Notes under the pieces: model-generated
Told to the model about the DNA's origin: nothing
What the model saw: the letters and a program-made list of their open reading frames with translations, nothing else
Databases searched by the model: none
Translations under genes and position numbers: made by a program
Assembly (NCBI GenBank): GCA_028287235.1
Contig: JAQBQB010000026.1
Location: 124,001 to 188,000, forward strand
DNA length: 64,000 nucleotides
Direction of reading: 5' to 3'
DNA from: Gemmatimonadota bacterium
Lineage (GTDB): Bacteria; Gemmatimonadota; Gemmatimonadetes; Gemmatimonadales; Gemmatimonadaceae
In this document: positions 1 to 64,000 of the stretch, one piece after another
Layout of the letters: the number at the start of each line of letters is the position of its first letter
Numbering within the stretch: the first letter of the stretch is position 1

Positions 1-227
1 AAGTGCGCGTCGCCGTCGAGCAGATACAGCACGGGATATGCGCGCGGCAGATACGTCGATTGCCGATAGCTTGGCGGCGTATAGATCTCGTACTTGCGGT
101 ACTCCTTCAGCGCCGGCGAATAGATGGAGTCGGTGGTGCCGATGATGATCGTGCCCGGCGCGGCGGCCTGCGCGTGCGCTGCCGCGGGCAGGAGGGCGAG
201 GAGACAGCACCTGAGGAAGGAGCGCAT
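1..227 (-). CDS. Putative secreted esterase, N-terminal fragment
   Basis: The minus strand reads an ATG with a hydrophobic signal peptide (MRSFLRCCLLALLPAAAHAQ) and then a region with Y-x-I-Y-T-P-P-S-Y and YPVLYLLDGD. That arrangement is typical of the N-terminus of the putative esterase family (esterase D / IroE / enterochelin-esterase-like alpha/beta hydrolases). The catalytic Ser, Asp and His would lie beyond the window edge, so activity cannot be judged. Only 75 codons are present and the 3' end is missing because the window stops. The gene is divergent from the following SNF2 gene, so the 200 bases between the two starts should hold both promoters. The family call is good; the substrate is unknown. 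Confidence 0.75.
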   Translation of the reverse strand, partial: MRSFLRCCLLALLPAAAHAQAAAPGTIIIGTTDSIYSPALKEYRKYEIYTPPSYRQSTYLPRAYPVLYLLDGDAH

Positions 228-429
228 GGTTGTATTGGTTGAAGGACGCTGGTTGGCGGCCGTACGTCCCAAACCATACACGGCGCGCGCTCGCGCGCTA
301 CCACCGCTACGGCGTCAGGCGCCCTCGTGTCCCAGCGCGCAATGCCTGGCATCGAAACGCGCTCGGTCGGATTGGTATGGCGACGCTATCGGGTCACGAC
401 ATCGCTGTGCGCCAGACTATCTTGTAGGG

Positions 430-3249
430 ATGCGGGAACCACCCCCGGCCACCTGGCCGCCAAATCTGCGGCTGGTGTACATCATCGACCTGACCGCCCG
501 TTCGCATAGCGACGGGCTGAGCGTCGAGTTGGCCACAGAGCCTGTCGGCGCCGAGTATCCGCCGGGTGAGCTCGCGCCCTTTGAGCTGGCCGCCGGGGTG
601 TGGCTCGCCGCCCCTGACGCCGCCGATCGAGAGATCGCGCGACTGCTTCTCGGTCCCCACCCCGACGACTATCGCTCCGGCAGAATCCCCCTCCCCGCGA
701 GCTTCCTGCTCCGCGATCGCGACTTCGACACGACTCTCGCCGCCATCAGCGCCACCGGCCGCAGTCGCATCCGGCTCTCGGCCACCGAGCTCTCCCAATG
801 TTCCGTCCACTGGGACGCGGGCGAGCCGTGGCGTCTCGAGCTCACGGTGCACGAAGCGGAGTCCGGCCCGAGTACGCTCACGGGCGCGCTCCGCCGCGCC
901 GGCGGAACGATGCCGCTCTCCGCGCCGCAGGTCCTCCACCAGGCCGGCGTTCTATATGTAGGCGATACGCTCGCGCGCGTCGACCACGGCGGCGCGTTCA
1001 TCATCGCCGCGACGCTGCGTACCGTCCCGCGCATTCCGCTCGCCGAAGGCGAGCTGCCCGACCTGCTCGAGACGCTGTACGCGCTCCCGAATGGCCCGGC
1101 CATCTCGCTGCCTGGCCATATCTCGATCGGCGAACAGACGACGCCGCCGCGACCGTGGCTCTCGATCACCGCCGATCCGTCGCCCTGGAAATACGCGCCG
1201 CCGGTGCTCACGCTCGGCTTCGAGTACGGCGACGCGCGCATCCCGGTCGAGTATTCGCGCGACACGGTGTTCGACAAGACGAAGCTCACGCTCTACCGCC
1301 GCGACCGAGACGCCGAGCGCCAAGCGCGCGAGAAGCTCGTCGAAGCGGGCGTTCGCGAAGAGCCCGACTTCACGCCGCGTCCGCCGCGCCTCACGATCGC
1401 GAAACGCAAGCTCGGCCCGCTCGTGTTGCAGCTCATTCGCGACGGCTGGCGCGTGGAGGCGAGCGGCGTTCGCTATCGCACACCGGGCGTCACGCGCGCC
1501 GCGGTGCGGTCGGGCATCGATTGGTTCGACCTCGACCTCGTGGTGGAATACGACGGCGTCGCGGCGCCGCTTCCGGCGCTGCTCGACGCGTTGCGCAAGC
1601 GACAGACGACGGTGACGCTCGCCGACGGCAGCGTCGGCCTCCTGCCGCTCGACCTGCTCTCGCGCTTCGGACCGGCGCTCGCCGCCGGATCGCCGTTGGC
1701 GGACGTCACACGCTTCACGCGGTCGCAGGTGGGCCTGCTCGACGCGCTGCTCGCCACGATGCCCGACGTGTCGGTCGACGAGACCTTCGAGACGGCGCGC
1801 GCGCGGCTGCACGACTTCGAGGGAATCACGCCCGCCGACGCCGCGCCGACGTTCGTGGGCACGCTGCGCGAGTATCAGCGCGAGGGCTTGGGCTGGCTGC
1901 GCTTCCTCCGCGACTTCGAACTCGGCGGCTGTCTCGCCGACGACATGGGACTCGGCAAGACGGTCCAGGTGCTCGCCCTGCTCGACTTGCTGCCGCGCGA
2001 GCGCCCGTCGATCATCGTGGTACCGCGATCGCTGGTGTTCAACTGGATGCGCGAGGCATCGCGCTTCGCGCCGTCGCTCCGCGTGCTCGACTACAGCGGG
2101 CAGCGCCGCCGGCTCTCGCTCATCGACGCCGGCTCGATCGACGTAGTGCTCACCACCTACGGCACGCTGCGGCAGGACATCGCGGAGCTGAGCACGATCG
2201 ACTTCGAGTACGCCATCCTCGACGAAGCCCAGGCGATCAAGAACGCCAACACCGGCTCCGCCAAGGCGGCGCGGCTGTTACGCGCGCGCCACCGCCTCGC
2301 GCTGAGCGGCACGCCGATCGAGAACCGCCTCCAAGAGCTCTGGAGCCTATTCGAGTTCTTGAATCCAGGAATGCTCGGCGCGGCGTCGACGTTCGGGCTC
2401 ATGGCGGACTTGGCGACGGACGCGCCGGCCGACGACGGCGTAGCCGGCCGCGAGATTCTGAGGCGGGCGCTGCGGCCCGTGATCCTTCGCCGTACCAAGG
2501 ACCAGGTTGCGCCGGAGCTCCCCGATCGAGTCGAGCAAACGCTGTACGTCGACCTCGAGACGCATCAGCGGAAGTTCTACATGGACCTGCTCGAGCGCAC
2601 ACGCCGCACCGTGTTCGACGAGGTCGATCGCGTCGGGATCGGCGGCGCGCGCATGCACATCCTCGAGGCGCTGCTGCGGCTGCGCCAGGCGGCCTGCGCC
2701 CCGGTCCTCGCCGATCCCACCAAGGTGCATCTGCCGAGCGCGAAGCTCGATGCGCTGGTGCCGGCGCTGGCCGAGATCGTGAGCGAAGGGCACAAGGCCG
2801 TGGTATTCTCGCAGTTCACTAGCTTTCTCGCGCTGGTTCGTCGGCGGCTCGAGGCGGCGAGCATCGAGTACGAGTATCTCGACGGCAGCACGCGCGACCG
2901 CGAGCAGCGCGTCGATCACTTCCAGTCGGCGAGCGGGCCGCCGGTATTCCTCGTGAGTCTCAAGGCGGGCGGACACGGGCTCAACCTCACGGCGGCGGAC
3001 TACGTGTATCTGCTCGACCCGTGGTGGAACCCCGCGGTGGAGGCGCAGGCGATCGACCGCGCGCATCGCATCGGCCAGACGCGGCGCGTGATCGCCACGC
3101 GGCTCGTGGCGCGCGCGACGATCGAAGAGAAGGTGCTCGAGCTCCAAGCGTCCAAGCGCGCGCTCGCCGACGCGATCCTCGGCGCCGACCAGGGCGTGCT
3201 CGCGAAGATCGGTCGCGAGGAGCTCGAGATGCTGTTGACGGCGGGGTGA
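430..3249 (+). CDS. SNF2/RapA-type DEAD-box-like ATPase (helicase superfamily 2)
   Basis: A 939-residue protein with a complete Snf2 ATPase core in its C-terminal half. Motif I DMGLGKT spans about residues 505-511, with the catalytic lysine at 510. Motif II is DEAQ at about 598, and motif III is LSGTPIENRLQELWSLF. The C-terminal helicase lobe carries VVFSQFTSF, LKAGGHGLNL and the Q-x-x-D-R-A-H-R-I-G-Q signature (QAIDRAHRIGQT). The N-terminal 450 residues are divergent, as in bacterial HepA-like SNF2 proteins. Such proteins are DNA or RNA-polymerase translocases rather than strand-separating helicases. I chose the ATG before REPPPATW because the reading frame upstream overlaps the divergent esterase and is low-complexity. 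The AGGG sitting directly against this ATG is a poor ribosome site, so the start is the least certain part. The gene ends just before a palindromic repeat. Confidence 0.88.
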   Translation: MREPPPATWPPNLRLVYIIDLTARSHSDGLSVELATEPVGAEYPPGELAPFELAAGVWLAAPDAADREIARLLLGPHPDDYRSGRIPLPASFLLRDRDFDTTLAAISATGRSRIRLSATELSQCSVHWDAGEPWRLELTVHEAESGPSTLTGALRRAGGTMPLSAPQVLHQAGVLYVGDTLARVDHGGAFIIAATLRTVPRIPLAEGELPDLLETLYALPNGPAISLPGHISIGEQTTPPRPWLSITADPSPWKYAPPVLTLGFEYGDARIPVEYSRDTVFDKTKLTLYRRDRDAERQAREKLVEAGVREEPDFTPRPPRLTIAKRKLGPLVLQLIRDGWRVEASGVRYRTPGVTRAAVRSGIDWFDLDLVVEYDGVAAPLPALLDALRKRQTTVTLADGSVGLLPLDLLSRFGPALAAGSPLADVTRFTRSQVGLLDALLATMPDVSVDETFETARARLHDFEGITPADAAPTFVGTLREYQREGLGWLRFLRDFELGGCLADDMGLGKTVQVLALLDLLPRERPSIIVVPRSLVFNWMREASRFAPSLRVLDYSGQRRRLSLIDAGSIDVVLTTYGTLRQDIAELSTIDFEYAILDEAQAIKNANTGSAKAARLLRARHRLALSGTPIENRLQELWSLFEFLNPGMLGAASTFGLMADLATDAPADDGVAGREILRRALRPVILRRTKDQVAPELPDRVEQTLYVDLETHQRKFYMDLLERTRRTVFDEVDRVGIGGARMHILEALLRLRQAACAPVLADPTKVHLPSAKLDALVPALAEIVSEGHKAVVFSQFTSFLALVRRRLEAASIEYEYLDGSTRDREQRVDHFQSASGPPVFLVSLKAGGHGLNLTAADYVYLLDPWWNPAVEAQAIDRAHRIGQTRRVIATRLVARATIEEKVLELQASKRALADAILGADQGVLAKIGREELEMLLTAG

Positions 3250-3270
3250 GAGCCGGTCTTTGATATCGTT

Positions 3271-3369
3271 GCGCGCGGCTGCGGAGCCGCGATATCCTCC
3301 GCGCGACCTGGCAACACTGCCGATGGTGCCGGCAGTATGCCACCGGCTCGCGCTGCGGACACCTCGGCT
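3271..3369 (+). repeat. 100-base palindromic repeat, copy A
   Basis: Copy of a long imperfect palindrome seen three times in the window. It reads gcgcgcggctgcggagccgc, then gatatcctcc, then a centre around ggcaacactgccga and cggcagtatgcca. This copy is the most degenerate: its central arms no longer match perfectly. It is inverted relative to the copies at 3722 and 7104 and lies directly against the 3' end of the XRE gene. Confidence 0.85.
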
Positions 3370-3371
3370 CG

Positions 3372-3650
3372 CTACGCGCCAGGCTGCACTCGCGGCACTC
3401 GCGTCGCGCGCGGGTCGGACGTTCGCAGCTCGACGCGGCGGCCGAGGCGTGTGAGGAATCGGATCAACGTCTCGAGCGAGAATCGCTCGAGCTTCCCGCG
3501 CCGCAACTCCGAGATGCGCGCACGATCGGTTCCGATGAGCGCCGCGATGTCGTCGGCGTTCCACCCGGCGAGCAACACGGCGAGCTCCGCGCCCGCTTGG
3601 CGCTTGAGCTCAGGAATCGGATCGCGTGCGTGCACAACAGTCTGCGGCAT
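3372..3650 (-). CDS. XRE-family helix-turn-helix protein, antitoxin-like
   Basis: A 92-residue protein whose middle, AELAVLLAGWNADDIAALIGTDRARISELRRGKLERFSLETLIRFL (quoted here only as landmarks: DIAALIGTDRARISELRRG), is a clear lambda-repressor-type helix-turn-helix followed by the FSLETLIRFL helix. This layout is typical of HigA/XRE antitoxins and of small DNA-binding XRE regulators. No RelE/HigB-like toxin reading frame lies on either side, so it is an orphan. The gene sits between inverted copies A and B of the 100-base palindrome, with the stop codon two bases from copy A. Its last residues (RATRVPRVQPGA) look like read-through into flanking DNA. A role in regulating the palindrome, or being carried by it, is speculation. 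Confidence 0.7.
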   Translation of the reverse strand: MPQTVVHARDPIPELKRQAGAELAVLLAGWNADDIAALIGTDRARISELRRGKLERFSLETLIRFLTRLGRRVELRTSDPRATRVPRVQPGA

Positions 3651-3721
3651 ACGGAAACGGTACCACGCGCCGTTCTGCGCCCCGCTCTCGTTCTATCGCA
3701 TCACGCGCCAGAAAACGGCGA

Positions 3722-3823
3722 GGAGCCGCGGTGTCCGGAGCGCGAGCCGGTGGCAATACTGCCGAGCAGTATCGGCAGTATTGCCAGGTCGCGCGGAGGA
3801 TATCGCGGCTCCGCAGCCGCGCG
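3722..3823 (-). repeat. 100-base palindromic repeat, copy B
   Basis: Best-preserved copy. The centre is a perfect 15-base inverted repeat, TGGCAATACTGCCGA (3751-3765) and TCGGCAGTATTGCCA (3772-3786), around a six-base loop. Outside this the arms continue as ggagccgcggtgtcc and ggatatcgcggctcc with a few mismatches, so almost the whole element can fold on itself. It is inverted relative to copy A and direct relative to copy C. It fills the gap between the XRE start and the PEBP-like gene's stop. Confidence 0.9.
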
Positions 3824-3837
3824 CGACAATGCTGGAA

Positions 3838-4446
3838 CTACTGCGGCCGCTTGAACAGACCGACGTACACCGCTTTGCCGAGCACATGACCCTGCATGGC
3901 TTTCATGACACTCGCGCGCGTCTCCAATGCCGCGCTCACCGCCGGCGTCGCCGCCGAGGGCACCACGTCGATCTTCGCGTCGAGCGCATACACCTCGAAC
4001 GTGTAGTGATGCAGCGGCCCATTCGCCGCCGCTCCAGGTCCACGGTATCCGGGCCCCGTCGCGCTGATCTGGCGCGTTCCGTCGGGTAACTCCGCGCCCT
4101 GTTTCACTCCTTCGGGTAACCCGGTCGACGTACCCGGAATGTTCCACACGATCCAGTGCGGCTGCGTCTCCGTCCCCTTCTGAATCGCGACGTCGGGATC
4201 GAGCATGTTCACGACGAAGCTCTGCGTCCCCGCGGGCACGTTCATCCACTTGAGCTCCGGGGACACCTGCTCGCCGGCCTGGGTGTACCGCACCGGGATC
4301 TGCGTTCCGTCAGCCCAGCCGGAGATCATGAGCATCATCGGAGTGGGACGCTGGCCGGCCGGCACAGGCGTGGCCTGTGCGTGCGCGTACGAGGCGAGCG
4401 TGCCGGCGAACGAACTGAAAAGCACGAGCGAGCGGACGAGTCTCAT
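3838..4446 (-). CDS. Secreted YbhB/YbcL-type PEBP-family protein
   Basis: A 202-residue protein with a signal peptide (MRLVRSLVLFSSFAGTLASY, cleaved after AHAQ). The phosphatidylethanolamine-binding fold follows, recognisable by VSPELKWMNVPAGTQSF, ML-D-P-D-V, HWIVWNIPG and the YRGPGAAANGPLHHYTFEVY block. These correspond to the D-P-D-A-P, H-W and G-Y-x-G-P-x-P-P-x-G-x-G-x-H signatures of the family. Bacterial members bind phospholipid-like ligands and their role is poorly known. The ATG at MRLVRS was chosen over one 14 codons upstream because it starts the signal peptide cleanly. The gene is divergent from the kinase gene. Confidence 0.88.
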   Translation of the reverse strand: MRLVRSLVLFSSFAGTLASYAHAQATPVPAGQRPTPMMLMISGWADGTQIPVRYTQAGEQVSPELKWMNVPAGTQSFVVNMLDPDVAIQKGTETQPHWIVWNIPGTSTGLPEGVKQGAELPDGTRQISATGPGYRGPGAAANGPLHHYTFEVYALDAKIDVVPSAATPAVSAALETRASVMKAMQGHVLGKAVYVGLFKRPQ

Positions 4447-4567
4447 TGGGCCTGTTCCGTTCTGTGTGATTGGTGGCGTGTGGCGCACTCCTATAGTAGC
4501 GCGCCGCCGACGGGCCCGGAAAGCCGAGCCATCCCGCAGGATGATGACACCCGGGTGGGCGCGTCGT

Positions 4568-6946
4568 ATGTTTGCCGCCGTGACCGATCCCGTCTACGAC
4601 CAGCTCCAATCCACGCTCGGCGGCGCGTACACAGTCGCCCGCGAGCTCGGTGGCGGCGGAATGTCGCGCGTCTTCGTGGCCCATGAGCATGCGCTGAACC
4701 GGGACGTCGTCGTCAAGCTGTTGAGCCCCGAGCTCGCCGCGGGTGTGTCGAGCGAGCGGTTCGCGCGCGAGATCCAGCTCGTCGCGGCGCTCCAGGAGCC
4801 GCACATCGTGCCGGTGCTCTCCGCCGGCGTTACGGCCGACGGACTGCCGTTCTACACGATGCCGTTCATCCGCGGCGAGACCCTGCGCACGCGTCTGGAT
4901 GCTGGCCCGGTGCCCCTCGCCGAGGCGATTGGGATTCTCCGGAACGTCGTCCAGGCGCTGGCGCACGCGCACGAGCACCACATCGTGCATCGCGACATCA
5001 AACCGGAGAACGTGCTCCTCTCGTCCGGCACGGCCGTGGTCACCGACTTCGGCATCGCGAAAGCGCTCACCGCTGCCAAGGGTGGTGCGCGACTAGGAGG
5101 AGCTGGCTCGTCGTCATTCGACACGCTCACCCAGTTCGGTACGTCGCTCGGTACGCCTAAGTACATGGCGCCGGAACAAGTGGCGGGCGACGAGGTCGAT
5201 CCTCGTGCGGATCTGTATTCGTGGGGCGTGATGGCGTACGAGCTGTTGGCGGGGCGTCACCCGTTCGCGGGAAAGACGTCGGCGCAGCAGCTCATGGCCG
5301 CCCACGTCAGCGAGATACCCGTGCCGCTCAACGTCGCCGGGTCGCCGCGCCTCGCGCAGCTCGTGATGCGTTGCCTGAAGAAGGACCCGGCACGGCGGTC
5401 CCAGTCGGCCGCCCAGTTGCTGGCCGAGTTGGACGACGCGAACACCGCTGGTGGTCCTCGCGCGCCGGGCGTCCCACTCCGTGCCGCGGTCGGCATTGTA
5501 ATAGTCGCGGTCGTTGTCGCGGCGGCGTTGTGGCTTCGCGGCAACGCGCCAACGCCGATCGGCGCGGCGACAGGCAGCCCCACTCGAATCGCCGTCATTC
5601 CGCTGAAAAATGCGGCGCGGGATACCGCGGACGAATACTTCACCGATGGAATCAGCGACGCGCTGATCCAGGAGCTGAGCAAGATCCCGCGTCTCTCCGT
5701 CGTCTCGCGCCGCTCGGCGAGCGAGTTCAGGTCGAAGGCTGCCACACCGCAGGAGGTAGGCAAGGCGCTCGGCGTCTCGTCGTTCGTCGAGGGCAGCGTG
5801 CAACGCAACGGCGGCCGGTTGCGCGTGAACGCGCAGCTCGTGAAGGCCACCGACGGCGCGGTGCTCTGGTCCGATAAGTACGATCGCGCGGCGGGCGACG
5901 TCTTCGCTCTTCAGGATGACATCACGCGAGCGATTGCCGGCGCGCTGCGCGTCACCCTCGCCGGAGGCGCGCCGCCGACGGCGACGGCGAACACACCGGC
6001 GCGAGCGCAAGCGTACGACCTGTATCTCCTCGGCAAGCATCAGGGGGCGCGATTCACCGAAGCCGGGCTCCGTGCTGCCCTCAACACCTACGGCCGGGCC
6101 TTGGCGATCGACTCGACCTACGCGGCGTCGTGGGAAGGGCTCGGCTCCGCGTGGTTCTACCTCGCCGACGATTGGGTTCGGCCGCACGACGCGTACCCGC
6201 GGGCAGAAGCCGCGGTGCAACGCGCACTGTCGCTCGACTCGACGTTCGCTGCGGCGTACACCACGCGAGCGTGGATCCGCGCCGCGTACGATTACGATCT
6301 CGCCACCGCCATCCGCGATGCGGAGCACGCGTTGTCCTTCAACCCGAGCAGCGCCGACGCGCTCGAAATTCTCGGCCTGTCCCTCAGTTTCTCCGGCCGC
6401 AGCGATTCAGCGATCGCGATCTTCCACCGAGCGCGGGCGCTCGATCCACTGGGAGCACAACTGGCCGCCGACGAGGCGCGCGTGTTCGTGTACGCTGGCA
6501 GATACGACGAGGCGATCGTGGCCGGCCGAGCGGCGCTCGCGATCGATCCGCAGCAATCGCTTGCGCACTTTCTCATCGGTCAGAGCCTGCTGGAGCAGGG
6601 ACATCCCACCGAAGCGTTGACCGAGTTCGCGCGAGCGACGGCGACGCGCGATCGAAGCCTGGCCGGCATGGCGGTCGCCAATGCGGTTCTCGGCCGAGTC
6701 GCCGACGCACGCACGATCCTGGATACGATGCTGGTGGAATCGAAACAGCGTTACGTGCGGCCCGAGTTCCTCGCGTGGGTGTACCTCGCGCTTGGCCAGC
6801 AGGAGCGCACGCTGTCATTGCTCGAGCAGGGGTACGCCGACAAGGCCGGCGGAATGGTGTACGTGCCGGTCGATCCGCGCTGGCTACCTCTTCGTGGCAA
6901 TGGGCGGTTCGAAGCGCTAGTGAGAAAGATCCGCGGCGCGCGTTGA
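4568..6946 (+). CDS. Membrane Ser/Thr protein kinase with TolB-like and TPR regions
   Basis: A 792-residue protein. The kinase domain (about residues 15-275) has the glycine loop LGGGGMS, ATP-binding Lys50 (VVVKLL), catalytic HRD with Asp143 (HRDIKPEN), DFG Asp160 and the MAPEQ activation-segment end, so it should be active. One transmembrane helix follows near 305-324 (VGIVIVAVVVAAALWL). An extracytoplasmic FlgO/TolB-N-like domain comes next (RIAVIPLKNAARD to VLWSDKYDR, about 338-450), then a long helical TPR array to the end. This architecture is very common in Gemmatimonadota and Acidobacteriota. ATG at MFAAVTDP is taken; a GTG four codons later or ATGs nine codons earlier are possible. 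The substrate is unknown. Confidence 0.9.
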   Translation: MFAAVTDPVYDQLQSTLGGAYTVARELGGGGMSRVFVAHEHALNRDVVVKLLSPELAAGVSSERFAREIQLVAALQEPHIVPVLSAGVTADGLPFYTMPFIRGETLRTRLDAGPVPLAEAIGILRNVVQALAHAHEHHIVHRDIKPENVLLSSGTAVVTDFGIAKALTAAKGGARLGGAGSSSFDTLTQFGTSLGTPKYMAPEQVAGDEVDPRADLYSWGVMAYELLAGRHPFAGKTSAQQLMAAHVSEIPVPLNVAGSPRLAQLVMRCLKKDPARRSQSAAQLLAELDDANTAGGPRAPGVPLRAAVGIVIVAVVVAAALWLRGNAPTPIGAATGSPTRIAVIPLKNAARDTADEYFTDGISDALIQELSKIPRLSVVSRRSASEFRSKAATPQEVGKALGVSSFVEGSVQRNGGRLRVNAQLVKATDGAVLWSDKYDRAAGDVFALQDDITRAIAGALRVTLAGGAPPTATANTPARAQAYDLYLLGKHQGARFTEAGLRAALNTYGRALAIDSTYAASWEGLGSAWFYLADDWVRPHDAYPRAEAAVQRALSLDSTFAAAYTTRAWIRAAYDYDLATAIRDAEHALSFNPSSADALEILGLSLSFSGRSDSAIAIFHRARALDPLGAQLAADEARVFVYAGRYDEAIVAGRAALAIDPQQSLAHFLIGQSLLEQGHPTEALTEFARATATRDRSLAGMAVANAVLGRVADARTILDTMLVESKQRYVRPEFLAWVYLALGQQERTLSLLEQGYADKAGGMVYVPVDPRWLPLRGNGRFEALVRKIRGAR

Positions 6947-7103
6947 ACCTCTGCGCCAACCTGACGTGTGTCCCGGGACGACCCGTGCAAGCGAGAATCA
7001 CCCGAACTACCACGCGCTCGCGCCATGTCATCCGTCGCAGAAGCCGAACCGACCCAACGCGCAGAGATGCGCTCGCCCCGACCACGCAAAGAGGTGAGAA
7101 GGA

Positions 7104-7200
7104 GCGCGGAGCCACGGTGTCCGCAGCGCGAGCCGGTGGCAATACTGCCGAGCAGTACCGGCAGTATTGCCAGGTCGCGCGAAGGATACCGTGGCTTTGC
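7104..7200 (-). repeat. 100-base palindromic repeat, copy C; rest of the 6947-7288 gap is otherwise featureless
   Basis: Same element and orientation as copy B. The centre is TGGCAATACTGCCG, loop, CGGCAGTATTGCCA. The outer arms read gccacggtgtcc and ggataccgtggc where copy B has gccgcggtgtcc and ggatatcgcggc. The G-to-A change in one arm is matched by C-to-T in the other, so pairing is kept. It lies between the kinase gene and the cysteine-leader region. I see nothing else in the surrounding gap. Confidence 0.9.
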
Positions 7201-7288
7201 GCAACCCGCGCCGTCGCGCCGCTACGAGGCCGCGCCGCATCAGCTGCCGGTACGGCATTTGTATCACCGGAATACAATTGAGCGGCGG

Positions 7289-7317
7289 TTGACTGTGTCG
7301 CACCACACCCGTACGCT
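7289..7317 (+). promoter_or_regulatory. Sigma70-like promoter for the cysteine leader
   Basis: TTGACT and TACGCT are separated by exactly 17 bases. Seven bases after the -10 hexamer is the A of an ATG, so a transcript starting at the usual distance would be leaderless or nearly so. There is no ribosome-binding site in front of that ATG, which fits leaderless translation. Predicted by eye only. Confidence 0.55.
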
Positions 7318-7324
7318 TCGCTTC

Positions 7325-7477
7325 ATGCCCACCGCACACCTCTTCGCAGCCGCCGCCACCACGCCCGTTCGCATGGGTGAGATGGCGCGCGCCGGTGAGT
7401 GTTGTACGCCCGTCTGTTGTTGTATGACCATGTGCCATGACGCGCGCGTGCGGCCGGCGATGAAGCAGCGAGAGTAG
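7325..7477 (+). CDS. Cysteine-rich leader peptide (attenuator)
   Basis: A short frame of 50 codons beginning at the predicted transcript start (MPTAHLFAAAATTPVR), or of 34 codons if the in-frame ATG at 7373 is used (MGEMARAGE). It encodes six cysteines in a run of twelve codons, CCTPVCCCMTMC, at 7400-7435. It ends 92 bases before the sulfite/nitrite reductase start and overlaps the first arm of an antiterminator. Polycysteine leader peptides that sense cysteine supply and attenuate sulfur-assimilation genes are known in mycobacteria, where they are also leaderless. A ribosome slowed on the Cys codons would leave the 7450-7457 arm free. The peptide itself probably has no function. Confidence 0.75.
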   Translation: MPTAHLFAAAATTPVRMGEMARAGECCTPVCCCMTMCHDARVRPAMKQRE

Positions 7478-7540
7478 CTCGCACACTTCTCTACCGAAAA
7501 GGGATTTCACACCCGGCCGCTCATTCGAGCGGCCGTTTTT
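7450..7540 (+). terminator. Transcription attenuator: antiterminator and intrinsic terminator
   Basis: The terminator is CGGCCGCTC (7514-7522), loop attc, GAGCGGCCG (7527-7535), followed by five T. Upstream, inside the last third of the leader frame, GCGGCCGG (7450-7457) is the exact reverse complement of CCGGCCGC (7513-7520), the left arm of the terminator. The two pairings exclude each other. A ribosome stalled at the Cys codons leaves 7450-7457 free to pair, giving read-through. A ribosome that reaches the stop codon covers it, so the terminator forms. This is the textbook layout of amino-acid leader attenuation, and it identifies cysteine as the likely signal. Confidence 0.78.
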
Positions 7541-7569
7541 CTTGGCCGTACTTCAACTGGGGACGACAG

Positions 7570-9240
7570 ATGTCGGAGTCTGCGCTGCTACCAAAGAAAG
7601 AGACCGCCGCCGGCCGCGTCGAGCGGATCAAGCGTGAGAAGGCACCGTGGTCGATCATGGACGACATCCGCCGGTACGCGCGCGACGGATTCGACTCGAT
7701 CTCGAACGAAGATCTCACCGTGCGATTTCGCGCTTGGGGCCTCTACACCCAGGGCGACGGACGCGGCACGCGCGGCGAAGAGCAGCCGTACTTCATGATG
7801 CGCCTGCGCACCCCCAACGGCACGATGACGTCGGCCATGGTGCGAACGATCGCCGACCTCTCCGACACGTACGCGCGCAGCAGCATCGACATCACGAACC
7901 GGCAGAACTTCCAGTTGCACTGGCTGCGCATCGAGGATGTGCCCACGGTGTGGGACGCGCTGGAGAAAGTTGGTTGGACGAGCCAGGGCTCGTGCGGCGA
8001 TAACACGCGCACGGTGACGGGCTGCCCGCTCGCCGGTGTCGATCACGAAGAGCTGATCGATGCATCGCCCTTCGCGCTGGCCGTCGACCGGTTCATGAAC
8101 GGGAACGCCGACTTCGCCAATCTGCCGCGCAAGTTCAAGATCACCATCACCGGCTGCGCGCACTGGTGCACGCATCCGGAGATCAACGACATCGGCGCCA
8201 CGGCCGTGCGCCGCGCGGACGGCGCGATCGGCTTTCACGTCCGCGTGGGCGGCGGCCTGTCGACGCGTCCGCACCTCGCGGTGTTGCTCCCCGCGTTCGT
8301 CGGCCAAGAGCAGCTGCTCGACGTAGTGATGGCCGTCGCAGGCATTTTTCGCGATTCCGACGAGCTCCGGCTCAACCGCGCCAAGGCGCGTATGAAATTC
8401 CTCTTTATCACTCATGGATGGACCGCCGAGTCGTTCCTCGCCGAAGTGGAGCGGCGTATCGGGTACAAGCTCGATGCGCCGGTGGACGAAGCGCGTCCCG
8501 AAAGCCCCGACCGTGATCATGTCGGCGTGCACGCGCAGAAACAGAAAGGATTGGCGTACGCCGGCTACTCCGTGGTGTCCGGACGGGTCGCGCCGCATCA
8601 GCTCCGTCAGTTCGCCCAGCTCGCCGACCAGTTCGGCGACGGCTCGCTTCGTCTCACGGCGACACAGAACATCGTGCTGCTCAACATCCCGGAATCGCGC
8701 GTTGCCGAACTGCACGCCTCGAGCGCGGCGGTAGGCGTGCCGCTCGACGGTTCTCCCTTCCAGCGCGGAACGCTGTCGTGCACGGGCTCCGAGTACTGCA
8801 AGCTGGCGATCACGGAGACCAAGCAGTTCAGCATTCGCCTCGCCGGCGATCTCGAGAATCGCCTCCCGGGCTTCAACGAGACGATCAAGCTTCACGTGAC
8901 GGGATGCCCGAACGCCTGCGGCCAGCATTGGATCGCCGACGTGGGGCTGCAAGGCGTTCTGCTGAAGGAGGGCGACGAACAGGTGGAGGGCTTCGACTTC
9001 TTCGTCGGCGGCGGGCTCGGCGCCGAGAGCCGGTTCGCGGAGCGCGTGGGTTATCGCACCACTGCCGCGAAAGTGCCCGATGCGTTGGAGCGATTGTTCA
9101 ACGCGTTCACCGCGGAGTCCTTCGCGGACGAGGGCTTTCGCGCCTGGACTGCCCGGCGCGGCGATGCGGGAATCAGCGCGGTGCTTCAGGGCGCGGAGGC
9201 CCAGTACGCTGGCACGGCCGATGCCGGTTCGGAGCGGTAA
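7570..9240 (+). CDS. Siroheme [4Fe-4S] sulfite/nitrite reductase (ferredoxin type)
   Basis: A 556-residue enzyme of the NirA/SirA family, which performs six-electron reduction of sulfite to sulfide or nitrite to ammonia in the cytoplasm. The cofactor cysteines are present as C-x5-C (SCTGSEYC, Cys404 and Cys410) and C-x3-C (TGCPNACG, Cys446 and Cys450). The two ferrite-reductase half-domains start around TQGDGRGTRGEEQPYFMMR and the QKGLAYAGYSV segment. Where mycobacterial SirA carries a Cys that cross-links to Tyr, this protein has GDNTR, closer to assimilatory nitrite reductases (recalled from memory). Against that, the Cys-rich attenuator immediately upstream argues for sulfite and cysteine synthesis. 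I favour sulfite reductase, with nitrite possible. GGGGA lies six bases before the ATG. Confidence 0.88.
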   Translation: MSESALLPKKETAAGRVERIKREKAPWSIMDDIRRYARDGFDSISNEDLTVRFRAWGLYTQGDGRGTRGEEQPYFMMRLRTPNGTMTSAMVRTIADLSDTYARSSIDITNRQNFQLHWLRIEDVPTVWDALEKVGWTSQGSCGDNTRTVTGCPLAGVDHEELIDASPFALAVDRFMNGNADFANLPRKFKITITGCAHWCTHPEINDIGATAVRRADGAIGFHVRVGGGLSTRPHLAVLLPAFVGQEQLLDVVMAVAGIFRDSDELRLNRAKARMKFLFITHGWTAESFLAEVERRIGYKLDAPVDEARPESPDRDHVGVHAQKQKGLAYAGYSVVSGRVAPHQLRQFAQLADQFGDGSLRLTATQNIVLLNIPESRVAELHASSAAVGVPLDGSPFQRGTLSCTGSEYCKLAITETKQFSIRLAGDLENRLPGFNETIKLHVTGCPNACGQHWIADVGLQGVLLKEGDEQVEGFDFFVGGGLGAESRFAERVGYRTTAAKVPDALERLFNAFTAESFADEGFRAWTARRGDAGISAVLQGAEAQYAGTADAGSER

Positions 9241-9252
9241 CCGGAGGCTCCC

Positions 9253-9435
9253 ATGGCACACACACATGAGTACGACTGCGTCGTCTGCGGCGCACACTTC
9301 GACTCGCAGGAGGACCTGGCCCGCCACGACCGCGCGAACCACGCGCCTCGACAAGCAATCGACCCCCACGCGCCCGCCGAGCCGATGGGGAACGAACGGG
9401 CGCGCAAGCACGAGCCTGACGACAGACTCAGCTGA
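9253..9435 (+). CDS. Small C2H2 zinc-finger protein
   Basis: A 60-residue protein with an excellent ribosome site (CGGAGG) twelve bases after the reductase stop, so it should be co-transcribed. It contains one C2H2 finger, C9-x2-C12-x12-H25-x4-H30 (DCVVCGAHFDSQEDLARHDR), followed by a polar, probably disordered tail rich in charged residues. Single C2H2 fingers are uncommon in bacteria but small proteins of this kind occur in soil lineages. Possible roles are DNA binding or metal or thiol handling alongside the reductase; nothing in the sequence decides. Convergent with the next gene, with only 37 bases between them. Confidence 0.72.
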   Translation: MAHTHEYDCVVCGAHFDSQEDLARHDRANHAPRQAIDPHAPAEPMGNERARKHEPDDRLS

Positions 9436-9472
9436 TCGTCTGTTGACGGCTCGCTAACACAGAACATCGGAA

Positions 9473-10315
9473 CTACCGCCCCACCACTCCGTCGAAGAAC
9501 GCGACTGCGTCCTTCGCCCAATTGTGATACCCCTTGGCACCGCCGAAGCAGTGCACCTGTTCGCTGTCGGGCATCGTCGGCGGATAGACCTTCGCGGTGA
9601 ATCGCGTCTTGCCCGCGCGCTTCGCTTCCTCGCCGAGCACGCGCACCGGCTCCAGGCTCGCGTCTTTGGGCGGCTGTATCAGCAGCACCGGCATGTCGAT
9701 CGTCCGTACCGCCGCTTTCAACCGATCCTGCAGCACGGTGTGCCCTTGCCAGCTCAACGCCGCCGGAGAGATGGGCATCGCCGCCTTGAATCCCGCGCCC
9801 CGCTCCGCGGCGAGCAGCGTCTGAATTCCGCCATACGAACAGCCGGCGACGACCAACTTCGACTTGTCGACGAAGGGCTGTCGCTTGGCGTAGGCGAGAA
9901 ACGCGAGCTGATCATCCAACTGCTGCGTCTCGTGCAGATGCACCATCAACCGCTCGGCGGCCGCGTCACCGCTGCTCGCCATCACGGTCTTGATCGTGTC
10001 CTGAATCCATCGTCCCTGCGAGCCAGCATGTCCGCGCCGCACCGGCGCGAACACGGCGTAGCCCGCGGGGACGAAAACCGCCGCGACCGAATCGAACTGC
10101 GGGCCGTCGCCGGGATTCGGCTCGCTGCCGTGATTCCAGAGCACCGTCGGGAATGGCCCCACGCCGTTTGGCTTGAAGACGAACCCCACGAGCGTGAGCC
10201 CATCGCTCGTGAACGTGACGCGCTGTTTGTTGAACGGCCCTTGCTGCGCGGCCGCTGTTGCAGCCGAAAGAAAGAGTACAGCCAGCGATCTCCGAAATCG
10301 TCGATGCATGCTCAT
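9473..10315 (-). CDS. Secreted dienelactone-hydrolase-like alpha/beta hydrolase
   Basis: A 280-residue protein with a signal peptide ending AAAQQ. The hydrolase fold shows the N-terminal strand FPTVLWNHGSEPNPGD (oxyanion region NHGS), the nucleophile elbow GCSYGG with serine as nucleophile, an acidic strand around MPVLLIQPPKDASLE and a late histidine in GGAKGYHNWAKDAVAFF. The layout matches dienelactone hydrolase and prolyl-oligopeptidase-like secreted esterases. The substrate is not predictable. An alternative ATG lies two codons inside. The gene is followed downstream by the convergent zinc-finger gene, and the M20 peptidase gene ends 40 bases upstream on the same strand. Confidence 0.85.
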   Translation of the reverse strand: MSMHRRFRRSLAVLFLSAATAAAQQGPFNKQRVTFTSDGLTLVGFVFKPNGVGPFPTVLWNHGSEPNPGDGPQFDSVAAVFVPAGYAVFAPVRRGHAGSQGRWIQDTIKTVMASSGDAAAERLMVHLHETQQLDDQLAFLAYAKRQPFVDKSKLVVAGCSYGGIQTLLAAERGAGFKAAMPISPAALSWQGHTVLQDRLKAAVRTIDMPVLLIQPPKDASLEPVRVLGEEAKRAGKTRFTAKVYPPTMPDSEQVHCFGGAKGYHNWAKDAVAFFDGVVGR

Positions 10316-10355
10316 GAGAAATCCGTTAGATCAGCCGCTCTGATTCGGCTCGCCC

Positions 10356-11795
10356 TTACGGCTGCACGCCGCCCGCCAACCGCCGCACCAACTGATCGAG
10401 AAACTCCAGCCCGTCGTAGTACGACTTCACGCGCATCTTCTCATCGCGCCCGTGCGCGTTCGTTTCACCTGGTAAGGAAAACAATCCGCTGATCCCATAC
10501 GAAGGAATCCCGACTTCGCGCAGCCAATGACTGTCCGTCGCGCCGGTGGACATCGTGGGAATGACGGGGATGTCGCCCCACATCGTTCGCGTCAACTCGG
10601 TCGTCGCGCTCAACACGGCCGGGTCGATCGGCAGCGTCGATGCGGGAAAGCGCGGGAGCTGCTTCTGCGTGTAGGTGATGGCGATGCCCGTGTCGGCGAT
10701 CACCCGCGCCAGCGTCGACCGCGTTTCCTCGAGGCTCGACGTGGGCACCATGCGGCAATTGACGTTCGCGCTCGCCGACTGCGGCAGCGCGTTGTACGCG
10801 TGACCGCCGGCGAGCCGAGTGGCCACGCACGTGGTGCGCAGCATGGATGCGAAGCGCGCGTCGCGCGACAGCGTGGCGGCGGCCGCCGCATCGTTCGGGT
10901 TGGCGACGATGGCGCGCATCGCCGCGGCGACCGCGGGCTGCTCGACCTTTGCCGTCTGCTCGAAGAAACCGCGCGTCGTCGGATTGAGCGTGACGGGGAA
11001 GCTGAACCGCGCAAGCCGGCCCAACGCGTCGGATAGCTCGTAGATGGCGTTGTCGGGACGCGGCACGCTCGAGTGGCCGCCTGGGTTAGTGGCCGTGAGC
11101 GTGAAGTCGACGTAGACCTTTTCCGCGGCTTGCACGGTGTGAAACAGCGGATGCACGTCGTTGCCAGAACCGGCGAGTGAACCACCGCCGCCCTCGTTCA
11201 ATGCATACGCCGCGTCGATCAGGTCGCGATGCTCCTTCACCAGCCATTCAGGTCCGTTCGCGTCGCCGCTCTCCTCGTCGGCTGTGAGCGCGAGGATGAT
11301 GTCGCGCTGCGGACGCCAACCTTCCTGCTTGTAGCGCAGCAGGTTGGCGACGAAGATCGACGCCATCGCCTTGTCGTCGGCCGTGCCGCGACCGAGAAAG
11401 AACCCGCCCTCTTCGGCCAGCGTGAATAGATCGCGCGGCCAGTCGGTGCGCAGCGCCGCGACGACGTCGAGGTGCGCGAGGAGCAGAATCGGCTTCGGAC
11501 TGTTTGTACCGGCGCGGCCGCGATAGCGAACGATGAGGTTGCCCTTCGTCGGCTTACCGGGCGGCGTGAGGATTTTCACATCGGAGTCGGGGAAGCCGGC
11601 GGCGCGGAAGCGTTTTGCCATCGCTTCGGCCGCGCGCGTGACGGAGCCGACGGAATCGACGGTGTTGATCGATATGAGCTCGCTGTAGACTTCGCGGGCC
11701 AAGCGCTGGTGAGGCGTCAGCGAAGAGGTCTGAGCGGCGAGCGGTGTCGCGAGTAGTGTGGCGGCGAGAGCGAGGGCGGCGCGATTGCGAGGCAT
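10356..11795 (-). CDS. Secreted M20-family metallopeptidase (carboxypeptidase-like)
   Basis: A 479-residue zinc peptidase with signal peptide MPRNRAALALAATLLATPLA. Metal and catalytic residues can be placed in order: His-x-Asp in LLAHLDVV, bridging Asp in GRGTADDKAM, catalytic Glu with metal Glu in TADEESGD, an acidic ligand in YALNEGGGG, and the last His in ETNAHGRDEKM. The dimerisation or lid insertion follows ATNPGGHSSVPRPDNAIYEL. The family removes single amino acids from peptides or N-acyl amino acids; PM20D1-like and DapE-like members share this layout. Exported form suggests periplasmic or extracellular peptide scavenging. It may form a two-gene unit with the downstream hydrolase. Confidence 0.9.
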   Translation of the reverse strand: MPRNRAALALAATLLATPLAAQTSSLTPHQRLAREVYSELISINTVDSVGSVTRAAEAMAKRFRAAGFPDSDVKILTPPGKPTKGNLIVRYRGRAGTNSPKPILLLAHLDVVAALRTDWPRDLFTLAEEGGFFLGRGTADDKAMASIFVANLLRYKQEGWRPQRDIILALTADEESGDANGPEWLVKEHRDLIDAAYALNEGGGGSLAGSGNDVHPLFHTVQAAEKVYVDFTLTATNPGGHSSVPRPDNAIYELSDALGRLARFSFPVTLNPTTRGFFEQTAKVEQPAVAAAMRAIVANPNDAAAAATLSRDARFASMLRTTCVATRLAGGHAYNALPQSASANVNCRMVPTSSLEETRSTLARVIADTGIAITYTQKQLPRFPASTLPIDPAVLSATTELTRTMWGDIPVIPTMSTGATDSHWLREVGIPSYGISGLFSLPGETNAHGRDEKMRVKSYYDGLEFLDQLVRRLAGGVQP

Positions 11796-11972
11796 GGCGT
11801 GGGCTTCGGGGAACGGATATGGGGAACCGTTCGAAGTCTGGGCGCGTGCGCGGGGAAGGCAAGGGGACTTCCGCTAAGTCGAGATGATCGCTCCTGTTTG
11901 AGTTGGACTCCCCGCCAAATCCGTAACATCAATTCGATCCATCCGTACCCGCGTCCCGCCACCCGACTTCAC

Positions 11973-12479
11973 ATGCGCTATTTCATACCCATCCTTCTGG
12001 CGTCAACGCTCTCCGCCCAGTCGCGGTCCGACGAAACCGCCATCCGCGCCGCTCGCGCCAAATCGAACGCCGCCATTGCCGCCCACGATGTCGACGCGAC
12101 CATCGCCGTCATGGCGCCCGATTACCTGGGGCTGTCGTCAGGCAACACGCGAACCGTCAGCCGTGACGAGGCGCGCGCCAGCTATGCGCAGATCTTCTCC
12201 ACGCGCCCCGGCGTGATTTTCGTCCGTACTCCGCGAACCATCACCGTGAATACGAGCTGGGCTCAAGCGGGCGAGAATGGAAATTGGACAGGCAAGTGGT
12301 CGACCGCCGAGGGAATGGTCCACGTCGGCGGCATCTACTTCGCGAAATGGAACAAGACGAACGGCGCGTGGCTGCTGCTCGCCGAGACGTTCGTGCAAAC
12401 CCACTGCTCGGGCGCGAAGTACTGCGATGCGCCGCCTACACCGCCTGTGGCGCCTGCCGCGCCGAGGCCGGCGAAGTGA
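11973..12479 (+). CDS. Secreted NTF2-like / SnoaL-like (DUF4440) protein
   Basis: A 168-residue protein starting MRYFIPILLASTLSAQ, a signal peptide. The remainder has the alternating helix-strand pattern of the nuclear-transport-factor-2 fold used by DUF4440 and SnoaL proteins: AIRAARAKSNAAIAAHDVDATIAVMAPDY at the start, then the sheet WTGKWSTAEGMVHVGGIYFAKWNK with W-L-L-L-A-E-T-F-V. The C-terminal tail is Ala/Pro-rich with two cysteines (CSGAKYC). Family members range from enzymes to ligand-binding proteins; no activity can be assigned. The ATG was chosen because it begins the signal peptide. Convergent with the metallophosphoesterase, three bases apart. Confidence 0.75.
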   Translation: MRYFIPILLASTLSAQSRSDETAIRAARAKSNAAIAAHDVDATIAVMAPDYLGLSSGNTRTVSRDEARASYAQIFSTRPGVIFVRTPRTITVNTSWAQAGENGNWTGKWSTAEGMVHVGGIYFAKWNKTNGAWLLLAETFVQTHCSGAKYCDAPPTPPVAPAAPRPAK

Positions 12480-12482
12480 GCG

Positions 12483-13379
12483 CTAGCTCACTTTGGGCTC
12501 GTAGCGCGTGAGCGTCAGCACCGTCAGCTCGGGGAACGCATGCACGCGCGCGGGGACGATGCTGAACCCGATTCCGCGGTTGATGTACAACCTGTTCCTC
12601 GGCTGGCCGAAGCCGTCGATCCAACCACTAACTCCGGATCCGGCGTCGCTGAAGTAATGCCGCCAGAGGTAATCCGACACGTACGGAACGCCGACCTGCA
12701 TGCCGTGCGTATGCGCCGCGATCGCCATCGGTGCCTGGCCGGCGGGAATGCTCGCGAATGAATCGGGATCGTGCATGAAGACGAGCCGCGCGCTCCCCTC
12801 GGGAACCTTGGCCATGGTCTCCACCGCGCGATCGTTCTTCGCCCACTTCTCGCCGATGCCCGCCAAGTAGAGCGGCTCCTCCGCGCTCACGCCCGATCGC
12901 GGCGGCAGCGCCACGACGGTGTTGTCCATCATCTGCACGCCGGCGCTGCGGAGCGCGGTTCGCACCTTGCGGGCGACGACATTCTCTTGCTCGGAATGCT
13001 CGTTCATCAAGGAATAATCGTGATTCCCGAGCACGGCGTAGATCGGGATGCTGTCGGAGAGAATCGGACGCAAGATGTCGACGACCTCCTGCATCTGCGC
13101 GTCGACGCTGCCGTCGGCCTCGTACACGAAGTCGCCGGCGATCAGCACCGCGGCCGGATCCGCGCCGACGACGGTCCGAACCATCCGCCGCGCGGCGTCG
13201 GTGTTCGCCCACCACATGCCGACCTGCAAGTCGGCGAACACGGCGATCTGTTTCCCTTCCCAAGCCGGCGGGAGATTCGGGATCGCGGCGGGAATGTCGA
13301 CACGCTGTACGATGCGTGGCTCGACCGCAGTGCCGTACACACCGAGCGCGAGGAGGATCTCGAGTAGACGCAGCCACAT
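12483..13379 (-). CDS. Membrane-anchored calcineurin-like metallophosphoesterase
   Basis: A 298-residue protein with an N-terminal hydrophobic anchor (LRLLEILLALGVYGTAV). Phosphoesterase motifs appear in order: FADLQVG (Asp50), AGDFVYE, GNHDYS, MHDPD and AHTHGMQVG. The first motif normally reads D-x-H; here it is D-L-Q, so a first-site metal ligand is replaced by Gln52. The general layout resembles YkuE-like membrane phosphoesterases that act on lipids such as UDP-2,3-diacylglucosamine or phosphatidylglycerophosphate. Because of the His-to-Gln change the metal site or activity may be altered. The substrate is unknown. Confidence 0.84.
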   Translation of the reverse strand: MWLRLLEILLALGVYGTAVEPRIVQRVDIPAAIPNLPPAWEGKQIAVFADLQVGMWWANTDAARRMVRTVVGADPAAVLIAGDFVYEADGSVDAQMQEVVDILRPILSDSIPIYAVLGNHDYSLMNEHSEQENVVARKVRTALRSAGVQMMDNTVVALPPRSGVSAEEPLYLAGIGEKWAKNDRAVETMAKVPEGSARLVFMHDPDSFASIPAGQAPMAIAAHTHGMQVGVPYVSDYLWRHYFSDAGSGVSGWIDGFGQPRNRLYINRGIGFSIVPARVHAFPELTVLTLTRYEPKVS

Positions 13380-13425
13380 GGTCGTGATCTAATCACGACG
13401 CTGCGGGCCTGTCAAACGCCCGATC

Positions 13426-14322
13426 CTATTTCACGAACGCCGCCCACACGTACGTCGTCCCGAGCTTCGCCGAGACCACGCTGCCATCCGCGTAGCTCAC
13501 GAGCTCCGGCCCGTTGGTCGCGCTCGTCGCGAGGATCTTCGTGCCGTCGGGTGTCCAGTCGGTGCCGGCGCCCGCGCGATAGTCGCCGTCGCCGAGCGTA
13601 CGCGGCGAGGTGAGGAACTGCGCGTCGTAGACGACGAGATCCGTGCCCGAGATGCACGAGACGTGAACGCCGTCGGGCGAGTAGCGCGCACCGGGACAGC
13701 GGACTTTCTCGCCGTGCGTCGCGCCGCTCGAGAGTACGGTGAACACGACCGAGTCGAGCGTCGTCTCCATGAGCGTGCGTCCGTCAGGCGAGATCGACGG
13801 TGCGCCGAGTCCGGTGGCTCGCGCCGCGCCGACGCGCTCGAGGCCCGAGCCGTCGAGCTTCACGCGCCACACCGCCGACATGCCGGGCTGCCCGGCCGGC
13901 ACCGCGCGGAAATAGATCCACTGCAGGTCGGGCGAGAATGCGGGCGACGCGGCGCTGGCGATTTGCGACGTTGGTCCAACGAGCTGCCGGCGGGAGCCGT
14001 TGTCGTCGATCACGTACAGGCGTTGGTTGTCCACGTCGGCGCCGTCGCTGAAGACGACGAATTTTCCGCCGTGCGTGGCTTCGGCGGCGCCAAAGGGCAC
14101 CGATGTGGTCGTCATCGAATGAAAGCTGCCGCCGTCGGCGTTGACGGTCGCGATCGTGGTGCCGGTGCCGCTACTGTTGAGCCGCAACCCCACGATCGCG
14201 GGAACGGCATTCGAGACGGTGCTGCCGGTACTGCCAGTCGCGTCAGTCGTTGCCGCGGCGCCGCAGGCGGCGAGCGCCGCCGGAAGAATTGCGCAAATGA
14301 GCGCAGTCGAGATCTTGAGCAT
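13426..14322 (-). CDS. TolB-like beta-propeller lipoprotein
   Basis: A 298-residue lipoprotein: signal peptide with lipobox LAAC (ALICAILPAALAACGAAA). WD40-like PD40 blades follow, seen as AASPAFSPDLQWIYF, GLGAPSISPDGRTLMET, CPGARYSPDGVHVSC and TDWTPDGTKILATS. Each carries the S-P-D-G or T-P-D-G turn typical of TolB-type propellers. With only about five blades visible it is shorter than TolB itself (about 430 residues) and lacks the TolB N-terminal domain. It is probably an outer- or inner-membrane-anchored binding protein of unknown ligand. Transcribed away from the DinB gene. Confidence 0.75.
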   Translation of the reverse strand: MLKISTALICAILPAALAACGAAATTDATGSTGSTVSNAVPAIVGLRLNSSGTGTTIATVNADGGSFHSMTTTSVPFGAAEATHGGKFVVFSDGADVDNQRLYVIDDNGSRRQLVGPTSQIASAASPAFSPDLQWIYFRAVPAGQPGMSAVWRVKLDGSGLERVGAARATGLGAPSISPDGRTLMETTLDSVVFTVLSSGATHGEKVRCPGARYSPDGVHVSCISGTDLVVYDAQFLTSPRTLGDGDYRAGAGTDWTPDGTKILATSATNGPELVSYADGSVVSAKLGTTYVWAAFVK

Positions 14323-14529
14323 CGGTACGGCCGGTTTGCGTCGAAGGGACCCAACGCAAACCGCGAACCATATAGACCGCTATTGCCCTTGCACCTTGGG
14401 CAGACGCACGAGCTTGGCGCGCACGGGCACGATGTTGCAGACCGGCGGCAGCACGTTGACGACCGCGTAGGCTGGACATCCCCTGCGGGTGGCGCGACTA
14501 TGATCACATCTCCAACCACGGCCGTGCCC

Positions 14530-15048
14530 ATGCGTCTCCGCCTTTTCGCCGCCGCCTTCGCGGCGGCTCTGATGCCGTCGCTCACCGCTGCCCAGTCGCC
14601 CGTCGCCGTCGCGTTTCGCGACAACGCCAAGGACATCGGTAAGAACCTCATCGCTGCCGCGGACGTGATGCCGGCGGACAAGTACGGCTTCAAGCCGACG
14701 CCCGCGCAGATGAGCTTCGGCGATATCGTCGCCCACCTCGCGCAGGGCAACGACTTCCTCTGCGGCTCGATCGGCGGCGTGAAAGCGCCAGCGCGCGCCA
14801 AGATATCGGCCACTGATTCGAAGGACATGCTCGTCGCGCGCCTCCGCGAGACATTCCAGTTCTGCGACGAAGCCCTGGCGAGCCTCGACGATTCCAAGCT
14901 CACGGCCCAGCTGCCGATGTTCGGCGGCAAGACGATGTCGCGCGCCGCGATCGAGACGCTCACGACGGGCGACTGGGCGGACCACTACAGCCAGGCGGCG
15001 ATCTACCTGCGGCTCAACGGACTGCTGCCGCCCACGGCGAAGAAGTAA
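14530..15048 (+). CDS. Secreted DinB-family protein
   Basis: A 172-residue protein with signal peptide MRLRLFAAAFAAALMPSLTA. The four-helix DinB/YfiT bundle shows FRDNAKDIGKNLIAAADVMPADKYGFKP, then MSFGDIVAHLAQGNDFLC (first metal-type His), FQFCDEALASLD, and the final DWADHYSQAAIYLRLNGLLPP with a second His. DinB-like proteins bind a divalent metal with three histidines and often act as thiol-dependent transferases; many secreted versions occur in Acidobacteriota and Gemmatimonadota with unknown roles. An ATG ten codons upstream is possible, but this one starts the signal peptide. Confidence 0.8.
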   Translation: MRLRLFAAAFAAALMPSLTAAQSPVAVAFRDNAKDIGKNLIAAADVMPADKYGFKPTPAQMSFGDIVAHLAQGNDFLCGSIGGVKAPARAKISATDSKDMLVARLRETFQFCDEALASLDDSKLTAQLPMFGGKTMSRAAIETLTTGDWADHYSQAAIYLRLNGLLPPTAKK

Positions 15049-15184
15049 GAGGGGCTGGGCTGCCGAGCAACGGAAAACGGTTCAACAGAAAACAGGAAAC
15101 GGAGAACGGTAGCCCGCAGGCTGCCGTGTTCACCTGTAACGTTTCGTTGCAGGCCCTTTAGTTCCTGCCCTGATACTTTACGGA

Positions 15185-15682
15185 ATGCGGGTGACGTGGG
15201 TCGCAATTCGCTTGATCGGCTACGCTGCCGGACTCGCGCTAACAGGCGCGGGGACGCTCGTAGCGCAGCGTGCGACCCAGGTGGTGAGCTTTCGCGTCGA
15301 GGCGATCCAGGAAGTCTCCGTCGAAGGCTCGCCGTCGCTCACCATCTCGAGCGCCATTGCCGGACAGGCGCCCACGAGCGTGACCGCTTCCGGCAGCACG
15401 TGGAACGTCTCGACGAATCTCACCGGCGCCAAGGTGACGGCCAGCCTCGAGTCCGACATGCCGAGCGGCGTGACCCTCTCGATCGACCTCGCCCCGCCGC
15501 CGGGTGCGACGAGCGCCGGCCGCAAGCCGCTCGGCGCCGCGCCGGTCGATCTCGTCACCAACGTGACGAAGCTGACGGCGACGCATCTGCCGCTCAGCTA
15601 TCGGCTCGACGCTACTCCTAGAGCGGGCATCGTCACCGCGGGCACACGCGTCGTGACGTTCACGATCACCGGCGGAGTCTGA
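15185..15682 (+). CDS. Secreted protein of unknown function
   Basis: A 165-residue protein with an N-terminal hydrophobic segment (VAIRLIGYAAGLALTGAGTL) and AQ cleavage site. The mature part is Ser/Thr/Val-rich with alternating hydrophobic positions, suggesting an all-beta fold of the kind seen in small pilus- or coat-like secreted proteins (VVSFRVEAIQEVSVEG, TRVVTFTITGGV at the end). No family recognised. The 136 bases upstream contain an A-rich stretch with repeated aaaacgg/aacgg motifs but nothing I can name. Convergent with PadR, three bases apart. Confidence 0.6.
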   Translation: MRVTWVAIRLIGYAAGLALTGAGTLVAQRATQVVSFRVEAIQEVSVEGSPSLTISSAIAGQAPTSVTASGSTWNVSTNLTGAKVTASLESDMPSGVTLSIDLAPPPGATSAGRKPLGAAPVDLVTNVTKLTATHLPLSYRLDATPRAGIVTAGTRVVTFTITGGV

Positions 15683-15685
15683 CGC

Positions 15686-16024
15686 TCAACCCGCCGCGCC
15701 GAGCAACCGGCGCAGGTCGATTCCTTGCCACAGTCGCTCGCGCATCGACCGCGTCTCGGCGAGCGCACGACCGCCGGCCGCGGTGATGGAAAAGAGCCGC
15801 CGCGACACGCCGTCGATTGTCGAGCGCTTGGACGCCACGAGCTCCTTCGCCTCGAGCCGGTCCAGCGTGGCGTACACCGCGCCGACGGCGATCTCGCGCC
15901 CGGTGACGTCTTCGATCTCACGCCGCACGGTCATGCCATAGGCGTCCGACGCGGTGCGCAGCACGGCGAGCATGACCTGCTCCTCGAACGTGCCGAGCGG
16001 CACTTCATCGCGCGCGAGTTTCAT
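15686..16024 (-). CDS. PadR-family transcriptional regulator
   Basis: A 112-residue PadR protein of the short (PadR-s2) type. It shows the winged helix FEEQVMLAVLRTASDAYGM, the recognition helix region EIAVGAVYATLDRLEAKELV and the wing SKRSTIDGVSRRLFSITAAG, followed by a short C-terminal helix for dimerisation. The motif G-A-V-Y-x-T-L-D-R-L-E is diagnostic. PadR proteins are usually autoregulated repressors answering small molecules and in related phyla often sit beside FtsX-like permeases; none is present here. A 13-base palindrome 48 bases upstream could be its operator. Divergent from the metX operon. Confidence 0.9.
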   Translation of the reverse strand: MKLARDEVPLGTFEEQVMLAVLRTASDAYGMTVRREIEDVTGREIAVGAVYATLDRLEAKELVASKRSTIDGVSRRLFSITAAGGRALAETRSMRERLWQGIDLRRLLGAAG

Positions 16025-16071
16025 GATCTAATTGAAGAAGGATTCGTTCAATCCACTGCACGTGCCATCAC

Positions 16072-16084
16072 TCTACATTGTAGA
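16072..16084. promoter_or_regulatory. Candidate PadR operator palindrome
   Basis: TCTACATTGTAGA is a perfect palindrome about an unpaired central base, located between the PadR start and the metX-operon promoter. The position suits autorepression of PadR. No second copy was noticed nearby. Low confidence because one short palindrome is weak evidence. Confidence 0.35.
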
Positions 16085-16101
16085 ATATAATCACACGACA
16101 G

Positions 16102-16130
16102 TTGACGCTGCCCGTTCGCCGCGCTACACT
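16102..16130 (+). promoter_or_regulatory. Sigma70-like promoter of the metX-metB-cysK operon
   Basis: TTGACG and TACACT with a 17-base spacer. Transcription would begin near 16137, about ten bases before the SAM-II aptamer, which is the expected position for a riboswitch leader. Confidence 0.65.
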
Positions 16131-16147
16131 CCTTCCTACAATCGAAG

Positions 16148-16200
16148 TCTCGTGGTGATTTGCCGCCCATTGCCGCCACGTTAAACAAAGAGCTAAACCG
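16148..16200 (+). ncRNA. SAM-II riboswitch aptamer
   Basis: The segment carries the conserved SAM-II pattern: CGTGG (16151-16155) pairing with CCACG (16176-16180), the invariant TGATTTG after the first strand, TTGC before the second, GTTAAACAA directly after it, and the closing GCTAAA (16192-16197). The pseudoknot pairing TTTG (16159-16162) with CAAA (16186-16189) is available. SAM-II aptamers bind S-adenosylmethionine and are known mainly upstream of metA/metX-type genes in Proteobacteria. Here it precedes metX, and a terminator hairpin begins six to nine bases after it, suggesting transcriptional rather than translational control. Confidence 0.88.
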
Positions 16201-16203
16201 CGA

Positions 16204-16241
16204 CGCGCCCGGCGGCCTTCTCGCCCGGGCGTTTTGTGTTT
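16204..16241 (+). terminator. Intrinsic terminator directly after the SAM-II aptamer
   Basis: CGCCCGG (16206-16212) pairs with CCGGGCG (16225-16231), followed by TTTTGTGTTT. It would act as the expression platform of the riboswitch, stopping transcription about 200 bases before metX when SAM is bound. How the aptamer and hairpin exclude each other is not obvious from the sequence. Confidence 0.7.
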
Positions 16242-16257
16242 TCCGACCCATCTGCTC

Positions 16258-16359
16258 ATGCACTCGATGATCTCGACCACCGCGCAGTCCATGCGAATGA
16301 CGATGACGACCGCGTCTCCAACCGGAGCGACGGACGGGCGATCGCGCATGCGTGCGTAG
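16258..16359 (+). CDS. Methionine-rich leader peptide
   Basis: A 33-codon frame with six methionines, four of them in the first sixteen codons and in the pattern SMRMTMTT (MHSMISTTAQSMRMTMTT). It ends 34 bases before a strong terminator and 84 bases before metX. The density of ATG codons and Thr codons is far above chance and resembles the layout of threonine- or branched-chain leader peptides, but for methionine. No clear ribosome site precedes it. A pairing GATCG (16340-16344) with CGATC (16398-16402) of the terminator arm is a weak antiterminator candidate. It probably senses Met (or Met plus Thr) aminoacyl-tRNA. Confidence 0.62.
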   Translation: MHSMISTTAQSMRMTMTTASPTGATDGRSRMRA

Positions 16360-16393
16360 GTCTTCGAGTTGAGCCAACGACTGGCTTCACCGC

Positions 16394-16426
16394 CCCCCGA
16401 TCTCTCCACGAGATCGGGGGTTTTTT
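16394..16426 (+). terminator. Second intrinsic terminator (attenuator) before metX
   Basis: Perfect 11-base stem CCCCCGATCTC (16394-16404) and GAGATCGGGGG (16410-16420) around a five-base loop, then six T. It lies in the 5' leader, downstream of the Met-rich frame and 18 bases before the metX start, so it must be conditional or it would silence the operon. Confidence 0.88.
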
Positions 16427-16443
16427 CATATAGGAGAGTTGGG

Positions 16444-17532
16444 ATGTCACGGACCATCGATGTTGCGGATGTCACGACAAAAGTCATCTCGAGCGGGCGG
16501 AGTGACAGCGGCGTCCTGCGGGAGCGAAGCGCCAGTGTCATCCTGAGCGAACGAAGCGCCAGTGTCATCCCGAGCGGGCGGAGCGCCAGTGTCATCCTGA
16601 GGGAGCGAAGCGACCGAAGGATCTCCCTCCCCGGCTACGAGCTCACCGGCCCCCGCGACGCCCCGCTCATCGTCGTGCTCGGCGGCATTTCCGCGACGCG
16701 CCACGCCACCGCCACGCTCACGGATCCTACCACAGGCTGGTGGCAAGACATCGTCGGCAACGGCCGCGCGATCGACACCGCAACGTACCGCGTGCTGAGC
16801 GTCGACTACCTCGACGGCGGTGTCACTCGCGATGGCCGACCACAGCGCACCATCACGACCCACGACCAAGCCGCCGCGCTCGCGTCGGTGCTCGACGACG
16901 TCGGCGTCGCGCGCGCACACGCCGTGGTCGGCGCGTCGTACGGCGGAATGGTCGCGCTGGCCTTTGCCGAGCACTTCCCGTCGCGCCTCGATCGCCTCGT
17001 CGTCATCAGCGCCGCGCACGAAGCGCATCCCATGAGCACCGCGCTGCGCGGCATCCAGCGCCGCATCGTCGAGCTGGGCATCGACACCGGACGCGCGCAC
17101 GAATCGCTCGCGCTCGCCCGCAGCCTCGCCATGACGACGTACCGCAGCTCGCAGGAATTCGCCGACCGCTTCGAATCCGAGCCGCTCTTCTGCGACGGCG
17201 GCGACGCGACCTTTCCGGTCGACGAGTACCTCCGTCACCACGGCGAGCAATTCGCCGCGCGCTGGCGCCCCGAGCGCTTTCTCGCGCTGTCGCTGTCGTG
17301 CGATCTGCATCGCGTCGACCCGCGCCGCCTGCGCACCCCGACGGTGATCGTCGCCGCGGAAGGCGACCGCGTCGTGCGGCGCGAGCAGCTCGAGGAGCTC
17401 GCCAACCAGCTCGACGTCCCGCATCGCTTCATCGATCTGCCGACCAAGCACGGCCACGACGCCTTTCTCACCGAGCCCGAACGCCTCGGCTCGATCCTCT
17501 GTACCGCCATCTCAACGACGATCGTCTCATGA
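16444..17532 (+). CDS. metX: Homoserine O-acyltransferase (MetX-type alpha/beta hydrolase)
   Basis: A 362-residue enzyme that acylates homoserine with acetyl- or succinyl-CoA, committing it to methionine. Features are the oxyanion strand LIVVLGGISATRH, nucleophile elbow GASYGGM with Ser165, an Asp in the VAAEGDRVVRREQLEEL region and the catalytic His in TKHGHDAFL near the end. The elbow reads GASYGGM rather than the GGSMGGM of many MetX proteins; acetyl versus succinyl preference is open. Residues about 14-60 are encoded by an in-frame array of short genomic repeats (VILSERSAS type) and have no counterpart in the family. TAGGAGA stands seven bases before the ATG. The stop overlaps the next start (ATGA). 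Regulated by SAM-II and Met-leader attenuators. Confidence 0.88.
   Translation: MSRTIDVADVTTKVISSGRSDSGVLRERSASVILSERSASVIPSGRSASVILRERSDRRISLPGYELTGPRDAPLIVVLGGISATRHATATLTDPTTGWWQDIVGNGRAIDTATYRVLSVDYLDGGVTRDGRPQRTITTHDQAAALASVLDDVGVARAHAVVGASYGGMVALAFAEHFPSRLDRLVVISAAHEAHPMSTALRGIQRRIVELGIDTGRAHESLALARSLAMTTYRSSQEFADRFESEPLFCDGGDATFPVDEYLRHHGEQFAARWRPERFLALSLSCDLHRVDPRRLRTPTVIVAAEGDRVVRREQLEELANQLDVPHRFIDLPTKHGHDAFLTEPERLGSILCTAISTTIVS
16483..16622. repeat. REPIN-like short repeats inside metX
   Basis: Five degenerate direct copies of gtcatcctgagcgaacgaag type. The clearest tandem units are 27 bases long and end cgccagt. The array ends with cgaccgaaggatc. All length changes between units are multiples of three, so the metX frame is kept. 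Confidence 0.9.
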
Positions 17533-18755
17533 CCTCCTCGCACATCAACGGCTCCGTGACGCGCGCCGTGCGCGCCGGCATCGCCACCGACTCCGCGCAC
17601 GGCGCGGTCGTTCCGCCGATTCATCTCTCGTCCACCTTCGCCTTCGCCGGCTTCAATCGCCCACGAACGTACGACTACACGCGCAGCGGCAATCCCACGC
17701 GCTCGCAGCTCGGCGACGCGCTCGCCGAGCTGGAACAGGGCGCGTCGGCAGTCGTGACGAGCACGGGCATGTCGGCCGTCACGCTCGTCCTTCAGCTCGT
17801 GAAGCCCGGCGACACGATTCTCGCCGCGCACGACTGCTACGGCGGCACCCATCGCCTGTTTCGCGCACTCTCGGCGCGCGGACACTTCAACGTCGTCTTT
17901 GCCGACCTCACCGGCGCTGACGCCGCGGCAACGATCGCCGCGCATCGCCCGCGCATCCTCTGGGTCGAGACGCCGAGCAACCCGCTGCTGCGAATCACCG
18001 ACATCCGTGAAGTCGCGGCGGCGGGCCGCGCCGCCGGCGCCATCGTCGTGGTTGACAACACCTTCCTGTCGCCCGCACTCCAGCAGCCCATCACTCTCGG
18101 CGCCGACGTCGTGGTGCACTCCACGACGAAGTATCTCAACGGCCACAGCGACGTCGTCGGCGGCGCGGTGATCACTGCCGACGCCGCGCTCGGCCAGGAG
18201 CTAACCTGGTGGGCGAACTGCCTCGGCATCACCGGCGCGCCGTTCGACAGCTATCTCACCCTGCGCGGCGTGCGGACGCTGTACGCCCGCATGACGCAGC
18301 ATCTCGCCAACGCGAGCGCCGTGGTCGATGCGTTGTGTAGTCACGACGCCGTCGAGCGCGTGTACTATCCCGGCATGCGGACACACACTGGACACGACGT
18401 GGCCCGGGGCCAGCAGTCCGGATTTGGCGCCATGATAAGTTTCGAGATCGCCGGCGGCACGGAGGCGGTGGAGCGGTTCGCGTCGCATCTCCAGTGTTTC
18501 ACGCTCGCCGAGTCGTTGGGCGGTGTGGAGAGCCTCGTCGCGCATCCGGCGACGATGACGCATGCGTCGATGGACGCCGCGGCGCGCGAAACCGCCGGAA
18601 TTCGCGACTCGCTCGTGCGCCTCTCGGTGGGTATCGAGCTGGCGGACGATCTCGTCCACGATCTGACGGCGGCGCTCGATCACACGCTCGCAGGCACGAG
18701 CGCGCGGCCGGCGGCGGTATCAGAGAATACTCAACTCGTAGGAGCGACCACGTGA
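17529..18755 (+). CDS. metB: Cystathionine gamma-synthase / O-acylhomoserine sulfhydrylase-type PLP enzyme
   Basis: A 408-residue Cys/Met-metabolism PLP enzyme. The PLP lysine is Lys201 in HSTTKYLNGHSDVVGG. Other signatures are YTRSGNPTRSQL, STGMSAVTLVL, HDCYGGTHRLF, VETPSNPLLRITDI and SLGGVESLVAHPATMTH. SLGGVESL with the long C-terminal domain fits gamma-synthases and beta-lyases. Beside metX and a cysteine-synthase gene, gamma-synthase (acylhomoserine plus cysteine to cystathionine) is the most natural role. Start and stop overlap the neighbours (ATGA before, GTGA after), so the three genes are translationally coupled. Confidence 0.9.
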   Translation: MTSSHINGSVTRAVRAGIATDSAHGAVVPPIHLSSTFAFAGFNRPRTYDYTRSGNPTRSQLGDALAELEQGASAVVTSTGMSAVTLVLQLVKPGDTILAAHDCYGGTHRLFRALSARGHFNVVFADLTGADAAATIAAHRPRILWVETPSNPLLRITDIREVAAAGRAAGAIVVVDNTFLSPALQQPITLGADVVVHSTTKYLNGHSDVVGGAVITADAALGQELTWWANCLGITGAPFDSYLTLRGVRTLYARMTQHLANASAVVDALCSHDAVERVYYPGMRTHTGHDVARGQQSGFGAMISFEIAGGTEAVERFASHLQCFTLAESLGGVESLVAHPATMTHASMDAAARETAGIRDSLVRLSVGIELADDLVHDLTAALDHTLAGTSARPAAVSENTQLVGATT

Positions 18756-19726
18756 ACGATGTTTCCGCGGCCCCATCCGCATCGTCCGGCGAGCGCGTCG
18801 ACGCCGCGATCGGAACGACGCCCGTCGTACGGCTGACGCGCGTCGTGAGCGGCACGGAAGCGGAAGTGTGGGTGAAGCTGGAAGGCATGAATCCCGGCGG
18901 CTCGATCAAGGATCGCACGGCGCTCGGCATGATCCTCGACGGCGAGCGCAGTGGTGCGCTGAAGCCGGGCGGCACGATCGTCGAGCCGACGTCGGGCAAC
19001 ACGGGCATCGGTCTCGCGCAGGTCGCGGCGGCGCGCGGCTATCGGCTCATCCTGTGCTTGCCTGCTTCGATGAGCATGGAGCGCAAGCGCACGCTCGAGG
19101 CGTACGGCGCCGAGCTGGTGCTCACCGATCCCGAGCGCCGCATGCTCGCGGCGATCGAGGAGGCGGAACGTATTCGCGATACCACCGGCGCGTGGATGCC
19201 GAACCAGTTCTCGAATCCCGCGAACCCGCGCATTCACTATGAGACGACGGGCCCCGAGCTCTGGGCGCAGCTCGACGAGCGCATCGACGCGTTCGTCTAC
19301 GGCTCCGGAACAGGCGGCACGATCAGCGGCGTCGGACGCTTTCTGAAAGAGCGGCGTCCCGACACGCTCGTCGTCGCCGTGGAACCGGCGCGCTCGCCCG
19401 TGCTGTCCGGCGGTGAGCGTGGACAGCATCAGTTTCAGGGCATGGGTCCGGGCTTCGTTCCGCCGAACTTCGATCGGAGCGTCGTCGACCGCGTCATCCA
19501 GGCATGGGAGGAAGACGCGTTTCCGCTCGCGCGCCGGCTCGCGCGGGAAGAAGGATTGTTCGTCGGCATGTCCACGGGCGCCATCGTGGGCGCCGCGCTC
19601 GAGATCGCGCGCGAGCTCGGCCCCGGCAAACGCGTCGCCTGTATCTCGCCCGACTCCGGCGCTCGCTATCTCTCGACGACGCTCTTCACCGACGACACCG
19701 AGCCGCCGCCGCACCCGGTCATTTGA
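18752..19726 (+). CDS. cysK: Cysteine synthase / cystathionine beta-synthase-type PLP enzyme
   Basis: A 324-residue fold-type II PLP enzyme. PLP Lys53 lies in NPGGSIKDRTAL; the substrate loop is PTSGNTGIGLAQ; the phosphate-binding loop is GSGTGGTISGVGRFLK; the C-terminal Ser-binding motif is ISPDSGARYLST. This matches O-acetylserine sulfhydrylase (sulfide plus O-acetylserine to cysteine); short CBS enzymes look alike. Starts at GTG overlapping the metB stop, with TAGGAG about nine bases upstream. It would supply cysteine to MetB and use sulfide from the reductase at 7.5 kb. No serine acetyltransferase is seen in the window. Confidence 0.87.
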   Translation: MNDVSAAPSASSGERVDAAIGTTPVVRLTRVVSGTEAEVWVKLEGMNPGGSIKDRTALGMILDGERSGALKPGGTIVEPTSGNTGIGLAQVAAARGYRLILCLPASMSMERKRTLEAYGAELVLTDPERRMLAAIEEAERIRDTTGAWMPNQFSNPANPRIHYETTGPELWAQLDERIDAFVYGSGTGGTISGVGRFLKERRPDTLVVAVEPARSPVLSGGERGQHQFQGMGPGFVPPNFDRSVVDRVIQAWEEDAFPLARRLAREEGLFVGMSTGAIVGAALEIARELGPGKRVACISPDSGARYLSTTLFTDDTEPPPHPVI

Positions 19727-19834
19727 CGATTGCGTGGGCGTCGATGCCGGATGCCAGCCGGCAGATTCGCGTGAGCGCCGCTCGCCACGACCACCGCCGC
19801 CTGCAACGCCGTGACGCCGACGTACGTCGTCGGA

Positions 19835-20446
19835 TCAGTCGCTGCGCTCCCTCGGACTGACATTCGACGGCAATGCAGGATGCGCCGCCGCCACCACTCG
19901 AAAGCGCCGCCCGTGCTGTGCCGTTTCATCGTGATACTCTGCGACGAGCGCCGCGACGGCGCGCGCCAGGTCTCTCGTGAACGCGTGCGACGCCTCGGGC
20001 GACGCGAAGCGCACCTCGGATTCGATGGTGAGCGTCGGCAGCTTTTTGCCGGCGTCGCGCGCCAGACGCTGTAGGGTGCCCACGTCCTGAACCACGCGCG
20101 CCGCCGTGGCGACGAGGTACTCGCTGGAGAAGCGATCGCGAATGTCGATCGACGACAGCTGGCCGACGCTCGGGCTGATCACGTATCGCCGCGCCGTCGC
20201 CTGAAGGAGCCGCTCGACGCAGTTCCGCTGCTTTCGTTCGCCGACGGCGCGGATGAGTCCCGCCCGCTCGAGCTCACGCACATGGTAGCCGAGCCGCTGT
20301 CGAGGAAGCTTCAGGGCGCGCGCCGCGCCGGCGGCGGAGTCGGGTTCGCGCAGGTGCTCGAGGAGGCGGCTGCGAACGGGATCGAGCACCGCGGCCGCCT
20401 GCTCGGGCGACTCGAGGACGAGGAGATCGGTTTGCATGACCAACAA
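19835..20446 (-). CDS. ArsR-like winged-helix regulator
   Basis: A 203-residue protein with an N-terminal winged helix of ArsR/HTH_20 type: AAAVLDPVRSRLLEHLREP, SAAGAARALKLPRQRLGYHVRELERAGLI and the wing VGERKQRNCVERLLQA. A C-terminal half of about 110 residues follows, perhaps ligand-binding. No metal-binding Cys cluster of classic ArsR is present, so it probably senses something else. An internal ATG three codons in is equally good. The last nine residues (NVSPRERSD) are encoded by half a copy of the dispersed short repeat at 19837-19862, so the original C-terminus may have been replaced. The 108 bases between this stop and cysK hold nothing else. Confidence 0.78.
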   Translation of the reverse strand: MLVMQTDLLVLESPEQAAAVLDPVRSRLLEHLREPDSAAGAARALKLPRQRLGYHVRELERAGLIRAVGERKQRNCVERLLQATARRYVISPSVGQLSSIDIRDRFSSEYLVATAARVVQDVGTLQRLARDAGKKLPTLTIESEVRFASPEASHAFTRDLARAVAALVAEYHDETAQHGRRFRVVAAAHPALPSNVSPRERSD

Positions 20447-20510
20447 TACTACCTAGACAGAAAAATCTGTCAAGCGCGGTGTTTGGACCGTGTCGGGAGC
20501 TCGCAACCGC

Positions 20511-21185
20511 TTATGTCGACCGGATATACGCGCAACCCGCTTCCTGCGCCCGGAGCACCGCGAATATCCCGGACGGCATCAGGATCACGTTTGGCACCAC
20601 CGCCGCCCTGGCCTCCGCGGTCACCGACTCGGCGGTCTGCCCGCTCTGCTGAGCCATCAATGCGGCCACGCTCCGCAGCGCCTTGTCACATCCCAGCACA
20701 GTCACGCCGCGCGCATGGAGCTGCTGGATCGTCGTCCAATCCTCGACCGGCTTGGCGCCCGGCGCCGCGAAGGGATTCCGTGCCGCCACGGTGCCCGTCG
20801 ACGGATCGGTCAACCGCAGCTTCTGACCGAGCTGGTACTTCTGCCAGAAGGCGTCGTTCAGGAACATCGGCACCGCCTCGTGTCGAATCACGAGCACCGG
20901 CCGCAACTCGCGCTCGTCGAGATCGTACACGTCGTGATAGCCGCGCATGTACAGGTCCACGTGGCCGAGTGCGAGGCCGTTCGAGATGAGCGTCGCGTCG
21001 AACACGGCTTTGTGTTTCGCTCCGGCCAGCGGCTCTACCCAGGACATGTCCCAGGCGGCAGCGAGCGGGGCGCGCGTCGCCGGAACCACAACACCAAAGG
21101 GATGGCCGAGAATGGCTGGCGCCATCGCAAAGGCAGCGGCTTGGCCGAGGAACTCGCGACGATCTGTTGGACGGCTCACGGGCAA
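20511..21185 (-). CDS. Tat-exported DsrE-like protein
   Basis: A 224-residue protein with a twin-arginine signal (DRREFLGQAAAFAMAPAIL). The mature part resembles the DsrE/DsrF-like fold: FDATLISNGLALGHVDLYMRG, LRPVLVIRHEAVPMFLND, a central LHARGVTVLGCDKALRSVAALM with a single Cys at the end of a strand, and NVILMPSGIFAVLRAQEAGCAYI at the C-terminus. DsrE relatives carry sulfur on a cysteine in relay reactions, but many exported homologues are uncharacterised. The preceding gene (21213-22220) is on the same strand 27 bases upstream, suggesting one transcript. Confidence 0.68.
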   Translation of the reverse strand: MPVSRPTDRREFLGQAAAFAMAPAILGHPFGVVVPATRAPLAAAWDMSWVEPLAGAKHKAVFDATLISNGLALGHVDLYMRGYHDVYDLDERELRPVLVIRHEAVPMFLNDAFWQKYQLGQKLRLTDPSTGTVAARNPFAAPGAKPVEDWTTIQQLHARGVTVLGCDKALRSVAALMAQQSGQTAESVTAEARAAVVPNVILMPSGIFAVLRAQEAGCAYIRST

Positions 21186-21212
21186 CCTCCGCTGTTGGTG
21201 CCGTACTAGTAG

Positions 21213-22220
21213 CTACTGGTACTGGATGTAGAACGGCCTCGGGTCGAGCGCCAACACCTCGGCGGGCGTCATCATCGCGCTGCCTTTTTTCCGCTTATCG
21301 TTCTTGTAGAACAGCTTGAACCCGGTGTATTCCACCGGATACTTCCACACGTACGCGCGGTAGGAGTCGAGCTTCTGCGACTGCGGACCCCACCCGTCCA
21401 TGTTGATCACGATCTGTACCCGTGGGTCGAGCTTGATCTTCTTGTAGTTGGTCAGCATCGCGCGCCGAAAGCGGTGGATGACCAGAATCTTCGGCGGCAG
21501 ATGCTCCGAGTCGACGAGCGCCTGGAGGAAGCCCGACGCGTAGTTCACGTCGGCCGCGTCGAGCGTACCGATCACGGTGCCCGGCACCTCTTTGTGCTTC
21601 ATCGAGAACTCCGGGTCGATGCCCAAGTGGACGTCGGGCCGCTTCAGGAACTTTGCCAGACGCGGGAGCTCCTCCTGCACCGTGCCCTGGCCCACCTGCA
21701 GGTCGAGAAAGAGCAACGCGTTCCGCTTCTGCGCCCACCCGTAAACCTGCTCGATCATCGCACTGTCCATGCGCGTGCGGTACTTCCCCGAGGTGCCGGG
21801 CGTTGCGGACGCCACGTCCACGATCATGTGCAGCGCGGGCTGCACGGGCGTCGACGGGTCGGCCTTGTTCCACGCCGCGACCTCGCGGTCGAGCTTGGCG
21901 AGCATCTCCTCCGGCGGCAGCTCGCCGAGAATGCCCATGCGCTTCGAGATCGGATTGCCGTAGAACGCGACGATGCGCTTCGCCGGCAGGATGGCGCCGG
22001 ACAACGGAGCGGGTGAATCCACCGGCCAAACGGGCGCTTCGGCGGTCGGCGTCGGCCTCTCCACGCTCCTTTTTTTCGCCGGCTTGGCTGGTTTCGCGGG
22101 CGTGCCCGTCTTCACACTGTTCTGCGCCGCGGCTCGCTCCGTATAGCCAGCGAGCGCCAGCGACGCCATAATCATCACGCTCGCCAAGCGGCGAGCTGTT
22201 CGGTTAGATCGATTCGTCAT
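21213..22220 (-). CDS. Secreted protein of unknown function
   Basis: A 335-residue exported protein (signal segment ASVMIMASLALAGYTERAAA). A Lys/Pro/Ala linker (TGTPAKPAKPAKKRS) follows, then a domain with strands RIVAFYGNP, ALHMIVDV, ALLFLDLQVG, DVHLGIDPEFS, KILVIHRFR and QIVINMDGWG. The regular strand-helix alternation and acidic residues at strand ends (DLQVG, IDPEF, NMDGWG) look like a TIM-barrel glycoside-hydrolase-like fold, but I recognise no family. It ends WKYPVEYTGFKLFYKNDKRK and PFYIQYQ. Likely co-transcribed with the Tat protein downstream. Confidence 0.6.
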   Translation of the reverse strand: MTNRSNRTARRLASVMIMASLALAGYTERAAAQNSVKTGTPAKPAKPAKKRSVERPTPTAEAPVWPVDSPAPLSGAILPAKRIVAFYGNPISKRMGILGELPPEEMLAKLDREVAAWNKADPSTPVQPALHMIVDVASATPGTSGKYRTRMDSAMIEQVYGWAQKRNALLFLDLQVGQGTVQEELPRLAKFLKRPDVHLGIDPEFSMKHKEVPGTVIGTLDAADVNYASGFLQALVDSEHLPPKILVIHRFRRAMLTNYKKIKLDPRVQIVINMDGWGPQSQKLDSYRAYVWKYPVEYTGFKLFYKNDKRKKGSAMMTPAEVLALDPRPFYIQYQ

Positions 22221-22271
22221 GACAGGGATAAATAGTCCTCACTTCATGTCCGCGCACCGGAACGAAACCAC

Positions 22272-23882
22272 ATGCCCTGGCAGCAGAACTACGATCCGTT
22301 GCACGGACCGCTTTCCACGCTCGCCGCGGCACTTCCGCTCGTCATCTTACTTGGACTCCTCGCGCTCCGACGAGTTCCCGCCTACGTCGCGGCGCTCGCC
22401 GGACTAGCGGCGGCGCTCGCTGTGGCCGTCGGCCTCATCGGCATGCCGGCGCCAATGGCCGCACGAGCCGCGCTGCTGGGCGCCGCGTACGGCATGCTGC
22501 CGATCGGCTGGATCGTGTTGAACGTCATGTTCCTCTACCGGCTCACGGAGAAGCGCGGCGTGTTCGTCGCGCTGCAGCGGGCCATCACCGGCATCACGAC
22601 CGACCGCCGGCTTCAGCTGCTCCTCATTGCCTTCTGCTTCGGCGCGTTCTTCGAGGGCGCCGCGGGTTTCGGAACACCGGTCGCCGTGACCGGCGCAATG
22701 CTCATCGGGCTCGGCTTTCCGGCGCTCGAGGCGTCGGCGCTCTCGCTGATCGCCAACACCGCACCCGTCGCCTTCGGCGCACTTGGAACGCCGATCATCG
22801 CGCTGCAAGGCGTGACCGGAATGGACCTCGGTGCGCTCAGCGCGATGGTGGGCCGGCAGCTGCCGATCTTCTCCTTGATCATCCCGTTCTGGTTGATCGC
22901 AGCGCACTCGGGAATCAAAGGTGTACGCGACGTCTGGCCCGCGTTGCTCGTGGCCGGCGTGTCGTTCGCGGTGCCGCAATTTCTCGTCTCGAACTATCAC
23001 GGACCCTGGCTGGTCGACATCGTCGCCGCGGCCTGCTCGATGATCTGTCTCACGCTGTTCCTGCGGAAGTGGCGGAAGGACATCGTGCCGGACGCGCCGA
23101 TGCACGACGAGCCGGGCATGCTGCCGCTTCGGACGGCGCTCATTCCGTGGGCCATTCTCACCGTGATCGTCTTCGCCTGGGGAACGCCGCAGGTGAAGGG
23201 AATCCTCAATCACATCTCGGCCCCGACGTACGCGGTGCCGGGCCTCGACAAGCTGATCTTCCGCGTCGCGCCCGTCGTCGCCAAACCGACGGCGGAGCCG
23301 GCGGTGTTCCTCTTCAACTGGCTGTCGGCCAGCGGCACGGCGATTCTCATCACGGCGCTGATCTCCGGGTTCGTGCTCCGGTATTCGGTCACCGAGATGG
23401 TTCGCGCCTACCTGAAGACGATTCGCGTGGTGTGGCCCTCGCTCGTCACCATCGCCGCGATGATGGCGCTGGGGTACACCACGCGCTACGCGGGCGAAGA
23501 CGCGATCCTCGGTCTCGCCTTCGCGCACACCGGCGCCGCGTATCCGTTCTTCGCCGCGATGCTCGGCTGGCTCGGCGTGGCGCTCACGGGGAGCGACACG
23601 TCATCGAACGTGTTGTTCGGCAGCCTGCAGAAGATCACCGCGGGAACACTGGGTCTCAGTCCGGTGCTCATGGCCGCGGCGAACAGCTCGGGCGGAGTGA
23701 TGGGGAAGATGATCGACGCGCAGAGCATCTGCGTCGCGAGCACGGCGACCGGATACGTCGGACACGAGTGGAAGATTCTCCGCTTCGTGTTCTGGCACAG
23801 CATCGGCCTGGCGGCGTTGGTCGGATTGCTGGTGCTGTTGCAGCAGTACGTCTATCCGTTCACGGCGATGGTGGTGCGGTAG
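22272..23882 (+). CDS. lctP: L-lactate permease family transporter (LctP)
   Basis: A 536-residue inner-membrane protein with about 13 hydrophobic segments. The LctP signature regions are present: WIVLNVMFLYRLTEKRG, CFGAFFEGAAGFGTPVAVT, ANTAPVAFGALGTPI, and near the end TGSDTSSNVLFGSLQ with ANSSGGVMGKMIDAQSICVA. Family members import lactate or glycolate with protons. No lactate dehydrogenase or LldR-type regulator lies next to it, so the substrate is inferred from family only. Length is close to the usual 530-560 residues. A large repeat array follows two bases after the stop. Confidence 0.92.
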   Translation: MPWQQNYDPLHGPLSTLAAALPLVILLGLLALRRVPAYVAALAGLAAALAVAVGLIGMPAPMAARAALLGAAYGMLPIGWIVLNVMFLYRLTEKRGVFVALQRAITGITTDRRLQLLLIAFCFGAFFEGAAGFGTPVAVTGAMLIGLGFPALEASALSLIANTAPVAFGALGTPIIALQGVTGMDLGALSAMVGRQLPIFSLIIPFWLIAAHSGIKGVRDVWPALLVAGVSFAVPQFLVSNYHGPWLVDIVAAACSMICLTLFLRKWRKDIVPDAPMHDEPGMLPLRTALIPWAILTVIVFAWGTPQVKGILNHISAPTYAVPGLDKLIFRVAPVVAKPTAEPAVFLFNWLSASGTAILITALISGFVLRYSVTEMVRAYLKTIRVVWPSLVTIAAMMALGYTTRYAGEDAILGLAFAHTGAAYPFFAAMLGWLGVALTGSDTSSNVLFGSLQKITAGTLGLSPVLMAAANSSGGVMGKMIDAQSICVASTATGYVGHEWKILRFVFWHSIGLAALVGLLVLLQQYVYPFTAMVVR

Positions 23883-23885
23883 GCA

Positions 23886-24181
23886 TGTCAGCCAGAGCGC
23901 AGCCGTGTCATCCTGAGCGCAGCTGTGTCATCCTGAGCGCAGCCATGTCATCCTGAGCGTAGCCATGTCATCCTGAGCGTAGCCGTGTCATCCTGAGCGT
24001 AGCCATGTCATCCTGAGCGCAGCTGTGTCATCCTGAGCGCAGCTGTGTCATCCTGAGCGTAGCGAAGGATCGCTGTCGTGGCTGAGCGATCCTTCGACTC
24101 GCTTCGCTCGCTCAGGATGACAACGCCTCGCCTTCGCTCGCTCAGGATGACAACGCCTCGCCTTGGTTCGCTCAGGATGAC
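23886..24181. repeat. REPIN-like repeat array between lctP and the epimerase
   Basis: About nine head-to-tail copies of gtcatcctgagcgcagctgt with an exact 20-base period, running into gcgaaggatcgctgtcg. Inverted copies follow (gatccttcgactcgcttcgc, ctcaggatgac) with a 30-base period. The two halves face each other, so the whole can form a long hairpin. This fills the gap and leaves about 25 bases before the epimerase ATG. Confidence 0.92.
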
Positions 24182-24205
24182 TACCTGATTAAATTCTCCC
24201 GTCCT

Positions 24206-25195
24206 ATGATCTCACTCATCACCGGCGGCGCCGGATTCATCGGATCGCACGTCGCGAAGCATTGTCTCAACGCGGGCCATCAGGTCGTCGTGCTCGACGA
24301 CCTGAGCGGCGGATTCCGCGATCACGTGCCCGAGGGCGCGATCTTCGTCGAAGGCTCGATCACCGACGTGGCGCTGCTCGCCAAGCTGTTCGACCAGTAC
24401 CATTTCGACTACGTGTATCACCTCGCGGCCTACGCGGCCGAGGGGCTATCGCACTTCATCCGGCGATTCAACTACACGAACAACGTCGTCGGCAGCATCA
24501 ACCTGATCAACGAGTCGGTGAAGCACGAGGTGAAGTGCTTCGTCTTCACCTCGTCGATCGCCGTGTACGGCGCGGGCCAGTTGCCGATGACGGAAGCGAT
24601 GGTGCCGCAGCCCGAGGATCCATACGGCATCGCGAAGTACGCCGTGGAGCTCGACCTGCGCGCGGCGCACGAGATGTTCGGATTGAGCTCCGTCGTCTTC
24701 CGTCCGCACAACGTGTACGGCGAGCACCAGAACATCGGCGACCGCTATCGCAACGTGATCGGCATCTTCATGAACCAGATCATGAACGGTCAGCCGCTCA
24801 CCGTGTTCGGCGACGGCGAACAGACGCGCGCGTTCAGCTTCATCGACGACGTGGCGCCGCACATCGCGCGCAGCGTGGACGTGCCGGCGGCGTACAACCA
24901 GGTGATCAACATCGGCGCCGACGTTCCATACTCGGTGAATCAGCTCGCCGAGGTGGTGAGCCGAACGCTCGGCGTCGCGCCGAAGGTGACGCATCTGCCG
25001 CCGCGGAACGAAGTGGTGCACGCGTACTCGAGCCACGAGAAAGCGCGGCGCATCTTCGGCGACGCCGCGCCGGTCGCGCTCGAGGATGGCGTCGAGCGCA
25101 TGGCCGCGTGGGCACGGCGCGTGGGTGCACGCGAAAGCGGGAGCTTCGGGAACATCGAGATCGAGCGGAATTTGCCGGCCAACTGGAAGCGGTAG
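24206..25195 (+). CDS. NAD-dependent nucleotide-sugar epimerase/dehydratase
   Basis: A 329-residue extended short-chain dehydrogenase. The dinucleotide loop is TGGAGFIGSHV, followed by VVLDDLSGG, the catalytic SS-x(n)-Y-x3-K (TSSIAVYGAG and YGIAKYAVE) and sugar-binding RPHNVYGEHQN. The closest types are UDP-glucose 4-epimerase and UDP-glucuronate epimerase; exact sugar not decided. It may feed the polysaccharide cluster downstream. No good ribosome site is visible next to the repeat array. A broken, internally deleted duplicate of this gene, including the 20 bases before its ATG, lies at 30130. Confidence 0.88.
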   Translation: MISLITGGAGFIGSHVAKHCLNAGHQVVVLDDLSGGFRDHVPEGAIFVEGSITDVALLAKLFDQYHFDYVYHLAAYAAEGLSHFIRRFNYTNNVVGSINLINESVKHEVKCFVFTSSIAVYGAGQLPMTEAMVPQPEDPYGIAKYAVELDLRAAHEMFGLSSVVFRPHNVYGEHQNIGDRYRNVIGIFMNQIMNGQPLTVFGDGEQTRAFSFIDDVAPHIARSVDVPAAYNQVINIGADVPYSVNQLAEVVSRTLGVAPKVTHLPPRNEVVHAYSSHEKARRIFGDAAPVALEDGVERMAAWARRVGARESGSFGNIEIERNLPANWKR

Positions 25196-25222
25196 ACCGT
25201 TCATCGGCGACCAGGTCGTCCC

Positions 25223-25263
25223 AAAAACGGACACTCAGCGGCCTCGCCGTTGGGTGTCTGTTT
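25223..25263 (+). terminator. Terminator after the epimerase gene
   Basis: A 13-base stem GACACTCAGCGGC (25230-25242) and GCCGTTGGGTGTC (25246-25258) with two G-U pairs and a three-base loop. It is flanked by an A-tract on the left and TGTTT on the right, 28 bases after the stop. The remaining 150 bases up to the kinase gene show nothing else. Confidence 0.75.
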
Positions 25264-25416
25264 CATATAAGTAACTTTCCGACAACGACATACGTAGAGT
25301 GAGCAGCAGGCACGGACCTTCCTCAGGCAAACCCTTCGGACGGATGCAGTGTCTGAGAGTGTGAGAGGCTACGTCGTCTCAGCTCTCGCAACTTCTCTCT
25401 CGCTTCGCGTAGTCCC

Positions 25417-26475
25417 ATGAGTCCCCTGTCGTTTCTCGTCGATCCCTTCGCTGACACGCTCGAGATGCCGGTTTCCGGTGAGCTCGACACCGTGCCGGCT
25501 GCGTGGGAGCACGAGCAAATCGTGAATCATCTCAGTGCCCAGTTCCAAGTCGTCCGCGAGATCGGACGCGGCGGAATGGGCGTCGTATTTCTTGCGCGCG
25601 ACATCGCGCTGCATCGGTTGGTCGCCATCAAGGTGTTGCGCCACGCGTTCACGTCGTCGGAAGAGCACCGCGAGCGCTTCCGTCGCGAGGCGCGGATGAC
25701 GGCGCGGTTGAGCCACCCGAACATCGTTCCGGTCCACAGCTTCGGCGAGATCGCCGGCGAGCAGTCGGATCCGATGGTCTACATCGTCATGAAGTACGTG
25801 CATGGCGAGTCGTTGGCCGAGCGGATGCGGCGCGAGCACGCGATCCCGGCGGCCGAAGTGCAGCGCATCCTGCGCGACCTCGCGCTGACGCTCGACTCGG
25901 CGCACCGTGACGGCGTGGTGCACCGCGATCTCAAGGCGGAGAACATCCTGCTCGAGCGTGGCAGCGGCCGCGCGATGCTGACCGACTTCGGCGTGGCGCT
26001 CCTGCGCTCGCTCGACCCGGTCCGCGCCGATTCGTCGCGCGCCTTCGGGACTCCGCACTACATGTCGCCCGAGCAAGCGGCGGGTGAGCTCGACATCGAC
26101 GGGCGAAGCGACCTGTATTCGCTCGGTGTCCTGGGCTACTACATGCTGAGCGGCGAGCTGCCGTTCGACGGACATACGTTCGAGTCGCTCGCGGCCAAGC
26201 ACATCGCCGAGCAGCACCAGCCGCTTCCGAGCCTGGTTGCGTCGGCGCCGGAGTCGCTGTGCGAGGCGATCGAGCGGTGCTTGCAGAAGGATCGGAACGA
26301 GCGCTGGCGCACGGGACGCGAGTTGGCCGATGCGCTCGCGGTCGTTGCGCCGCGCCGGCGGTGGTTCGGCGCGAAGAAGGTGGCGGCGAACACGTTGGCG
26401 CGAACGCGCGTCATCGCCGAGCTCGCCATGTTTGCGGCGGCGATGAAGGCGGTTTTCAGATGGACAGTGATCTAG
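25417..26475 (+). CDS. Ser/Thr protein kinase, soluble form
   Basis: A 352-residue protein that is almost only a Hanks-type kinase domain. It has the glycine loop GRGGMGVV, Lys72 (VAIKVL), catalytic Asp171 (HRDLKAEN), DFG Asp190, and the activation segment ending YMSPEQAAG, all intact. The N-terminal 45 residues are acidic. The last 40 residues are basic then hydrophobic (ELAMFAAAMKAVFRW), perhaps a membrane-associated helix, but there is no sensor domain. HRDLKAEN with Ala instead of Pro is common in this group. Followed by its own terminator. Target unknown. Confidence 0.9.
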   Translation: MSPLSFLVDPFADTLEMPVSGELDTVPAAWEHEQIVNHLSAQFQVVREIGRGGMGVVFLARDIALHRLVAIKVLRHAFTSSEEHRERFRREARMTARLSHPNIVPVHSFGEIAGEQSDPMVYIVMKYVHGESLAERMRREHAIPAAEVQRILRDLALTLDSAHRDGVVHRDLKAENILLERGSGRAMLTDFGVALLRSLDPVRADSSRAFGTPHYMSPEQAAGELDIDGRSDLYSLGVLGYYMLSGELPFDGHTFESLAAKHIAEQHQPLPSLVASAPESLCEAIERCLQKDRNERWRTGRELADALAVVAPRRRWFGAKKVAANTLARTRVIAELAMFAAAMKAVFRWTVI

Positions 26476-26501
26476 GAAGACGATCGCCTTCGATGACAGA
26501 G

Positions 26502-26525
26502 ACCCGGCTCCGGCCGGGTTTTTTT
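26502..26525 (+). terminator. Intrinsic terminator after the kinase gene
   Basis: ACCCGGC, loop tccg, GCCGGGT followed by seven T in total, 27 bases after the kinase stop. The next 150 bases up to the phosphatase start carry nothing recognised. Confidence 0.88.
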
Positions 26526-26677
26526 GTTGACTCGATCTGGGAAATGCGTCCGGTCGGGTTTCGATCGCTCGGAGAGTGGGAGCAGCTCCGGCTTTGCATC
26601 CGTTCTGATCCGCGATCAACTTGTTTCCACCATCAATGGAAAACGAGTTCCGGCGAACGACAACGACCCAGGTTGCC

Positions 26678-27235
26678 ATGAAAATGAAATCTCGATGGAT
26701 TGGTGTAGCGCTCGGTCTGACGCTGTGGGCCGCGAGCGCGACCGCGCAAACGGCGAAGGCGACGACCGTGATTCTCGTCCGCCACGCAGAGAAAGCGGCG
26801 ACGCCGGTGGACGACCCGCCGCTGACCGCCGAGGGCGAAGCGCGGGCACGCGACCTCCTCGACGCGATTCGCGACGCCGGTGTGAGCGCGATCATCACGA
26901 CGCAGTTCGCACGCACCAAGGCCACCGCGCAGCCCACTGCCGCGGCGCTCGGCATCAGCCCGGAGATCGTGTCGGCGGGCGGCGCCACGCACGTGCAGGA
27001 CGCTGCCGCGGCCATTCGGAAACACGCCGGTCAGACGGTGCTCGTGGTCGGCCACTCGAACACGGTGCCGGCGATCGTCGGCGCGCTGGGCGCCAAGCAG
27101 CCGCCGACGATCTGTGACTCGGAGTACGACAACCTGTACGTCGTGACCATCGCCGCCGACGGCAAGGCGAGTGTCGTCCACGCGAAGTTTGGCGCGCGCG
27201 CGCCCGTGGACGCGGCTTGCGCGTCGATGCGGTAG
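26678..27235 (+). CDS. Secreted histidine-phosphatase-superfamily protein
   Basis: A 185-residue protein with signal peptide (MKMKSRWIGVALGLTLWAAS, then ATAQ). The phosphohistidine motif reads VILVRHAEKA (RHA in place of the usual RHG), with the second catalytic His in VVGHSNTVPAI and an Arg in FARTKATAQP. This is the SixA/PGM-like branch; exported versions are common phosphatases of unknown substrate. The ATG pair MKMK is chosen because upstream codons do not extend the signal peptide. Convergent with the FAD/Rieske gene, seven bases apart. Confidence 0.85.
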   Translation: MKMKSRWIGVALGLTLWAASATAQTAKATTVILVRHAEKAATPVDDPPLTAEGEARARDLLDAIRDAGVSAIITTQFARTKATAQPTAAALGISPEIVSAGGATHVQDAAAAIRKHAGQTVLVVGHSNTVPAIVGALGAKQPPTICDSEYDNLYVVTIAADGKASVVHAKFGARAPVDAACASMR

Positions 27236-27242
27236 TGTCGCC

Positions 27243-28814
27243 TTACAGAGATTCGAGATCTGTGATTGCCGGCCCGTTGATCACTTGGCCATAAGGGTCG
27301 AAGCGCGAGCCGTGACAGGGGCAGTCCCAACTCTTTTCGGCTGAATTCCAGTGGACGGTGCACTTGAGATGAGTGCAGACCGCCGAGCATTCGTGCATTG
27401 CGCCGCTGTCGTCTCGATAGGCCGCCACCTTGTGCATCCCCTTTCGCAGCACGCGGCCCTCCCCGCGCGGGACGTCGTCCTCCGACGGCGCGTCGCCGGG
27501 ACCGACGAGGTCCTTCACGTATTGCAGCGCGACGTCGGCATTCTCCTTCGCGAGCTCCTCGATCGGCCGCGCGCGCAACGAGATCCGCTTCGGATCGTAG
27601 AGCGATTCCCAGTCGTTTGGGCGGCCGACTATGAGGTCGGTGAGGAGCAGTCCCGCAATGGTGCCGTGGGTCATCCCTTGGCCCGAGTCGCCCGACGCCA
27701 TGTAGACGTTCTGTGCGCCGTCGGGGTTCCGTCCGATGAACGCGACGTAGTCGTTCGGCTCGAGAACCTGGCCCGACCACTTGAAGACGACCTCGCGTGC
27801 CTGCGGCCAGCGTTCGCGCATCCACGACTCGAGACGGCCCCATCGCGCGTTGGCATCGTCCGCGTGCGCCGTCTTGTGATCCTCGCCGCCCACGATCAGC
27901 GCGTCGTATTGCGAGCCGGGTAGCAACGCGCCGGCAACAGGCGACTCCAGGCGCTGCAGCCGAACGTAGTGGTATGGATTCGGCGTGTCCCAATAGAGAG
28001 CGGCGGGCACGGTGCCGCGCGGAACGACCGCGGCGATCGCGAAGGTGCGATACGGCGCCTGCTTCATGTGCGTCTGGTACATGTCCGAGATGGAGCCGTT
28101 GGTGCATACGCAGACCGATCCCGCCGTGATCGTGTGCTTGCTCTCCGTCGTCACGGTGCACGAATCGCCGCCTTCGACACCGGCCACCTTGGTGTCGCAG
28201 TAGATGCGGCCGCCGCCGGCGATGATCGCCGCTGCCACCCCAGCGAGATACTCGAGCACGTGAAACTGCGCCTGATTCGGAAAGCGCAAACAAGGCCCGG
28301 TGTCGGGATCGACGTTCGGCACGCGCGACAGCTTCTCGATGCCGGCGATACCGGCGCGCCGCGCCGCCGCGAGCTCCTTGTCGAGCACCGATTCGCTGTC
28401 GTCGCCGCCGAGGAAGAGATAGCCGTCGAGGCGTTGGAAGTCGCAGTCGATACGTTCGGTCTGCACGATGCGCTCGATCGTGTCGATGGCCGCGCCATGG
28501 CTCTGCACGATCTTTCGCGCGCCCCCTTCGCCGTGCACGTGCTCGAGCACGTAGATGCGGTCGTCCATCGCGTTCGAGAGGTGTGCCGTCGTTCGCCCGG
28601 ACTCGCCGCCCCCGATCGGTCCTTTGTCGACGACGATGACTGTCTTGCCGGCCTTGGTCAGCAGATACGCCGTGGAGAGTCCGGCGATTCCAGCCCCGAC
28701 GACGCAGACGTCGGCGCGCGCGTTCGCGTCGAGTGGCGCGTAGCTCTGGACCTCGAAGGTGCCTTGCCAGATGGACGCGGTGTCGCCGCCGGGAAACGCA
28801 TTGTGCTCGGCCAT
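27243..28814 (-). CDS. FAD-dependent oxidoreductase with C-terminal Rieske domain
   Basis: A 523-residue fusion. The N-terminal 390 residues form a DAO-type flavoprotein: nucleotide loop VVGAGIAGLSTAYLL, VVDKGPIGGGESGRTTAH and the FAD-contacting end ASGDSGQGMTHGTIAGLLL. The C-terminal 90 residues are a Rieske [2Fe-2S] domain with C-T-H (VCTHLKCTVHWN) and C-P-C-H (DCPCHGSRFDPYG). The same architecture occurs in Bacillus YhfW-type proteins of unknown substrate. The Rieske cluster probably passes electrons to or from the flavin. Divergent from the following epimerase. Confidence 0.9.
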   Translation of the reverse strand: MAEHNAFPGGDTASIWQGTFEVQSYAPLDANARADVCVVGAGIAGLSTAYLLTKAGKTVIVVDKGPIGGGESGRTTAHLSNAMDDRIYVLEHVHGEGGARKIVQSHGAAIDTIERIVQTERIDCDFQRLDGYLFLGGDDSESVLDKELAAARRAGIAGIEKLSRVPNVDPDTGPCLRFPNQAQFHVLEYLAGVAAAIIAGGGRIYCDTKVAGVEGGDSCTVTTESKHTITAGSVCVCTNGSISDMYQTHMKQAPYRTFAIAAVVPRGTVPAALYWDTPNPYHYVRLQRLESPVAGALLPGSQYDALIVGGEDHKTAHADDANARWGRLESWMRERWPQAREVVFKWSGQVLEPNDYVAFIGRNPDGAQNVYMASGDSGQGMTHGTIAGLLLTDLIVGRPNDWESLYDPKRISLRARPIEELAKENADVALQYVKDLVGPGDAPSEDDVPRGEGRVLRKGMHKVAAYRDDSGAMHECSAVCTHLKCTVHWNSAEKSWDCPCHGSRFDPYGQVINGPAITDLESL

Positions 28815-28939
28815 TCGTCGCTCACGATTACGAGTTCGGTTCGCTATCGCATCCCGCGTACCGCGGAGCGGAACCGCGAAGCGTGGATCGCCTCAGCCCG
28901 CCACTACCGGCGACCGATCGCACTCGCCAACCTTCGTCG

Positions 28940-29863
28940 ATGATCGCCGCAATCACCGGAGCGAATGGATTCATCGGCCGGCATCTCGTGCGGCGCTTTG
29001 CCGAAGTGGGATGGGAGGCCAGGCCGGTCGTGCGGGCGGACTACGCGTCCGGCGCGATCGTTCGATTGTTCGACAACGCCGACGTGGTCGTACACGCCGC
29101 TGGCGCGACCCGCGCACCCTCGCACGCTGCACTACATGCCTCGAACGTCGATCTCACGACCCGAACGCTCGACGCGGCCAAGCGCGCGGGCGTCAAGCGA
29201 TTCATGTTCATCTCGTCGCAAGCGGCGGCCGGACCGGCGTCCTCTTGCGACCGTCCCGTGACAGAGACGATGCCGGCGGCGCCCGTCGAGGCGTACGGCC
29301 GCAGCAAGCTCGAGGCGGAAGAGCTGGTGCACGGAACGGCGCGAATGCCCGCCGTGGTCGTGCGGCCCGGCGCGGTGTACGGACCCGGCGATCGCGACTT
29401 CCTCGCGCTGCATCGGCTCGCCCGCCGCGGAGTGGCGATTCATCCGGGCAACCGGGACCAGTGGATCTCGATCGTGCATGTGGATGATCTGGCCGACGCG
29501 ATCCTCTCGGTGAGCACTGCTCCGGACTTGGCCGGGAAGACTTTCTTCATCGCGAACGAGGTGCCGGTGCAGTGGGGAGAGGTCTTTCGCACCGTCGCCG
29601 CGTGCGCGGGCCGTTCGCTGTCGGTGGATGTCGAGATTCCCTCACCGCTCCTCGACATCGGCTCGAAGCTCGGCGACTTCGCCGCGCGTGTTACCGGTCA
29701 CGCCGGGTTGCTCACGTCCGACAAGGTCGCGCTGAGCAAGGCTCCGTTCTGGATCTGCTCGAGCGCGCGGGCGCGCGCCGAGCTGAAATTCTTACCGCGC
29801 GTCAGCCTTCAGGACGGGTTGTGCGGTACCTATCATTGGTATCTCACGAATGGTTGGCTGTGA
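28940..29863 (+). CDS. NAD-dependent epimerase/reductase (extended SDR)
   Basis: A 307-residue protein: TGANGFIGRHLVRRF, VVHAAGATRAPSH, FISSQAAAGPA with Y-x3-K in AYGRSKLEAEELV, and VRPGAVYGPGD. It looks like the UDP-sugar or steroid-type epimerase/reductase branch. Because a serine palmitoyltransferase operon lies 6 kb away, a ketosphinganine or ceramide reductase role (CerR-like) is conceivable, but family resemblance alone does not show it. The C-terminal GTYHWYLTNGWL is typical of the family; a decayed copy of that tail is seen near 31145. Ends just before a repeat array. Confidence 0.8.
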   Translation: MIAAITGANGFIGRHLVRRFAEVGWEARPVVRADYASGAIVRLFDNADVVVHAAGATRAPSHAALHASNVDLTTRTLDAAKRAGVKRFMFISSQAAAGPASSCDRPVTETMPAAPVEAYGRSKLEAEELVHGTARMPAVVVRPGAVYGPGDRDFLALHRLARRGVAIHPGNRDQWISIVHVDDLADAILSVSTAPDLAGKTFFIANEVPVQWGEVFRTVAACAGRSLSVDVEIPSPLLDIGSKLGDFAARVTGHAGLLTSDKVALSKAPFWICSSARARAELKFLPRVSLQDGLCGTYHWYLTNGWL

Positions 29864-29876
29864 CGATCAAGCGGGG

Positions 29877-30105
29877 TTGTGATGCTGAGCGCAGCTGTGT
29901 CGTGGTAAGCGGAGCTGTGTCGTGGTAAGCGCAGCTGTGTCATCCTGAGCCGGCTTTGTCATCCTGAGCGCAGCGAAGGATCGCCCGGCTGCGCTCGGAA
30001 TGACGGCTGTTTCTACTGAACAGAGGGAGATCCTTCGACTCGCTGCGCTCGCTCAGGATGACAACGGGGACGCTCGGGATGACAACAGGGATCGCTCAGG
30101 ATGAC
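29877..30105. repeat. REPIN-like repeat array
   Basis: Left half: direct copies with a 20-base period, several mutated to gtcgtggtaagcgcagctgt. It then reads gcgaaggatcgcccggctgc, with inverted copies to gctcaggatgac. It lies upstream of the epimerase pseudogene in the same relation that array 23886-24181 has to the intact epimerase. Confidence 0.9.
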
Positions 30106-30129
30106 AACGTCATTAAATTCTCCCGTCCT

Positions 30130-30414
30130 ATGATCTCACTCGCCACCGGCGGCGCCGGATTCCGCGACCGCGTGCCCAACGGCGCGATCATCGTCGAAGG
30201 CTCCATCGATACCGTCGCGCCAAAGGTGACGCACCTGTCCTGTAACGAAGTGGCACATGCGTACTCGAGGTACCAAGAGGCGCAGCGCATGTTCGGCGAT
30301 TCGGCACCGGTGACGCTCGAGGATGGCGTGGCTGCGTGGGAGAGTAGGACGTTCACCAACAAGGAGATTCAGCCGAACTCGCGGGCCGATTGGAAGACGG
30401 TGGCCCATGGTTGA
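30130..30414 (+). pseudogene. Internally deleted duplicate of the 24206 epimerase
   Basis: The 20 bases before the ATG and the first ten codons match the intact gene (attaaattctcccgtcctat, MISL-TGGAGF). The frame then jumps to RDRVPNGAIIVEGSI (intact: RDHVPEGAIFVEGSI). It jumps again to VAPKVTHL-NEVAHAYS and MFGDSAPVTLEDGV, and ends ADWK. The first gap corresponds to loss of 78 bases between two GGATTC copies in the intact gene, the second to about 600 bases. The catalytic region is gone, so any product would be inactive. The stop lies inside the next gene's start (ATGGTTGA). Confidence 0.88.
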
Positions 30415-31078
30415 TCAAGAGCAGCGCCGCCGGTGGGAGCGATTCGCAACGACGAATCCCGAGTTCTACATCTGGACGGACGTCGCCCACGGCGACGATT
30501 TCGCCGCATCCGGTCGTCGCGATGCCGAGCGGATCTTCGCGTTGTGCGAGCCGCATCTTGCGCGGCGGCAAGTCGTGCTCGAGATCGGCTGCGGTATGGG
30601 TCGCCTGCTCATGCCCATGGCGGAACGGTTCGGCCGCGCGGTGGGCGTCGACATCTCGGCGACGATGCTGGCGCATCTGCGTCAACGCTGCGCCGCAGCG
30701 GGCGTTGAGAACGTCACCGGAGCACTTCCCGAAGACGCCTGGGACGGCGAGGCCGTGCTCGATCTGGCGTACAGCCACATCGTCTTTCAGCACATTGGGA
30801 ACTGGGACGACATCGCCGACTATTTCCGGCGCGTTGCGCGCGCGTTGGCGCCCGGCGGCGTTTTCTACGCGCAGTTCGACACCCGGTCGCCGACGCTCCC
30901 CTATCGCGTGAAGACCGCATTGCCCGATTTCCTCTTGCCCACCACGATGCGGCGAGGTGTGCGGCGTATTCGCCGCACCGTCGCTGAGATCGAGCGGCTC
31001 GCGAAGTCGTGTGGATTGCGAACTGTGAGCCAATCGGGCGAGGGATCTACGGACACGGCGTTTGTGTTCGTTCGCTAG
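30407..31078 (+). CDS. Class I SAM-dependent methyltransferase
   Basis: A 223-residue protein with the SAM loop VLEIGCGMGRLL, acidic VGVDISATML, a middle NVTGALPED and the motif-IV region DLAYSHIVFQHIGNW followed by ALAPGGVFYAQFD. This is the Methyltransf_11/25 group, which methylates small molecules, sugars or lipids. Position at the head of the envelope cluster suggests a sugar or lipid substrate. The ATG overlaps the end of the epimerase pseudogene, so the promoter may be the one inherited from the duplicated epimerase. Confidence 0.85.
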   Translation: MVDQEQRRRWERFATTNPEFYIWTDVAHGDDFAASGRRDAERIFALCEPHLARRQVVLEIGCGMGRLLMPMAERFGRAVGVDISATMLAHLRQRCAAAGVENVTGALPEDAWDGEAVLDLAYSHIVFQHIGNWDDIADYFRRVARALAPGGVFYAQFDTRSPTLPYRVKTALPDFLLPTTMRRGVRRIRRTVAEIERLAKSCGLRTVSQSGEGSTDTAFVFVR

Positions 31079-31104
31079 TGCGCGAGCGATTCGACGGGTG
31101 CCGC

Positions 31105-31175
31105 GCAGTATTGAATTCTTCGCCATTGGTCGGCATCAACGAGGAATGTGTGATACCTATCATTGGTATCGCCAG
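31105..31175 (+). pseudogene. Possible remnant of an epimerase 3' end
   Basis: Read in one frame this gives IEFF, then GMCDTYHWYRQRRW. The intact gene at 28940 ends LKFL, then GLCGTYHWYLTNGWL. Sixteen bases (acctatcattggtatc) are identical and the spacing from the F-rich part is the same. It lies between the methyltransferase stop and the Wzi-like start, where no gene is expected. The match is short, so confidence is limited. Confidence 0.4.
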
Positions 31176-31223
31176 CGGCGATGGACCCGACGCCGACCTG
31201 TCCCCTTCGTTCTCGAGAAATTC

Positions 31224-32804
31224 ATGAATCGCGTTGTCTTCGCATCGCTCGTCCTCGTTGCGGCCGGCACCGCCGCCGCGCAAGCGAGGCCCTCGGTGCC
31301 GATGGACGAACGCGTCTATCGCGACATCGACCGGTTGGCGGCGGCCGGATTGATCGACACGCTCGTTCTTGGAGCGCGGCCGTTCAGCGAGCGTGAGGTG
31401 GTGCGATTGTTGGCCGAGGCGCAGCGGAACCTCAATCGCAATGCCGAGGCGCGAGCATGGGCGGCGCCGACGATCGCGGGCGATCTCGCGCGCTGGCCGC
31501 GCGGCGACAATCGGCCGATTGACGCTGTATCCGGTGAAGTGTCGGAGTTGAACAGTCCCTATCGTCAGATTCTCCCGGATGGGAACGGAACCATCGAGGC
31601 AGCGATCAACCCGCTTGCGGCGAACCGCTCCGGGCGCAACCTGGCCGATGGATTTACCGCGGCGACTGAGACGTTCCATAGTGCCACCCTCGGTTCGCAC
31701 CTCGCACTGTGGGCCAACCCGCGCGCGGTGACGGAGTCGTTCCGCGGTGGCGGATCGACCACCGGCCTCACGCTGCACACCGGCGGGGCCAATCTGCTCT
31801 TTGGCAATGCCTCCATCGCGATCGGCCGCGACTACGCGATTTTTGGCCAGGCGCCGTCGGGCGGTCTCCTGCTCTCCGAGAACGCTCCGCCGCTCGACAT
31901 GGTGCGCGTCTCGAATGATGCGCCCGTCACGCTGCCGTGGTGGTTTCGGGCCGCTGGCCCAATCCGGGCCACGCTGCTCATTGCCGACCTGGGCGAGCAC
32001 GATCAGATCCATCCGCATTCCAAGCTGGTCGCCTATCACGTCGCGGCCCTCCCGGTGCGGCAATTCGAGGTTGGACTGGAAGTCATCGATGCGATGGGCG
32101 GCAACGGCGGTCAGCCGGCGAGCTTCGGCGACCGGGTGCTCGACGCCATCCCGATCTTCGACGTGCTGCGCGCTCACAGCGATTTCCAGTTCTCAAACAA
32201 AATGGCCGGCGTCGATTTTCACTGGCGCGTTCCGTCGTGGAGAGGTTTCGAGCTCTACGGCCAAACGGCGGTCGACGACTTCGATGCTCGTCGCTTGAGG
32301 AGTATGTTCCTCGAGGACGGCGGATACATCCTGGGGACGGCGCTCTCGTGCATCACCGAATGCGGCCGGTTCGGTATTCGCGCCGAGTACCGCCAGACGG
32401 GAATCCGCTATTACACGCACGGCGACTACTTCATCGCCGAGCACGACAACCTGCTCGGCGACCCGCTTGGACCGCGCGGGCTTGGCGGCTATCTCACGAT
32501 CGACGGCGAGACCGACGCTGGCGTGTACGGCGCGCTTTCCGGAGCGTTCGAGGTGCGGAGCGGCAATAGCTACGCGGGCGGATCGACAGATGCGACGACC
32601 TCCGATTTTCATTTTACGCAAACAGCTCACCGCCCCGGCGAAAAGCGGACACGCCTGACCGGAATGGTGTCGACGTCGCATGGTGTCGATCGCGTCAGCC
32701 TGCGCGCGATAGTCGGCGTAGAGCACGTCAGTGATTTCGGTTTCGTCGCGGGCCAGTCGCGGAACAACGTGCTCGCCACGCTCGCGATCGTCGTGCGGCC
32801 GTGA
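31224..32804 (+). CDS. Wzi-like capsule-assembly outer-membrane protein
   Basis: A 526-residue exported protein (MNRVVFASLVLVAAGTAAAQ). The mature N-terminus DERVYRDIDRLAAAGLIDTL and PFSEREVVRLLAEA is characteristic of the capsule-assembly Wzi family. The rest is a series of amphipathic strands with frequent aromatic ends, as in an outer-membrane beta barrel, finishing NVLATLAIVVRP. Wzi binds capsular polysaccharide at the outer surface. Two further Wzi-like proteins lie at 56781 and 58549. The stop overlaps the deacetylase start (GTGA). Confidence 0.78.
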   Translation: MNRVVFASLVLVAAGTAAAQARPSVPMDERVYRDIDRLAAAGLIDTLVLGARPFSEREVVRLLAEAQRNLNRNAEARAWAAPTIAGDLARWPRGDNRPIDAVSGEVSELNSPYRQILPDGNGTIEAAINPLAANRSGRNLADGFTAATETFHSATLGSHLALWANPRAVTESFRGGGSTTGLTLHTGGANLLFGNASIAIGRDYAIFGQAPSGGLLLSENAPPLDMVRVSNDAPVTLPWWFRAAGPIRATLLIADLGEHDQIHPHSKLVAYHVAALPVRQFEVGLEVIDAMGGNGGQPASFGDRVLDAIPIFDVLRAHSDFQFSNKMAGVDFHWRVPSWRGFELYGQTAVDDFDARRLRSMFLEDGGYILGTALSCITECGRFGIRAEYRQTGIRYYTHGDYFIAEHDNLLGDPLGPRGLGGYLTIDGETDAGVYGALSGAFEVRSGNSYAGGSTDATTSDFHFTQTAHRPGEKRTRLTGMVSTSHGVDRVSLRAIVGVEHVSDFGFVAGQSRNNVLATLAIVVRP

Positions 32805-33511
32805 GCTCCGACGCGCCCGTCGTTTCATTCACCGTCGATCTCGAGCCGGACTGTCCGCCGTTCCTGCGCGGCTTTCGCGGCGTGGAGCATGGATTGCCCG
32901 CGCTCCTCGATCTGCTTGGTGAATCAGGCGTGCCGGCGACGTTCTTCACGACGGGCGACGTGGCGCGGCGCTATCCACGCGCCGTGGAGCGCGTGGTGTC
33001 GGAAGGCCACGAGCTCGCGTGTCACGGCATGACGCACACGGCGTTCACATCGCTTGGGCGCGCCGAAGCCGAGGCCGAGATCGTGGAGAGTGTGGCAATT
33101 CTTCGGCGTTTTGGCCCGGTGACGTCGTTTCGTGCGCCGTACTTGCGTTTCCCCGAGGCGTACGTCGATTTGCTCGAGCGATCGGGCTTCGAGCGCGACT
33201 CGTCGCAGGCGAAGTACAAGGCGGCCTACTATCGGAAGCGGCGGCCGAGCACGCTGCGCCGAATTCCGGCGTCCGTGACCTCGTCGGTGCTGCGCCTGCC
33301 GTCACCGATCCGCCGCGCGTACCTCGCGGCGGTGTCGAGTCCCGTCGTGTTGTTCGTACACCCGTGGGAGTTCGTCGATCTTCGCAAGGAGAAGCTGCGG
33401 TGGGACTGCCGGTTCAAAACGGGCGACGTGGCGCTGACCTGCGTGAAGAGCATGTTGGACGGGTACGCGGACCAGGGGGCGACGTTCGTTCGGATGCGGG
33501 AGATGGTGTGA
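32801..33511 (+). CDS. Polysaccharide deacetylase (NodB-like)
   Basis: A 236-residue carbohydrate esterase family 4 type protein. The catalytic-base motif is TVDLEPD, the metal motif is H-x3-H (CHGMTHTAF), and the arginine motif is FRAPYLRFP. LFVHPWEF supplies the late His. No signal peptide is seen, so it may act in the cytoplasm on a lipid-linked sugar, as in the PuuE/DUF3473-like group found in EPS loci. Starts at GTG inside the Wzi-like stop; its own stop overlaps the next start. A role in trimming N-acetyl groups from the polymer or glycolipid is inferred. Confidence 0.85.
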   Translation: MSSDAPVVSFTVDLEPDCPPFLRGFRGVEHGLPALLDLLGESGVPATFFTTGDVARRYPRAVERVVSEGHELACHGMTHTAFTSLGRAEAEAEIVESVAILRRFGPVTSFRAPYLRFPEAYVDLLERSGFERDSSQAKYKAAYYRKRRPSTLRRIPASVTSSVLRLPSPIRRAYLAAVSSPVVLFVHPWEFVDLRKEKLRWDCRFKTGDVALTCVKSMLDGYADQGATFVRMREMV

Positions 33512-34554
33512 CGAATCGTCACCCCGAGGATTGTCACGCCGAGGATTGTCACGCCGAGGATTGTCACACCGAAGATTGTCATCCTGAGCGCAGCGAAGGA
33601 TCTGCCGTACCGGCCGCGACGCCTGCGACAGCTGCACCGAGAGAAATGTCCCTCGTCGCTGCGCTCCCTCGGAATGACAAAATAGTCCGGCTCGCAGTCT
33701 TCGCCGCGGTCACGGTGGCGATCATCGTCGCCGCGAGGCGGCTCGACTGGCCCCGTGCCATTCAACTCCTCGCGACAGCGCGTCCCGCCTGGCTACTCGT
33801 CGCGGTCCTGAGCAATACGATAATACTCATTTGCTGGGCGCTGTTCTGGCGTGCGCTGCGACCGCGCGGTGAAGGGCCAGTGAGCTACGGCCGGATGTTC
33901 GAGATCGTGTCCGCGTCGTCATCGCTCATGAACACGGTACCGTTCGGCGGTGGCCACGCCTCGAGCGTCGTACTGCTGGCCACGCACGGCAATATCACGC
34001 AGCGCGGCGCGGTATCTGTCTTCGCTCTCGATCAACTCGGCGAGGGTGTGACGAAGGTCAGCCTCTTTCTCCTCGTCGGGTTCCTGGTTCCACTTCCGAC
34101 GTGGATGCGGGCAGGAACGATCAGCGCAGCGCTCGCCGTAGGGATCCTGTTCATCGTGTTGATGGTCGCGTCGCGGTGGGCAAGTGAGCTCGCGATACTC
34201 AAGAGCTGGCGGCGCTCGGCGACCGCATTGGTGAGCGTGGTGGGCATGAAATTGTTTCAGGCGCTCGCCATCGCCGCGGTGCAACACGCGTTCGGCGTCG
34301 ATCTGTCGGCGGGTGCCACGATGTTGGTATTTGCGGCGGTGATTCTCGGAACCATGGTGCCGCTCGCGCCGGGCAATCTCGGGACATATGAAGCCAGCGC
34401 GTTTCTCGCGTACCGATATCTTGGAATCGCACCGGAGCAGGCATTGAGCCTCGCCATCATGCAGCACGCGTGCTTCATGCTGCCGTCGGTGGGAATCGGC
34501 TACGTCTTTCTTTCACGTCACACGCTGCTGCGCAGGGCAATCGCCTCGCGGTAG
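33508..34554 (+). CDS. Flippase-like integral membrane protein (UPF0104 / LPG synthase TM family)
   Basis: A 348-residue protein with about eight transmembrane helices. The family signatures are SLMNTVPFGGGHASSVVLL and PLAPGNLGTYEASAFLAYRYLGI (the P-G-x-x-G-x-x-E motif). Relatives include the membrane half of lysylphosphatidylglycerol synthase and hopanoid/glycolipid-associated proteins in EPS loci. Residues 4-57 are made by short genomic repeats: HPEDCHAEDCHAEDCHTEDC is a run of 15-base units. The GTG start overlaps the deacetylase stop, but translation could also begin at ATG 33646 (MSLVAALPRND), within the end of the array. The C-terminal 12 codons overlap the convergent GT4 gene. Confidence 0.78.
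   Translation: MTNRHPEDCHAEDCHAEDCHTEDCHPERSEGSAVPAATPATAAPREMSLVAALPRNDKIVRLAVFAAVTVAIIVAARRLDWPRAIQLLATARPAWLLVAVLSNTIILICWALFWRALRPRGEGPVSYGRMFEIVSASSSLMNTVPFGGGHASSVVLLATHGNITQRGAVSVFALDQLGEGVTKVSLFLLVGFLVPLPTWMRAGTISAALAVGILFIVLMVASRWASELAILKSWRRSATALVSVVGMKLFQALAIAAVQHAFGVDLSAGATMLVFAAVILGTMVPLAPGNLGTYEASAFLAYRYLGIAPEQALSLAIMQHACFMLPSVGIGYVFLSRHTLLRRAIASR
33518..33678. repeat. Short repeats at the flippase N-terminus
   Basis: Four 15-base units of gtcacgccgaggatt type, then one gtcatcctgagcgcagcgaa copy and, about 50 bases on, an inverted half copy (gtcgctgcgctccctcggaa). The 15-base period keeps frame. Confidence 0.88.
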
Positions 34555-35627
34555 AGCGTGAGGTGCCGTTCGATGACGTGCGGCCAATCGAAAGGCGGCG
34601 TCGATTCGCGATTGTTGCGCGCGATGCTGCGGCGAAGGTCCGCGTCGCGCACCAAGGTGGCTACCTGCTCCGCAAGCTCGGCGTCGGAGCGTGCGAGCAT
34701 GCCCTCGCGCCGATGACCGATCCATTCGGCGATGCCCGATGCAGCCATGGCGACTACAGGAAGCCCGACGCACCGCGCTTCCAGCGCCGCGAGACCGAAC
34801 GACTCGCGCACGGTCGGCAACACGAAGACGTCACTCTCGGCGAGCATCGTGCGAATCTCCTCGCGTGTGCAGTGACCCAACAGCTCGATCCGATCGCCGA
34901 GCCCGGCACGCGCAATCGCGGCGGCGAGTGCGGGGCGTTGTGGTCCATCCCCGACAATACGCAGAGAAGCGGGTGGCGCATGTTCGAACTCTGACGCGAG
35001 TCGCCGCATCATGTCGACGAGCGCGAGCGGACGTTTTTTTGGGTTCAACCGCATGACGCTGATGAGCCGTACATCGCCGCCGTGCCGTACGGGCGGAACG
35101 CGCCAGAACTCGACGTCGATGCCGTTGGGAATCACGGTCATCTCGCGCCCACCGGCAATCGGCCGCACGTCGCGCGCGACCCGTTCGCTCACGGCGGAAA
35201 AGCGCGCGCGCCATCGCGACGTTCCAAATGCGAGATCCGCCGCGCGCGCGAACAACGGCGTTTGCGGCACCACCGAGTGGAACGTGAGCGCCGTAGGAAT
35301 CTTGCGCAGCTGCGCCTGGTGAGCGCCGCCGAGTGCGGCGGGAGACACGATGCTCACGTGACAGTGAGCGACGTCCACGCGTTCCTCGGCCAGAACGGTG
35401 CCGATGGCGCGCACACCGCCGGGGGTCGTGAGAAATCCAAAAACTGGAGCGAGCGGGGCGTGTATGCGGCGAACGCGAATGCCGTCGACGAGGTCAGGAC
35501 CCGGAGTCGGGGTAATGACGACCACCTCGTGTCCGGCCGCGACGAGCTGGGCGGCGAGATTCTGGAGGTGCAGCTCGATCCCGCCGACGCGCGGATGGTA
35601 CCAGTCGCAGACGAGCGCGACCTTCAT
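34518..35627 (-). CDS. Glycosyltransferase family 4 (GT-B)
   Basis: A 369-residue retaining glycosyltransferase. The N-terminal acceptor domain begins VALVCDWYHPRVGGIELHL with the G-G-I-E motif. The donor domain has VMRLNPKKRPLALVDMM, LRIVGDGPQRPAL and the E-x7-E motif in RESFGLAALEA near residue 275. GDP- or UDP-sugar donors are usual. It begins three bases after the serine palmitoyltransferase stop on the same strand, so it is the third gene of that operon; glycosylation of a ceramide is the simplest inference. Its end overlaps the flippase gene by 37 bases, convergently. Confidence 0.88.
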   Translation of the reverse strand: MKVALVCDWYHPRVGGIELHLQNLAAQLVAAGHEVVVITPTPGPDLVDGIRVRRIHAPLAPVFGFLTTPGGVRAIGTVLAEERVDVAHCHVSIVSPAALGGAHQAQLRKIPTALTFHSVVPQTPLFARAADLAFGTSRWRARFSAVSERVARDVRPIAGGREMTVIPNGIDVEFWRVPPVRHGGDVRLISVMRLNPKKRPLALVDMMRRLASEFEHAPPASLRIVGDGPQRPALAAAIARAGLGDRIELLGHCTREEIRTMLAESDVFVLPTVRESFGLAALEARCVGLPVVAMAASGIAEWIGHRREGMLARSDAELAEQVATLVRDADLRRSIARNNRESTPPFDWPHVIERHLTLYREAIALRSSV

Positions 35628-35630
35628 CGA

Positions 35631-36845
35631 CTACAATGTCGGGACGGAAGATTCCTCTCTCGCGTCGTTCGCTCGGAAGGACATCGCAATTCGCTCGAAG
35701 GCGCTCAGCACGCGATCGATCTGATCCTCCGTATGCTCCGCCGACATCGACACGCGAAGGCGGCACGACGTCGCAGGAACGGCAGGCGGGACGATCGGGT
35801 GGGTGAAGACTCCTTCGTCGAACAGCGCGCGCCACAGCTGCAGCGTGCGACCGAGCTCTCCGATCACCACGGGGATAATCGGCGTCTCGGCCGTGCCCAC
35901 ATCGAAACCAAGCGAGCGAATGCCGGCGGCAACGCGCCGTGTGTTCTCCCACAGCCTGGCGCGGCGCTCCGGTTCGTCGCGCATCACGTCGAGTGCGGCG
36001 AGCACTCCGGCAACCGACGCGGGCGGCATGCTCGCCGTGAAGATCAACGCCCGACTGTGGTGGCGCATCCAGTTGATGACCGATTCCGGGCCGGCGATCA
36101 CGCCACCCACTGACGCGAGCGACTTGGAGAACGTGCCCATGATCAGGTCGACCTGATCCGACACCCCGAAATGCTCGGCCGTGCCCGCACCGGTTGCGCC
36201 GAACACGCCAACGGCGTGCGCTTCATCGACGAGAATTGCGGCGCCGTGCTGCTTGGCGGCGGCGATGAGGCGCGGCAGCGCGGCGACCGTGCCTTCCATC
36301 GAGAACACGCCGTCGGTGACGACCAATTTCCCGCCGGCCTTCGGCACGGACGCGAGCTGTCGCGACAGCGACTCGGCGTCGTCATGCGGATAGCGGTGCA
36401 GCTGGCCGTACGACAGCCGCGCACCGTCCACGATCGACGCATGGTCGAGCCGGTCGAGAAAGACGTGGTCTTCGCGCCCAACGAGCGAGGCGATCGCGCC
36501 GAGGTTGGCTTGGTAGCCCGTGGTGAAGACGAGCGCCGCCTCTTTCTTGAACAGCTGCGCGAGGCGCGCCTCGAGCTCGTCGTGCAGGCTGAGCGTTCCG
36601 TTCAGCAGCCGGCTACCCGTGGATCCGCTGCCGAAACGCGACAGCGCCGCGCGCGCCGCTTCGAGAACGCGCGGGTGGTGAGTGAGACCGAGGTAGTTGT
36701 TCGATCCGACCATCACCTTCCACTCGCCGCCGATCCGCGCTTCAGTCGCCGTCGATTCCTCGATCGGCACGAAGTACGGATAGATGCCCGCGGCCTTTGT
36801 CTCATGCGCGAGCGTGTAGTCGGCGCACTTCTTGAAAATACTCAT
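35631..36845 (-). CDS. spt: Serine palmitoyltransferase-like alpha-oxoamine synthase
   Basis: A 404-residue PLP enzyme. Lys241 lies in MGTFSKSLASVGG and PLP contacts are DEAHAVGV and the DHASIVDGARLSYG His. Segments such as GIYPYFVPIEE, GSNNYLGLT, GSRLLNGTLSLHDELE, SMEGTVAALP and GVFTHPIVPPAVPA follow bacterial serine palmitoyltransferase (as I recall the Sphingobacterium enzyme) more closely than BioF or KBL. SPT condenses serine with an acyl-CoA to 3-ketosphinganine, the first step of sphingolipid synthesis. Flanked by a long GNAT acyltransferase gene seven bases upstream and a GT4 three bases downstream. Start ATG at MSIFKKC; a repeat precedes it. Confidence 0.85.
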   Translation of the reverse strand: MSIFKKCADYTLAHETKAAGIYPYFVPIEESTATEARIGGEWKVMVGSNNYLGLTHHPRVLEAARAALSRFGSGSTGSRLLNGTLSLHDELEARLAQLFKKEAALVFTTGYQANLGAIASLVGREDHVFLDRLDHASIVDGARLSYGQLHRYPHDDAESLSRQLASVPKAGGKLVVTDGVFSMEGTVAALPRLIAAAKQHGAAILVDEAHAVGVFGATGAGTAEHFGVSDQVDLIMGTFSKSLASVGGVIAGPESVINWMRHHSRALIFTASMPPASVAGVLAALDVMRDEPERRARLWENTRRVAAGIRSLGFDVGTAETPIIPVVIGELGRTLQLWRALFDEGVFTHPIVPPAVPATSCRLRVSMSAEHTEDQIDRVLSAFERIAMSFRANDAREESSVPTL

Positions 36846-36851
36846 AGGATT

Positions 36852-36926
36852 GTCATTCTGAGCGAAGCGAAGAATCGCTCTGAACCGCGGAGCGATCCTT
36901 CGGTCGCTTCGCTCCCTCAGGATGAC
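36852..36926. repeat. REPIN-like hairpin between GNAT core and spt
   Basis: One complete inward-facing pair: gtcattctgagcgaagcgaa, spacer, then gatccttcggtcgcttcgct and ccctcaggatgac. It supplies the last 24 codons of the GNAT gene and most of the spacer to spt. Confidence 0.9.
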
Positions 36927-38061
36927 ATATGACGCGGTCGTAGATGCGCCAGCGTCGGTACTCCTTGGCACCCATCGACTCGAGCGGGCGGGTCAATCTG
37001 TCGTTGTCCTCGAGAATCCAGCTGGCCTCGGCCCCCACACCATTGAAATCTTTGCCGCGGCGAAACATCTCGTGCGCGAACAGCGCGAAGATACCGCGAC
37101 TGCGGTACTCGGGCTTGGCGCCGAGGATCATGATGCGGCCGCTCTTGATGCGCGACTTGGCTGCGAGCAGCTTGAAGATGCCCGTCGGCAGGAGACGGCC
37201 GTTGCCGATCGCCTTGAACGCGTGATGAAAGTCGGGCACGATGATCATGAACCCCGCCGGCTTGCCGTCGACTTCCGCCATGAACGTGAACTGCGGCCAG
37301 ACGATGTACTTGAGCACTTTCGCTTCATGCAAGAAACTATCGTGTGACATCGGAAAGAAGCCCCAGTTCTTTTCCCACGCCTCGTTATAGATCTCCCAGC
37401 AGCGCTCGACTTCCTTGTCGAATTCCTTCAGGTTGAGATCGCGAAATATGAGCGTGTGGCCCTGCATCGCCCGCTCGGCGAGCACGCGGTTCCGCTCGGG
37501 CATCTCGAACGCCCGATCGCCCTGCATTGGGAAAAAGTAGGCGAGGAGGTCTTTGGCTTTCGTGAATCCGGACGACTCGACGAGGGTCCCGTAATAACGC
37601 GGGTTCCAGGTCGTCATGATCATGGGGTGCCACCGGAAGCCGCGCACGAGCAGACCACACTCGTGGTTTGTCGATGGATTCGTCGGGCCGCGCATGGTGT
37701 CGAGACCGCGATCGGCAAGCCATCTTTCGGCTGCCGAGAAAAGCGCGTCGGCGGCTTCCTGGTCTTCCTTACATTCGAAAAAGCCGAAGAAACCCACTTT
37801 GTCGTTGTGGAAGGCATTGTGGGCGCGGTTTTCGATGGCCGCGATTCGGCCAACGGGCTTGCCGTCTCTCAAAGCGAGGAAGAGCTGACGTTTGGCCTCA
37901 CGCCAGAACGGATTCGCTTTCGTATCCAGCGCGTCACGCACCGCGATGCGAAGCGGCGGAACCCACTGTGGATGATCGGCGGGGTTATAGATCCTCCACG
38001 GCAGATCGATAAACCGGCGCAAATCGCGCGAAGACTCGACAGGAATGATTTCGACGGACAC
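36853..38061 (-). CDS. Long GNAT-fold N-acyltransferase (possible ceramide synthase)
   Basis: About 402 residues. The N-terminal IIPVESSRDLRRFIDLPWRIYN, WVPPL and NPFWREAKRQLFLAL, the centre GFFGFFECKEDQEAADALF, RGLDTMRGPTNPSTNHECGLL, and the C-terminal acetyl-CoA-type segment IMILGAKPEYRSRGIFALFAHEMF place it in a GNAT-like family of about 380 residues. Bacterial ceramide synthase (bCerS) is also GNAT-like, and this gene precedes spt by seven bases, so acylation of the sphingoid base is a reasonable inference. I take GTG at VSVEIIP as start; it overlaps the divergent PAP2 start by 17 bases. The last 24 residues (CHPEGAKRPKDRS type) come from a genomic repeat. Confidence 0.72.
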   Translation of the reverse strand: MSVEIIPVESSRDLRRFIDLPWRIYNPADHPQWVPPLRIAVRDALDTKANPFWREAKRQLFLALRDGKPVGRIAAIENRAHNAFHNDKVGFFGFFECKEDQEAADALFSAAERWLADRGLDTMRGPTNPSTNHECGLLVRGFRWHPMIMTTWNPRYYGTLVESSGFTKAKDLLAYFFPMQGDRAFEMPERNRVLAERAMQGHTLIFRDLNLKEFDKEVERCWEIYNEAWEKNWGFFPMSHDSFLHEAKVLKYIVWPQFTFMAEVDGKPAGFMIIVPDFHHAFKAIGNGRLLPTGIFKLLAAKSRIKSGRIMILGAKPEYRSRGIFALFAHEMFRRGKDFNGVGAEASWILEDNDRLTRPLESMGAKEYRRWRIYDRVICHPEGAKRPKDRSAVQSDSSLRSE

Positions 38062-39091
38062 GAGTGCCAATGTAATCCAAGGTGTGCTGCCGCCGCAGGA
38101 TCGGGCGGGGCGCCGGCCCGCGTGGGGCGAGCCCCGGGCCGTGGCGTTGGTGTGGTTGGCCGTGTATTTGGTCGGAACGGGTGTGATCCTGGTCACCGGG
38201 GGACGCTGGGGATTGGTCGCTGTGCACGGGGCGCTGTTGGTCGGGATTGCTGGCATCCTGAGGGAGCCTCGCCACTCCGATGTCATCCTGAGGGAGCGTA
38301 GCGACCATGTCATCCTGAGGGAGCGTAGCGACCGAAGGATCGGTGTCCACGGAAAGCGATCCTTCGCTGCGCTCAGGATGACCGGCGGCGGGGGAAAGCG
38401 ATCCTTCGCTGCGCTCAGGATGACCGGCGGCGACCTGCTGCCGCTCTTCGCCGCCCCGCTGCTCTACGGCGAGATCCCGGCGCTGATCGCCTCGGTGGGG
38501 AGCACGTATCACGATGTCACGATCCAGCGCTGGGAGCTGGCGCTGTTCGGGAGCCAGCCGGCCCATACACTCGCCGCGCGACTGCCATTCTTGCCGCTCA
38601 GCGAGCTGCTGCACGCCGGCTATCTGGCGTACTATGGCGTCATCTTCCTCCCGCCGCTGCTGCTGCTCGCGAACGGCCGGCGGCGCGCCTTTGCGGAAAC
38701 GGTGTTGGCGCTGACCGTGACCTGCACGCTGTGCTGGGTCATTTTTGTAGCCATGCCGGTGGAAGGACCGCGTTATCGCTTCAACGCGCCTCCGGATGTC
38801 CCCGACGGGCCGGTCCGGCGGCTCGTCGTCGGCCTTCTGGCCGCCGGGTCGTCACGCGGAGCGGCGTTCCCATCGTCGCACATGGCGGTGAGCGTTGCAA
38901 TGGCCGTGACCGCCCTGCGCTGGCAGCGTCGTATGGGTTGGGCGGTGGCGGTCATCGCCGTCTCAATCGGATTCGGAGCCGTCTACGGTGGTTTTCACTA
39001 CGGAGTGGATATGATCGCGGGTGCTGGATTGGGCGCGGTGACGTCGCTCGGCGTCATCGCCGCCTTCAAGAATGGCGCGGCCGCCGAATGA
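38045..39091 (+). CDS. PAP2-family membrane phosphatase
   Basis: A 348-residue membrane protein with about six helices. Phosphatase motifs of the PAP2 superfamily are present in relaxed form: MPVEGPRYRF, PSSHMAVSVAM (P-S-x-H) and YGGFHYGVDMIAG (H-x3-D). The family dephosphorylates lipid phosphates or undecaprenyl diphosphate, or in inositol-phosphoceramide-type enzymes transfers headgroups, which would suit the spt operon next door. Residues about 70-127, in the loop after the second helix, are repeat-encoded (VILRERSD, SFAALRMTGG). The ATG used overlaps the GNAT start on the other strand; later GTG starts are possible. The stop overlaps the next start. Confidence 0.78.
   Translation: MISTDTSANVIQGVLPPQDRAGRRPAWGEPRAVALVWLAVYLVGTGVILVTGGRWGLVAVHGALLVGIAGILREPRHSDVILRERSDHVILRERSDRRIGVHGKRSFAALRMTGGGGKRSFAALRMTGGDLLPLFAAPLLYGEIPALIASVGSTYHDVTIQRWELALFGSQPAHTLAARLPFLPLSELLHAGYLAYYGVIFLPPLLLLANGRRRAFAETVLALTVTCTLCWVIFVAMPVEGPRYRFNAPPDVPDGPVRRLVVGLLAAGSSRGAAFPSSHMAVSVAMAVTALRWQRRMGWAVAVIAVSIGFGAVYGGFHYGVDMIAGAGLGAVTSLGVIAAFKNGAAAE
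38252..38424. repeat. REPIN-like array inside the PAP2 gene
   Basis: Left: three copies of gtcatcctgagggagcgtag type (the first degenerate), 27-28 bases apart. Centre: cgaaggatcggtgtccacgg. Right: two inverted copies in a 42-base period ending gctcaggatgacc. The frame stays open through the whole array. Confidence 0.92.
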
Positions 39092-39828
39092 GTGTCGTCT
39101 CGCGTGTCCGACAGCTGCTGCCGCCGCGCTTTCAGCCGGTCGTTCGCTTTCAATACGAGCGCTGGCGGGGATTGCTCGAGCGTGAGCTACCGCTCTTTTG
39201 CGAGATGGTTCGACCGAACGACGTCGTCGTCGACGTCGGGGCGAACGTCGGCATCTACATGCATGCGCTCGCCAAGCGCGGCGCCGTGGTGGAAGCGTTC
39301 GAACCGCAGCCGTGGTGCGTCAATGTGTTGCGGGCCTACGCAGCGGCGAATTCTCGCGTTCATGTCCACGCCGCGGCGCTCGGTGCCGGCGACGCCCGCG
39401 CGGGGTTGCGGGTGCCCATCGTCGACGGTCGCCCGCTCCGGGGTTCGGCGAGTCTCGTCGACGCGGACCGCCAAGGACCGTCGGAAACGATCGACGTCGA
39501 AGTCCGTATGCTCGATTCGTACGGGTTCGATCGCGTACGGGCGATGAAGATCGACGTGGAAGGGGCCGAGATTGGCGTGATCCGCGGCGCCGCGGCCACG
39601 ATCGAGCGAGCGCGTCCGCTGCTGCTCGTCGAGATCGAGCAACGGCATCACGCAGGGCCGATCGGCGAGGTGTTCCGGGAGATCGAAGCGATGGGATACC
39701 GTGGCGAGTTTCTTCTGCCGGGGAAAGGCTGGCGGCCGATCGCCGAATTCCGTGCGGAGGTACACCAGCGGCTGAACGAGCTAGGTGACGGCGTGTACAT
39801 CAATAACTTCTTGTTTAGGGCTTCGTGA
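39088..39828 (+). CDS. FkbM-family methyltransferase
   Basis: A 246-residue methyltransferase of FkbM type. It shows VVVDVGANVGIYMHALA, EAFEPQPWCVNVLRAYA, VHVHAAALGAGDAR, IDVEVRMLDSYGFDRVRAMKIDVEGAE (the K-I-D-V-E-G-x-E signature), then LLLVEIEQRH. FkbM enzymes O-methylate sugars or polyketides. Translationally coupled to the PAP2 gene by an ATGA overlap. Two half copies of the short repeat sit directly after the stop (39830-39855). Confidence 0.88.
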   Translation: MSVVSRVRQLLPPRFQPVVRFQYERWRGLLERELPLFCEMVRPNDVVVDVGANVGIYMHALAKRGAVVEAFEPQPWCVNVLRAYAAANSRVHVHAAALGAGDARAGLRVPIVDGRPLRGSASLVDADRQGPSETIDVEVRMLDSYGFDRVRAMKIDVEGAEIGVIRGAAATIERARPLLLVEIEQRHHAGPIGEVFREIEAMGYRGEFLLPGKGWRPIAEFRAEVHQRLNELGDGVYINNFLFRAS

Positions 39829-39911
39829 CAGGATGACAAGACCCTCCGGATGACAAACACCACGCCGGCTGCCATTATTCGTTGCTCGTCTTTCTTCTCC
39901 GACTGATCTTC

Positions 39912-42512
39912 ATGCTCTCCAAGCACTTCCGGGCTGCATTGGGCCTGTCCTTTCTTGCGCTGTTCGCCCTGCCCGGCGCCGCGCAGTCGATCCCGTCGCC
40001 GGCGCAAGCGCAGCAAATGCTGCAGAACGATCCGGGCGCCATCGCGCGGCTGCGGCAAATGATGCAGTCGAGCGGAATGACGCCGGAGCAAATTCGCGAG
40101 CGACTCAAGGCGCAGGGTTACCCAGACTCTCTGCTCGATCAATACCTGCCGGGCGGAACAGTCGGCGACTCGACTGCGCTCCCGGGCGACGATGTCTTCT
40201 CGGCCCTCCGCGCCCTCGGAATTGGCGATTCGACGTCCGTGGATTCGCTGCGCAAGCAGACCACCGGCCGCCGCCGCACCAAGAGCCAACTCGACTCGGC
40301 GTTTCTCGATACGCTAACGCGCGCGATGGCCAATGATTCGACGCGCGCGGCCGTTCGCGCGCTCCTTCGTTCGAAGGACCTGCAGCGCGATCAGGCCGAC
40401 AGCGGCTTCGCGGTGTTCGGCCTCGATCTCTTTCGCGGCGACAACAAGCTGTTTCAGGCGAATACCTCGGGCGGCGCTGACGCGAACTATCGGTTTGGTT
40501 CCGGCGACAAGCTCGTCCTCTTCCTCACCGGCGACGTCGAGAAGTCGTACCAGCTCACCGTGACGAACGATGGATTCGTCGTGATTCCCGACGTCGGGCA
40601 GATCAACGTGGCCGGGCTCACGCGCGCTCAGCTCGAGGACGCGCTCTACAGCCGCCTCGGCCGCGTCTATTCCGGTGTGCGGCGCTCGGGGGCAACGACG
40701 CACTTCTACATCAACGTGGCCCAGATGGGCACCAACCAAGTGTTCGTCAACGGCGACGTCGTGCATCCCAGCAGCTATCGCCTGTCACGCGCGTCCACCG
40801 TTATGACCGCGTTGTACGAAGCCGGCGGCGCCACGGAAAGTGGGTCGATGCGGAGCGTGGAGGTCCGCCGCAACGGCCAGGTCATGGCGACGATGGACGT
40901 CTACGACTACGCGCTTCACGGCGATGCAAGCAAGGACATTCGGCTGGAGAACGGCGACGTCGTCTTCGTGCCTCCGCGCGGTCCGCAAGCGCGCGTGGCG
41001 GGGGCCGTGCTGCGGCCGGCGACGTACGAAGTGAAGCCGAACCAAACCGTGGCCGACGTCATCCAGATGGCGGGCGGTTTCTCCGAACAGGCCGACCGGC
41101 GCCGGGTGCAGATCGAGCGCATCGTTCCACCGGCCGAGCGAACCTCCGCGGGCCGCGACAGAAGCGCCGTCGACGTGCCGGCCGAGTTGCTGTCGACCAC
41201 GCCGGTTCGCGGCGGCGACGTCCTGCGAATTCTCCGCGTGACGAACCGCGTTGCCAACCGTGTCGTCGTCCAGGGTAACGTCTGGACGCAGGGTTCGGTG
41301 GCATTCGTGCCTGGCATGCGTCTGAGCGACGCCTTGCGCAAAGCGGGCGGCCTCAAGCCCGACAGCTATCTCGGACAGGTGTCCGTTGCGCACCTGCTGT
41401 CGGATTCAACCCGCGACATGCTTCGCTCGGCCGTCTACGACACGACTGGCCGGGCGGTCAACGATCTGGCGTTGTCCGACGGCGACGAGATCACCGTGTA
41501 TTCGACGACGACATTTCGCCCCAAACGCTACATTTCCATCACCGGCGCCGTTCGGAAGCCCGGCCAATTGCCCTATCGCGACGGCATGACGTTGCGGGAC
41601 GCCGTGCTCGAAGCGAATGGCCTGCAGGATGGCGCGCTGCTCACCGAAGCCGAGGTGGCGCATCTGCCGGAAAACCGCCAGCCCGGAGTCACCGCGGTTG
41701 CCGAGCGTGTGCCGCTCGACTCCACGTATCTGTTCGAACGGAGGGCGGATGGCCGGTACATCGGTCCCCCGGGCGTACCTGCGCCGGCGGCGAACGCGCC
41801 CGATGTGCTGTTGCAACCCTACGATCAAGTTCTGATCAAGCGACAGCCCGAATGGGAGCTGCCGCGCCACGTGACGGTGCAGGGCGAGATCAAGTCGCCG
41901 GGCACCTATACCCTTACGACGAAGGCCGATCGGCTGTCCGACATCATCGCGAGAGCGGGTGGACTGACGACGAGCGCGTACGCGGGGGGTATCGTGTTCA
42001 TGCGCCGGAGCGCCCCCTCGGCGAGCAAAGTGAATGCGGAGACAGTGGACGCACGGTCGGGATTTGGAACGGCGGCCGATCTCCGCGTCGGCGTCGATCT
42101 CCCGTCGGTGCTGCGCAACAGGAACGTCCCCGACAACATCTCGCTCATCGACGGCGACTCGATCTTCATCCCGCCGTACACGCCGGTCGTCATCGTGCGC
42201 GGTGCCGTGAACGCTCCTACGGGAATTGCCTACCAGCCGGGGGCGAACATCGATTACTATGTCCGGTCGGCGGGTGGTGAGACGACGAAGGGCGACTTCA
42301 GTCGTGCATATGTCGCCCAGCCGGGCGGCAAGCTCGAGACCAGGCACCGGCATCTGCTCTTCGCCACCTCCAAGCCAGTCCCTCAGCCCGGCAGCACAGT
42401 CGTCGTGCCGGAAAAGGATCCGAACGACAAGCGCGACTGGAACGCCATTACGGCGTCGGTCGCATCGATCGTGGCGTCATTGGTCGGGATCGTTGCCATC
42501 ATCAGGCGTTGA
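39912..42512 (+). CDS. Wza-like polysaccharide export protein with six SLBB domains
   Basis: An 866-residue exported protein (MLSKHFRAALGLSFLALFAL). Residues 25-70 form a helical linker rich in Q/M. The polysaccharide-export domain is FGSGDKLVLFLTGDVEKSY with DGFVVIPDVGQINVAGLTRAQLEDAL. Six SLBB modules follow, recognisable at VFVNGDVVHPSSY, RVAGAVLRPATYEV, VVVQGNVWTQGSVA, ISITGAVRKPGQLPY, VTVQGEIKSPGTYTL and VIVRGAVNAPTGIAY. A short hydrophobic C-terminus (SVASIVASLVGIVAIIRR) ends it. No lipobox. It is an outer-membrane or periplasm-spanning conduit for polymer export. A TTG start ten codons earlier is possible. The 3' end overlaps the convergent GT9 by 36 bases. Confidence 0.9.
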   Translation: MLSKHFRAALGLSFLALFALPGAAQSIPSPAQAQQMLQNDPGAIARLRQMMQSSGMTPEQIRERLKAQGYPDSLLDQYLPGGTVGDSTALPGDDVFSALRALGIGDSTSVDSLRKQTTGRRRTKSQLDSAFLDTLTRAMANDSTRAAVRALLRSKDLQRDQADSGFAVFGLDLFRGDNKLFQANTSGGADANYRFGSGDKLVLFLTGDVEKSYQLTVTNDGFVVIPDVGQINVAGLTRAQLEDALYSRLGRVYSGVRRSGATTHFYINVAQMGTNQVFVNGDVVHPSSYRLSRASTVMTALYEAGGATESGSMRSVEVRRNGQVMATMDVYDYALHGDASKDIRLENGDVVFVPPRGPQARVAGAVLRPATYEVKPNQTVADVIQMAGGFSEQADRRRVQIERIVPPAERTSAGRDRSAVDVPAELLSTTPVRGGDVLRILRVTNRVANRVVVQGNVWTQGSVAFVPGMRLSDALRKAGGLKPDSYLGQVSVAHLLSDSTRDMLRSAVYDTTGRAVNDLALSDGDEITVYSTTTFRPKRYISITGAVRKPGQLPYRDGMTLRDAVLEANGLQDGALLTEAEVAHLPENRQPGVTAVAERVPLDSTYLFERRADGRYIGPPGVPAPAANAPDVLLQPYDQVLIKRQPEWELPRHVTVQGEIKSPGTYTLTTKADRLSDIIARAGGLTTSAYAGGIVFMRRSAPSASKVNAETVDARSGFGTAADLRVGVDLPSVLRNRNVPDNISLIDGDSIFIPPYTPVVIVRGAVNAPTGIAYQPGANIDYYVRSAGGETTKGDFSRAYVAQPGGKLETRHRHLLFATSKPVPQPGSTVVVPEKDPNDKRDWNAITASVASIVASLVGIVAIIRR

Positions 42513-43703
42513 TGACCGCCTCGGCGAGCTCGGAATAGCCGTCAACGCCTCGATCGCCGACTCCACTGCATGGACGGAGATTCCGTCCATGCAGTCCGAG
42601 CGCTCGCCTGCGTACTCGAACCCCAGGTTGAGATAGCCGCACCCCGGCAGCGTCGTGACGACGGCCCGCGTTCGCTGTCCGAGCGGCCCCCATCGCGCCG
42701 TGGGCGTCGGTCCCTCCAGACTCACGGTGCGCGCACCGACGAGTGCCGAAAGATGCATGACGCCCGTATTTACGCTCACGACGACTTCGCTCGCCGCGAA
42801 GACGTCCGCGAGCTCGGCCAGAGTGTACGCGCCTGCGGCGTTGACGGCCGATACCCCGGCGGCGCGCAGTGATTGCTTCAGCGCTTCCGTTTTTCGCTCG
42901 TCCGAGCCGGCTCCCGACAGCACCACCGTCCAACCGCGCCGGGCAGCCATGCGGCCGAGCTCCGCCCAGCGCGATTCCGGCCATTCCTTGGCTTCGTGCA
43001 TGTAGCCGCCCGACCAGGCGTGGAACACCGCGTACGGCGGCGCCGGATACCGTTCGGCTGACAGCGCGCACGGCGGGTCGATGCGCGGCGGTGCCAGCGA
43101 CTCGACGCCAATTGCGCCGAGGAGCCGCGCGTAATTCTCACGCTCGTGCAGGCCATTGGAGTGCTCGACCGACCGGTCCAGGCTGTAGTGCCGAAACTGT
43201 TCGGCCGTCCGGAATCCAACGCGAAAGCGTGCGCCCGACAGCGCGGTGAGCAGGGCATCGAAGCGCGGCCACGAACCAAAATCCACGATGATGTCGAGCG
43301 CGGCCCTTCGTACCGCTGCCACGGCGCTCAGCGGCGCGCCCGTCGACACGACGAGATGGTCGTCCACGCCGCCCGGGAGCAAACCTGCCACGCCCTGGTT
43401 GTCACGTCCAGTGATGAGGATCACCGCGGCAGCGGGATACGCGCGCCGAACGTCCTCGATGAGACCGGCGAGAAGCAGCGTGTCGCCGATCGCGGCCGTC
43501 TTCATCAGGCCAATACGCCGAATGCTTGCGGCATCCGGCATTCGGCGTTTGGGCAAGACCCCGAGAAGTGCGGCGAGAGGAATGCCCGCGAATCGATCGA
43601 GCCGCTTGAGGAGTCGGTTGCCACGCATCGCTGCCATTCGAGAACTCTCGCACGAGGCGAGTCTCTCGCGCAACCGCAGGCCGTGGAGTGACCATTCAGA
43701 CAC
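42477..43703 (-). CDS. Glycosyltransferase family 9 (heptosyltransferase-like)
   Basis: A 408-residue GT-B enzyme of ADP-heptose:LPS transferase type. The N-terminal domain has IGLMKTAAIGDTLLLAGLI, the donor domain HAWSGGYMHEAKEWPESRW, TVVLSGAGSDERK and VVVSVNTGVMHLSALVGARTV (N-T-G-x-M-H). The C-terminal PTPTARWGPLG is typical. An in-frame ATG 22 codons later (MAAMRGNR) is an alternative start. Transcribed against the flow of the cluster and divergent from the next GT9, so the 150 bases between them should hold two promoters; that gap also contains three 10-base tandem units of cccgttctcg type. Confidence 0.86.
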   Translation of the reverse strand: MSEWSLHGLRLRERLASCESSRMAAMRGNRLLKRLDRFAGIPLAALLGVLPKRRMPDAASIRRIGLMKTAAIGDTLLLAGLIEDVRRAYPAAAVILITGRDNQGVAGLLPGGVDDHLVVSTGAPLSAVAAVRRAALDIIVDFGSWPRFDALLTALSGARFRVGFRTAEQFRHYSLDRSVEHSNGLHERENYARLLGAIGVESLAPPRIDPPCALSAERYPAPPYAVFHAWSGGYMHEAKEWPESRWAELGRMAARRGWTVVLSGAGSDERKTEALKQSLRAAGVSAVNAAGAYTLAELADVFAASEVVVSVNTGVMHLSALVGARTVSLEGPTPTARWGPLGQRTRAVVTTLPGCGYLNLGFEYAGERSDCMDGISVHAVESAIEALTAIPSSPRRSSTPDDGNDPDQ

Positions 43704-43853
43704 GGCGGTCGTTATGTGCCGGAGCGAGAAAGAACCAGAAATGCACTGTCCGCGCTGGATAGCGGCGCCTTACTTTGTGGTCGGGATTCAAGACCGTGAC
43801 CGGTCGCCCGTTCTCGCCCGTACTCGCCCGTTCTCGAAGCAGCCATCCTATCG

Positions 43854-44927
43854 ATGCCCGATGAGCATTTCCTGATCGTTCGTCTCGCGGCTGTCGGCGA
43901 CGTGGTGATGGCGTCGACGCTCGCCCGCCGTATTCGAGACGAACATCCGGGCGCCCAAATCACCTGGCTGTGCGGGGCCAACGTGGCTCCGATCGTCGAG
44001 CGGTTCGCAGACGTGGACAACGTGCTGACGGTCGACGAGCGGCGGATCTTTCGCGGCGGCCCCGTGGCGCGCCTGCGCGAGCTCGTGGCCCTCTGGCTCG
44101 AGCTGGTCAAACGACGATTCACGCACGTGATGCTGTTGCACGTCGATCGCCGCTTTCGGCTCCTCATCGCGCCGGTCGTCGGTGCCACGGTCATCGTGCA
44201 GACGCCGCGCGGGGCGAACGGGCCAATGAATCCCGTCGTCGGCCGCTATTTCGGCGACGAGTACGCCCGTCTGCTCGATGGCCTCGCTCATGTCGGCCCG
44301 ATCGTGGGGCATTATCCGCTCGCGCGCTTGCGCCCGACTTCGGCGCTCGCGAGCACCCCGCCGGGCGCGGACAGACCGATGCGCGTCGCGCTGGTGCCTG
44401 GCGGGGCGAAGAACGTGCTCCGTGAGAGCGGCGTACGCCGCTGGCCGGTGACGAACTATGCCACGATCGCCGCTGCGCTCGCGCGGGAGAGCGCCGAGAT
44501 CGTGCTCGTGGGGGATCAACATGACGACTGGGTCAGGCCGAGCTTTGCCGGCATCGCAGTCACCGACAGGATCGGCGCCACCTCCCTGCCGGAGACGGTG
44601 GAGCTCTTCGCCGGGTGCGACCTGGTGATCTCGCACGATACGGGGCCGATGCACCTCGCGCGGCTGGCCGGTGCCCCCCTGCTAGCCCTCTTCGGACCGA
44701 CGATGCCGTCCCAGTTCATCGTCGAGGACGATCGCACGTCTGTGCTTTGGGGGGGCGCACATCTGGCCTGCCGGCCCTGCTACGACGGCCGTGAGTTTGC
44801 TACGTGCGCCGCCAACGTGTGCATGTCGGGAATCGAGCCTGAGGCGGTGCTTCGGAGTGCTCGCGCGCTCCTCCACCGTGTTCGACCGGGCGCACCGGCG
44901 GCGTACACCGGGATTGCTGAGAGATGA
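43854..44927 (+). CDS. Glycosyltransferase family 9
   Basis: A 357-residue GT9 enzyme: FLIVRLAAVGDVVMASTLARRI, then VALVPGGAKNVLRESGVRRWP, VLVGDQHDDW and CDLVISHDTGPMHLARLAGAPLLALFGPT. The H-D-T-G-x-M-H signature and GAKN-type loop are as expected. A cysteine cluster CRPCYDGREFATCAANVCM near the C-terminus matches the C-x2-C region often seen in GT9 proteins of capsule loci. It adds a sugar to lipid-linked polymer or core oligosaccharide. The 84 bases up to the next gene show nothing notable. Confidence 0.88.
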   Translation: MPDEHFLIVRLAAVGDVVMASTLARRIRDEHPGAQITWLCGANVAPIVERFADVDNVLTVDERRIFRGGPVARLRELVALWLELVKRRFTHVMLLHVDRRFRLLIAPVVGATVIVQTPRGANGPMNPVVGRYFGDEYARLLDGLAHVGPIVGHYPLARLRPTSALASTPPGADRPMRVALVPGGAKNVLRESGVRRWPVTNYATIAAALARESAEIVLVGDQHDDWVRPSFAGIAVTDRIGATSLPETVELFAGCDLVISHDTGPMHLARLAGAPLLALFGPTMPSQFIVEDDRTSVLWGGAHLACRPCYDGREFATCAANVCMSGIEPEAVLRSARALLHRVRPGAPAAYTGIAER

Positions 44928-45011
44928 CCATGGCCCACTATTGGCATGTCTCCGCTCACCTTACGTTGAGGCCGGGCTCGCTCGCTCGGCAATCATCCTA
45001 GATCTCCAACC

Positions 45012-45785
45012 GTGATTCCAACCAACGGAAAAGCTTCTCGGGTCAAGCCCGCTCGCCAGCCGCGGAGCGGCAACTCGGATCATGGCCGAGTCACCCCGAT
45101 CTCGCTCGTACGCGACGACGCGCTCGATGCGATACTCATCGAGACGGAGCAGCCTGAGCATCCGGCCGGCCATCCTGTTTTTCACGGTGTGAAACGGTGC
45201 ATCGATGTGGCGGGCGCGCTGTTCGGACTCGTTTGCGCGGCGCCTGCGATCATTGCCGTGGCTATCGCGATCAGGCTCGAGTCGCGCGGACCCATCTTCT
45301 TCGCGCATCAGCGGCTGGGGCGAGGCGGCCGGCTATTTCGGTGCTGGAAGTTTCGGTCGATGCACGAGGACGCCGAGCGCCGTCTGCACGCCGACGAGAC
45401 CCTGCGCCATCACTACGTCAGCAATCACTTCAAGATCCCGCACCATCTCGACCCGCGCATTACCCGGCTCGGCAGGTTCCTGAGAAGCAGCAGTCTCGAC
45501 GAGCTTCCGCAGCTCTGGAACGTTCTCTGTGGCGAGATGTCGCTGGTTGGACCGCGGCCGATCGTCCCACTCGAGTCGTCGCACTACGGCGATGACGCAT
45601 CGCTGCTGCTTTCCATGCGCCCCGGGCTCACCGGAGCGTGGGCGGTCTATGGACGCAACCGCGTCGGCTATCCGGCGCGGGCGGAGATCGAGCTCGAGTA
45701 CGTGAGAAGTTGGAGCCTGGCACGCGACGTAGGTGTCCTTCTCCGAACCCCGCGTGTCGTCTTTACCCGGAACGGCGTCTACTAA
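45012..45785 (+). CDS. Polyprenyl-phosphate phosphoglycosyl transferase (monotopic, PglC-like core)
   Basis: A 257-residue initiating sugar transferase. The re-entrant membrane helix is [23 protein letters not shown]. The catalytic core has [21 protein letters not shown] with the Asp-Glu pair, [39 protein letters not shown] and [13 protein letters not shown]. It transfers a sugar phosphate to undecaprenyl phosphate. The N-terminal 55 residues are polar. Starts at GTG. A paralogue with an extra N-terminal domain is at 55540, suggesting two polymers or redundant priming. Confidence 0.92.
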
Positions 45786-45842
45786 CCGCGCGAAATCGTC
45801 CCGCCAGTAGACAGGCTCGTGAACCTAGGTGATTGTTAGGGC

Positions 45843-46481
45843 ATGACTTCGCCCGTCAGACGACTGCTTTCCGTGGTGGCGTTCGCCTGGGGTATTGGCG
45901 CGCCTGTAATGCTGGCCCAGACCCCCGCCCCCCGGCCGATCGAGCTCCCGGCCGCGCATCTCGCGGCGGGAGACGACGTCGTGGTCGTGGTGTTTCAGGA
46001 GAAGGAGCTCAGCGCCCGCGTGTACGTGGACGGTCGGAATCAGATCACGCTCCCGCGCCTCGGCATCATCACCGTCTCGGGACTCACGACGGACATGCTT
46101 CACGATACCATCCAGACGCGGTATGCGACCTTTCTTCGGGACCCGTCGGTCGACGTTCGGGCGCTTCGGCGGATCACGGTGAACGGCGCGGTGCTCAAGC
46201 CCGACGTCTATTACGTCGATCCATCGCTCACCTTGCGCGATGTGGTGGCACGCGCCGGAGGCGTCACCAACGAGGGCGATCCGAATCGAGTCATGATCGT
46301 TCGCGGACCGACCGCGACGACGTATTCGAACTGGCAGGAGACGGCTCAGGGACAGACGGAGCTTCGCAGCGGTGACGAGCTCGTCGTGGGTCGCCGGTCG
46401 TGGCTGCTTCTGAACCTCGGCGCGCTCGTGGGAGTGGCGGGAGTGCTGACCTCGCTCGCCATCGCCTTCCTTCGCCATTGA
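45843..46481 (+). CDS. Short Wza-like polysaccharide export protein
   Basis: A 212-residue exported protein (signal peptide around VVAFAWGIGAPVMLAQ). The export domain is LAAGDDVVVVVFQEKELSARVYVDGRNQITLPRLG (landmarks AGDDVVVVVF and ITLPRLG), with TDMLHDTIQTRY. One SLBB repeat follows, ITVNGAVLKPDVYYVDPSLT with LRDVVARAGGV, and a C-terminal transmembrane helix (WLLLNLGALVGVAGVLTSLA). It is much shorter than Wza (about 380 residues) and has no lipobox. Directly followed by the Wzc-like gene five bases on, so the two are probably partners. Confidence 0.85.
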   Translation: MTSPVRRLLSVVAFAWGIGAPVMLAQTPAPRPIELPAAHLAAGDDVVVVVFQEKELSARVYVDGRNQITLPRLGIITVSGLTTDMLHDTIQTRYATFLRDPSVDVRALRRITVNGAVLKPDVYYVDPSLTLRDVVARAGGVTNEGDPNRVMIVRGPTATTYSNWQETAQGQTELRSGDELVVGRRSWLLLNLGALVGVAGVLTSLAIAFLRH

Positions 46482-46486
46482 TTCCC

Positions 46487-48493
46487 GTGAATTCGCTGGA
46501 CGATCGCGCGGATAGCATCAACGTCGTCGAAGTGACGCGCGCCGTTCGGCGCGGATGGCGCGCACTCGTGATCTGCACCGTGCTTGGCGCGCTCGGCGGC
46601 CTTTGCGTCGTGCTCTACGCCCCGCGCCGGTTCGCGAGCTCGGCGAGCGTCATCGTACGCGCGGGCTCGGCGAACGGCGCCGGCTCGGTGCTGTCCAAGC
46701 TGGGGCTCGGCGATGCGGTGCCGGGACTCGCCGGCGTGTCATCGTCGCCCGTCGAGACCGAGATGGCGGTGCTCTCGAGCCGCGCGTTGGTCGGACAGGT
46801 GGTCGACTCGCTCGATTTGCAGGCGGCGGTGACGTCGCCGCCGGCGACCGCCGCCCGGAGTGTCCTGCGCCAGCTTCGTCTGGCGAGCGCGTTCCGATCG
46901 GTGAAATACACCGTCGAGCACGTGAGCGGCCAACAATATCGCTTCACTTCTGGGGACAAGAGCTACCCGGCGACCGCCGGCGCTCCGGTCGTCCTCCCCG
47001 AAGGATCGGTCGTGCTGCGCGCCGATACCGCATTGCCGCCGAAGTTCACGCTGCGGTTGGACGACCGCGAAGAGGCCATTCGCGTCGCGCAGGCCGCTCT
47101 GGGAGTCTCGAAAACCACCGGCAGTGACGTGGTGAGTGTGAGCTTTCAGGCCTCTGACTCGATGACCGCCGCCGCCGTACCCAACCTGCTGCTCGCCGAC
47201 TATCTCGTTCGCCGTCGTTCGGTGGATCGGGGAACCAACGCGAATCGCGCGGCCTTCATCGGCGCGCAGATCGATTCGGTGGGCAAGCAGCTTTCGATGG
47301 CCGAAGATTCGCTCCGCCGGTTCGCCGAGAAGACCGGAATGCTGCAGCCCGAAGTGCAGGGCAAGCTCCAGCTCGATCAGGCTGCCGAGCTGCGCAAGGA
47401 CATCGGGACCATCGACGTGGAGCGCGGCGCGCTCGCTCAGCTCACGCAGCAGATCGCGTCCGGCCAGATGACCCCGCGGCAGCTCGCGGCATATCCCACG
47501 TTCCTCAAGAGCCCGGGCATCAACGCGTTGCTCGGTCAGCTCGTGACGATCGAGACCGAGCGGAATCAGCTGCTCGAGAAACGCCTCGAATCCGATCGCG
47601 AAGTCATGGCATTGACGGCGAGCGTCAGGAACGTGGAGAATCAGCTCACCGGTCTCGCCGCGAGTTATAAGGCCTCGCTCGACCGACAGCGGCTCGACAT
47701 CACCGCACAGCTCGACACGATCCGCCGTGTGCTGGGAACCTATCCGGGCGCGGTACAATCGAGTGGGCGGTTGCAGCGCCAGGCCAAGACGCTCGCCCAG
47801 ACTTATACGGCGCTTCAGGTGCAGCTCGTCGAAGCCCGCCTCGGAGCAATTGGTGAAGGCGGCGACGTGCAACCGCTGGACGTCGCCACGCCGTCGAAGA
47901 ACGTCGTCTTTCCGCGAAGGGGATTGACGATGGCCATCGGCACGGGTGCCGGTCTCTTCGTCGGCATCATCATGGCGCTCTTCGCCGGGTTGCTCGGACG
48001 GTACGTGGAAGATCCGCAGGCGATCGAGCGGACGACGGGCGTGCCGACGCTCCGTCTTGACGCGGCGGTGCCGCTGCTCGTCTCTGGCGGGTCTGTGACG
48101 CAAACGCTTTTGCTCGTGCCGGTCGACGGCCGGGTCAGCACGGCCGGCGTTGCCGAACGGTTGGCTCGCACGGCGCTCTCGCGCGGCACGGAGCCGACCG
48201 TGCTCGATCTGTCGGGCACGGCCGTCTCAGGCTCGAAGGCATTGACCACCGACGTCAACGCGACTGTGCGGCGCCACGAGCAAAGCGAGGGGATGGTCAT
48301 CGTTCGCCTGCCGTCGCTTGCGTCGGATGCGACGGCGGCCGCGCTCAATCCACAACGCCCGGTGCTGCTCGTCGCCCCGCCGGGCCGCCTGGAGCGCCGG
48401 GTGCTGCTCGACGCCATTCAAACGCTTCGCCGCCTCGACGTGCCGTGTGTCGGCGTTGTCGTGAACCGGTCGAGCGATGCTGCTTCGGTATAA
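46487..48493 (+). CDS. Wzc-like chain-length protein with degenerate BY-kinase domain
   Basis: A 668-residue inner-membrane protein. The Wzz domain comprises the N-terminal helix (ALVICTVLGALGGLCVVLY), a long periplasmic coiled coil around residues 250-450 and a second helix (LTMAIGTGAGLFVGIIMALFA). A cytoplasmic domain of the BY-kinase fold follows, but its ATP motifs are eroded. Where G-E-G-K-S-T is expected it reads PVDGRVSTAGVAERLA; the Walker A' place reads TVLDLSGT; the Walker B place reads GMVIVRLPSL. The ending VPCVGVVVNRSSD is normal. It probably still sets chain length but cannot phosphorylate. GTG is taken as start; TTG overlapping the previous stop is also possible. No Tyr-rich tail. 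Confidence 0.82.
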   Translation: MNSLDDRADSINVVEVTRAVRRGWRALVICTVLGALGGLCVVLYAPRRFASSASVIVRAGSANGAGSVLSKLGLGDAVPGLAGVSSSPVETEMAVLSSRALVGQVVDSLDLQAAVTSPPATAARSVLRQLRLASAFRSVKYTVEHVSGQQYRFTSGDKSYPATAGAPVVLPEGSVVLRADTALPPKFTLRLDDREEAIRVAQAALGVSKTTGSDVVSVSFQASDSMTAAAVPNLLLADYLVRRRSVDRGTNANRAAFIGAQIDSVGKQLSMAEDSLRRFAEKTGMLQPEVQGKLQLDQAAELRKDIGTIDVERGALAQLTQQIASGQMTPRQLAAYPTFLKSPGINALLGQLVTIETERNQLLEKRLESDREVMALTASVRNVENQLTGLAASYKASLDRQRLDITAQLDTIRRVLGTYPGAVQSSGRLQRQAKTLAQTYTALQVQLVEARLGAIGEGGDVQPLDVATPSKNVVFPRRGLTMAIGTGAGLFVGIIMALFAGLLGRYVEDPQAIERTTGVPTLRLDAAVPLLVSGGSVTQTLLLVPVDGRVSTAGVAERLARTALSRGTEPTVLDLSGTAVSGSKALTTDVNATVRRHEQSEGMVIVRLPSLASDATAAALNPQRPVLLVAPPGRLERRVLLDAIQTLRRLDVPCVGVVVNRSSDAASV

Positions 48494-49790
48494 CGCGGGC
48501 CGGTCGCCGGTCATCGTCGCGCTGAAGACGGAACCGCGGCCGCTTCAGATCCGCCTCGCGACTGTCTTCTATCTTGCGATCGGCACGCTGCTGATCGGGA
48601 ATCTCGGACGGATTCCCATTTTCTCGACCGGGGACCGCAACGTCCCCATTTTGGTCAACGATCTCGCCGTCGCCGCCCTCATCGGCGCCGGCGCCGTGGC
48701 CATGGCCGGTCGCCGGTCGCTACGCCTGGATTGGGTCGCCGCGTTCGCGCTGCTGTTTGCCGGTTTCGGTGCGCTGTCCACCGCGCTCGCCGTGCCGCGA
48801 TTCGACCTCCCGCCGTTCGAGGCGCTGGTGAGCCTCGCGTACCTGGTGCGTTGGCTGTTCTACTTCGCCGTGTACGTCGTGGCGATCAACACGCTGCGAT
48901 CCAGCGACGCCGGACGTGTATGGCGCGCGCTCGAGTGGGCGATACTGGGCTTCGCGATCTTCGGCATCGTTCAGGCGGCGTTTCTGCCGGGCTTCGCGCA
49001 AATCGTCTATCCGGATTCCCGTCCGCAGCTCGACTGGGACCCACAGGGTCATCGCCTGGTGTCGTCGTTTCTCGACCCCAACTATGCCGGCGCATTCATC
49101 AACGTCGGGCTGCTGGTCTACCTGTCGCAGATGGCCGTTGGCGCGCGCGTGAAGGCCTGGAAGCCGCTGGTTCTCGGGCTCGCGGTCGTTCTGACTCTGT
49201 CGCGAAGCGCGCTGCTGGCGCTCGTGATCGGGGGCATGGCGATCCTCGTGATCGCGGGACTCTCGAAGCGCCTGGTGCGCGCGGTCGGCGTGGCGGTGGT
49301 GCTCGTGGCCGTGGCGTCGCAGCCGCTGCTCAGGTATGCCGCGTCGTTTCACAAGCTCAGCGTCACGGATCGCTCGGCCCTCGACCGTCTGGTCTCGTTC
49401 GCGCACGGCTGGACTGTCCTCAAGGACCACTGGGTGATCGGCGTGGGGTTCAACACCTGGGGCTATGTGGCCGAGCGTTACGGGTGGCTCCGGTCGTTCA
49501 CGGCGACGTACGGACTGGACGGAGGATTGTTCTTCATCCTCGTGCTCACCGGCGTGATCGGACTCGCGCTATATCTCGGAATCCTCTGGTCCGTGATCCG
49601 TGTCGCGCGGCGAGTGTGGCGAAACCCGGCGATGGGCCCCAACGAGCGCGGATTGGCGATCGGCGCCGCCGTGTCCGTTCCCATGATCGTCGTCCACAGT
49701 CTCTTCACCAACAGCCTGCTGCTCCCGTTCCTGATGGAGCCGCTGTGGATTCTTTGGGCGCTGCCGTTCGTGATGATGAGCGAATCATGA
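48477..49790 (+). CDS. O-antigen ligase/polymerase-like (Wzy) membrane protein
   Basis: A 437-residue protein with about eleven transmembrane helices. The O-antigen ligase/polymerase signature region is VSSFLDPNYAGAFINVGLL with LTLSRSALLALVIGG (S-R-S/G). A large periplasmic loop follows with ALDRLVSFAHGWTVLKDHWVIGVGFNTWG, typical of the H-x-N or G-x-G-x-x-x-W region. It polymerises lipid-linked repeat units or ligates them. The first codons overlap the Wzc-like gene by 17 bases and its stop overlaps the GT2 start (ATGA), so this is a tight operon. Confidence 0.87.
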   Translation: MLLRYNAGRSPVIVALKTEPRPLQIRLATVFYLAIGTLLIGNLGRIPIFSTGDRNVPILVNDLAVAALIGAGAVAMAGRRSLRLDWVAAFALLFAGFGALSTALAVPRFDLPPFEALVSLAYLVRWLFYFAVYVVAINTLRSSDAGRVWRALEWAILGFAIFGIVQAAFLPGFAQIVYPDSRPQLDWDPQGHRLVSSFLDPNYAGAFINVGLLVYLSQMAVGARVKAWKPLVLGLAVVLTLSRSALLALVIGGMAILVIAGLSKRLVRAVGVAVVLVAVASQPLLRYAASFHKLSVTDRSALDRLVSFAHGWTVLKDHWVIGVGFNTWGYVAERYGWLRSFTATYGLDGGLFFILVLTGVIGLALYLGILWSVIRVARRVWRNPAMGPNERGLAIGAAVSVPMIVVHSLFTNSLLLPFLMEPLWILWALPFVMMSES

Positions 49791-51100
49791 TGCATCCTCG
49801 CGTTCACGTCGTGCTGCTGAATTGGAACAACTCCGCCGACACTCTCGAGTGCCTCGAGAGTCTGCTGCGGATCGACTATCCAAATTATCAGCTCGTCGTG
49901 TGCGACAATGCGAGCAGCGACGACTCGCTCGCGCGCCTTCGGAGCTGGGCGCGGGGTGAAGTCCACGCGCCGGAGATCGCCGAGCCGCTGCGGCACATCA
50001 TGGCCACGCCGCGCGCCGACCCGGCGCCGTTCGTGGAGATCGATCGTGAGACTGCGGAGCGCGGCGGAACTCCCGAGGCGCGTGCTGCGCGATTTCTGTT
50101 GATTCGAAACGTCGAGAATCTCGGGTTCGCCGGCGGGAACAACGTCGCGATTCGGTATGCCGTCGCGGCACGAAAGCATTGTCAGGCGGAGCGTGAAGCG
50201 TGTCATGCTGAGGGTTGCGTGTCTCATCCTGAGCGCAGCACGTGTCATCCTGAGCGCAGCGAAGGATCGCCGTCCATGGAAAGCGATCCTTCGGTCGCTG
50301 CGCTCCCTCAGGATGACAACGCTGCGCTCCCTCAGGATGACAACGGTGCGCTCCCTCAGGATGACAACGGTGCGCTCCTTCAGGATGACAACGGCTCGCT
50401 CTCTGAGCATGACAACGCGCGTGATTCCTACGTCTGCCTCGTCAACAACGACACCGTCGTCTCGCGCAATTGGATGTCGCTGATGATGGCCGCCATGCAG
50501 TCGGATGAGAAGATCGGGGCCGCCGGAGCGACGTTGTATGAGTATTACGCCCCCGAGCTCGTCGAGTCGGCCGGCGGAGGGGTGGTTCACCCCTGGCAAG
50601 GCATGCCGCGCGCGAACAGCGCTCATCGACAACGCCGCGGCACGCCGGCGGCCGTACCACGCCGGCTGGACTTTCTGAGCGGCGCATGCATGCTCATGCG
50701 GACGTCGATGCTCGAGCGAGTCGGACTCATCGACGAGCGCTACTTCATCTATTGCGAGGACATCGATCTTTCGCTGCGAATCCGGCGCGCCGGATTGCGG
50801 ATCGTGCTCGTGCCCGGTGCGGAGATGTGGCACAAGAACGGCGGCATCATGGGAACGCTCACGGCGAGGCGCGACTACTACATGGCGCGCAATTCGTTGC
50901 TGCTCGTTCACAAGCTCTATCCGGCGATGATTCCCGCGGCACTCGTCTTTTCGCTGTACCGCTGTGCGCTCCCCAAGATCGTCCGGAGAGACCGAGCTCG
51001 CCTCCGCGCCGTGGCCGGCGCGTATCGAGATTTCTTCAGCTTCGTCGCCGGCAATCCGCTCGGTGCGGGCGTCGGCACATCGGTGCCGCCCCGTACATGA
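49787..51100 (+). CDS. Glycosyltransferase family 2 with an internal repeat-encoded insert
   Basis: A 437-residue GT-A enzyme of rhamnosyltransferase/WbbL type. It has HVVLLNWNNSADTLECLESL, VVCDNASSDDS, NLGFAGGNNVAIRYA, the donor/metal motif LVNNDTVVSRNW, then FLSGACMLMRTSMLERVGLIDE, YCEDIDLSLRIRRAG (the E-D-x-D-x-x-x-R motif) and MWHKNG. Between GGNNVAIRYA and YVCLVNND, normally a few residues apart, lies an insert of about 80 residues (132-209) built from genomic repeats (HPERSEGS, ALPQDDNG repeated). The frame is intact, so the protein may still fold with an acidic loop near the active site. ATGA overlaps on both sides. Confidence 0.85.
   Translation: MMHPRVHVVLLNWNNSADTLECLESLLRIDYPNYQLVVCDNASSDDSLARLRSWARGEVHAPEIAEPLRHIMATPRADPAPFVEIDRETAERGGTPEARAARFLLIRNVENLGFAGGNNVAIRYAVAARKHCQAEREACHAEGCVSHPERSTCHPERSEGSPSMESDPSVAALPQDDNAALPQDDNGALPQDDNGALLQDDNGSLSEHDNARDSYVCLVNNDTVVSRNWMSLMMAAMQSDEKIGAAGATLYEYYAPELVESAGGGVVHPWQGMPRANSAHRQRRGTPAAVPRRLDFLSGACMLMRTSMLERVGLIDERYFIYCEDIDLSLRIRRAGLRIVLVPGAEMWHKNGGIMGTLTARRDYYMARNSLLLVHKLYPAMIPAALVFSLYRCALPKIVRRDRARLRAVAGAYRDFFSFVAGNPLGAGVGTSVPPRT
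50181..50413. repeat. REPIN-like array inside the GT2 gene
   Basis: Left: four copies of gtcatcctgagcgcagcgaa type, the first two degenerate. Centre: gcgaaggatcgccgtccatg. Right: four to five inverted copies (gcgctccctcaggatgacaa) in a 24-base period. No stop codon arises in the GT2 frame over 233 bases. Confidence 0.92.
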
Positions 51101-52320
51101 GCCTCGACGGTCGGACAAAACGGTCCCCGCTCAGCGGGCGCTACCTCGTGCGCAATCGCGGCTGGAACGCCGCGCTTCACGTGACCGACGCCGTGTTGTC
51201 GCTCGTCGCACAGGCGAAGCGTGCCGTCGCTACTGACGCGCCGGCGAGAATTCTCGTCGCCGTCGGCGGACATCTGGGGGACGCCGTGATCGCGACTAGC
51301 GCGCTGCCGGTGCTGGCGCGCGCTTATCCCAACGCGTCGATCGGCATGCTGCTTCCGTCCTGGTCGCGCGTCGTCGTCGAGGGACATCCCAGGCTGCGCT
51401 GGATACACCATGCCGACCACTGGAAGACGAGCCGCGCCGGCGACGGCGTCGCAGAAAAATGGGCCGCGTACCGTTCGAGCGCATTGCGCGCCGTCGACGA
51501 GATCTCGGGCGTCGGCTACGATCTCGCGATCGATCTCTACGCCTACTACCCGAATGCGGCGTGGCTGCTCTGGCGCGCCGGTGTTCCTATCCGGATCGGC
51601 TATACGAGCGGCGGATGCGGTCCGCTGTACACCCACGCACTGAGCTGGAATCCAGACACCGGACATACCGCGGCGCAACACGCCCGATTGATCGGCGCGC
51701 TCACCGAAACCGACGTCGTGGGCGAGCTCGCATACGATCTTCCTCCCATTCCGGAGCGCGCACGCCTCCGCGCTGCCACGCTCTGTCGTTCCGACCGTCA
51801 TTCCGACTATATCGTCATCCACCCCGGCACCGGCGATCCGAAGAAAGCCTGGCCCGCCGGCCAATGGAACGAGCTGATCTCCAGTCTCGGCGCGTCCAAG
51901 ACGATCGTGCTGACGGGAGCCGGCAAGCTCGAGCACGATCTCGCCGCAACGCTGGCGCGCGGTCGGTCGAACGTCGTAAATCTCGTGGATCAACTCGATT
52001 GGCCGACCTTCCGGGCGGTGCTCGCGAGCGCGAGCGTCGCCATCGGGCCGGACTCGGTTGCCATGCACGCCGCCGCCGCGGAAGGCACGCCGGCCGTGGC
52101 GATCATGGCCGCGATGAGCGATCCTGAATACTGGCGGCCGTTGGGCCGTCGGGTGGCGGCGTTGACCCGCCAGGTTCCCTGCGCGCCCTGCTTTCAAAAA
52201 AACGGATGCGAGACAATGGCCTGCGTGCGAGACGTGACCGTCGACGACGTGCTCGACGCGTGCGAGCGGCTCGGCGCGCTCGACCGGCCGCCAGCCGCGC
52301 TGCAAATGCCGGTTGTTTAA
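51097..52320 (+). CDS. Glycosyltransferase family 9
   Basis: A 407-residue GT9 protein: ILVAVGGHLGDAVIATSALPVL (usual N-terminal G-D motif), DLAIDLYAYYPNAAWLLWRAG, then YIVIHPGTGDPKKAWPAGQW, TIVLTGAGKLEHDL and VAIGPDSVAMHAAAAEGTPAVAI (P-D-S-x-x-M-H). A cysteine-containing C-terminus CAPCFQKNGCETMAC matches the C-x2-C pattern of GT9 proteins. The N-terminal 45 residues are extra. Third GT9 of the cluster. The ATGA overlap with the GT2 stop shows coupling. Confidence 0.87.
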   Translation: MSLDGRTKRSPLSGRYLVRNRGWNAALHVTDAVLSLVAQAKRAVATDAPARILVAVGGHLGDAVIATSALPVLARAYPNASIGMLLPSWSRVVVEGHPRLRWIHHADHWKTSRAGDGVAEKWAAYRSSALRAVDEISGVGYDLAIDLYAYYPNAAWLLWRAGVPIRIGYTSGGCGPLYTHALSWNPDTGHTAAQHARLIGALTETDVVGELAYDLPPIPERARLRAATLCRSDRHSDYIVIHPGTGDPKKAWPAGQWNELISSLGASKTIVLTGAGKLEHDLAATLARGRSNVVNLVDQLDWPTFRAVLASASVAIGPDSVAMHAAAAEGTPAVAIMAAMSDPEYWRPLGRRVAALTRQVPCAPCFQKNGCETMACVRDVTVDDVLDACERLGALDRPPAALQMPVV

Positions 52321-52321
52321 C

Positions 52322-53638
52322 ATGAGAATCATCACACGATACGTCGTTGCGGCCATGGCGTTCGCGGGCGGTGCGACGCTGGCCGCCTGCGACCCGTGCG
52401 CCGGCGTGGCCGCCTGCACGACGGCGCCCCGTGTCGCCGCCCAGGGACGGATCGTCGACGTCGTCGACGGACACGCCATTCCGGGAACGCGGATCTACCT
52501 CGTGCGCTCCGACTCCGGCTCGTCGAGCAACACTCCCGCCGACTCGGCCACCACCGTCACCGACGCCGAGGGCAATTTTCAGGTGGAGCTCGGCTCCGGT
52601 CCCGGAAAATTCGACATCATCGTCGCGCCGCCGGCGCTGCCGTCGTACCGCGTGCGTGACCTGGCACTCACGAGCTCGACCCGGCGCGGCGAAGGGAACG
52701 TCTTGGGCGTATGGGTGAACATGCCGGTGTTCAGCATCGCCGGAGAGCTCTTCTATCGAGCGACCAATGAGCTCGTCCGTAGCGGCACCGTGACGTTCAA
52801 GCGCACGGGCGGCGTCGCGATCAGCGGCGGTGACGTGCACGTCAGCTCTATCGACGGTGCGGGTCGCGCGGACTTACTGCAGAACGTTTTTGCGAGCGGC
52901 GCCGACGACGTCATCGGTGAGCTGACCGTGAACCTCCCCGGCGCGTTCGGCACCTCGGTGCTCACAAATTTTCATCTCACGCCGAGCTACGTGTTCCGGC
53001 CGGCGTCGGTCCGCCGCTTCGGGGTGGGGCCCACGCTCTCCTGGTTCTATCGCGTCTACAACCGCGCTACGGTCAACGGCGCCCCGAACACTACGGTCAC
53101 CTTCACCCGGACCGGTGGAATTCCAACCTCGGCCGAGAGCTTTACGGCGACTACCGACAAGGATGGAAATTTCTTCGTTCCTCTACTGCCGCTCGCCCAG
53201 GGAACGGTGGTCGGCAATCTGACCATCTCGCCGCCGCCGCCGTTTCACAGTTACGTGATATCGGGACTACAGATCCCGACGTTGGATGCCGACGGCGTTC
53301 GCTTTCTTCCCGGCTTCGGGGTAGGTCCGCACCTCCCCTGGCTCGGCACCGTGACCTGCGGAGGCAAGCTGCTGCCGAACACGCGGGTCATCGTCGTGCG
53401 CGTCGGCGGCCTGTCTGTGCCGCCGAATCAGCTCGACACGAAGACCGATGCTGACGGCCGGTTCGACTTGAGCGTGTTCAAGCCCACCGAATACGGTACC
53501 ATGATCCTCGACCTTGAGTTCTTCCCGCCGTCGGAGAGCTCGTGCATCGGTCTCGTTCACCACGGCTTGCAGTTGCCGACGTTGGACTTCGACTCCGACA
53601 AGCGCTTCATCGCAAATTGGGATCTGCCAAAGCCGTGA
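52322..53638 (+). CDS. Lipoprotein with four Ig-like (carboxypeptidase-regulatory-like) modules
   Basis: A 438-residue lipoprotein: signal peptide with LAAC lipobox (FAGGATLAACDPCAGV). Four modules of about 90-100 residues follow, each with a G-x-P/N-x-x-V or T-V strand, a T-D-x-D/E-G-x-F turn and a closing strand. Landmarks are VTDAEGNFQVEL, VSSIDGAGRADLL, TTDKDGNFFVPLL and KTDADGRFDLSVF. The last two modules also share an LQIPTLD/LQLPTLD closing strand. The turn pattern is that of CarboxypepD_reg-like domains. Starts one base after the GT9 stop, inside the polymer operon, so it may anchor, bind or guide the polysaccharide at the cell surface. No known EPS component recognised. Confidence 0.75.
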   Translation: MRIITRYVVAAMAFAGGATLAACDPCAGVAACTTAPRVAAQGRIVDVVDGHAIPGTRIYLVRSDSGSSSNTPADSATTVTDAEGNFQVELGSGPGKFDIIVAPPALPSYRVRDLALTSSTRRGEGNVLGVWVNMPVFSIAGELFYRATNELVRSGTVTFKRTGGVAISGGDVHVSSIDGAGRADLLQNVFASGADDVIGELTVNLPGAFGTSVLTNFHLTPSYVFRPASVRRFGVGPTLSWFYRVYNRATVNGAPNTTVTFTRTGGIPTSAESFTATTDKDGNFFVPLLPLAQGTVVGNLTISPPPPFHSYVISGLQIPTLDADGVRFLPGFGVGPHLPWLGTVTCGGKLLPNTRVIVVRVGGLSVPPNQLDTKTDADGRFDLSVFKPTEYGTMILDLEFFPPSESSCIGLVHHGLQLPTLDFDSDKRFIANWDLPKP

Positions 53639-53677
53639 TGAGCAGCGCTCGGTGTCGCGATTTGCGTGAAGAGGTAT

Positions 53678-53919
53678 GTCGTCCTGAGGGAGCGAAGTCC
53701 TGTCATCCTGAGGGAGCGAAGTCCTGTCATCCTGAGGGAGTGAAGCCGTGTCATCCTGAGAGAGCGAAGCCGTGTCATCCTGAGAGAGCGAAGCGACCGA
53801 AGGATCGCTTTCCACGGACGGCGATCCTTCGCTTCGCTCAGGATGACAGCTTCGCTCAGGATGACAACTTCGCTCAGGATGACAAGCGCGCTCAGGACGA
53901 CACGCGCGTTCAGGATGCC
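53678..53919. repeat. REPIN-like array filling the 53639-53940 gap
   Basis: Five direct copies (gtcatcctgagggagcgaag) with a 24-base period, centre cgaaggatcgctttccacgg, then five inverted copies (cttcgctcaggatgacaa) with an 18-base period. The gap contains nothing else except about 20 bases before the GTG of the flippase gene. Confidence 0.93.
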
Positions 53920-53940
53920 AATGCCTAGGGTAGCCACATC

Positions 53941-55422
53941 GTGACGAGCACCCGCCTCCTGGCGCGAAACTCCGCCCTGAACATCGTTGGACAGATCGGA
54001 CCGCTCATCGTCGCGGTGTTCGCCGTCCCCGTTCTCATCCGGGCGCTCGGCGTCGAGCGTTTCGGCGTGCTCAGCCTCGCTTGGACCGCGATCGGCTACT
54101 TCAGCCTCTTCGACCTGGGCCTCGGCCGAGCGCTCACGCAGAGCGCCAGCGCGGCGATCGGCGGCGGGCGTCCCGAGGAGTTGCCCGTCATCACGATCAC
54201 GGCCCTTCGGGCCATGGTGCTGCTCGGCATCTGCGGTGGAATCGTCTTCGCCCTCGCTACACCTTGGCTCGTCGACCACGCGCTCAACATTCCGGCCGAG
54301 CTCCGCGCCGAGACGGTCACGAGCTTCTATCTCCTCTGCGTCTCGCTGCCGTTCGTCTTGGCGACCGCGGGATATCGCGGCGTGTTCGAGGCCCATCAGG
54401 ATTTCGGTATCGCGACCGTGCTTCGCGTGCCGTATGCGATCTTCAATTTCGTCGCGCCCCTCGGCGTCCTGCCTTTCTCTCACAGCCTCGTGCCGGTCGT
54501 CGCCATTCTCGTCGTCGGACGTGTCGCCGTATGTGTCGCGCACGTGATCGTGGCTCGACGGAGGTACCCGTTTCTGCATGAGCGAGTGCCGATGGACCGC
54601 GACGTCGTGATGCCGCTGCTCAAGACCGGCGGCTGGATGTCGGTGAGCAACGTCATCAGCCCGCTCATGGTGAACTTCGACCGCTTCGTCGTTGGCGGGC
54701 TGCTCACGGTGACCGCGGTGGCGTATTACGCGACGCCGTACGACATGGTCATGAAGCTCCTGCTCGTGCCAAGCGCGCTCCTCGGCGTTCTGTTCCCTGC
54801 GTTCGCGTCCACGTTCGAGCGCGATCGCGCGGAGACGGTGGTGCTCTACGACCGCACCATCCGTCTCATGCTGCTCGCGATCTTTCCGCCCGTCCTCCTG
54901 CTCGTCGCCTTCGCGCACGAGGGCCTCCATCTCTGGATTGGCGAGACCTTCGCCCGCCAAAGCTCCATCGTAGTGCAGTGGCTCGCGGCGGGCGTGCTGA
55001 TCAACAGCGTCGGCCAGATCGGGTTCGTCGCGGTGCAGGGGGTTGGCCGGTCGGACCTCGCCGCCAAGCTCCACGCGGTGGAGCTGCCGATTTACGCCGC
55101 GGTGCTCGTCCTCCTGACCAAGACCCTCGGTCTGCGCGGCGTGGCGATCGCCTGGACCTTTCGCGTCACGGTGGATACTGCGGCCCTGCTCTGGATATCG
55201 GCGCGCCGTTTGCCAGAGGTAAGGCCCTACCTGTGGCGATCTGTCCGCTTGTTCGGGGCGCTGCTCGCGGTGCTCCTGATGGCCGGGATGATCGACTCGT
55301 TGGTGACGCGGATCGTGTACGTGACAGCCGTATTGATCGTCTTTGCCGTGATCGGCTGGCTGCAGATCCTTCACCGCGAGGAGCGGGTTGCGCTATTGCG
55401 AATGACCCCGCTCTCATCGTGA
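53941..55422 (+). CDS. Wzx-like oligosaccharide flippase (MOP superfamily)
   Basis: A 493-residue inner-membrane protein with about 12-14 helices. The N-terminal LARNSALNIVGQIGPLIVAVFAVP, ALGVERFGVLSLAWTAIGYFSLFDLGLGRALTQ region and GGWMSVSNVISPLMVNFDRFVVG in the middle are typical of polysaccharide_synt/Wzx proteins. It flips undecaprenyl-linked repeat units to the periplasm, matching the Wzy-like polymerase at 48477. GTG start close to the repeat array; no clear ribosome site. Confidence 0.9.
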   Translation: MTSTRLLARNSALNIVGQIGPLIVAVFAVPVLIRALGVERFGVLSLAWTAIGYFSLFDLGLGRALTQSASAAIGGGRPEELPVITITALRAMVLLGICGGIVFALATPWLVDHALNIPAELRAETVTSFYLLCVSLPFVLATAGYRGVFEAHQDFGIATVLRVPYAIFNFVAPLGVLPFSHSLVPVVAILVVGRVAVCVAHVIVARRRYPFLHERVPMDRDVVMPLLKTGGWMSVSNVISPLMVNFDRFVVGGLLTVTAVAYYATPYDMVMKLLLVPSALLGVLFPAFASTFERDRAETVVLYDRTIRLMLLAIFPPVLLLVAFAHEGLHLWIGETFARQSSIVVQWLAAGVLINSVGQIGFVAVQGVGRSDLAAKLHAVELPIYAAVLVLLTKTLGLRGVAIAWTFRVTVDTAALLWISARRLPEVRPYLWRSVRLFGALLAVLLMAGMIDSLVTRIVYVTAVLIVFAVIGWLQILHREERVALLRMTPLSS

Positions 55423-55539
55423 GAGCGCGGAAGGCCTATTCGGTTTCACGAATTCTCGAAAGCCGCTGACGACTTTGAGGATCGGTCAGTTGGGCGTACA
55501 TTCCAGCCGATCGCCGAGCCGGTGAACAGACCGCACCCG

Positions 55540-56601
55540 ATGACCAGCAAGCAAACGACGCCTTTCGACCAGCGTTCGAAGCAAGCCGCTTCGACGAAGC
55601 TCATCAAGAACCTGCCCCAGACGGCGTCGCGCACCCCACAGCGGCGCATCGTCGTGATCGGGGCACCATCGGACATCCCGCGGGCGCTCGAGCACGCCGC
55701 GGTCATCGCCGGCCGGTTCACCGTGGAGGCGATGCTGGCGATCGACGTCGAGAGCGACGATGCCGCCGACATCTCCCGGCGCCTGTCGGAGCTGCTGCGC
55801 GATCGGTCCGCCGACGCCATGCTCATGACCGGCTCGGTGGGACGGTCGGCTATGCGCGTGATCGCCGACCTGGCGTTGCTGCACCACTGCGAGCTGCTCG
55901 CCGTGCTGCCCACGGACATCCTTGCCGACCACGACCCGGTCGTCGTCTGGACGGGCGACAGTCCTGTGGTCCAGCTCACCAGGCTCCCGCAGCGCCGCGG
56001 CGAGCTGGCGGTGAAGCGCGCGATCGACGTCGTGGGCGCGTCGATCGGCCTGGTCGTCATGGCTCCGGTCATGGCCGCACTGGCCGCCCTGATCTGCCTC
56101 GAGTCGCCTGGCGCTCCCATCTTCGCCCACAAGCGAGTTGGGCGGGGGGGGCAGGGGTTCAGATGCCTCAAGCTCCGAACGATGGCCACCGGCGCCGAGG
56201 ACGCCCTCAAGAGCGACCCAGCGCTCTACGAGGAGTACCGGCGCAACCACTTCAAGATTCCCGACGACCGCGACCCGCGCACGACGAAGCTCGGTCGCTT
56301 TTTACGCCGGACGAGTCTCGACGAGCTGCCGCAGCTCTGGAACGTGCTGCGCGGTGATATGTCGCTCGTCGGCCCTCGGCCGGTCGTCGAGGACGAGCTG
56401 CGGATGTATGACCACTGCGTCGATCTGCTGCTGTCCGTGAGGCCGGGAATCACGGGCGCCTGGGCGGTGAACGGGCGTCACGACGTCGGTTATCCGGAGC
56501 GGTGTGGGATCGAGCTGGCGTACGTGCGCAGCTGGCGGTTGGCGCACGATCTGGGGATCGCGCTGCGGACGGTGGCGGTGGTGTTGCGGGTGAAGGCGTA
56601 G
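55540..56601 (+). CDS. Phosphoglycosyl transferase with N-terminal Rossmann-like domain
   Basis: A 353-residue protein. Residues about 35-165 look like the nucleotide-binding-like domain of WbaP-type enzymes ([38 protein letters not shown]), but the usual four preceding transmembrane helices are absent. The catalytic core follows: re-entrant helix [73 protein letters not shown] and [13 protein letters not shown]. It is a close paralogue of 45012. A GTG six codons upstream is an alternative start. It probably primes polymer synthesis. Confidence 0.88.
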
Positions 56602-56622
56602 TCCGCGCCGTCCAGTCGAGCC

Positions 56623-56777
56623 GATCCTTCGCTTCGCTCAGGATGACAAAGACGTTGTCATCCTGAGCGAGCGACGCCCCCGGTTGTCATCCTGCGCAGG
56701 CGAGGCCCCGGGTTGTCATCCTGAGCAGGCGACGCCACCGGGTGTCATCCTGAGCGAGCGTAGCGAGTCGAAGGATC
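56623..56777. repeat. REPIN-like array, outward-facing type
   Basis: Begins with an inverted half (gatccttcgcttcgctcagg, atgac), then four direct copies (gtcatcctgagcgagcgacg) about 29-30 bases apart, and ends gcgagtcgaaggatc. The order of halves is the reverse of the other arrays. It nearly fills the gap between two convergent genes. Confidence 0.9.
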
Positions 56778-56780
56778 TCC

Positions 56781-58382
56781 TTACCTCGGTACAACGCTCA
56801 CCTTGAACGTCAAATTATTGACGTCAAACGCTCGATCCTGCGCAAACCCGCCAACCGCGCTCTGAAACAGGTAGTTGAGCCGCTTCTGTGTGATCGCTTC
56901 GACGTCGACGTCAGTCCCGCCGACCGTCACTCCGCCGCGCAACCCGGCAAAGAGCGACACGTCGTGCGCCACGAAGCCGACACCATTCGGCGACCGATAG
57001 TACGCTTCGTCCTCCCACCGAATCCGCCCGAGCTCCAGTCCTGCGCGCCAGCGATGGGCGAGGTAGTCGCCCGCCAGGAACTGACTCGAGCCGCCGGGTC
57101 CAATGGCTGCGCCAATGACCTGCCCGCGCTGGGTATAACCCTGCGGAACAAACCGGCTCACGTAGAAGCTCGGCATCGTGGCACGGAGTGACGGCGGTGT
57201 TTGCTCGAGCATCGTCGCTTCGGCCTGCAGTCGAACGGCGCGGGTAACACTGAGCGGGTTCACCCACTGGAGGCCCAGTGTGAAGCCCTGATGGAGCTGC
57301 GGGGCAACGAGCATCTCGCGCAACCCGGGCGGAAAGAGCTTGGCCCATTCGCCGTAGAACTCGAAGCCGCTCTCCGGGAAGACCCAGCGCCAGAAGAACG
57401 ACATGATCTGGTCGGTGGGATGGGCCGGAGCGGCTCCGATTGTGTCCGGAGTCTGATCCCACCGATCGAGCACGTCGAGCGCGTGGAAGCGAAGCTTCGT
57501 CGTCGAGGCCACCGGTGCGTAGACGGAGCGTGCAACGCCGACCGTGAGGCCGGTGTCGAACGCCACGCGTAACGTGACAACCGCGGCGCTCAGCGAGCGA
57601 ATGTTGTTCGTCGAGATCGTGTCGAAGAACAGCGATTCGGTGAGCCCGCCGAGGATCCAGCGAAACTCGACGTCGCCGAGTCGGGTCTTTAGCGGGCGCT
57701 GGGTGCGGAGGTAGACCTCGGGAATGCCCGCAGCGTTGTTGCTCATGACGAGCGCGTTGCGGATACCGGGGCCCCACCATTGTTCGTCGGTGCTCGCGCC
57801 GACAGCTAGTGCGCCGCGGTGGTATTCGATCCAGGATTCGCCCGGGTAGACGGCGACGATGGACTGGTTGCCGAAGCGGAGAGGGATGTCGGCGGATTCG
57901 ATGCCGCCGTGCCACGGGGAGGAGAAGGTGCTGCGGCCGGGGGCGGTGGCGGGGAGGACGGGGAAGACTTTGTTTTGTTGGTAGACGAACTCCGGTGAAA
58001 AGCTCAGAGAAAGAGAAGACGTTTCGAGCCGAAGGCCGGCCGAGATCGTGGACGTGAGGCCCTTGCCGGCCCACTGAGCGCCGTCGTTCAGCGAAAACGG
58101 GAGGGCCGAGTTGTAAGTCTCGTCGATGGACGGCGGAACGAACGCCCACCGGACGCCGCGATTGCCATTCAGCGGAGTCGTGAGCGACCGCGAGGAACGG
58201 ATGAGCGAGCCGCGCAATGAGCAGCGGCCGAGGTCCTGCGCGTCACGTGCGCGAACGTCCGCCGCGCTGCCGACGATCGTGATGGCGCCCGAATGCGACG
58301 TGGAGTCAGTGCATTGGGCGCCGACCGATGCGCCGGCGGCTGCGAGGAGAAATAATGGGAGTAGTCGGGAGCGCCGGCGCAC
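56781..58382 (-). CDS. Wzi-like capsule-assembly outer-membrane protein
   Basis: A 533-residue exported protein (RSRLLPLFLLAAAGASVGAQ). Shared Wzi-type landmarks with the next gene are ETYNSALPFSLNDGAQWAGKGL, DEQWWGPGIRNALVMSNNAAG and a strand-rich remainder ending NLTFKVSVVPR. The pattern of strands and the final aromatic/hydrophobic residues fit an outer-membrane barrel. Convergent to the phosphoglycosyl transferase and divergent from its paralogue at 58549. A polysaccharide-binding or surface-attachment role is inferred from family. Confidence 0.78.
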   Translation of the reverse strand: MRRRSRLLPLFLLAAAGASVGAQCTDSTSHSGAITIVGSAADVRARDAQDLGRCSLRGSLIRSSRSLTTPLNGNRGVRWAFVPPSIDETYNSALPFSLNDGAQWAGKGLTSTISAGLRLETSSLSLSFSPEFVYQQNKVFPVLPATAPGRSTFSSPWHGGIESADIPLRFGNQSIVAVYPGESWIEYHRGALAVGASTDEQWWGPGIRNALVMSNNAAGIPEVYLRTQRPLKTRLGDVEFRWILGGLTESLFFDTISTNNIRSLSAAVVTLRVAFDTGLTVGVARSVYAPVASTTKLRFHALDVLDRWDQTPDTIGAAPAHPTDQIMSFFWRWVFPESGFEFYGEWAKLFPPGLREMLVAPQLHQGFTLGLQWVNPLSVTRAVRLQAEATMLEQTPPSLRATMPSFYVSRFVPQGYTQRGQVIGAAIGPGGSSQFLAGDYLAHRWRAGLELGRIRWEDEAYYRSPNGVGFVAHDVSLFAGLRGGVTVGGTDVDVEAITQKRLNYLFQSAVGGFAQDRAFDVNNLTFKVSVVPR

Positions 58383-58431
58383 GGGTGGGAGGATAGACAG
58401 CGGGGGCAGTCAAGTAAAGCCGATCAAGGTT

Positions 58432-58459
58432 GTCATTCTGAGCGAAGCGAAGAATCGCT
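58432..58459. repeat. Single REPIN-like half copy
   Basis: gtcattctgagcgaagcgaa followed by gaatcgct, a lone left half in the 166-base gap between the two divergent Wzi-like genes. Sequence composition drops in GC from about here onward. Confidence 0.85.
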
Positions 58460-58548
58460 GTACCTGTCGCGATGCTTGCCAATAGAACCGATTTCTTTTC
58501 CGAAGAACGGTTGCGATTACCAATCACATCGGGTCGATTTGACGAATC

Positions 58549-60162
58549 GTGAAAAAATTCATTCGGCCCGCGAGCGCGGTGGCGCTGTTCGGCATGATCG
58601 CGCTGCCACTTAAGGCGCAAACACAATTGCAGCAGTCCGTCGGCTTTCTCGATGTAGGGAGTGAGAAAGAGCGGGTTTTGCGGGTGCTGCAAATACTAGG
58701 CGATGTGCCGCTGTATCCATGGTCGATCAGGCAACTGTCGCCTAGTGAGCAGGACAGACTCAGGCCGAAAACGCCAGCCGCCGTGGCGTTGTTGCCGGCG
58801 GAGTCGCGGGTGAGGACGTTCGGAGCGCTAAAGGTGAAGGTGCTTCCGATCGAGGCGCAGGCGATCTACAACTCAGCGTTTCCCTACGGCTTTAACGACG
58901 GTCCGATCTGGGCGGGGAAGGGGCTAACCGGCGCGCTTGAGGGCGGTATCGCGGCGCGGATCGGGCCGTTGTCGTTCCAGCTAGAGCCGATGGTGTTCGA
59001 TGCGCAAAACGCGGCGTTTCCCCTCGCACCGGGGACAACGCCACAGAGCCCGGTAAGCGGGTATTACGGCGGAACGATCGACCTTCCGCAACGGTTCGGT
59101 GACAGGGCATACCGTCGATTCGATCTCGGTCAGAGCAGCGTACGCTTGGACGTTGGCCCGGTAGCGGCCGAGTTCTCAACGGCGAATCAATGGTGGGGCC
59201 CTGCACTCGAGAGCCCGTTGATACTCGGAAACAACGCGCCAGGATATCTGCACGCGAGTATCGGCACAGCCCATCCGGTCAACATCGGCGTCGGAAGCGT
59301 GCACGGCCATGTCGTTTGGGGGCGGTTGGAACAGAGTCCGTATGCATCGATTCAAGGTCCCGACTCGCTTCGTTTCATGTCAGGCTTTGTGGGGGTGTTC
59401 GAGCCAAAAGGAATTCCCGGACTCGAACTTGGCGCCGCCCGCTTTTTTCATTCGCCGTGGCCGACGAACGGACTGAGTCACGCGTCATTCAGTCGACCGT
59501 TCGAAGGAATACTCAAGGCCTCGCTCGAAAGCACTACCAATCCGACCGGAGTCGACGCTGACAACCAACTAGCGTCTGTCTTCGCCCGATGGGCATTCCC
59601 TCAGAGTGGTCTTGAAGTCTACGGGGAATACGGGCGTGAAGATCACAACATCGATTCGCGCGACCTTTGGCAAGAGCCCGACCACGATGCAGGTTATACA
59701 ATTGGTCTTCAACGCGGATGGCACCATTCATCTAGTGCGCTACTCGTGGTGCGAGGCGAGGTCCTCAATACACGACTCTCCGCGCTTGGCCAAGGACGAT
59801 TACAGGCGCCGTGGTACGTTCATGGCGTTTTGACACAAGGTCACACCGAGCTTGGTCAGCTTCTCGGCGCTCCTGGTGGGTTTGGCGGTAGTGGGGCTAC
59901 AGTTGCCCTCGATTCGTATTCGCCAAACGGGCGATGGACGATCCGTTGGGATCGCATTGCGCGCGCAGAAGGTCGAGCGAACGACGGTTCGCCGATTCCG
60001 GCTACCAGTGACATACTTCACTCGGTTGGTTTGGAACGAGAAATCGTTCGGGGTCCGATATCGTACATTCTTCAGGCGCACGCTGTTTGGGATCTCAACC
60101 GTGATCTTGCCGGTGACCGATTCAATTCGAATCTGACTGCGACGGTCCGCGCAGCGTGGTGA
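58549..60162 (+). CDS. Wzi-like capsule-assembly outer-membrane protein
   Basis: A 537-residue exported protein starting at GTG (KKFIRPASAVALFGMIALPL). It shares with the 56781 protein the landmarks AIYNSAFPYGFNDGPIWAGKGL and NQWWGPALESPLILGNNAPG, and the FARWAFPQSGLEVYGEY block (FWRWVFPESGFEFYGEW there). Overall identity is modest, so the two are old paralogues rather than a recent duplication. Codon use is less GC-biased than in upstream genes. It may serve the polymer made by the second EPS locus that follows. Confidence 0.77.
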   Translation: MKKFIRPASAVALFGMIALPLKAQTQLQQSVGFLDVGSEKERVLRVLQILGDVPLYPWSIRQLSPSEQDRLRPKTPAAVALLPAESRVRTFGALKVKVLPIEAQAIYNSAFPYGFNDGPIWAGKGLTGALEGGIAARIGPLSFQLEPMVFDAQNAAFPLAPGTTPQSPVSGYYGGTIDLPQRFGDRAYRRFDLGQSSVRLDVGPVAAEFSTANQWWGPALESPLILGNNAPGYLHASIGTAHPVNIGVGSVHGHVVWGRLEQSPYASIQGPDSLRFMSGFVGVFEPKGIPGLELGAARFFHSPWPTNGLSHASFSRPFEGILKASLESTTNPTGVDADNQLASVFARWAFPQSGLEVYGEYGREDHNIDSRDLWQEPDHDAGYTIGLQRGWHHSSSALLVVRGEVLNTRLSALGQGRLQAPWYVHGVLTQGHTELGQLLGAPGGFGGSGATVALDSYSPNGRWTIRWDRIARAEGRANDGSPIPATSDILHSVGLEREIVRGPISYILQAHAVWDLNRDLAGDRFNSNLTATVRAAW

Positions 60163-60339
60163 TCTGCATGCCGACCGCGGGATTCTCAGCCGGACGAGCC
60201 GGCTAACGCATTCGGAAATTTCGCAATTAGCCGCTTCCGCGCGAAGGTGATGCGAACGAGAGCGCCGTTAGCCACAGCTTGACAGACTCCACGTTCCCTT
60301 CGATGTTCATGCGTTGAACGTGCCTTCTTCTGAGTTCGA

Positions 60340-60681
60340 ATGCAAACCGCTGCGCCCGTGACCGATTCATCGCTGCTGGGTGTCCTTCGTCTGCTCGATG
60401 CGAGTCCAAGTCGAACGCAACGAGAAGTCGCACATGAACTTGGGATGAGCCTTGGTAAAGCGAACTACGTGTTGAGAGCATTGCTCAACAAGGGGTTCGT
60501 AAAGGTTCAAAATTTCCGTAGCAGTTCCAACAAGCGAAGCTACGCCTATCTCCTCACGCCCGAAGGCGTTAGCGCGAAGGCCGAGCTAACGCGACAGTTC
60601 TTGGCTCGGAAGATTGATGAGTACGACGCCCTCGGTCTCGAAATCGAGCGGTTGAAAGCAGAGAGTAGGTTTCTAGGCTAG
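60340..60681 (+). CDS. MarR-family EPS-associated transcriptional regulator
   Basis: A 113-residue winged-helix protein: LLGVLRLLDASPSRTQREVAHELGMSLGKANYVLRALLNKGFVKV, a wing with FRSSSNKRSYAYLLTPEGVSAKAELT, and a final helix. The G-K-x-N-Y-x-L-x-A-L-x-x-K-G motif is characteristic of the MarR-type regulators that mark the start of EPS loci in Proteobacteria and others. It is followed by an RfaH-like NusG paralogue, which is the standard arrangement. The 177 bases upstream show no feature I can name. Confidence 0.85.
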   Translation: MQTAAPVTDSSLLGVLRLLDASPSRTQREVAHELGMSLGKANYVLRALLNKGFVKVQNFRSSSNKRSYAYLLTPEGVSAKAELTRQFLARKIDEYDALGLEIERLKAESRFLG

Positions 60682-60695
60682 TAATGACAGGCCTG

Positions 60696-60715
60696 CTCGG
60701 CAGCATTTTGCCGAG
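60696..60715 (+). promoter_or_regulatory. Hairpin before the NusG-like gene
   Basis: CTCGGCA and TGCCGAG separated by six bases (gcattt), 14 bases after the MarR stop. It has no T-run, so it is not a normal terminator. It could be an RNA structure read by the NusG-like protein encoded next. A second weaker inverted pair, gtgag and ctcac, lies around 60752-60778. Position is suggestive only. Confidence 0.35.
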
Positions 60716-60794
60716 GACCACTGGCCTGACTTCACGTTTCTTAATTACTGACGGTGAGACACGACTATGTGACTCACCTTGCAGTCGGGTATCC

Positions 60795-61376
60795 ATGACC
60801 GAGATCGTCGAGACTTCTGAAGATCACGGAAGCCCATGGTTCGTGATCTGGGCGGAATCGCGCGCTGAGAAGAAGGTAGAAAAGCGAATCGCCGCGCTCG
60901 GGCTAACTCCTTGGCTTCCGGTCGTTAGAGAGCGCCATCGCTGGAGTGATCGCTGGCGGGACGTGGAGCGTCCACTATTCCCCGGCTATCTCTTTGCGCG
61001 GGCGTCGAACGCAGATTTGCATCAGGTCCTCAGAATTCCAGGCGTACTCACCGTTGTGAAGCAAGGCGGCAAGCCGGCGCTTCTCACCGACACTTTTGTC
61101 AAATCATTGCGCGATGCGATTGGGCGCGCGGGTGTTTCGCCGGAGGCCGTTGATGGCAGCGTCGAGTACTCAGCTGGTGATGAGGTGATTGTGCAGGAGG
61201 GCGCGCTTCGAGGCGTCCGAGGCATCGTGCAGGAGCGGCGAAGTGGTCGACAACTCGTCCTGTGGGTGGCTGAGATCGGCCGCGGAGTCGCATTTACCAT
61301 TGGTTCGGCCTTGGTGAGCGCCGCGCGAGACGCAGGGATTCAGCTTTCGCCGAACCTGACCGAAGTCTCGAAATGA
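60795..61376 (+). CDS. RfaH/UpxY-like specialised NusG paralogue
   Basis: A 193-residue protein with an NGN domain (PWFVIWAESRAEKKVEKRIAA, then ERPLFPGYLFARAS, VLRIPGVLTVVKQGGKPA) and a C-terminal KOW domain (YSAGDEVIVQEGALRGVRGIV). Such paralogues ride with RNA polymerase to prevent early termination in long capsule and EPS operons. It is encoded at the head of the second polysaccharide locus and its stop overlaps the Wzz start (ATGA). The ATG at MTEIVETS is chosen because the 37 codons upstream contain the intergenic hairpin. Confidence 0.88.
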   Translation: MTEIVETSEDHGSPWFVIWAESRAEKKVEKRIAALGLTPWLPVVRERHRWSDRWRDVERPLFPGYLFARASNADLHQVLRIPGVLTVVKQGGKPALLTDTFVKSLRDAIGRAGVSPEAVDGSVEYSAGDEVIVQEGALRGVRGIVQERRSGRQLVLWVAEIGRGVAFTIGSALVSAARDAGIQLSPNLTEVSK

Positions 61377-62455
61377 CCGACATCGATTTGCACGACAATG
61401 GGGAGATTTCGCTCTTTTCCGTCGGCACGACGCTGATACGAAACCGCTGGCGGGTTGGGCTGTGGTCAATCATCGGCGGCGTTCTCGCGGTGCTGTCCCT
61501 TTGGTCGAACCGGCCAGTCTATAAGGCGTCCGCCTCCTTCGTGCCGCAAGGCAATGATGCGGGCCGCTCTGGTCTTGCCAGCCTCGCTGGGCAGTTCGGA
61601 GTTTCGCTTCCGACCAACAGCAGCCAGTCGCTGTCACCGGAATTCTATTCGCAGCTACTGGTCTCTAGGGTGTTGTTGTTGCCGATCGTGCGGGATTCGT
61701 TCGTTGTCCCAGAAGTGAGCAACAAGGCGATCGGTTTTACTGACTTGTTCGGGATTCGTGACGCCTCCCCCGATGGTCGTCAAGACAAAGCAATTGCGGC
61801 GCTACGATCTGCCGTCGGCGTGTCGATAGGAAAGTCGACAGGAGTGGTCGCAGTAACGGTGACGACGCAATGGCGTAGCGCCTCGTTGGCTCTGGCGACC
61901 GCACTCGTAAACGGCATCAATGAATACAACCAGCGCACACGTCAGGGGCAAGCCGCGGAAGAGCGTCGCTTCGTCGAAGGACGACTCGAATTGGCGAAAG
62001 CGGATCTCCGGCAGGCTGAGGACCGCCTTGAGGGTTTTCTAACCACCAATCGACAGTTTAATAGTTCGTCGGAATTGACGTTTGAGCACGACCGAATCCA
62101 GCGGGACGTTACGTTGAAGCAACAGGTATATACGTCGTTAACACAGGCGTACGAGGACGCCCGTATTCACGAAGTCCGCGATACGCCCGTGATTACCGTC
62201 TTTGAGGCACCCTCAGTTCCCGCCGTGCCCGAGCCTCGCGGACGCTTGAACCGCTTAATAGAGGGCGTGTTCCTTGGCGGCATCCTCGGTGCGATCGTGG
62301 CATTGTTCTCGAGTATGGTCAGTGGAGGTCACGCTCCTCACGATGCTGCCGCGCAGGAGTTCGTCACCGCGCTTGATGAGGCACGTACACAGCTGTTACG
62401 GCCGGCGCGCAAGTTGGTTGGACGTGGTCGCAGTGCGTCGCGTGATGGTTCGTAA
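61373..62455 (+). CDS. Wzz-like chain-length determinant
   Basis: A 360-residue inner-membrane protein. Helix 1 is VGLWSIIGGVLAVLSLWSN, followed by RPVYKASASFVPQGND, and the periplasmic coiled coil is RQGQAAEERRFVEGRLELAKADLRQAEDRLE (landmark VEGRLELAKADLRQ). The Pro-rich VFEAPSVPAVPEPRGRLNRL precedes helix 2 (GVFLGGILGAIVALFSSMV). No kinase domain. It sets polymer length for the second EPS system. A short cytoplasmic tail ends RGRSASRDGS. Confidence 0.87.
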   Translation: MTDIDLHDNGEISLFSVGTTLIRNRWRVGLWSIIGGVLAVLSLWSNRPVYKASASFVPQGNDAGRSGLASLAGQFGVSLPTNSSQSLSPEFYSQLLVSRVLLLPIVRDSFVVPEVSNKAIGFTDLFGIRDASPDGRQDKAIAALRSAVGVSIGKSTGVVAVTVTTQWRSASLALATALVNGINEYNQRTRQGQAAEERRFVEGRLELAKADLRQAEDRLEGFLTTNRQFNSSSELTFEHDRIQRDVTLKQQVYTSLTQAYEDARIHEVRDTPVITVFEAPSVPAVPEPRGRLNRLIEGVFLGGILGAIVALFSSMVSGGHAPHDAAAQEFVTALDEARTQLLRPARKLVGRGRSASRDGS

Positions 62456-62515
62456 GCGACTTGCTGAAGGCGGCCGCGGTCGCATGCCGCCGAGCCGACC
62501 GCGCGTATCCGGCGA

Positions 62516-64000
62516 ATGATGGCGGAACGCGAACCCCGGCGTGACGGCACGGCGCTTTCGGGACTGATGATCGATCTGTTTCAACACATCAGCCGTCGGC
62601 GTCGCTTTCAATTCATTCTATTGTTCGGACTGACGCTCGCGAGTTCCGTTGCCGAAGTAGTCAGTCTCGGCGTAGTCGTGCCGTTCATCGGAATTCTTAC
62701 GCGGCCGGAGCAAGTGTTCGTGCAGCCGCGGCTCTCAAGTCTCGTTCATGCGCTGGGGATTTCGTCGGCATCAGAGCTCGTGCTGCCGCTGACGCTGGCC
62801 TTTGCAGGAGCGGCGTTGGTTGCGGGAGCGCTGCGCGTATCGTTGTTGTGGGTGAGTGTGCGACTATCGACCGTTACAGGCATCGAGCTTGGCATTGAGG
62901 TGTATCGCCGAACGCTATACCAACCGTACCATGTTCATGTCGCGCGAAACAGCAGCGAAATCATTAGCAGTTTGACTCAAAAGGTCGGGATGGCGGCGAA
63001 CGTGCTGATGTCGGTCGTCGCCGTGGTGACATCGGCGATACTGTTTGTCTCAATCTTGATAACGCTGCTTGCAATCAACCCGTTGGTGGCAACTGCCGCG
63101 ATGGGGACAATGGGAGTCGGCTATGCGTTGATCGCTTGGCGAACGCAGCGGCGATTGCTGCGAAATAGTCGGTGCATCGCTGACACGCAAACGACGATTA
63201 TCAAGAACTTGCAAGTCGGTCTCGGCGGAATTCGGGACGTGCTCATCGACGGAAGCCAAGCCTTGCATACCGAGGTATTCGCCCGCGCGATTAAGCAACA
63301 ATCAAACGCTGGTGCCGAGAATACTTTTCTTAATCAGGCGCCCCGATACCTCATGGAAACGCTCGCCATGGTGTTGGTCGCGATCTTTGCGTACGTGACG
63401 AGCAGTCAGGCTGGCAGCGTTGCCGGGACCCTTCCCGTCCTCGCCGCGCTCGCATTGGGCGCGCAACGCCTGCTGCCCCTGTTGCAGTTGATGTACTCAA
63501 ACTGGTCCACGGCGGCGGGCGGCAACGCGGCGTTAGTCGATGTGCTTGTGCTACTTGATCAGCCGTTGCCGCCGGAGGCGGACCTGCCTGCGTCGGCGCC
63601 GTTAGACTTCCGTAATGATATCCGTTTCGAGAATATAAGCTTCAGGTATGGACCTGCCGGATCATGGGTACTTGAAGGCATCGATTTAGTCGTTCCCAAA
63701 GGCGCTCGAGTTGGCTTGATAGGTACCACAGGAAGCGGAAAGAGTACGGCGTTGGACCTGCTTATGGCGCTCCTTGAGCCGACACACGGAGCCATCGTCG
63801 TGGATGGGAAGCCCGTCGTCGGCGAGCTCCGGCGAGCGTGGCAGCGCTCGATCGCTCACGTCCCGCAGAGTATCTATCTCTCAGATTCAACCATCGCCGA
63901 GAACATCGCGTTCGGGATTCCGCGAGAGCTGATAGATAGAAAACGCGTGCGGGAGGCGGCTAGTCAGGCACAGATAGCTGAATTCATCGAAAGTCGCCCC
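62516..64000 (+). CDS. ABC exporter (PglK/MsbA-like), 3' end cut by the window
   Basis: At least 495 residues of a half-transporter running off the window. The transmembrane part has about six helices (FILLFGLTLASSVAEVVSLGVVVPFIGIL at the start, LITLLAINPLVATAAMG midway). The ATPase domain starts IRFENISFRYGPAGSWVLEGIDL with Walker A GTTGSGKST and Q-loop HVPQSIYLSDSTIAENIAFG. The signature and Walker B motifs lie beyond the edge. The I-S-F-R-Y and Y-L-S-D-S-T-I-A-E-N-I pattern is that of lipid-linked oligosaccharide flippases such as PglK. Two adjacent ATGs (62516, 62519) are both possible starts. It probably exports a polysaccharide precursor of the second locus. Confidence 0.87.
   Translation, partial: MMAEREPRRDGTALSGLMIDLFQHISRRRRFQFILLFGLTLASSVAEVVSLGVVVPFIGILTRPEQVFVQPRLSSLVHALGISSASELVLPLTLAFAGAALVAGALRVSLLWVSVRLSTVTGIELGIEVYRRTLYQPYHVHVARNSSEIISSLTQKVGMAANVLMSVVAVVTSAILFVSILITLLAINPLVATAAMGTMGVGYALIAWRTQRRLLRNSRCIADTQTTIIKNLQVGLGGIRDVLIDGSQALHTEVFARAIKQQSNAGAENTFLNQAPRYLMETLAMVLVAIFAYVTSSQAGSVAGTLPVLAALALGAQRLLPLLQLMYSNWSTAAGGNAALVDVLVLLDQPLPPEADLPASAPLDFRNDIRFENISFRYGPAGSWVLEGIDLVVPKGARVGLIGTTGSGKSTALDLLMALLEPTHGAIVVDGKPVVGELRRAWQRSIAHVPQSIYLSDSTIAENIAFGIPRELIDRKRVREAASQAQIAEFIESRP

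Follow-up and report, generated by a model that had tools for sequence, protein, structure and literature searches.

The locus raises the question of whether a short, cysteine-rich reading frame in front of a reductase gene is the sensing part of a regulatory device and, if so, which signal it reads and at which level it acts. It lies in a stretch of 64 kb from a Gemmatimonadaceae-like genome that was analyzed as a whole and is called the window in the following. A preliminary description had read the locus as a complete cysteine-responsive attenuator, possibly leaderless, before a sulfite/nitrite reductase gene.

Elements of the leader and identity of the downstream gene

The leader open reading frame (ORF) comprises 50 codons on the forward strand (7325–7477, ATG at 7325, TAG at 7475–7477; CCTPVCCCMTMC, full frame MPTAHLFAAAATTPVRMGEMARAGECCTPVCCCMTMCHDARVRPAMKQRE) and encodes a poly-Cys peptide. 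The candidate control codons are TGT TGT at 7400–7405, TGT TGT TGT at 7415–7423, and TGC at 7433–7435 (+ strand), i.e., codons 26, 27, 31, 32, 33, and 37. On both strands of the 64 kb, this is the sole ORF with at least five Cys codons within 12 codons and a terminator behind it. The peptide did not match any NCBIfam model, leader-peptide models included, and an Rfam scan yielded nothing above the gathering threshold at this leader or at the leaders of seven sampled loci.

A terminator scan located an intrinsic terminator behind the leader (CGGCCGCTCATTCGAGCGGCCG followed by TTTTT; 7514–7540, +). Its stem-loop (7514–7535) has nine base pairs, eight of them G-C, and an ATTC loop. Three terminator-like sites were present in the 800-bp region, compared to 0.5 in shuffles. 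Inside the leader ORF, the eight nucleotides GCGGCCGG (7450–7457, +) are the exact complement of CCGGCCGC (7513–7520, +), which contains the 5′ arm of the terminator and, in addition, base 7513 just outside the stem. The pairing tests and the folding model described below point to GCGGCCGG as the 5′ arm of an antiterminator. The arm begins 17 nt from the initial base of the final Cys codon, and its end is separated from the stop codon by another 17 nt. The preliminary description had named the eight-base arm, its position between the Cys codons and the stop codon, and the nine-base stem with the T-run; each was recovered by direct reading, with the partner of the arm read as 7513–7520. The locus thus has a short ORF with clustered codons for the end product ahead of sulfur genes, an intrinsic terminator between leader and gene, and a competitor for the 5′ arm of the terminator that a stalled ribosome would expose.

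The downstream gene, the putative target of regulation (7570–9240, +), encodes a ferredoxin-dependent reductase of the NirA/SirA type with 556 aa. The closest solved structure is that of NirA from M. tuberculosis (1zj8, E 8e-92), and Tyr59 and Cys142 of the window reductase align with chain positions 80 (Tyr) and 172 (Cys) of 1zj8. In plant nitrite reductases, these two positions are occupied by Phe and by Gly or Met. The aligned NirA residues, Tyr69 and Cys161 of that enzyme, form the covalent Tyr-Cys bond by which NirA is recognized as a sulfite reductase. The presence of the pair means that the window protein is best named a sulfite reductase, an identity that is consistent with a Cys leader. 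Of the previous designation, sulfite/nitrite reductase, the sulfite half is the better choice. The NirA models of NCBIfam matched the protein below their cut-offs. The genome of the window had no match to PF01507 (PAPS reductase/CysD) or PF01747 (ATP sulfurylase), and therefore, the sulfite may have another source. Two further features were observed nearby. A small ORF after the reductase gene (9253–9435, MAHTHEYDCVVCGAHFDSQEDLARHDRANHA...) carries a C2H2 zinc-finger-like motif, and an intergenic inverted repeat (GCAATACTGCC...GGCAGTATTGC) occurs at about 7137–7172 as well as at about 3280–3700, and possibly belongs to a dispersed repeat family.

Recurrence of the leader and covariation with the terminator

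A search for relatives with the window reductase yielded orthologues at 63–77% identity in other genomes, and upstream regions were read as far as the start of the operon. A Cys-rich ORF was found ahead of the sulfite reductase gene or operon in 13 other Gemmatimonadota. Examples of the peptides are ..NCAHQYCACACACMCACMQVSRGRPV (L019), ..NCCCPKTCARSFESGHGFVARGGVE (L020), ..SCCHSALCCAPCCCACPNRGGC.. (L021), ..CSECCRECCCSCCGCCWSHGC.. (L022), ..VCCRAAQSAACCCCCAVLC.. (L024), ..MCCCACMCARSLEGG.. (L026), ..CMCVPTAQAMCCCMACA.. (L050), and ..ACACMCP....CCC.. (L049 and L059); L051 is also Cys-rich, and L054, from another family, has MHGCCCCRCTSREP... Counterparts of the Cys cluster of the window leader were seen in L019, L020, L021, L024, L026, L049, L050, L054, L059, and about 44 further loci. 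The genes behind the leaders of relatives encode sulfite reductase and, in some operons, also PAPS reductase, APS kinase, ATP sulfurylase, and CysN; CysG, HemD, CysK, and an OsmC-like protein are encoded in some of them as well.

Among 84,980 species genomes, a scan detected 80 loci, the majority from Acidobacteriota. The NirA/SIR loci outside Gemmatimonadota and Rokubacteria, grouped by record title, numbered 60, nearly all from Acidobacteriota; three more with other record titles were counted separately. An ORF with at least four Cys in 12 codons was present at most 260 nt upstream of the reductase gene in 44 of these 60 loci, compared to 0/60 on the reverse strand and 2/59 in the DNA 740–1000 nt upstream. 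Most of the "negative" Acidobacteriota loci that were inspected carry three Cys codons and a terminator. None of the 10 Rokubacteria loci had a Cys-rich leader. T-run terminators follow almost every leader, usually 25–50 nt past its stop codon, and one was detected after 56 of the leaders tested; those of L019, L024, L049, L050, and L059 are nearly identical to the terminator of the window. The search of related genomes that had been proposed for Cys runs and complementary arms has thus recovered both.

To quantify the pairing in 56 leaders, the leader sequence from the first Cys codon onward was tested for its duplex energy with the 5′ arm of the terminator, and the result was compared with dinucleotide shuffles. 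For the single window locus, p was 0.014. The value was below 0.05 for 24 leaders and below 0.01 for seven, and the Fisher combined p was about 7e-20 over 56 leaders that are not independent of each other. For several Acidobacteriota leaders (e.g., L083, L089, and L115), the pairing with the own terminator was not significant in the shuffle test. Because of the kinship among the leaders, they were assigned to 23 sequence clusters, and terminators were exchanged among these. Own pairs of leader and terminator were better than swapped pairs (permutation p = 5e-5), and the own arm of the window ranked first against all other clusters. This swap test is the exception among the p-values, which otherwise overstate independence, as they were derived from related leaders. 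None of the statistics include L018, because its Cys frame continues through the terminator; the swap test furthermore excluded L052, the Cys ORF of which overlaps a SAM-II aptamer, and L070 and L114, which have doubtful or mis-parsed terminators.

Arm and terminator changed in a compensatory manner, from GCGGCCGG/CCGGCCGC in the window to GAGAGTGG/CCGCTCTC in L020, GCGGCCGA/TCGGCCGC in L024, GCGGCCGGGTTG/CAACCCGGCCGC in L059, GCGGCCGGT/ACCGGCCGC in L050, and GGGGCGGG/CCCGCCCC in L021. Loss of the pairing between 7450–7457 and 7513–7520 had been named as an argument against an attenuator, but the pairing is kept in relatives and covaries. In most Gemmatimonadota, the arm begins 10–24 nt past the last Cys codon and ends ahead of the stop codon; at this distance, a stalled ribosome would leave the arm free, and an advancing ribosome would cover it.

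This arrangement was explored with a folding model in which a ribosome footprint was placed on the leader. For a transcript ending at 7522, the antiterminator probability was 0.92–0.99 with Cys codons 31–37 in the A site, where the footprint leaves the arm free, 0.2–0.3 with codons 26–27, and 0 with codons 44–49; at the stop codon, the ribosome has just uncovered the arm. Without a ribosome and before the terminator has emerged, the arm tends to pair upstream, to a large extent within the Cys-codon region (0.70–0.98 for transcripts ending at 7500 and 7480). On the complete transcript, the terminator dominates in every ribosome state, with a probability of about 0.95 or more. Therefore, the switch would have to be decided kinetically and not at equilibrium, and a decision based on time, as in classical attenuators, is what we infer.

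The comparative evidence, all of it computed from sequence, moves the attenuator from a plausible reading to a strong prediction. The window element is very likely a ribosome-mediated transcription attenuator of the sulfite reductase gene that responds to Cys-tRNA, and the cysteine-responsive attenuator of the preliminary description thereby gains the support of a covarying pairing and of broad recurrence. Transcription would begin at or beside the leader ATG, and a ribosome would load there without a Shine-Dalgarno (SD) site. Scarcity of Cys-tRNA is predicted to stall the ribosome on the Cys codons, with its leading edge just short of 7450–7457. The free arm would pair with 7513–7520 upon its emergence, the terminator would be too late to form, and the polymerase would continue into the reductase gene. 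With ample Cys-tRNA, the ribosome would cover 7450–7457 during synthesis of the terminator, the hairpin at 7514–7535 could form, and transcription would end at the T-run. The reductase is thus probably made only when cysteine is short.

The start of transcription and translation

A candidate promoter, already named in the preliminary description and recovered at its stated place, consists of the −35 box TTGACT (7289–7294), a spacer of 17 nt, and the −10 box TACGCT (7312–7317, +). Seven nucleotides separate the −10 box from the ATG at 7325, and the predicted transcription start is the A of this ATG or 1 nt before it. Direct reading did not reveal an SD-like sequence ahead of the ATG. The match to the consensus is weak (8/12), and a stricter promoter scanner did not report 7289–7317.

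The leaders were scanned for TTGACA-like and TATAAT-like boxes, with the shuffled upstream DNA of 56 leaders as control. A promoter 4–12 nt ahead of an in-frame ATG or GTG was found for 36 of 56 leaders, while the shuffles gave a mean of 1.6 and a maximum of 5; chance alone thus yields a promoter of 8/12 quality at this place in about 3% of the shuffled sequences. With a score of at least 9, such promoters were found for 27 leaders (shuffles: mean 0.3, maximum 3). The distances peak at 6–7 and 9–10 nt, which indicates that transcription begins on the start codon itself or within a few bases upstream of it. Outside Gemmatimonadota, the promoter ends 6–12 nt before the start codon in 34 of 43 leaders, and this spacing leads to the strong prediction that the Acidobacteriota leaders start leaderless or nearly so. 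Within Gemmatimonadota, the window and L054 are the only leaders with a promoter at the start, and that of L054 is marginal and doubtful.

It is possible, albeit less likely, that the same Cys-responsive transcription attenuator has a normal 5′-UTR in this organism, with transcription beginning further upstream or translation beginning internally, e.g., at ATG 7373 or 7382. The modest promoter score and the negative result of the stricter scan would fit such an arrangement, as would the lack of a convincing start-codon promoter in the other Gemmatimonadota leaders, several of which possess a 5′-UTR with a SAM-II riboswitch. However, the spacing of 7 nt in the window is that of the dominant Acidobacteriota class and would arise by chance in only about 3% per leader. 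Furthermore, an SD motif is absent ahead of ATG 7325. SD sites serve only about 22% of Gemmatimonadetes genes (PMC10783764), and a start without such a site is therefore likely. On balance, leaderless translation of the window leader is the somewhat favored reading. The earlier term "leaderless" is therefore well supported for the Acidobacteriota leaders as a group and plausible for the window with its weak promoter.

Known cysteine leaders, other readings, and SAM-II riboswitches

With regard to sensing and start, the nearest known systems are short poly-Cys ORFs of mycobacteria, which are leaderless (Canestrari et al. 2020, doi 10.1111/mmi.14498; described in PMC9031893, PMC4633059, and PMC1262725). 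Their translation begins at the 5′ end of the message, and, like the window leader, they place a run of Cys codons upstream of sulfur and cysteine genes, nirA included. They were described by Shell et al. as the first case of Cys-directed attenuation (PMC4633059). They were reported to lack obvious terminators (PMC1262725), and they are cited as translational attenuation (PMC13236596). In contrast, the window has a strong intrinsic terminator (7514–7540) and a matching antiterminator arm. The "same logic" as in mycobacteria, proposed previously, is thus true of the sensing half only and does not extend to the terminator half.

The mycobacterial precedent would suggest that the Cys ORF governs translation of the downstream gene and that the hairpin is incidental. 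This is improbable here, because strong T-run terminators stand behind almost all leaders, the arms of leader and terminator covary, and the start region of the reductase gene (7559–7572) lies outside the hairpin. Even less probable is an arrest triggered by the Cys-rich peptide itself, through redox or nascent-chain effects, in place of Cys-tRNA starvation; a Cys-rich chain that stalls under thiol stress would presumably need identical parts, but the number of Cys (3 to about 15) and their order are free to vary, and a conserved arrest motif is absent. Least probable is that the ORF encodes a small protein with a function of its own, such as metal or redox binding or the role of a peptide precursor, which the terminator merely separates from the reductase: Cys-rich peptides can bind metals and the frame is open across 50 codons, but the clusters share no sequence beyond Cys (CCCDRVRRCLC, CCRCC, CCCTCCCCACVC, CACACMCAC), the peptide lacks an NCBIfam match, complementarity to the terminator constrains the segment behind the Cys codons, and the leaders sit directly ahead of sulfur-assimilation genes.

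The transcription attenuator favored here is closest in mechanism to the uORFC-8-2 motif before cysS of Rhodobacterales, a predicted Cys-codon transcription attenuator (PMC8632094) with an intrinsic terminator. It differs in its pair of tandem Cys codons and its conserved structured motif, in its restriction to Alphaproteobacteria, and in its target, the cysteinyl-tRNA synthetase gene. The classical attenuators (trp, his, leu, thr, ilv, phe) share the control codons, the competing antiterminator and terminator, the T-run, and a biosynthetic target, whereas here the proposed signal is cysteine, the antiterminator arm lies within the ORF, and the predicted promoter is at the start codon.

A literature search retrieved no report of leader-peptide attenuators for these phyla and no paper joining leader peptides, cysteine, and Gemmatimonadota; for Acidobacteria, the single match was a general survey (PMC2965389). 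In the literature surveyed, cysteine-directed attenuation has been described or predicted solely before cysS in Rhodobacterales and, with leaders that lack obvious terminators, in Actinobacteria, mycobacteria among them. What appears to be new is a terminator-bearing, often leaderless Cys attenuator that is widespread ahead of sulfite reductase in two phyla. The "wide or convergent use" suggested earlier holds with regard to wide recurrence, which raises the question of whether poly-Cys leaders spread or arose repeatedly.

Several of these leaders lie next to a second potential sensor. SAM-II riboswitches (RF00521) with their own hairpin and T-rich tail were found by Rfam directly before the Cys leader in L018 (8882–8952), L049 (5760–5831), and L059 (4039–4110), and overlapping it in L052 (10254–10328). 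A conserved element before these four leaders and L022 had been considered as a small ORF (MVICRLLPPR) plus hairpin, which was rejected because Rfam identified the SAM-II aptamer in four of the five cases; the L022 element was below the SAM-II cut-off. A two-input control of these sulfur-assimilation operons by SAM and Cys-tRNA is possible.

The window itself has a single Rfam match, to SAM_alpha/SAM-II (RF00521) at 16142–16218 with 39.4 bits. It is followed, within 16142–16430, by a Met-rich ORF (16261–16359, MHSMISTTAQSMRMTMTTASPTGATDGRSRMRA) and a strong terminator, ahead of metX/metY/cysK-like genes, and this region looks like a tandem of SAM riboswitch and Met attenuator. The same order of SAM-II and poly-Met leader was seen in three relatives (L168, L169, and L180). 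The top 30 SAM-II loci had no general association with Met- or Cys-rich leaders; the combination was found in particular Gemmatimonadaceae. In addition, L165 and L181 (G014) have a leader-like ORF with both Cys and Met (MIARTLNCMCMCHHWSLCRGPGASSRTHARR) behind a SAM-II riboswitch.

We give an even chance to the joint proposition that leaderless, terminator-type Cys attenuation is general for assimilatory sulfite reduction in Acidobacteriota and Gemmatimonadota and that Gemmatimonadaceae stack such leaders behind SAM-II riboswitches. If true, the stacking, including the poly-Met leader behind SAM-II before metX-metY-cysK, would place two checkpoints on one message, which read SAM and charged tRNA-Cys or tRNA-Met, respectively, and would point to composite control by a SAM riboswitch and codon sensing. 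In two phyla that are common in soil, a full terminator/antiterminator version of cysteine attenuation, probably with translation that begins at the 5′ terminus of the transcript, would thus guard sulfite reductase, which allows sulfur control to be predicted, in a testable way, for organisms that offer few genetic tools.

Follow-up and report, generated by a model that had tools for sequence, protein, structure and literature searches.

Introduction

The trp, his, leu and thr operons of enteric bacteria are preceded by leaders that encode a peptide rich in the regulatory residue, can form alternative 1:2, 2:3 and 3:4 pairings and have their terminator last. The leader described in this study differs from these classical attenuators in that the residue is Met (or Met and Cys) and in that a riboswitch precedes it. 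A double check of SAM and of Met-tRNA charging is otherwise achieved by tandems of a SAM-I riboswitch and a T box. In these tandems, too, two elements share one leader in front of the same genes, and the logic is the same (NOT SAM AND uncharged tRNA-Met). However, they use SAM-I instead of SAM-II, the tRNA is read by the T box RNA rather than by a ribosome, and they belong to other bacteria.

Other described systems share parts of the arrangement. In the SAM-II/SAM-V tandems of marine bacteria (PMC11508383, PMC9481103), a SAM-II aptamer with its terminator comes first and a second switch follows, but both sense SAM and the second acts on translation. In Sinorhizobium meliloti, SAM-dependent termination was predicted for the SAM-II leader of metZ, and that of metA has a further terminator downstream, although no control by a Met leader peptide was reported (PMC9373788). 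A candidate leader peptide containing Met and Cys, MSTTSDRTPATEATTTPGARCMCRRMCAF, is encoded by metL ahead of metNIQ in Streptomyces lividans (PMC8079986). That case differs from ours: no intrinsic terminator was found, the transcript is leaderless, no riboswitch is mentioned and the operon encodes a transporter.

Here, we analyzed a 64-kb stretch of DNA (hereafter the window) from a bacterium of the family Gemmatimonadaceae in the phylum Gemmatimonadota. Our preferred reading, to which we give a probability of roughly 0.85, is that transcription must pass two successive checkpoints in the leader of metX-metB-cysK, which would allow read-through only at low SAM and with charged Met-tRNA in short supply. 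The two devices would read two points of one pathway, and the tandem would mean that the double check of SAM and Met-tRNA was invented a second time. Both halves of the tandem are known devices. In the open-licence literature searched, we found no description of a metabolite riboswitch placed in series with a ribosome-mediated attenuator, with a separate terminator for each, nor of SAM-II combined with a leader peptide attenuator. An earlier sequence-only reading of this locus had likewise named no described tandem of this aptamer with a Met leader peptide. The same literature gave nothing relevant on a described Met leader peptide or on SAM-II in Gemmatimonadota, except for the S. lividans metL.

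Organization of the leader and the operon

All of the elements that the sequence-only reading had placed in series (promoter, SAM-II aptamer, first terminator, Met-rich frame, second terminator and metX ribosome site) were located on the forward strand between 16102 and 16444. The promoter-like site TTGACG-17 bp-TACACT (16102..16130), which is of the sigma-70 type, matches the consensus at 9 of 12 positions, and similar sites lie at the equivalent position in the leaders of two genus-mates, L035 and L036. At the other end, direct reading revealed GGAGAG, which resembles a ribosome-binding site (16433..16438), ahead of the metX ATG at 16444.

The identities of the three genes were assigned by NCBIfam models scoring above their cut-offs. 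The gene metX (16444..17532, forward strand) is homoserine O-succinyltransferase-like (PRK08775, 353.9 bits, cut-off 296). It is followed on the same strand by metB, encoding cystathionine gamma-synthase / O-succinylhomoserine (thiol)-lyase (frame limits 17535..18755; TIGR02080, 570.3 bits, cut-off 504.6), and by cysK, encoding cysteine synthase A (frame limits 18713..19726; TIGR01139, 427.1 bits, cut-off 351). A divergent PadR-like gene (15686-16024, reverse strand) forms the other flank of the leader interval. The part of metX that encodes the N-terminus (16483-16630) has several in-frame copies of a repeat of about 27 bases, GTCATCCTGAGNGAGCGNAGCG, read as SVILSERSA, which is missing from the L035 and L036 orthologs. 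A pattern search allowing at most 2 mismatches counted 76 copies of this repeat in the genome; further copies in the window lie near 24100, 30041, 36905, 38282, 50296, 53702-53795 and 56657-56765.

SAM-II aptamer and the first terminator

The aptamer (16142..16218, forward strand) matched the Rfam family SAM-II (SAM_alpha, RF00521) with 39.4 bits and an E-value of 2.2e-5. As this exceeds the gathering score of 36, the SAM-II assignment made earlier from the sequence was confirmed. It was the sole Rfam match within the window. The Rfam alignment contains the P1 stem, also seen in the fold (CGTGG 16151-16155, CCACG 16176-16180), and the conserved GAUUU...GCUAAA core (GCTAAA at 16192-16197). The Rfam model has no pseudoknot; a candidate CGC:GCG pair for the P2 pseudoknot was recognized by eye, with UGC:GCA in another leader, L048. 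The aptamer would be expected to bind SAM. Another SAM-II aptamer of this genome (L001) stands before metH (gene read from sequence) and has one terminator only.

The first terminator (T1) consists of a hairpin (16206-16231, forward strand) with a predicted fold of -16 kcal/mol and the tail TTTTGTGTTTT (16232-16242), in which the T run is interrupted. T1 is a weaker consensus match than the second terminator (T2), because a generic terminator scan listed only the latter. The T1 hairpin is the same in L035 and L036, and a T1-type terminator was carried by 82 of the first 123 SAM-II sites. A terminator right after SAM-II had been presented as unusual in the sequence-only reading. These counts show otherwise, and intrinsic terminators had already been reported after 'many representatives' of SAM-II (Corbino 2005, PMC1273637) and are also known from PMC9373788.

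The aptamer loop L1 offers a candidate antiterminator strand. The motif GCCGCC occurs in it twice (16162-16167 and 16172-16177; 16162..16177, forward strand) and is complementary to GGCGGC, which lies in the T1 5′ half at 16211-16216 (forward strand). The two were paired in a fold of the window, which ignores the SAM-II pseudoknot. Among the 82 leaders, pairing between L1 and the T1 5′ half scored -10.7 for own partners vs -9.2 for exchanged ones (sd 0.22, 0 of 5000 permutations; relatedness uncorrected). The complementarity covaries, with compensatory classes GCCGCC/GGCGGC, GCCGCG/CGCGGC and GGAGGC/GCCTCC. Across these 82 sites, again with relatedness uncorrected, the terminator is thus accompanied by an alternative antiterminator built from aptamer sequence. 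As terminators after SAM-II were known, the L1/T1 pairing is a new detail and not a new kind of control. For SAM-II switches that act on transcription, it supplies an antiterminator that can be put to the test. When SAM is absent, GCCGCC would base-pair with its T1 complement GGCGGC, allowing transcription to go on. When SAM is present, the pseudoknotted aptamer would hold GCCGCC, T1 would form and transcription would stop.

Met-rich leader frame and the second terminator

Between the two terminators lies a short frame encoding MHSMISTTAQSMRMTMTTASPTGATDGRSRMRA and ending in a stop codon (16258..16359, forward strand), in which 6 of the 33 codons are Met; the densest Met run, ATGCGAATGACGATG, is at 16291-16305. 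Directly after the run, the fold places a small hairpin, CTCC-AACC-GGAG (16316..16327), which would be the 1:2 pairing of an attenuator, and similar hairpins were observed at the matching place in most aligned leaders. The antiterminator strand, region 2, is GGAGCGACGGACGGGCGA (16324..16341). Among metX leaders it is kept as GGGAGAGACGGACGGGCG, with a CTCCC/GGGAG-type hairpin between the Met run and region 2. Region 3, CCGCCCCCCGATCTCTC (16390..16406), shares bases with the T2 5′ arm and is able to pair with region 2. T2 itself (16394..16426), identified by both the terminator scan and the fold, is a perfect 11-bp terminator with its hairpin at 16394-16420 followed by TTTTTT. All of these elements are on the forward strand. 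Run, hairpin, region 2 and T2 are arranged as in a classical attenuator, with predicted 1:2, 2:3 and 3:4 pairings.

The ribosome would translate the Met-rich leader peptide. If charged Met-tRNA were short, it would stall in the Met run, region 2 would pair with region 3 and T2 would not form. If Met were plentiful, the ribosome would move on and T2 would stop transcription. No Shine-Dalgarno sequence was found before the leader ATG in the window, L035 or L036.

The window alone gives a weak signal. When 250 bases of it were shuffled 2000 times with dinucleotides kept, about 5% of the shuffles had an equally dense Met cluster (as many Met codons in 12). Therefore, the Met frame is not decisive by itself, and conservation decides. 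Similarly, the antiterminator of the window by itself was not significant (p 0.13-0.15). The case for the tandem rests on comparison.

We compared 18 leaders that carry T2. Folding of region 2 with the T2 5′ arm, which ignores the ribosome, exceeded dinucleotide shuffles at p<0.05 in 12 of the 18, with a combined p of 6e-14 (relatedness uncorrected). The leader tail scored -25.3 with its own T2 5′ arm vs -21.3 with those of others (sd 0.73, 0 of 5000 permutations; relatedness uncorrected). The paired sequences differ among leaders and covary: GGAG/CTCC, GAGAGG/CCTCTC, GCGGCCGGG/CCCGGCCGC and GGCCGGGGGC/GCCCCCGGCC. Region 2 begins 5-52 bases, mostly 13-27, after the Met/Cys run. Taken together, the 18 leaders have an antiterminator, mutually exclusive with T2, just 3′ of the regulatory codons (p 0.13 for the window alone).

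We also searched the leader for other second elements. No T box was matched by Rfam in 16090-16470 at E-values up to 5, which rules out this element. Likewise, no SAM family matched between T1 and metX in the same interval at E up to 5, ruling out a tandem of two aptamers (SAM-II/SAM-II, SAM-II/SAM-V or SAM-II/SAM-I).

Conservation and distribution

Five genus-mates were searched, and a close metX ortholog was found in two of them (L035 and L036). The other three are no test of conservation, because they have no close metX ortholog. Both L035 and L036 keep the aptamer, T1, the Met frame and T2, as the sequence-only reading had expected of close relatives. Their leader frames, MIISMRRMQMRMSMAAASLARGSDGRHRLRA in L035 (Met-rich part beginning MIISMRRMQMRMSM) and MRTIMSMTMRMMRMMRMTMRMTMRMTMRMTTASLSRESHGGRRMRG in L036 (Met-rich part beginning MRTIMSMTMRMMRMMRMTMRMTMRMTMRMTT), lie between T1 and T2, and one of the two has 16 Met codons. 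The expectation that the elements would persist with metX in close relatives held in both of these genus-mates. Two sister genera retain SAM-II, T1 and metX but no Met frame: the leader of G016 (L047) has a second hairpin and no Met frame, and that of G055 (L048) has neither. Hence, the second module is common, but not universal. In L036, the Met run consists of repeated ATGCGAATGACC units in tandem (MRMT), and repeat slippage may therefore change how many regulatory codons there are.

SAM-II was present in 140 of the 148 genomes of the family and in 137 of 200 genomes of the phylum. The comparison set comprised 177 different SAM-II leaders, almost all of them from Gemmatimonadota. In 18 of these, another intrinsic terminator lies 100-380 bases downstream. 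In every one of the 18, a short frame enriched in Met or Met/Cys codons precedes T2, with its stop 19-36 bases before it. At a fixed threshold of at least 4 Met/Cys codons in 14, the table was 15/3 with T2 vs 5/154 without T2 (Fisher p 5e-15). Three leaders fell below the threshold: L108, whose frame was seen separately but had been removed by a length filter, and the pair L164 and L165, which have 3 Met/Cys codons in 14. It is by this comparison (about 5% for the window alone) that a short frame enriched in pathway codons stands ahead of an intrinsic terminator. A 19th tandem leader, L294, was found later. One further SAM-II leader, L130, has no leader frame, and its two terminator-like hairpins are separated by only about 40 bases.

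Tandem leaders occur in several genera of the family of the window and in two or more further families of its class (f4: G239, G269; f5: G206, G245). It is very probable that three or more families of this class share the tandem device, with Met or Met and Cys codons according to the pathway. We think it likely, with somewhat more reserve, that Gemmatimonadota have a modular, phylum-wide set of SAM-II plus leader-peptide attenuators, previously undescribed, whose codons were retuned (Met for metX, Cys for sulfate assimilation, both for metY) into serial NOT-SAM AND low-Met-tRNA (or low-Cys-tRNA) gates. In that case, a phylum for which we found no such report would gain leader peptides of the Met and Cys kind that are linked to intrinsic terminators. 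Met leaders are not a general trait of SAM-II: the combination of a second terminator and a Met/Cys frame was found in none of about 70 SAM-II leaders from Alphaproteobacteria (class of a Brevundimonas genome). One of the alphaproteobacterial leaders, L360, has a short frame ending in RRMCRCRCRT, and no T2 was found there. Among 79 loci with metX relatives, no convincing Met leader independent of SAM-II was found before metX.

Alternative explanations

The SAM-II riboswitch might be the only regulator, with an accidental Met frame and with T2 as a constitutive damper or a maker of small RNAs, as has been proposed for S. meliloti metA. A constitutive terminator and riboswitch-containing sRNAs are indeed known after S. 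meliloti SAM-II (PMC9373788), and the Met frame of the window alone stands at the 5% level. However, a Met or Met/Cys frame stood before T2 in 18 of 18 leaders and in only 5 of 159 elsewhere at the threshold, the spacing from stop to T2 is narrow, the tail pairs with T2 and the codons fit the pathway. An accidental frame was ruled out through this comparison, not from the window alone, and we regard a SAM-II-only leader as improbable. We think just as little of the idea that the second module acts by an arrest peptide sensing SAM, methionine or another ligand, or by Rho or translational coupling, instead of stalling at hungry codons. In favor of this idea, a C-terminal GETDGR-like stretch is strongly conserved among metX leaders. 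But this stretch is the RNA antiterminator GGGAGAGACGGACGGGCG, so its conservation is explained without a role of the peptide. In addition, Met codons differ freely in position and in number (3 to 16), as would suit codon counting and not a specific arrest peptide, and T2 is intrinsic.

Both modules might also be real but work mainly at different times or from different promoters (one of them, for instance, internal and located between T1 and T2), in which case no AND gate would result. Some tandem switches do have internal promoters (adenine/T box Tyr, PMC9481103). Nevertheless, a promoter scan of 15500-17000 gave sites only upstream of the aptamer, and we consider such a separation very improbable. 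The AND gate for methionine synthesis proposed in the sequence-only reading is the best reading of the leader, at the strength of a prediction from sequence: the operon would be made only if both SAM and Met-tRNA charging are low.

Codon identity and pathway

The identity of the regulatory codons tracks the pathway, with Met before metX and Cys before cysND-cysC-cysH. The leaders before metX have a Met run (the window, L035, L036, L156 and L164; L157 has one Cys among four), and those before metY have Met and Cys (L098, L252 and L262, the gene being read from sequence in the last two). Met codons were also found before homoserine dehydrogenase-like and aspartate kinase-like genes (L277 and L263, genes read from sequence), with six consecutive Met codons in L277. 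Cys runs (ACACMC...CCC; CACMC, CCC) precede the sulfate assimilation genes OsmC-cysN(C)-cysD-cysC-cysH in L142 and L114. This natural series of Met, Met plus Cys, and Cys could serve to test how leader codons are matched to pathways.

In L142 and L114 (L234, L238), SAM-II, the Cys-rich frame and a second terminator stand before an OsmC-like gene, cysN, cysD, cysC and cysH. These leaders are candidates for a SAM-controlled attenuator that responds to Cys-tRNA and regulates sulfate assimilation. In L139 and L108 (L239, L235), the gene behind SAM-II and a Met/Cys leader is mercaptopyruvate sulfurtransferase-like, with homoserine kinase (thrB) after it. In L104 (L237) and L294, SAM-II, a Met/Cys leader and a second terminator precede an ATP-grasp (RimK-like) gene, and in L104 (L237) a dimethylsulfone monooxygenase-like gene lies downstream of it. 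These ATP-grasp-like and dimethylsulfone monooxygenase-like genes are possible new members of the sulfur regulon.

Follow-up and report, generated by a model that had tools for sequence, protein, structure and literature searches.

The metX-metB-cysK operon of a soil bacterium from the phylum Gemmatimonadota is very probably preceded by a double attenuator, with a SAM-II riboswitch and then a methionine leader peptide attenuator in series. The most likely reading of the second stage, judged from sequence and its comparison, is a trp-type attenuator that would read methionine codons (methionine and cysteine codons at metY loci, and cysteine codons at one locus) and would form a two-input gate with the riboswitch. 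The arrangement recurs in relatives across the phylum, before methionine-making genes. Methionine genes are textbook cases of control by SAM riboswitches and T-boxes, and ribosome-mediated attenuation by methionine codons was considered nearly absent. The original prediction of a methionine leader peptide at this site did not include the riboswitch or its terminator, and it assumed that genes for methionine are controlled by SAM switches and not by leader peptides. That assumption fails at the met operon because the operon appears to carry both in series. We analyzed a stretch of 64,000 nucleotides (the window), and the features that matter for this argument are:

16102-16130, + strand: sigma-70-like promoter (TTGACG, 17 nt, TACACT), identified by its match to the consensus only
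16142-16218, + strand: SAM-II riboswitch aptamer (RF00521, SAM_alpha; 39.4 bits, gathering cut-off 36)
16206-16231, + strand: terminator-like hairpin 1 (T1), then TTTTGTGTTTT; identified by folding and by loop/T1 covariation across sites
16258-16359, + strand: Met-rich leader peptide ORF, 33 codons with 6 Met; counterparts in 19 other loci
16307-16336, + strand: hairpin 1:2 (16307-16319 with 16324-16336, 11 bp), directly 3' of the Met cluster; identified by folding
16323-16340, + strand: region 2, the antiterminator strand; identified by its duplex with 16392-16408 and by co-evolution
16392-16408, + strand: region 3, the 5' arm of T2 and part of the T2 loop; identified by the duplex and by folds
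16394-16426, + strand: intrinsic terminator 2 (T2), 11-bp stem and T6; identified by a terminator scan
16444-17532, + strand: metX, homoserine O-succinyltransferase-type acyltransferase (NF006449, 353.9 bits, cut-off 296)
17529-18755, + strand: cystathionine gamma-synthase, metB type (TIGR02080, 570.3, cut-off 504.55)
18494-19726, + strand: cysteine synthase A, cysK (TIGR01139, 426.1, cut-off 350.95)

The genes behind the leader in the window all belong to the Met/Cys pathway. The ORF for cystathionine gamma-synthase overlaps metX by ATGA. The homology of the cysK ORF begins at residue 104, and its true start lies further in. At its N-terminus, metX is extended (16500-16620 of the window) by in-frame units of a repeat that is dispersed (GTCATCCTGAGCG..CGAAGCG), and close relatives do not have the extension. 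Another count concerns GTCATCCTGAGCGNAGCGAAG, of which the window holds 20 copies (at 23907-24067 and elsewhere), as compared to 0.02 expected copies; a tandem array with a 20-nt period is among them. A gene for a small PadR-like regulator (15686-16024, - strand) is divergent from the met operon, with profile scores below the curated cut-offs.

The aptamer is the sole Rfam match in the window that reaches its cut-off, and from this covariance-model match it is predicted to bind SAM. No T-box was matched by Rfam in the window; besides SAM_alpha there were two hits at chance level. Because the putative promoter ends at 16130, the transcript would start just 5' of the aptamer, roughly 7-12 nt 5' of the riboswitch. 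Directly 3' of the aptamer is T1, a GC-rich hairpin that runs into a T-rich tail, which was missed by a simple terminator scan of the window and which ends 26 nt before the start of the leader ORF. Its 5' arm (GGCGGC) is complementary to GCCGCC of the aptamer loop. Within the phylum, the loop sequence GCCGCC is accompanied by a T1 arm of GGCGG at 30 of 34 SAM-II sites, and the loop sequence GCCGCG by CGCGG at 16 of 17. This co-variation (16142-16236 of the window and the sites of the phylum) suggests that SAM-II works as a direct loop/terminator switch, and it fits a loop strand that would be held in the SAM-bound aptamer and would otherwise open T1. Common ancestry may be a partial cause of the co-variation.

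The leader ORF extends from an ATG at 16258 to a TAG at 16357-16359 and encodes MHSMISTTAQSMRMTMTTASPTGATDGRSRMRA. Its six Met codons (beginning at 16258, 16267, 16291, 16297, 16303, and 16348) lie in an open frame of 33 codons just where the original prediction put them, and the distance from the stop codon to the 11-bp stem of T2 is 34 nt, as it stated. When compared to dinucleotide shuffles, the Met cluster of the window leader is marginal (p = 0.025), and the joint count of Met and Cys gives p = 0.134. Also, 2 of the 296 ATG ORFs of 15-70 codons in the window have at least 5 internal Met codons, and the leader ORF is just one of these. Because the cluster is weak when taken alone, given its p value and the second such ORF, the support for the leader is comparative.

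We found SAM-II in 202 of 298 genomes of the phylum. For a survey, we used the 151 SAM-II sites with usable downstream sequence, called T2 by structure alone and blind to codons, and required p ≤ 0.05 for a Met/Cys cluster. An open frame with a significant cluster was present at 15 of the 25 sites with T2 versus 5 of the 126 sites without T2, which is the chance rate. At most SAM-II sites there is a short spacer to metH, metF, or other genes and no leader, and the second SAM-II of the source genome, which has a metH-like gene behind it, also lacks a leader. A short ORF enriched in these codons is found across loci and is marginal for the window alone.

In all three members of the genus that have this metX, the order is SAM-II, T1, Met-rich ORF, T2, and metX. 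Besides the window, these are G177, whose leader (MIISMRRMQMRMSMAAASLARGSDGRHRLRA) has 6 Met in 31 codons, and G144, whose leader (MRTIMSMTMRMMRMMRMTMRMTMRMTMRMTTASLSRESHGGRRMRG) is the most extreme case, with 16 Met in 46 codons that arise from a 12-nt tandem ATGCGAATGACC repeat. G021 and G023 have neither T2 nor a leader. The same order of elements is found in 17 further loci from at least four families, so that 20 leaders were curated in all. (Outside the window, gene names are from inspection of translations rather than from profile searches.) These 17 loci are:

Before hom: L065, L066, L173, and L219
Before aspartate kinase: L211
Before metX: L073
Before metY: L018, L209, L261, L263, L268, L281, and L284 (for example, MSMCMCMCR)
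Before an aminotransferase: L027
Before ATP-grasp-like genes: L272 (NCMCMC) and L250 (Cys only)
Before a sulfurtransferase-like gene: L274

Across the 20 leaders, ATG triplets number 98, 0, and 9 in the three frames (start codons excluded), and Met and Cys make up 13.4% and 5.9% of residues, versus 1.2% and 1.1% in neighboring proteins; these counts and percentages overstate the effect because the leaders were chosen for their Met/Cys content, a bias from which the 151-site survey is free. Most of the 20 leaders are not preceded by a clear Shine-Dalgarno sequence. The original prediction had proposed to look in relatives for enrichment of Met codons despite drift elsewhere, and this is what we found: the enrichment is kept in the open frame while the rest has drifted. 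At the metY loci, the leaders are rich in both Met and Cys instead of in Met only. We also searched 395 genomes with a profile of the leader peptide, and this gave six strong matches, all from a closely related subfamily; the remainder was noise. Among the loci examined, we found no convincing Met-rich leader 5' of metX outside of the phylum. A MAG from the Acidimicrobiales has a short Met-rich ORF (MRMTSMTSIANMRMS, L142:2061-2115) about 200 nt 5' of a metX homologue, with no SAM-II and no obvious terminator alongside.

The homologous leader of L250 (G143:C23, about +100 to +269 from the start of SAM-II) has no internal Met and seven Cys (GCARTCACTCACACTV), which is an apparent switch in amino acid specificity. 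At L036, from a related genus (G080), both terminators still separate SAM-II from metX and there is no Met-containing ORF, so this leader is lost or under different control.

The routes to methionine and threonine diverge at homoserine, and the leader might sense threonine, or methionine and threonine jointly. In the window leader, Thr codons (7 of 33) outnumber Met codons, and the hom-type leaders (L173, MSMSTTTATPTGET, and L065) and the G144 leader are Thr-rich as well. However, there are no Thr codons in L034, L209, or L261 and just one in L211 and in L263, whereas every leader of the set has a cluster of Met or Cys, and the operon in the window contains only Met/Cys genes. We consider threonine sensing to be unlikely. 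It is less likely still that T2 is governed by translation of the leader in general (any stall or failed initiation) or by a protein, instead of by Met-tRNA specifically. L036, which keeps both terminators without a Met ORF, would fit such control, but the codons follow the pathway: leaders ahead of metX and hom carry Met, those ahead of metY carry Met/Cys, and L250 carries Cys.

The methionine attenuator also requires a terminator between the leader and the structural genes and a competing structure. An intrinsic terminator is present there, 18-40 nt past the stop codon, in 20 of 20 loci; in the window, its stem is formed by 16394-16404 with 16410-16420, followed by T6. The original prediction regarded the antiterminator as its weak point because just a five-base pairing had been noticed (GATCG at 16340-16344 with CGATC at 16398-16402). 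This pairing exists but does not belong to the best antiterminator, which we found elsewhere: region 2 and region 3 (16323-16340 with 16392-16408) form a duplex of 13 bp (-21.1 kcal/mol; z = -2.9 and p = 0.017 versus shuffles). It uses the 5' arm of T2 and is mutually exclusive with the terminator. Equivalent pairings between region 2 and the T2 arm are present in 20 of 20 loci, with a mean z of -2.4 and a combined Fisher p of about 4e-14 versus shuffles, which is indicative rather than a strict probability because the loci share ancestry. Furthermore, in an alignment-free permutation test, each region 2 preferred its own T2 arm to those taken from other loci (p = 5e-5), and this preference persisted when arms were permuted only within subfamilies. 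As the preference does not depend on an alignment, it implies that the leader and the T2 arm have co-evolved. A fixed-column count of covariation on the alignment was dropped because two subfamilies are offset by two columns in region 2.

We then folded transcripts too short to include the 3' arm of T2, with the ribosome placed either at the Met cluster or at the stop codon. In the first of these positions, region 3 was paired upstream with a probability of 0.75 in the window (mean of 0.77 across loci), versus 0.07 (mean of 0.25) with the ribosome at the stop codon. Once the complete T2 hairpin is present, T2 wins at equilibrium in most folds, even with a stalled ribosome, which implies that control must be kinetic and co-transcriptional. 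For hairpin 1:2, neither the stem length in a strict per-locus test against shuffles (combined p = 0.30) nor the local fold z-scores were significant; because the stem is not above shuffles, we only infer its role. Overall, the folding called for by the original prediction did turn up a competing structure that beats shuffles and co-evolves with T2, and together with the orthologues it supports the methionine leader peptide reading, with function in cells predicted from the sequences.

The conservation of this pairing also bears on whether the product of the ORF is a Met-rich microprotein with a function of its own (binding metal or buffering oxidation) ahead of an unregulated T2. The open frame, the conserved pattern of Met, and the recurrent DGRxRxRA tail of one subfamily are what a microprotein would lead one to expect, but the tail varies from one subfamily to another, whereas the pairing of the RNA is retained. 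The conserved Asp-Gly-Arg is encoded by GGACGGG of region 2, so the DGR codons (GACGGGC) fall within the antiterminator strand, and the size of the ORF, its position, and its distance to the terminator suit an attenuator, so we view a microprotein as highly improbable. It is just as improbable that SAM-II is the sole regulator and that the T1-T2 stretch is a spacer whose Met codons are due to chance or a microsatellite: SAM-II does serve metH, metF, and some further genes by itself, across short spacers, G144 does have its tandem repeat, and the p value of the window cluster is only 0.025, but this does not account for the survey (15/25 versus 5/126), the frame bias of ATG (98 to 9), the co-evolution of the antiterminator, or the occurrence in several families with different sequences. 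Chance and a simple-repeat origin of the Met codons were rejected on the basis of the survey, the frame bias, and the own-arm permutation test.

For the double attenuator, we propose the following mechanism. Transcription would begin just 5' of the aptamer. At high SAM, the aptamer would fold and T1 would halt transcription; at low SAM, the aptamer loop would pair with the 5' arm of T1 and RNA polymerase would continue into the 33-codon leader. If Met-tRNA is ample, the ribosome would trail the polymerase to the stop codon and mask region 2, so that T2 forms. If Met-tRNA is scarce, the ribosome would stall in the Met cluster (16291-16305) and mask region 1, and region 2 would anneal to the T2 5' arm, so that metX-metB-cysK is transcribed. 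When the ribosome does not stall, hairpin 1:2 would block region 2. We infer that the leader is translated in cells, that ribosomes stall on it, that termination and antitermination follow, and that the two inputs form a serial AND gate.

More broadly, we somewhat favor the view that this is a Gemmatimonadota-wide class of two-stage leaders, with SAM-II and a sulfur amino acid leader in series, in which the genes would be on only when the cell is short of both SAM and charged Met-tRNA (or charged Cys-tRNA), and in which homologous attenuators would have exchanged one codon specificity for another (Met, Met/Cys, Cys) in keeping with the enzyme encoded downstream. A single transcript would sense Met-tRNA as the precursor and SAM as the product of the same step, which would be a natural two-input gate. 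Leader peptide attenuation would also be extended to a little-studied phylum, and homologous attenuators with changed amino acid specificity would be useful for studying the evolution of sensors.

In the literature (mostly non-subscription papers), we found no earlier convincing example of a methionine leader and no report of SAM-II or leader peptides in Gemmatimonadota. Mycobacteria have leader ORFs with Cys codons, in which a short upstream ORF reads a sulfur amino acid; unlike the system in the window, these involve only Cys and no stacked riboswitch. As in the trp, his, thr, and leu attenuators of E. coli, a short ORF with a run of the regulatory codon precedes the biosynthetic operon for the same amino acid, with mutually exclusive 1:2, 2:3, and 3:4 pairings and an intrinsic terminator 18-40 nt past the stop codon. 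Unlike these, the putative leader in the window encodes Met (or Met/Cys at other loci), follows a riboswitch that has a terminator of its own, and comes from outside the phyla in which most such systems have been described.

In alpha-proteobacteria, many representatives of SAM-II (SAM_alpha) have a terminator after the aptamer (PMC1273637). The window likewise has an aptamer above the Rfam cut-off and then a terminator, but it differs from those examples in its proposed second attenuator with a translated sensor and in its host phylum (PMC1273637). The metA gene of Sinorhizobium meliloti also has a second terminator past SAM-II, ahead of a methionine gene, which was predicted to be unaffected by SAM (PMC9373788). 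That terminator, however, is flanked by two in-frame metA start codons and its authors predicted no antiterminator, and the accessible part of the study describes no Met-codon leader (PMC9373788). In Streptomyces lividans, a methionine leader peptide, metL (MSTTSDRTPATEATTTPGARCMCRRMCAF), was proposed upstream of metNIQ, and it too contains both Met and Cys (PMC8079986). In contrast to our loci, metL is leaderless, no rho-independent terminator was found for it and no riboswitch reported, and it was proposed from a single genome (PMC8079986). According to a survey of premature terminators, Proteobacteria and Actinobacteria were at that time the only phyla with known leader peptide systems, and the survey added the Firmicutes (PMC2965389). 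Relative to these systems, a methionine leader attenuator stacked behind a SAM-II riboswitch would be a known kind of attenuator in a new form.
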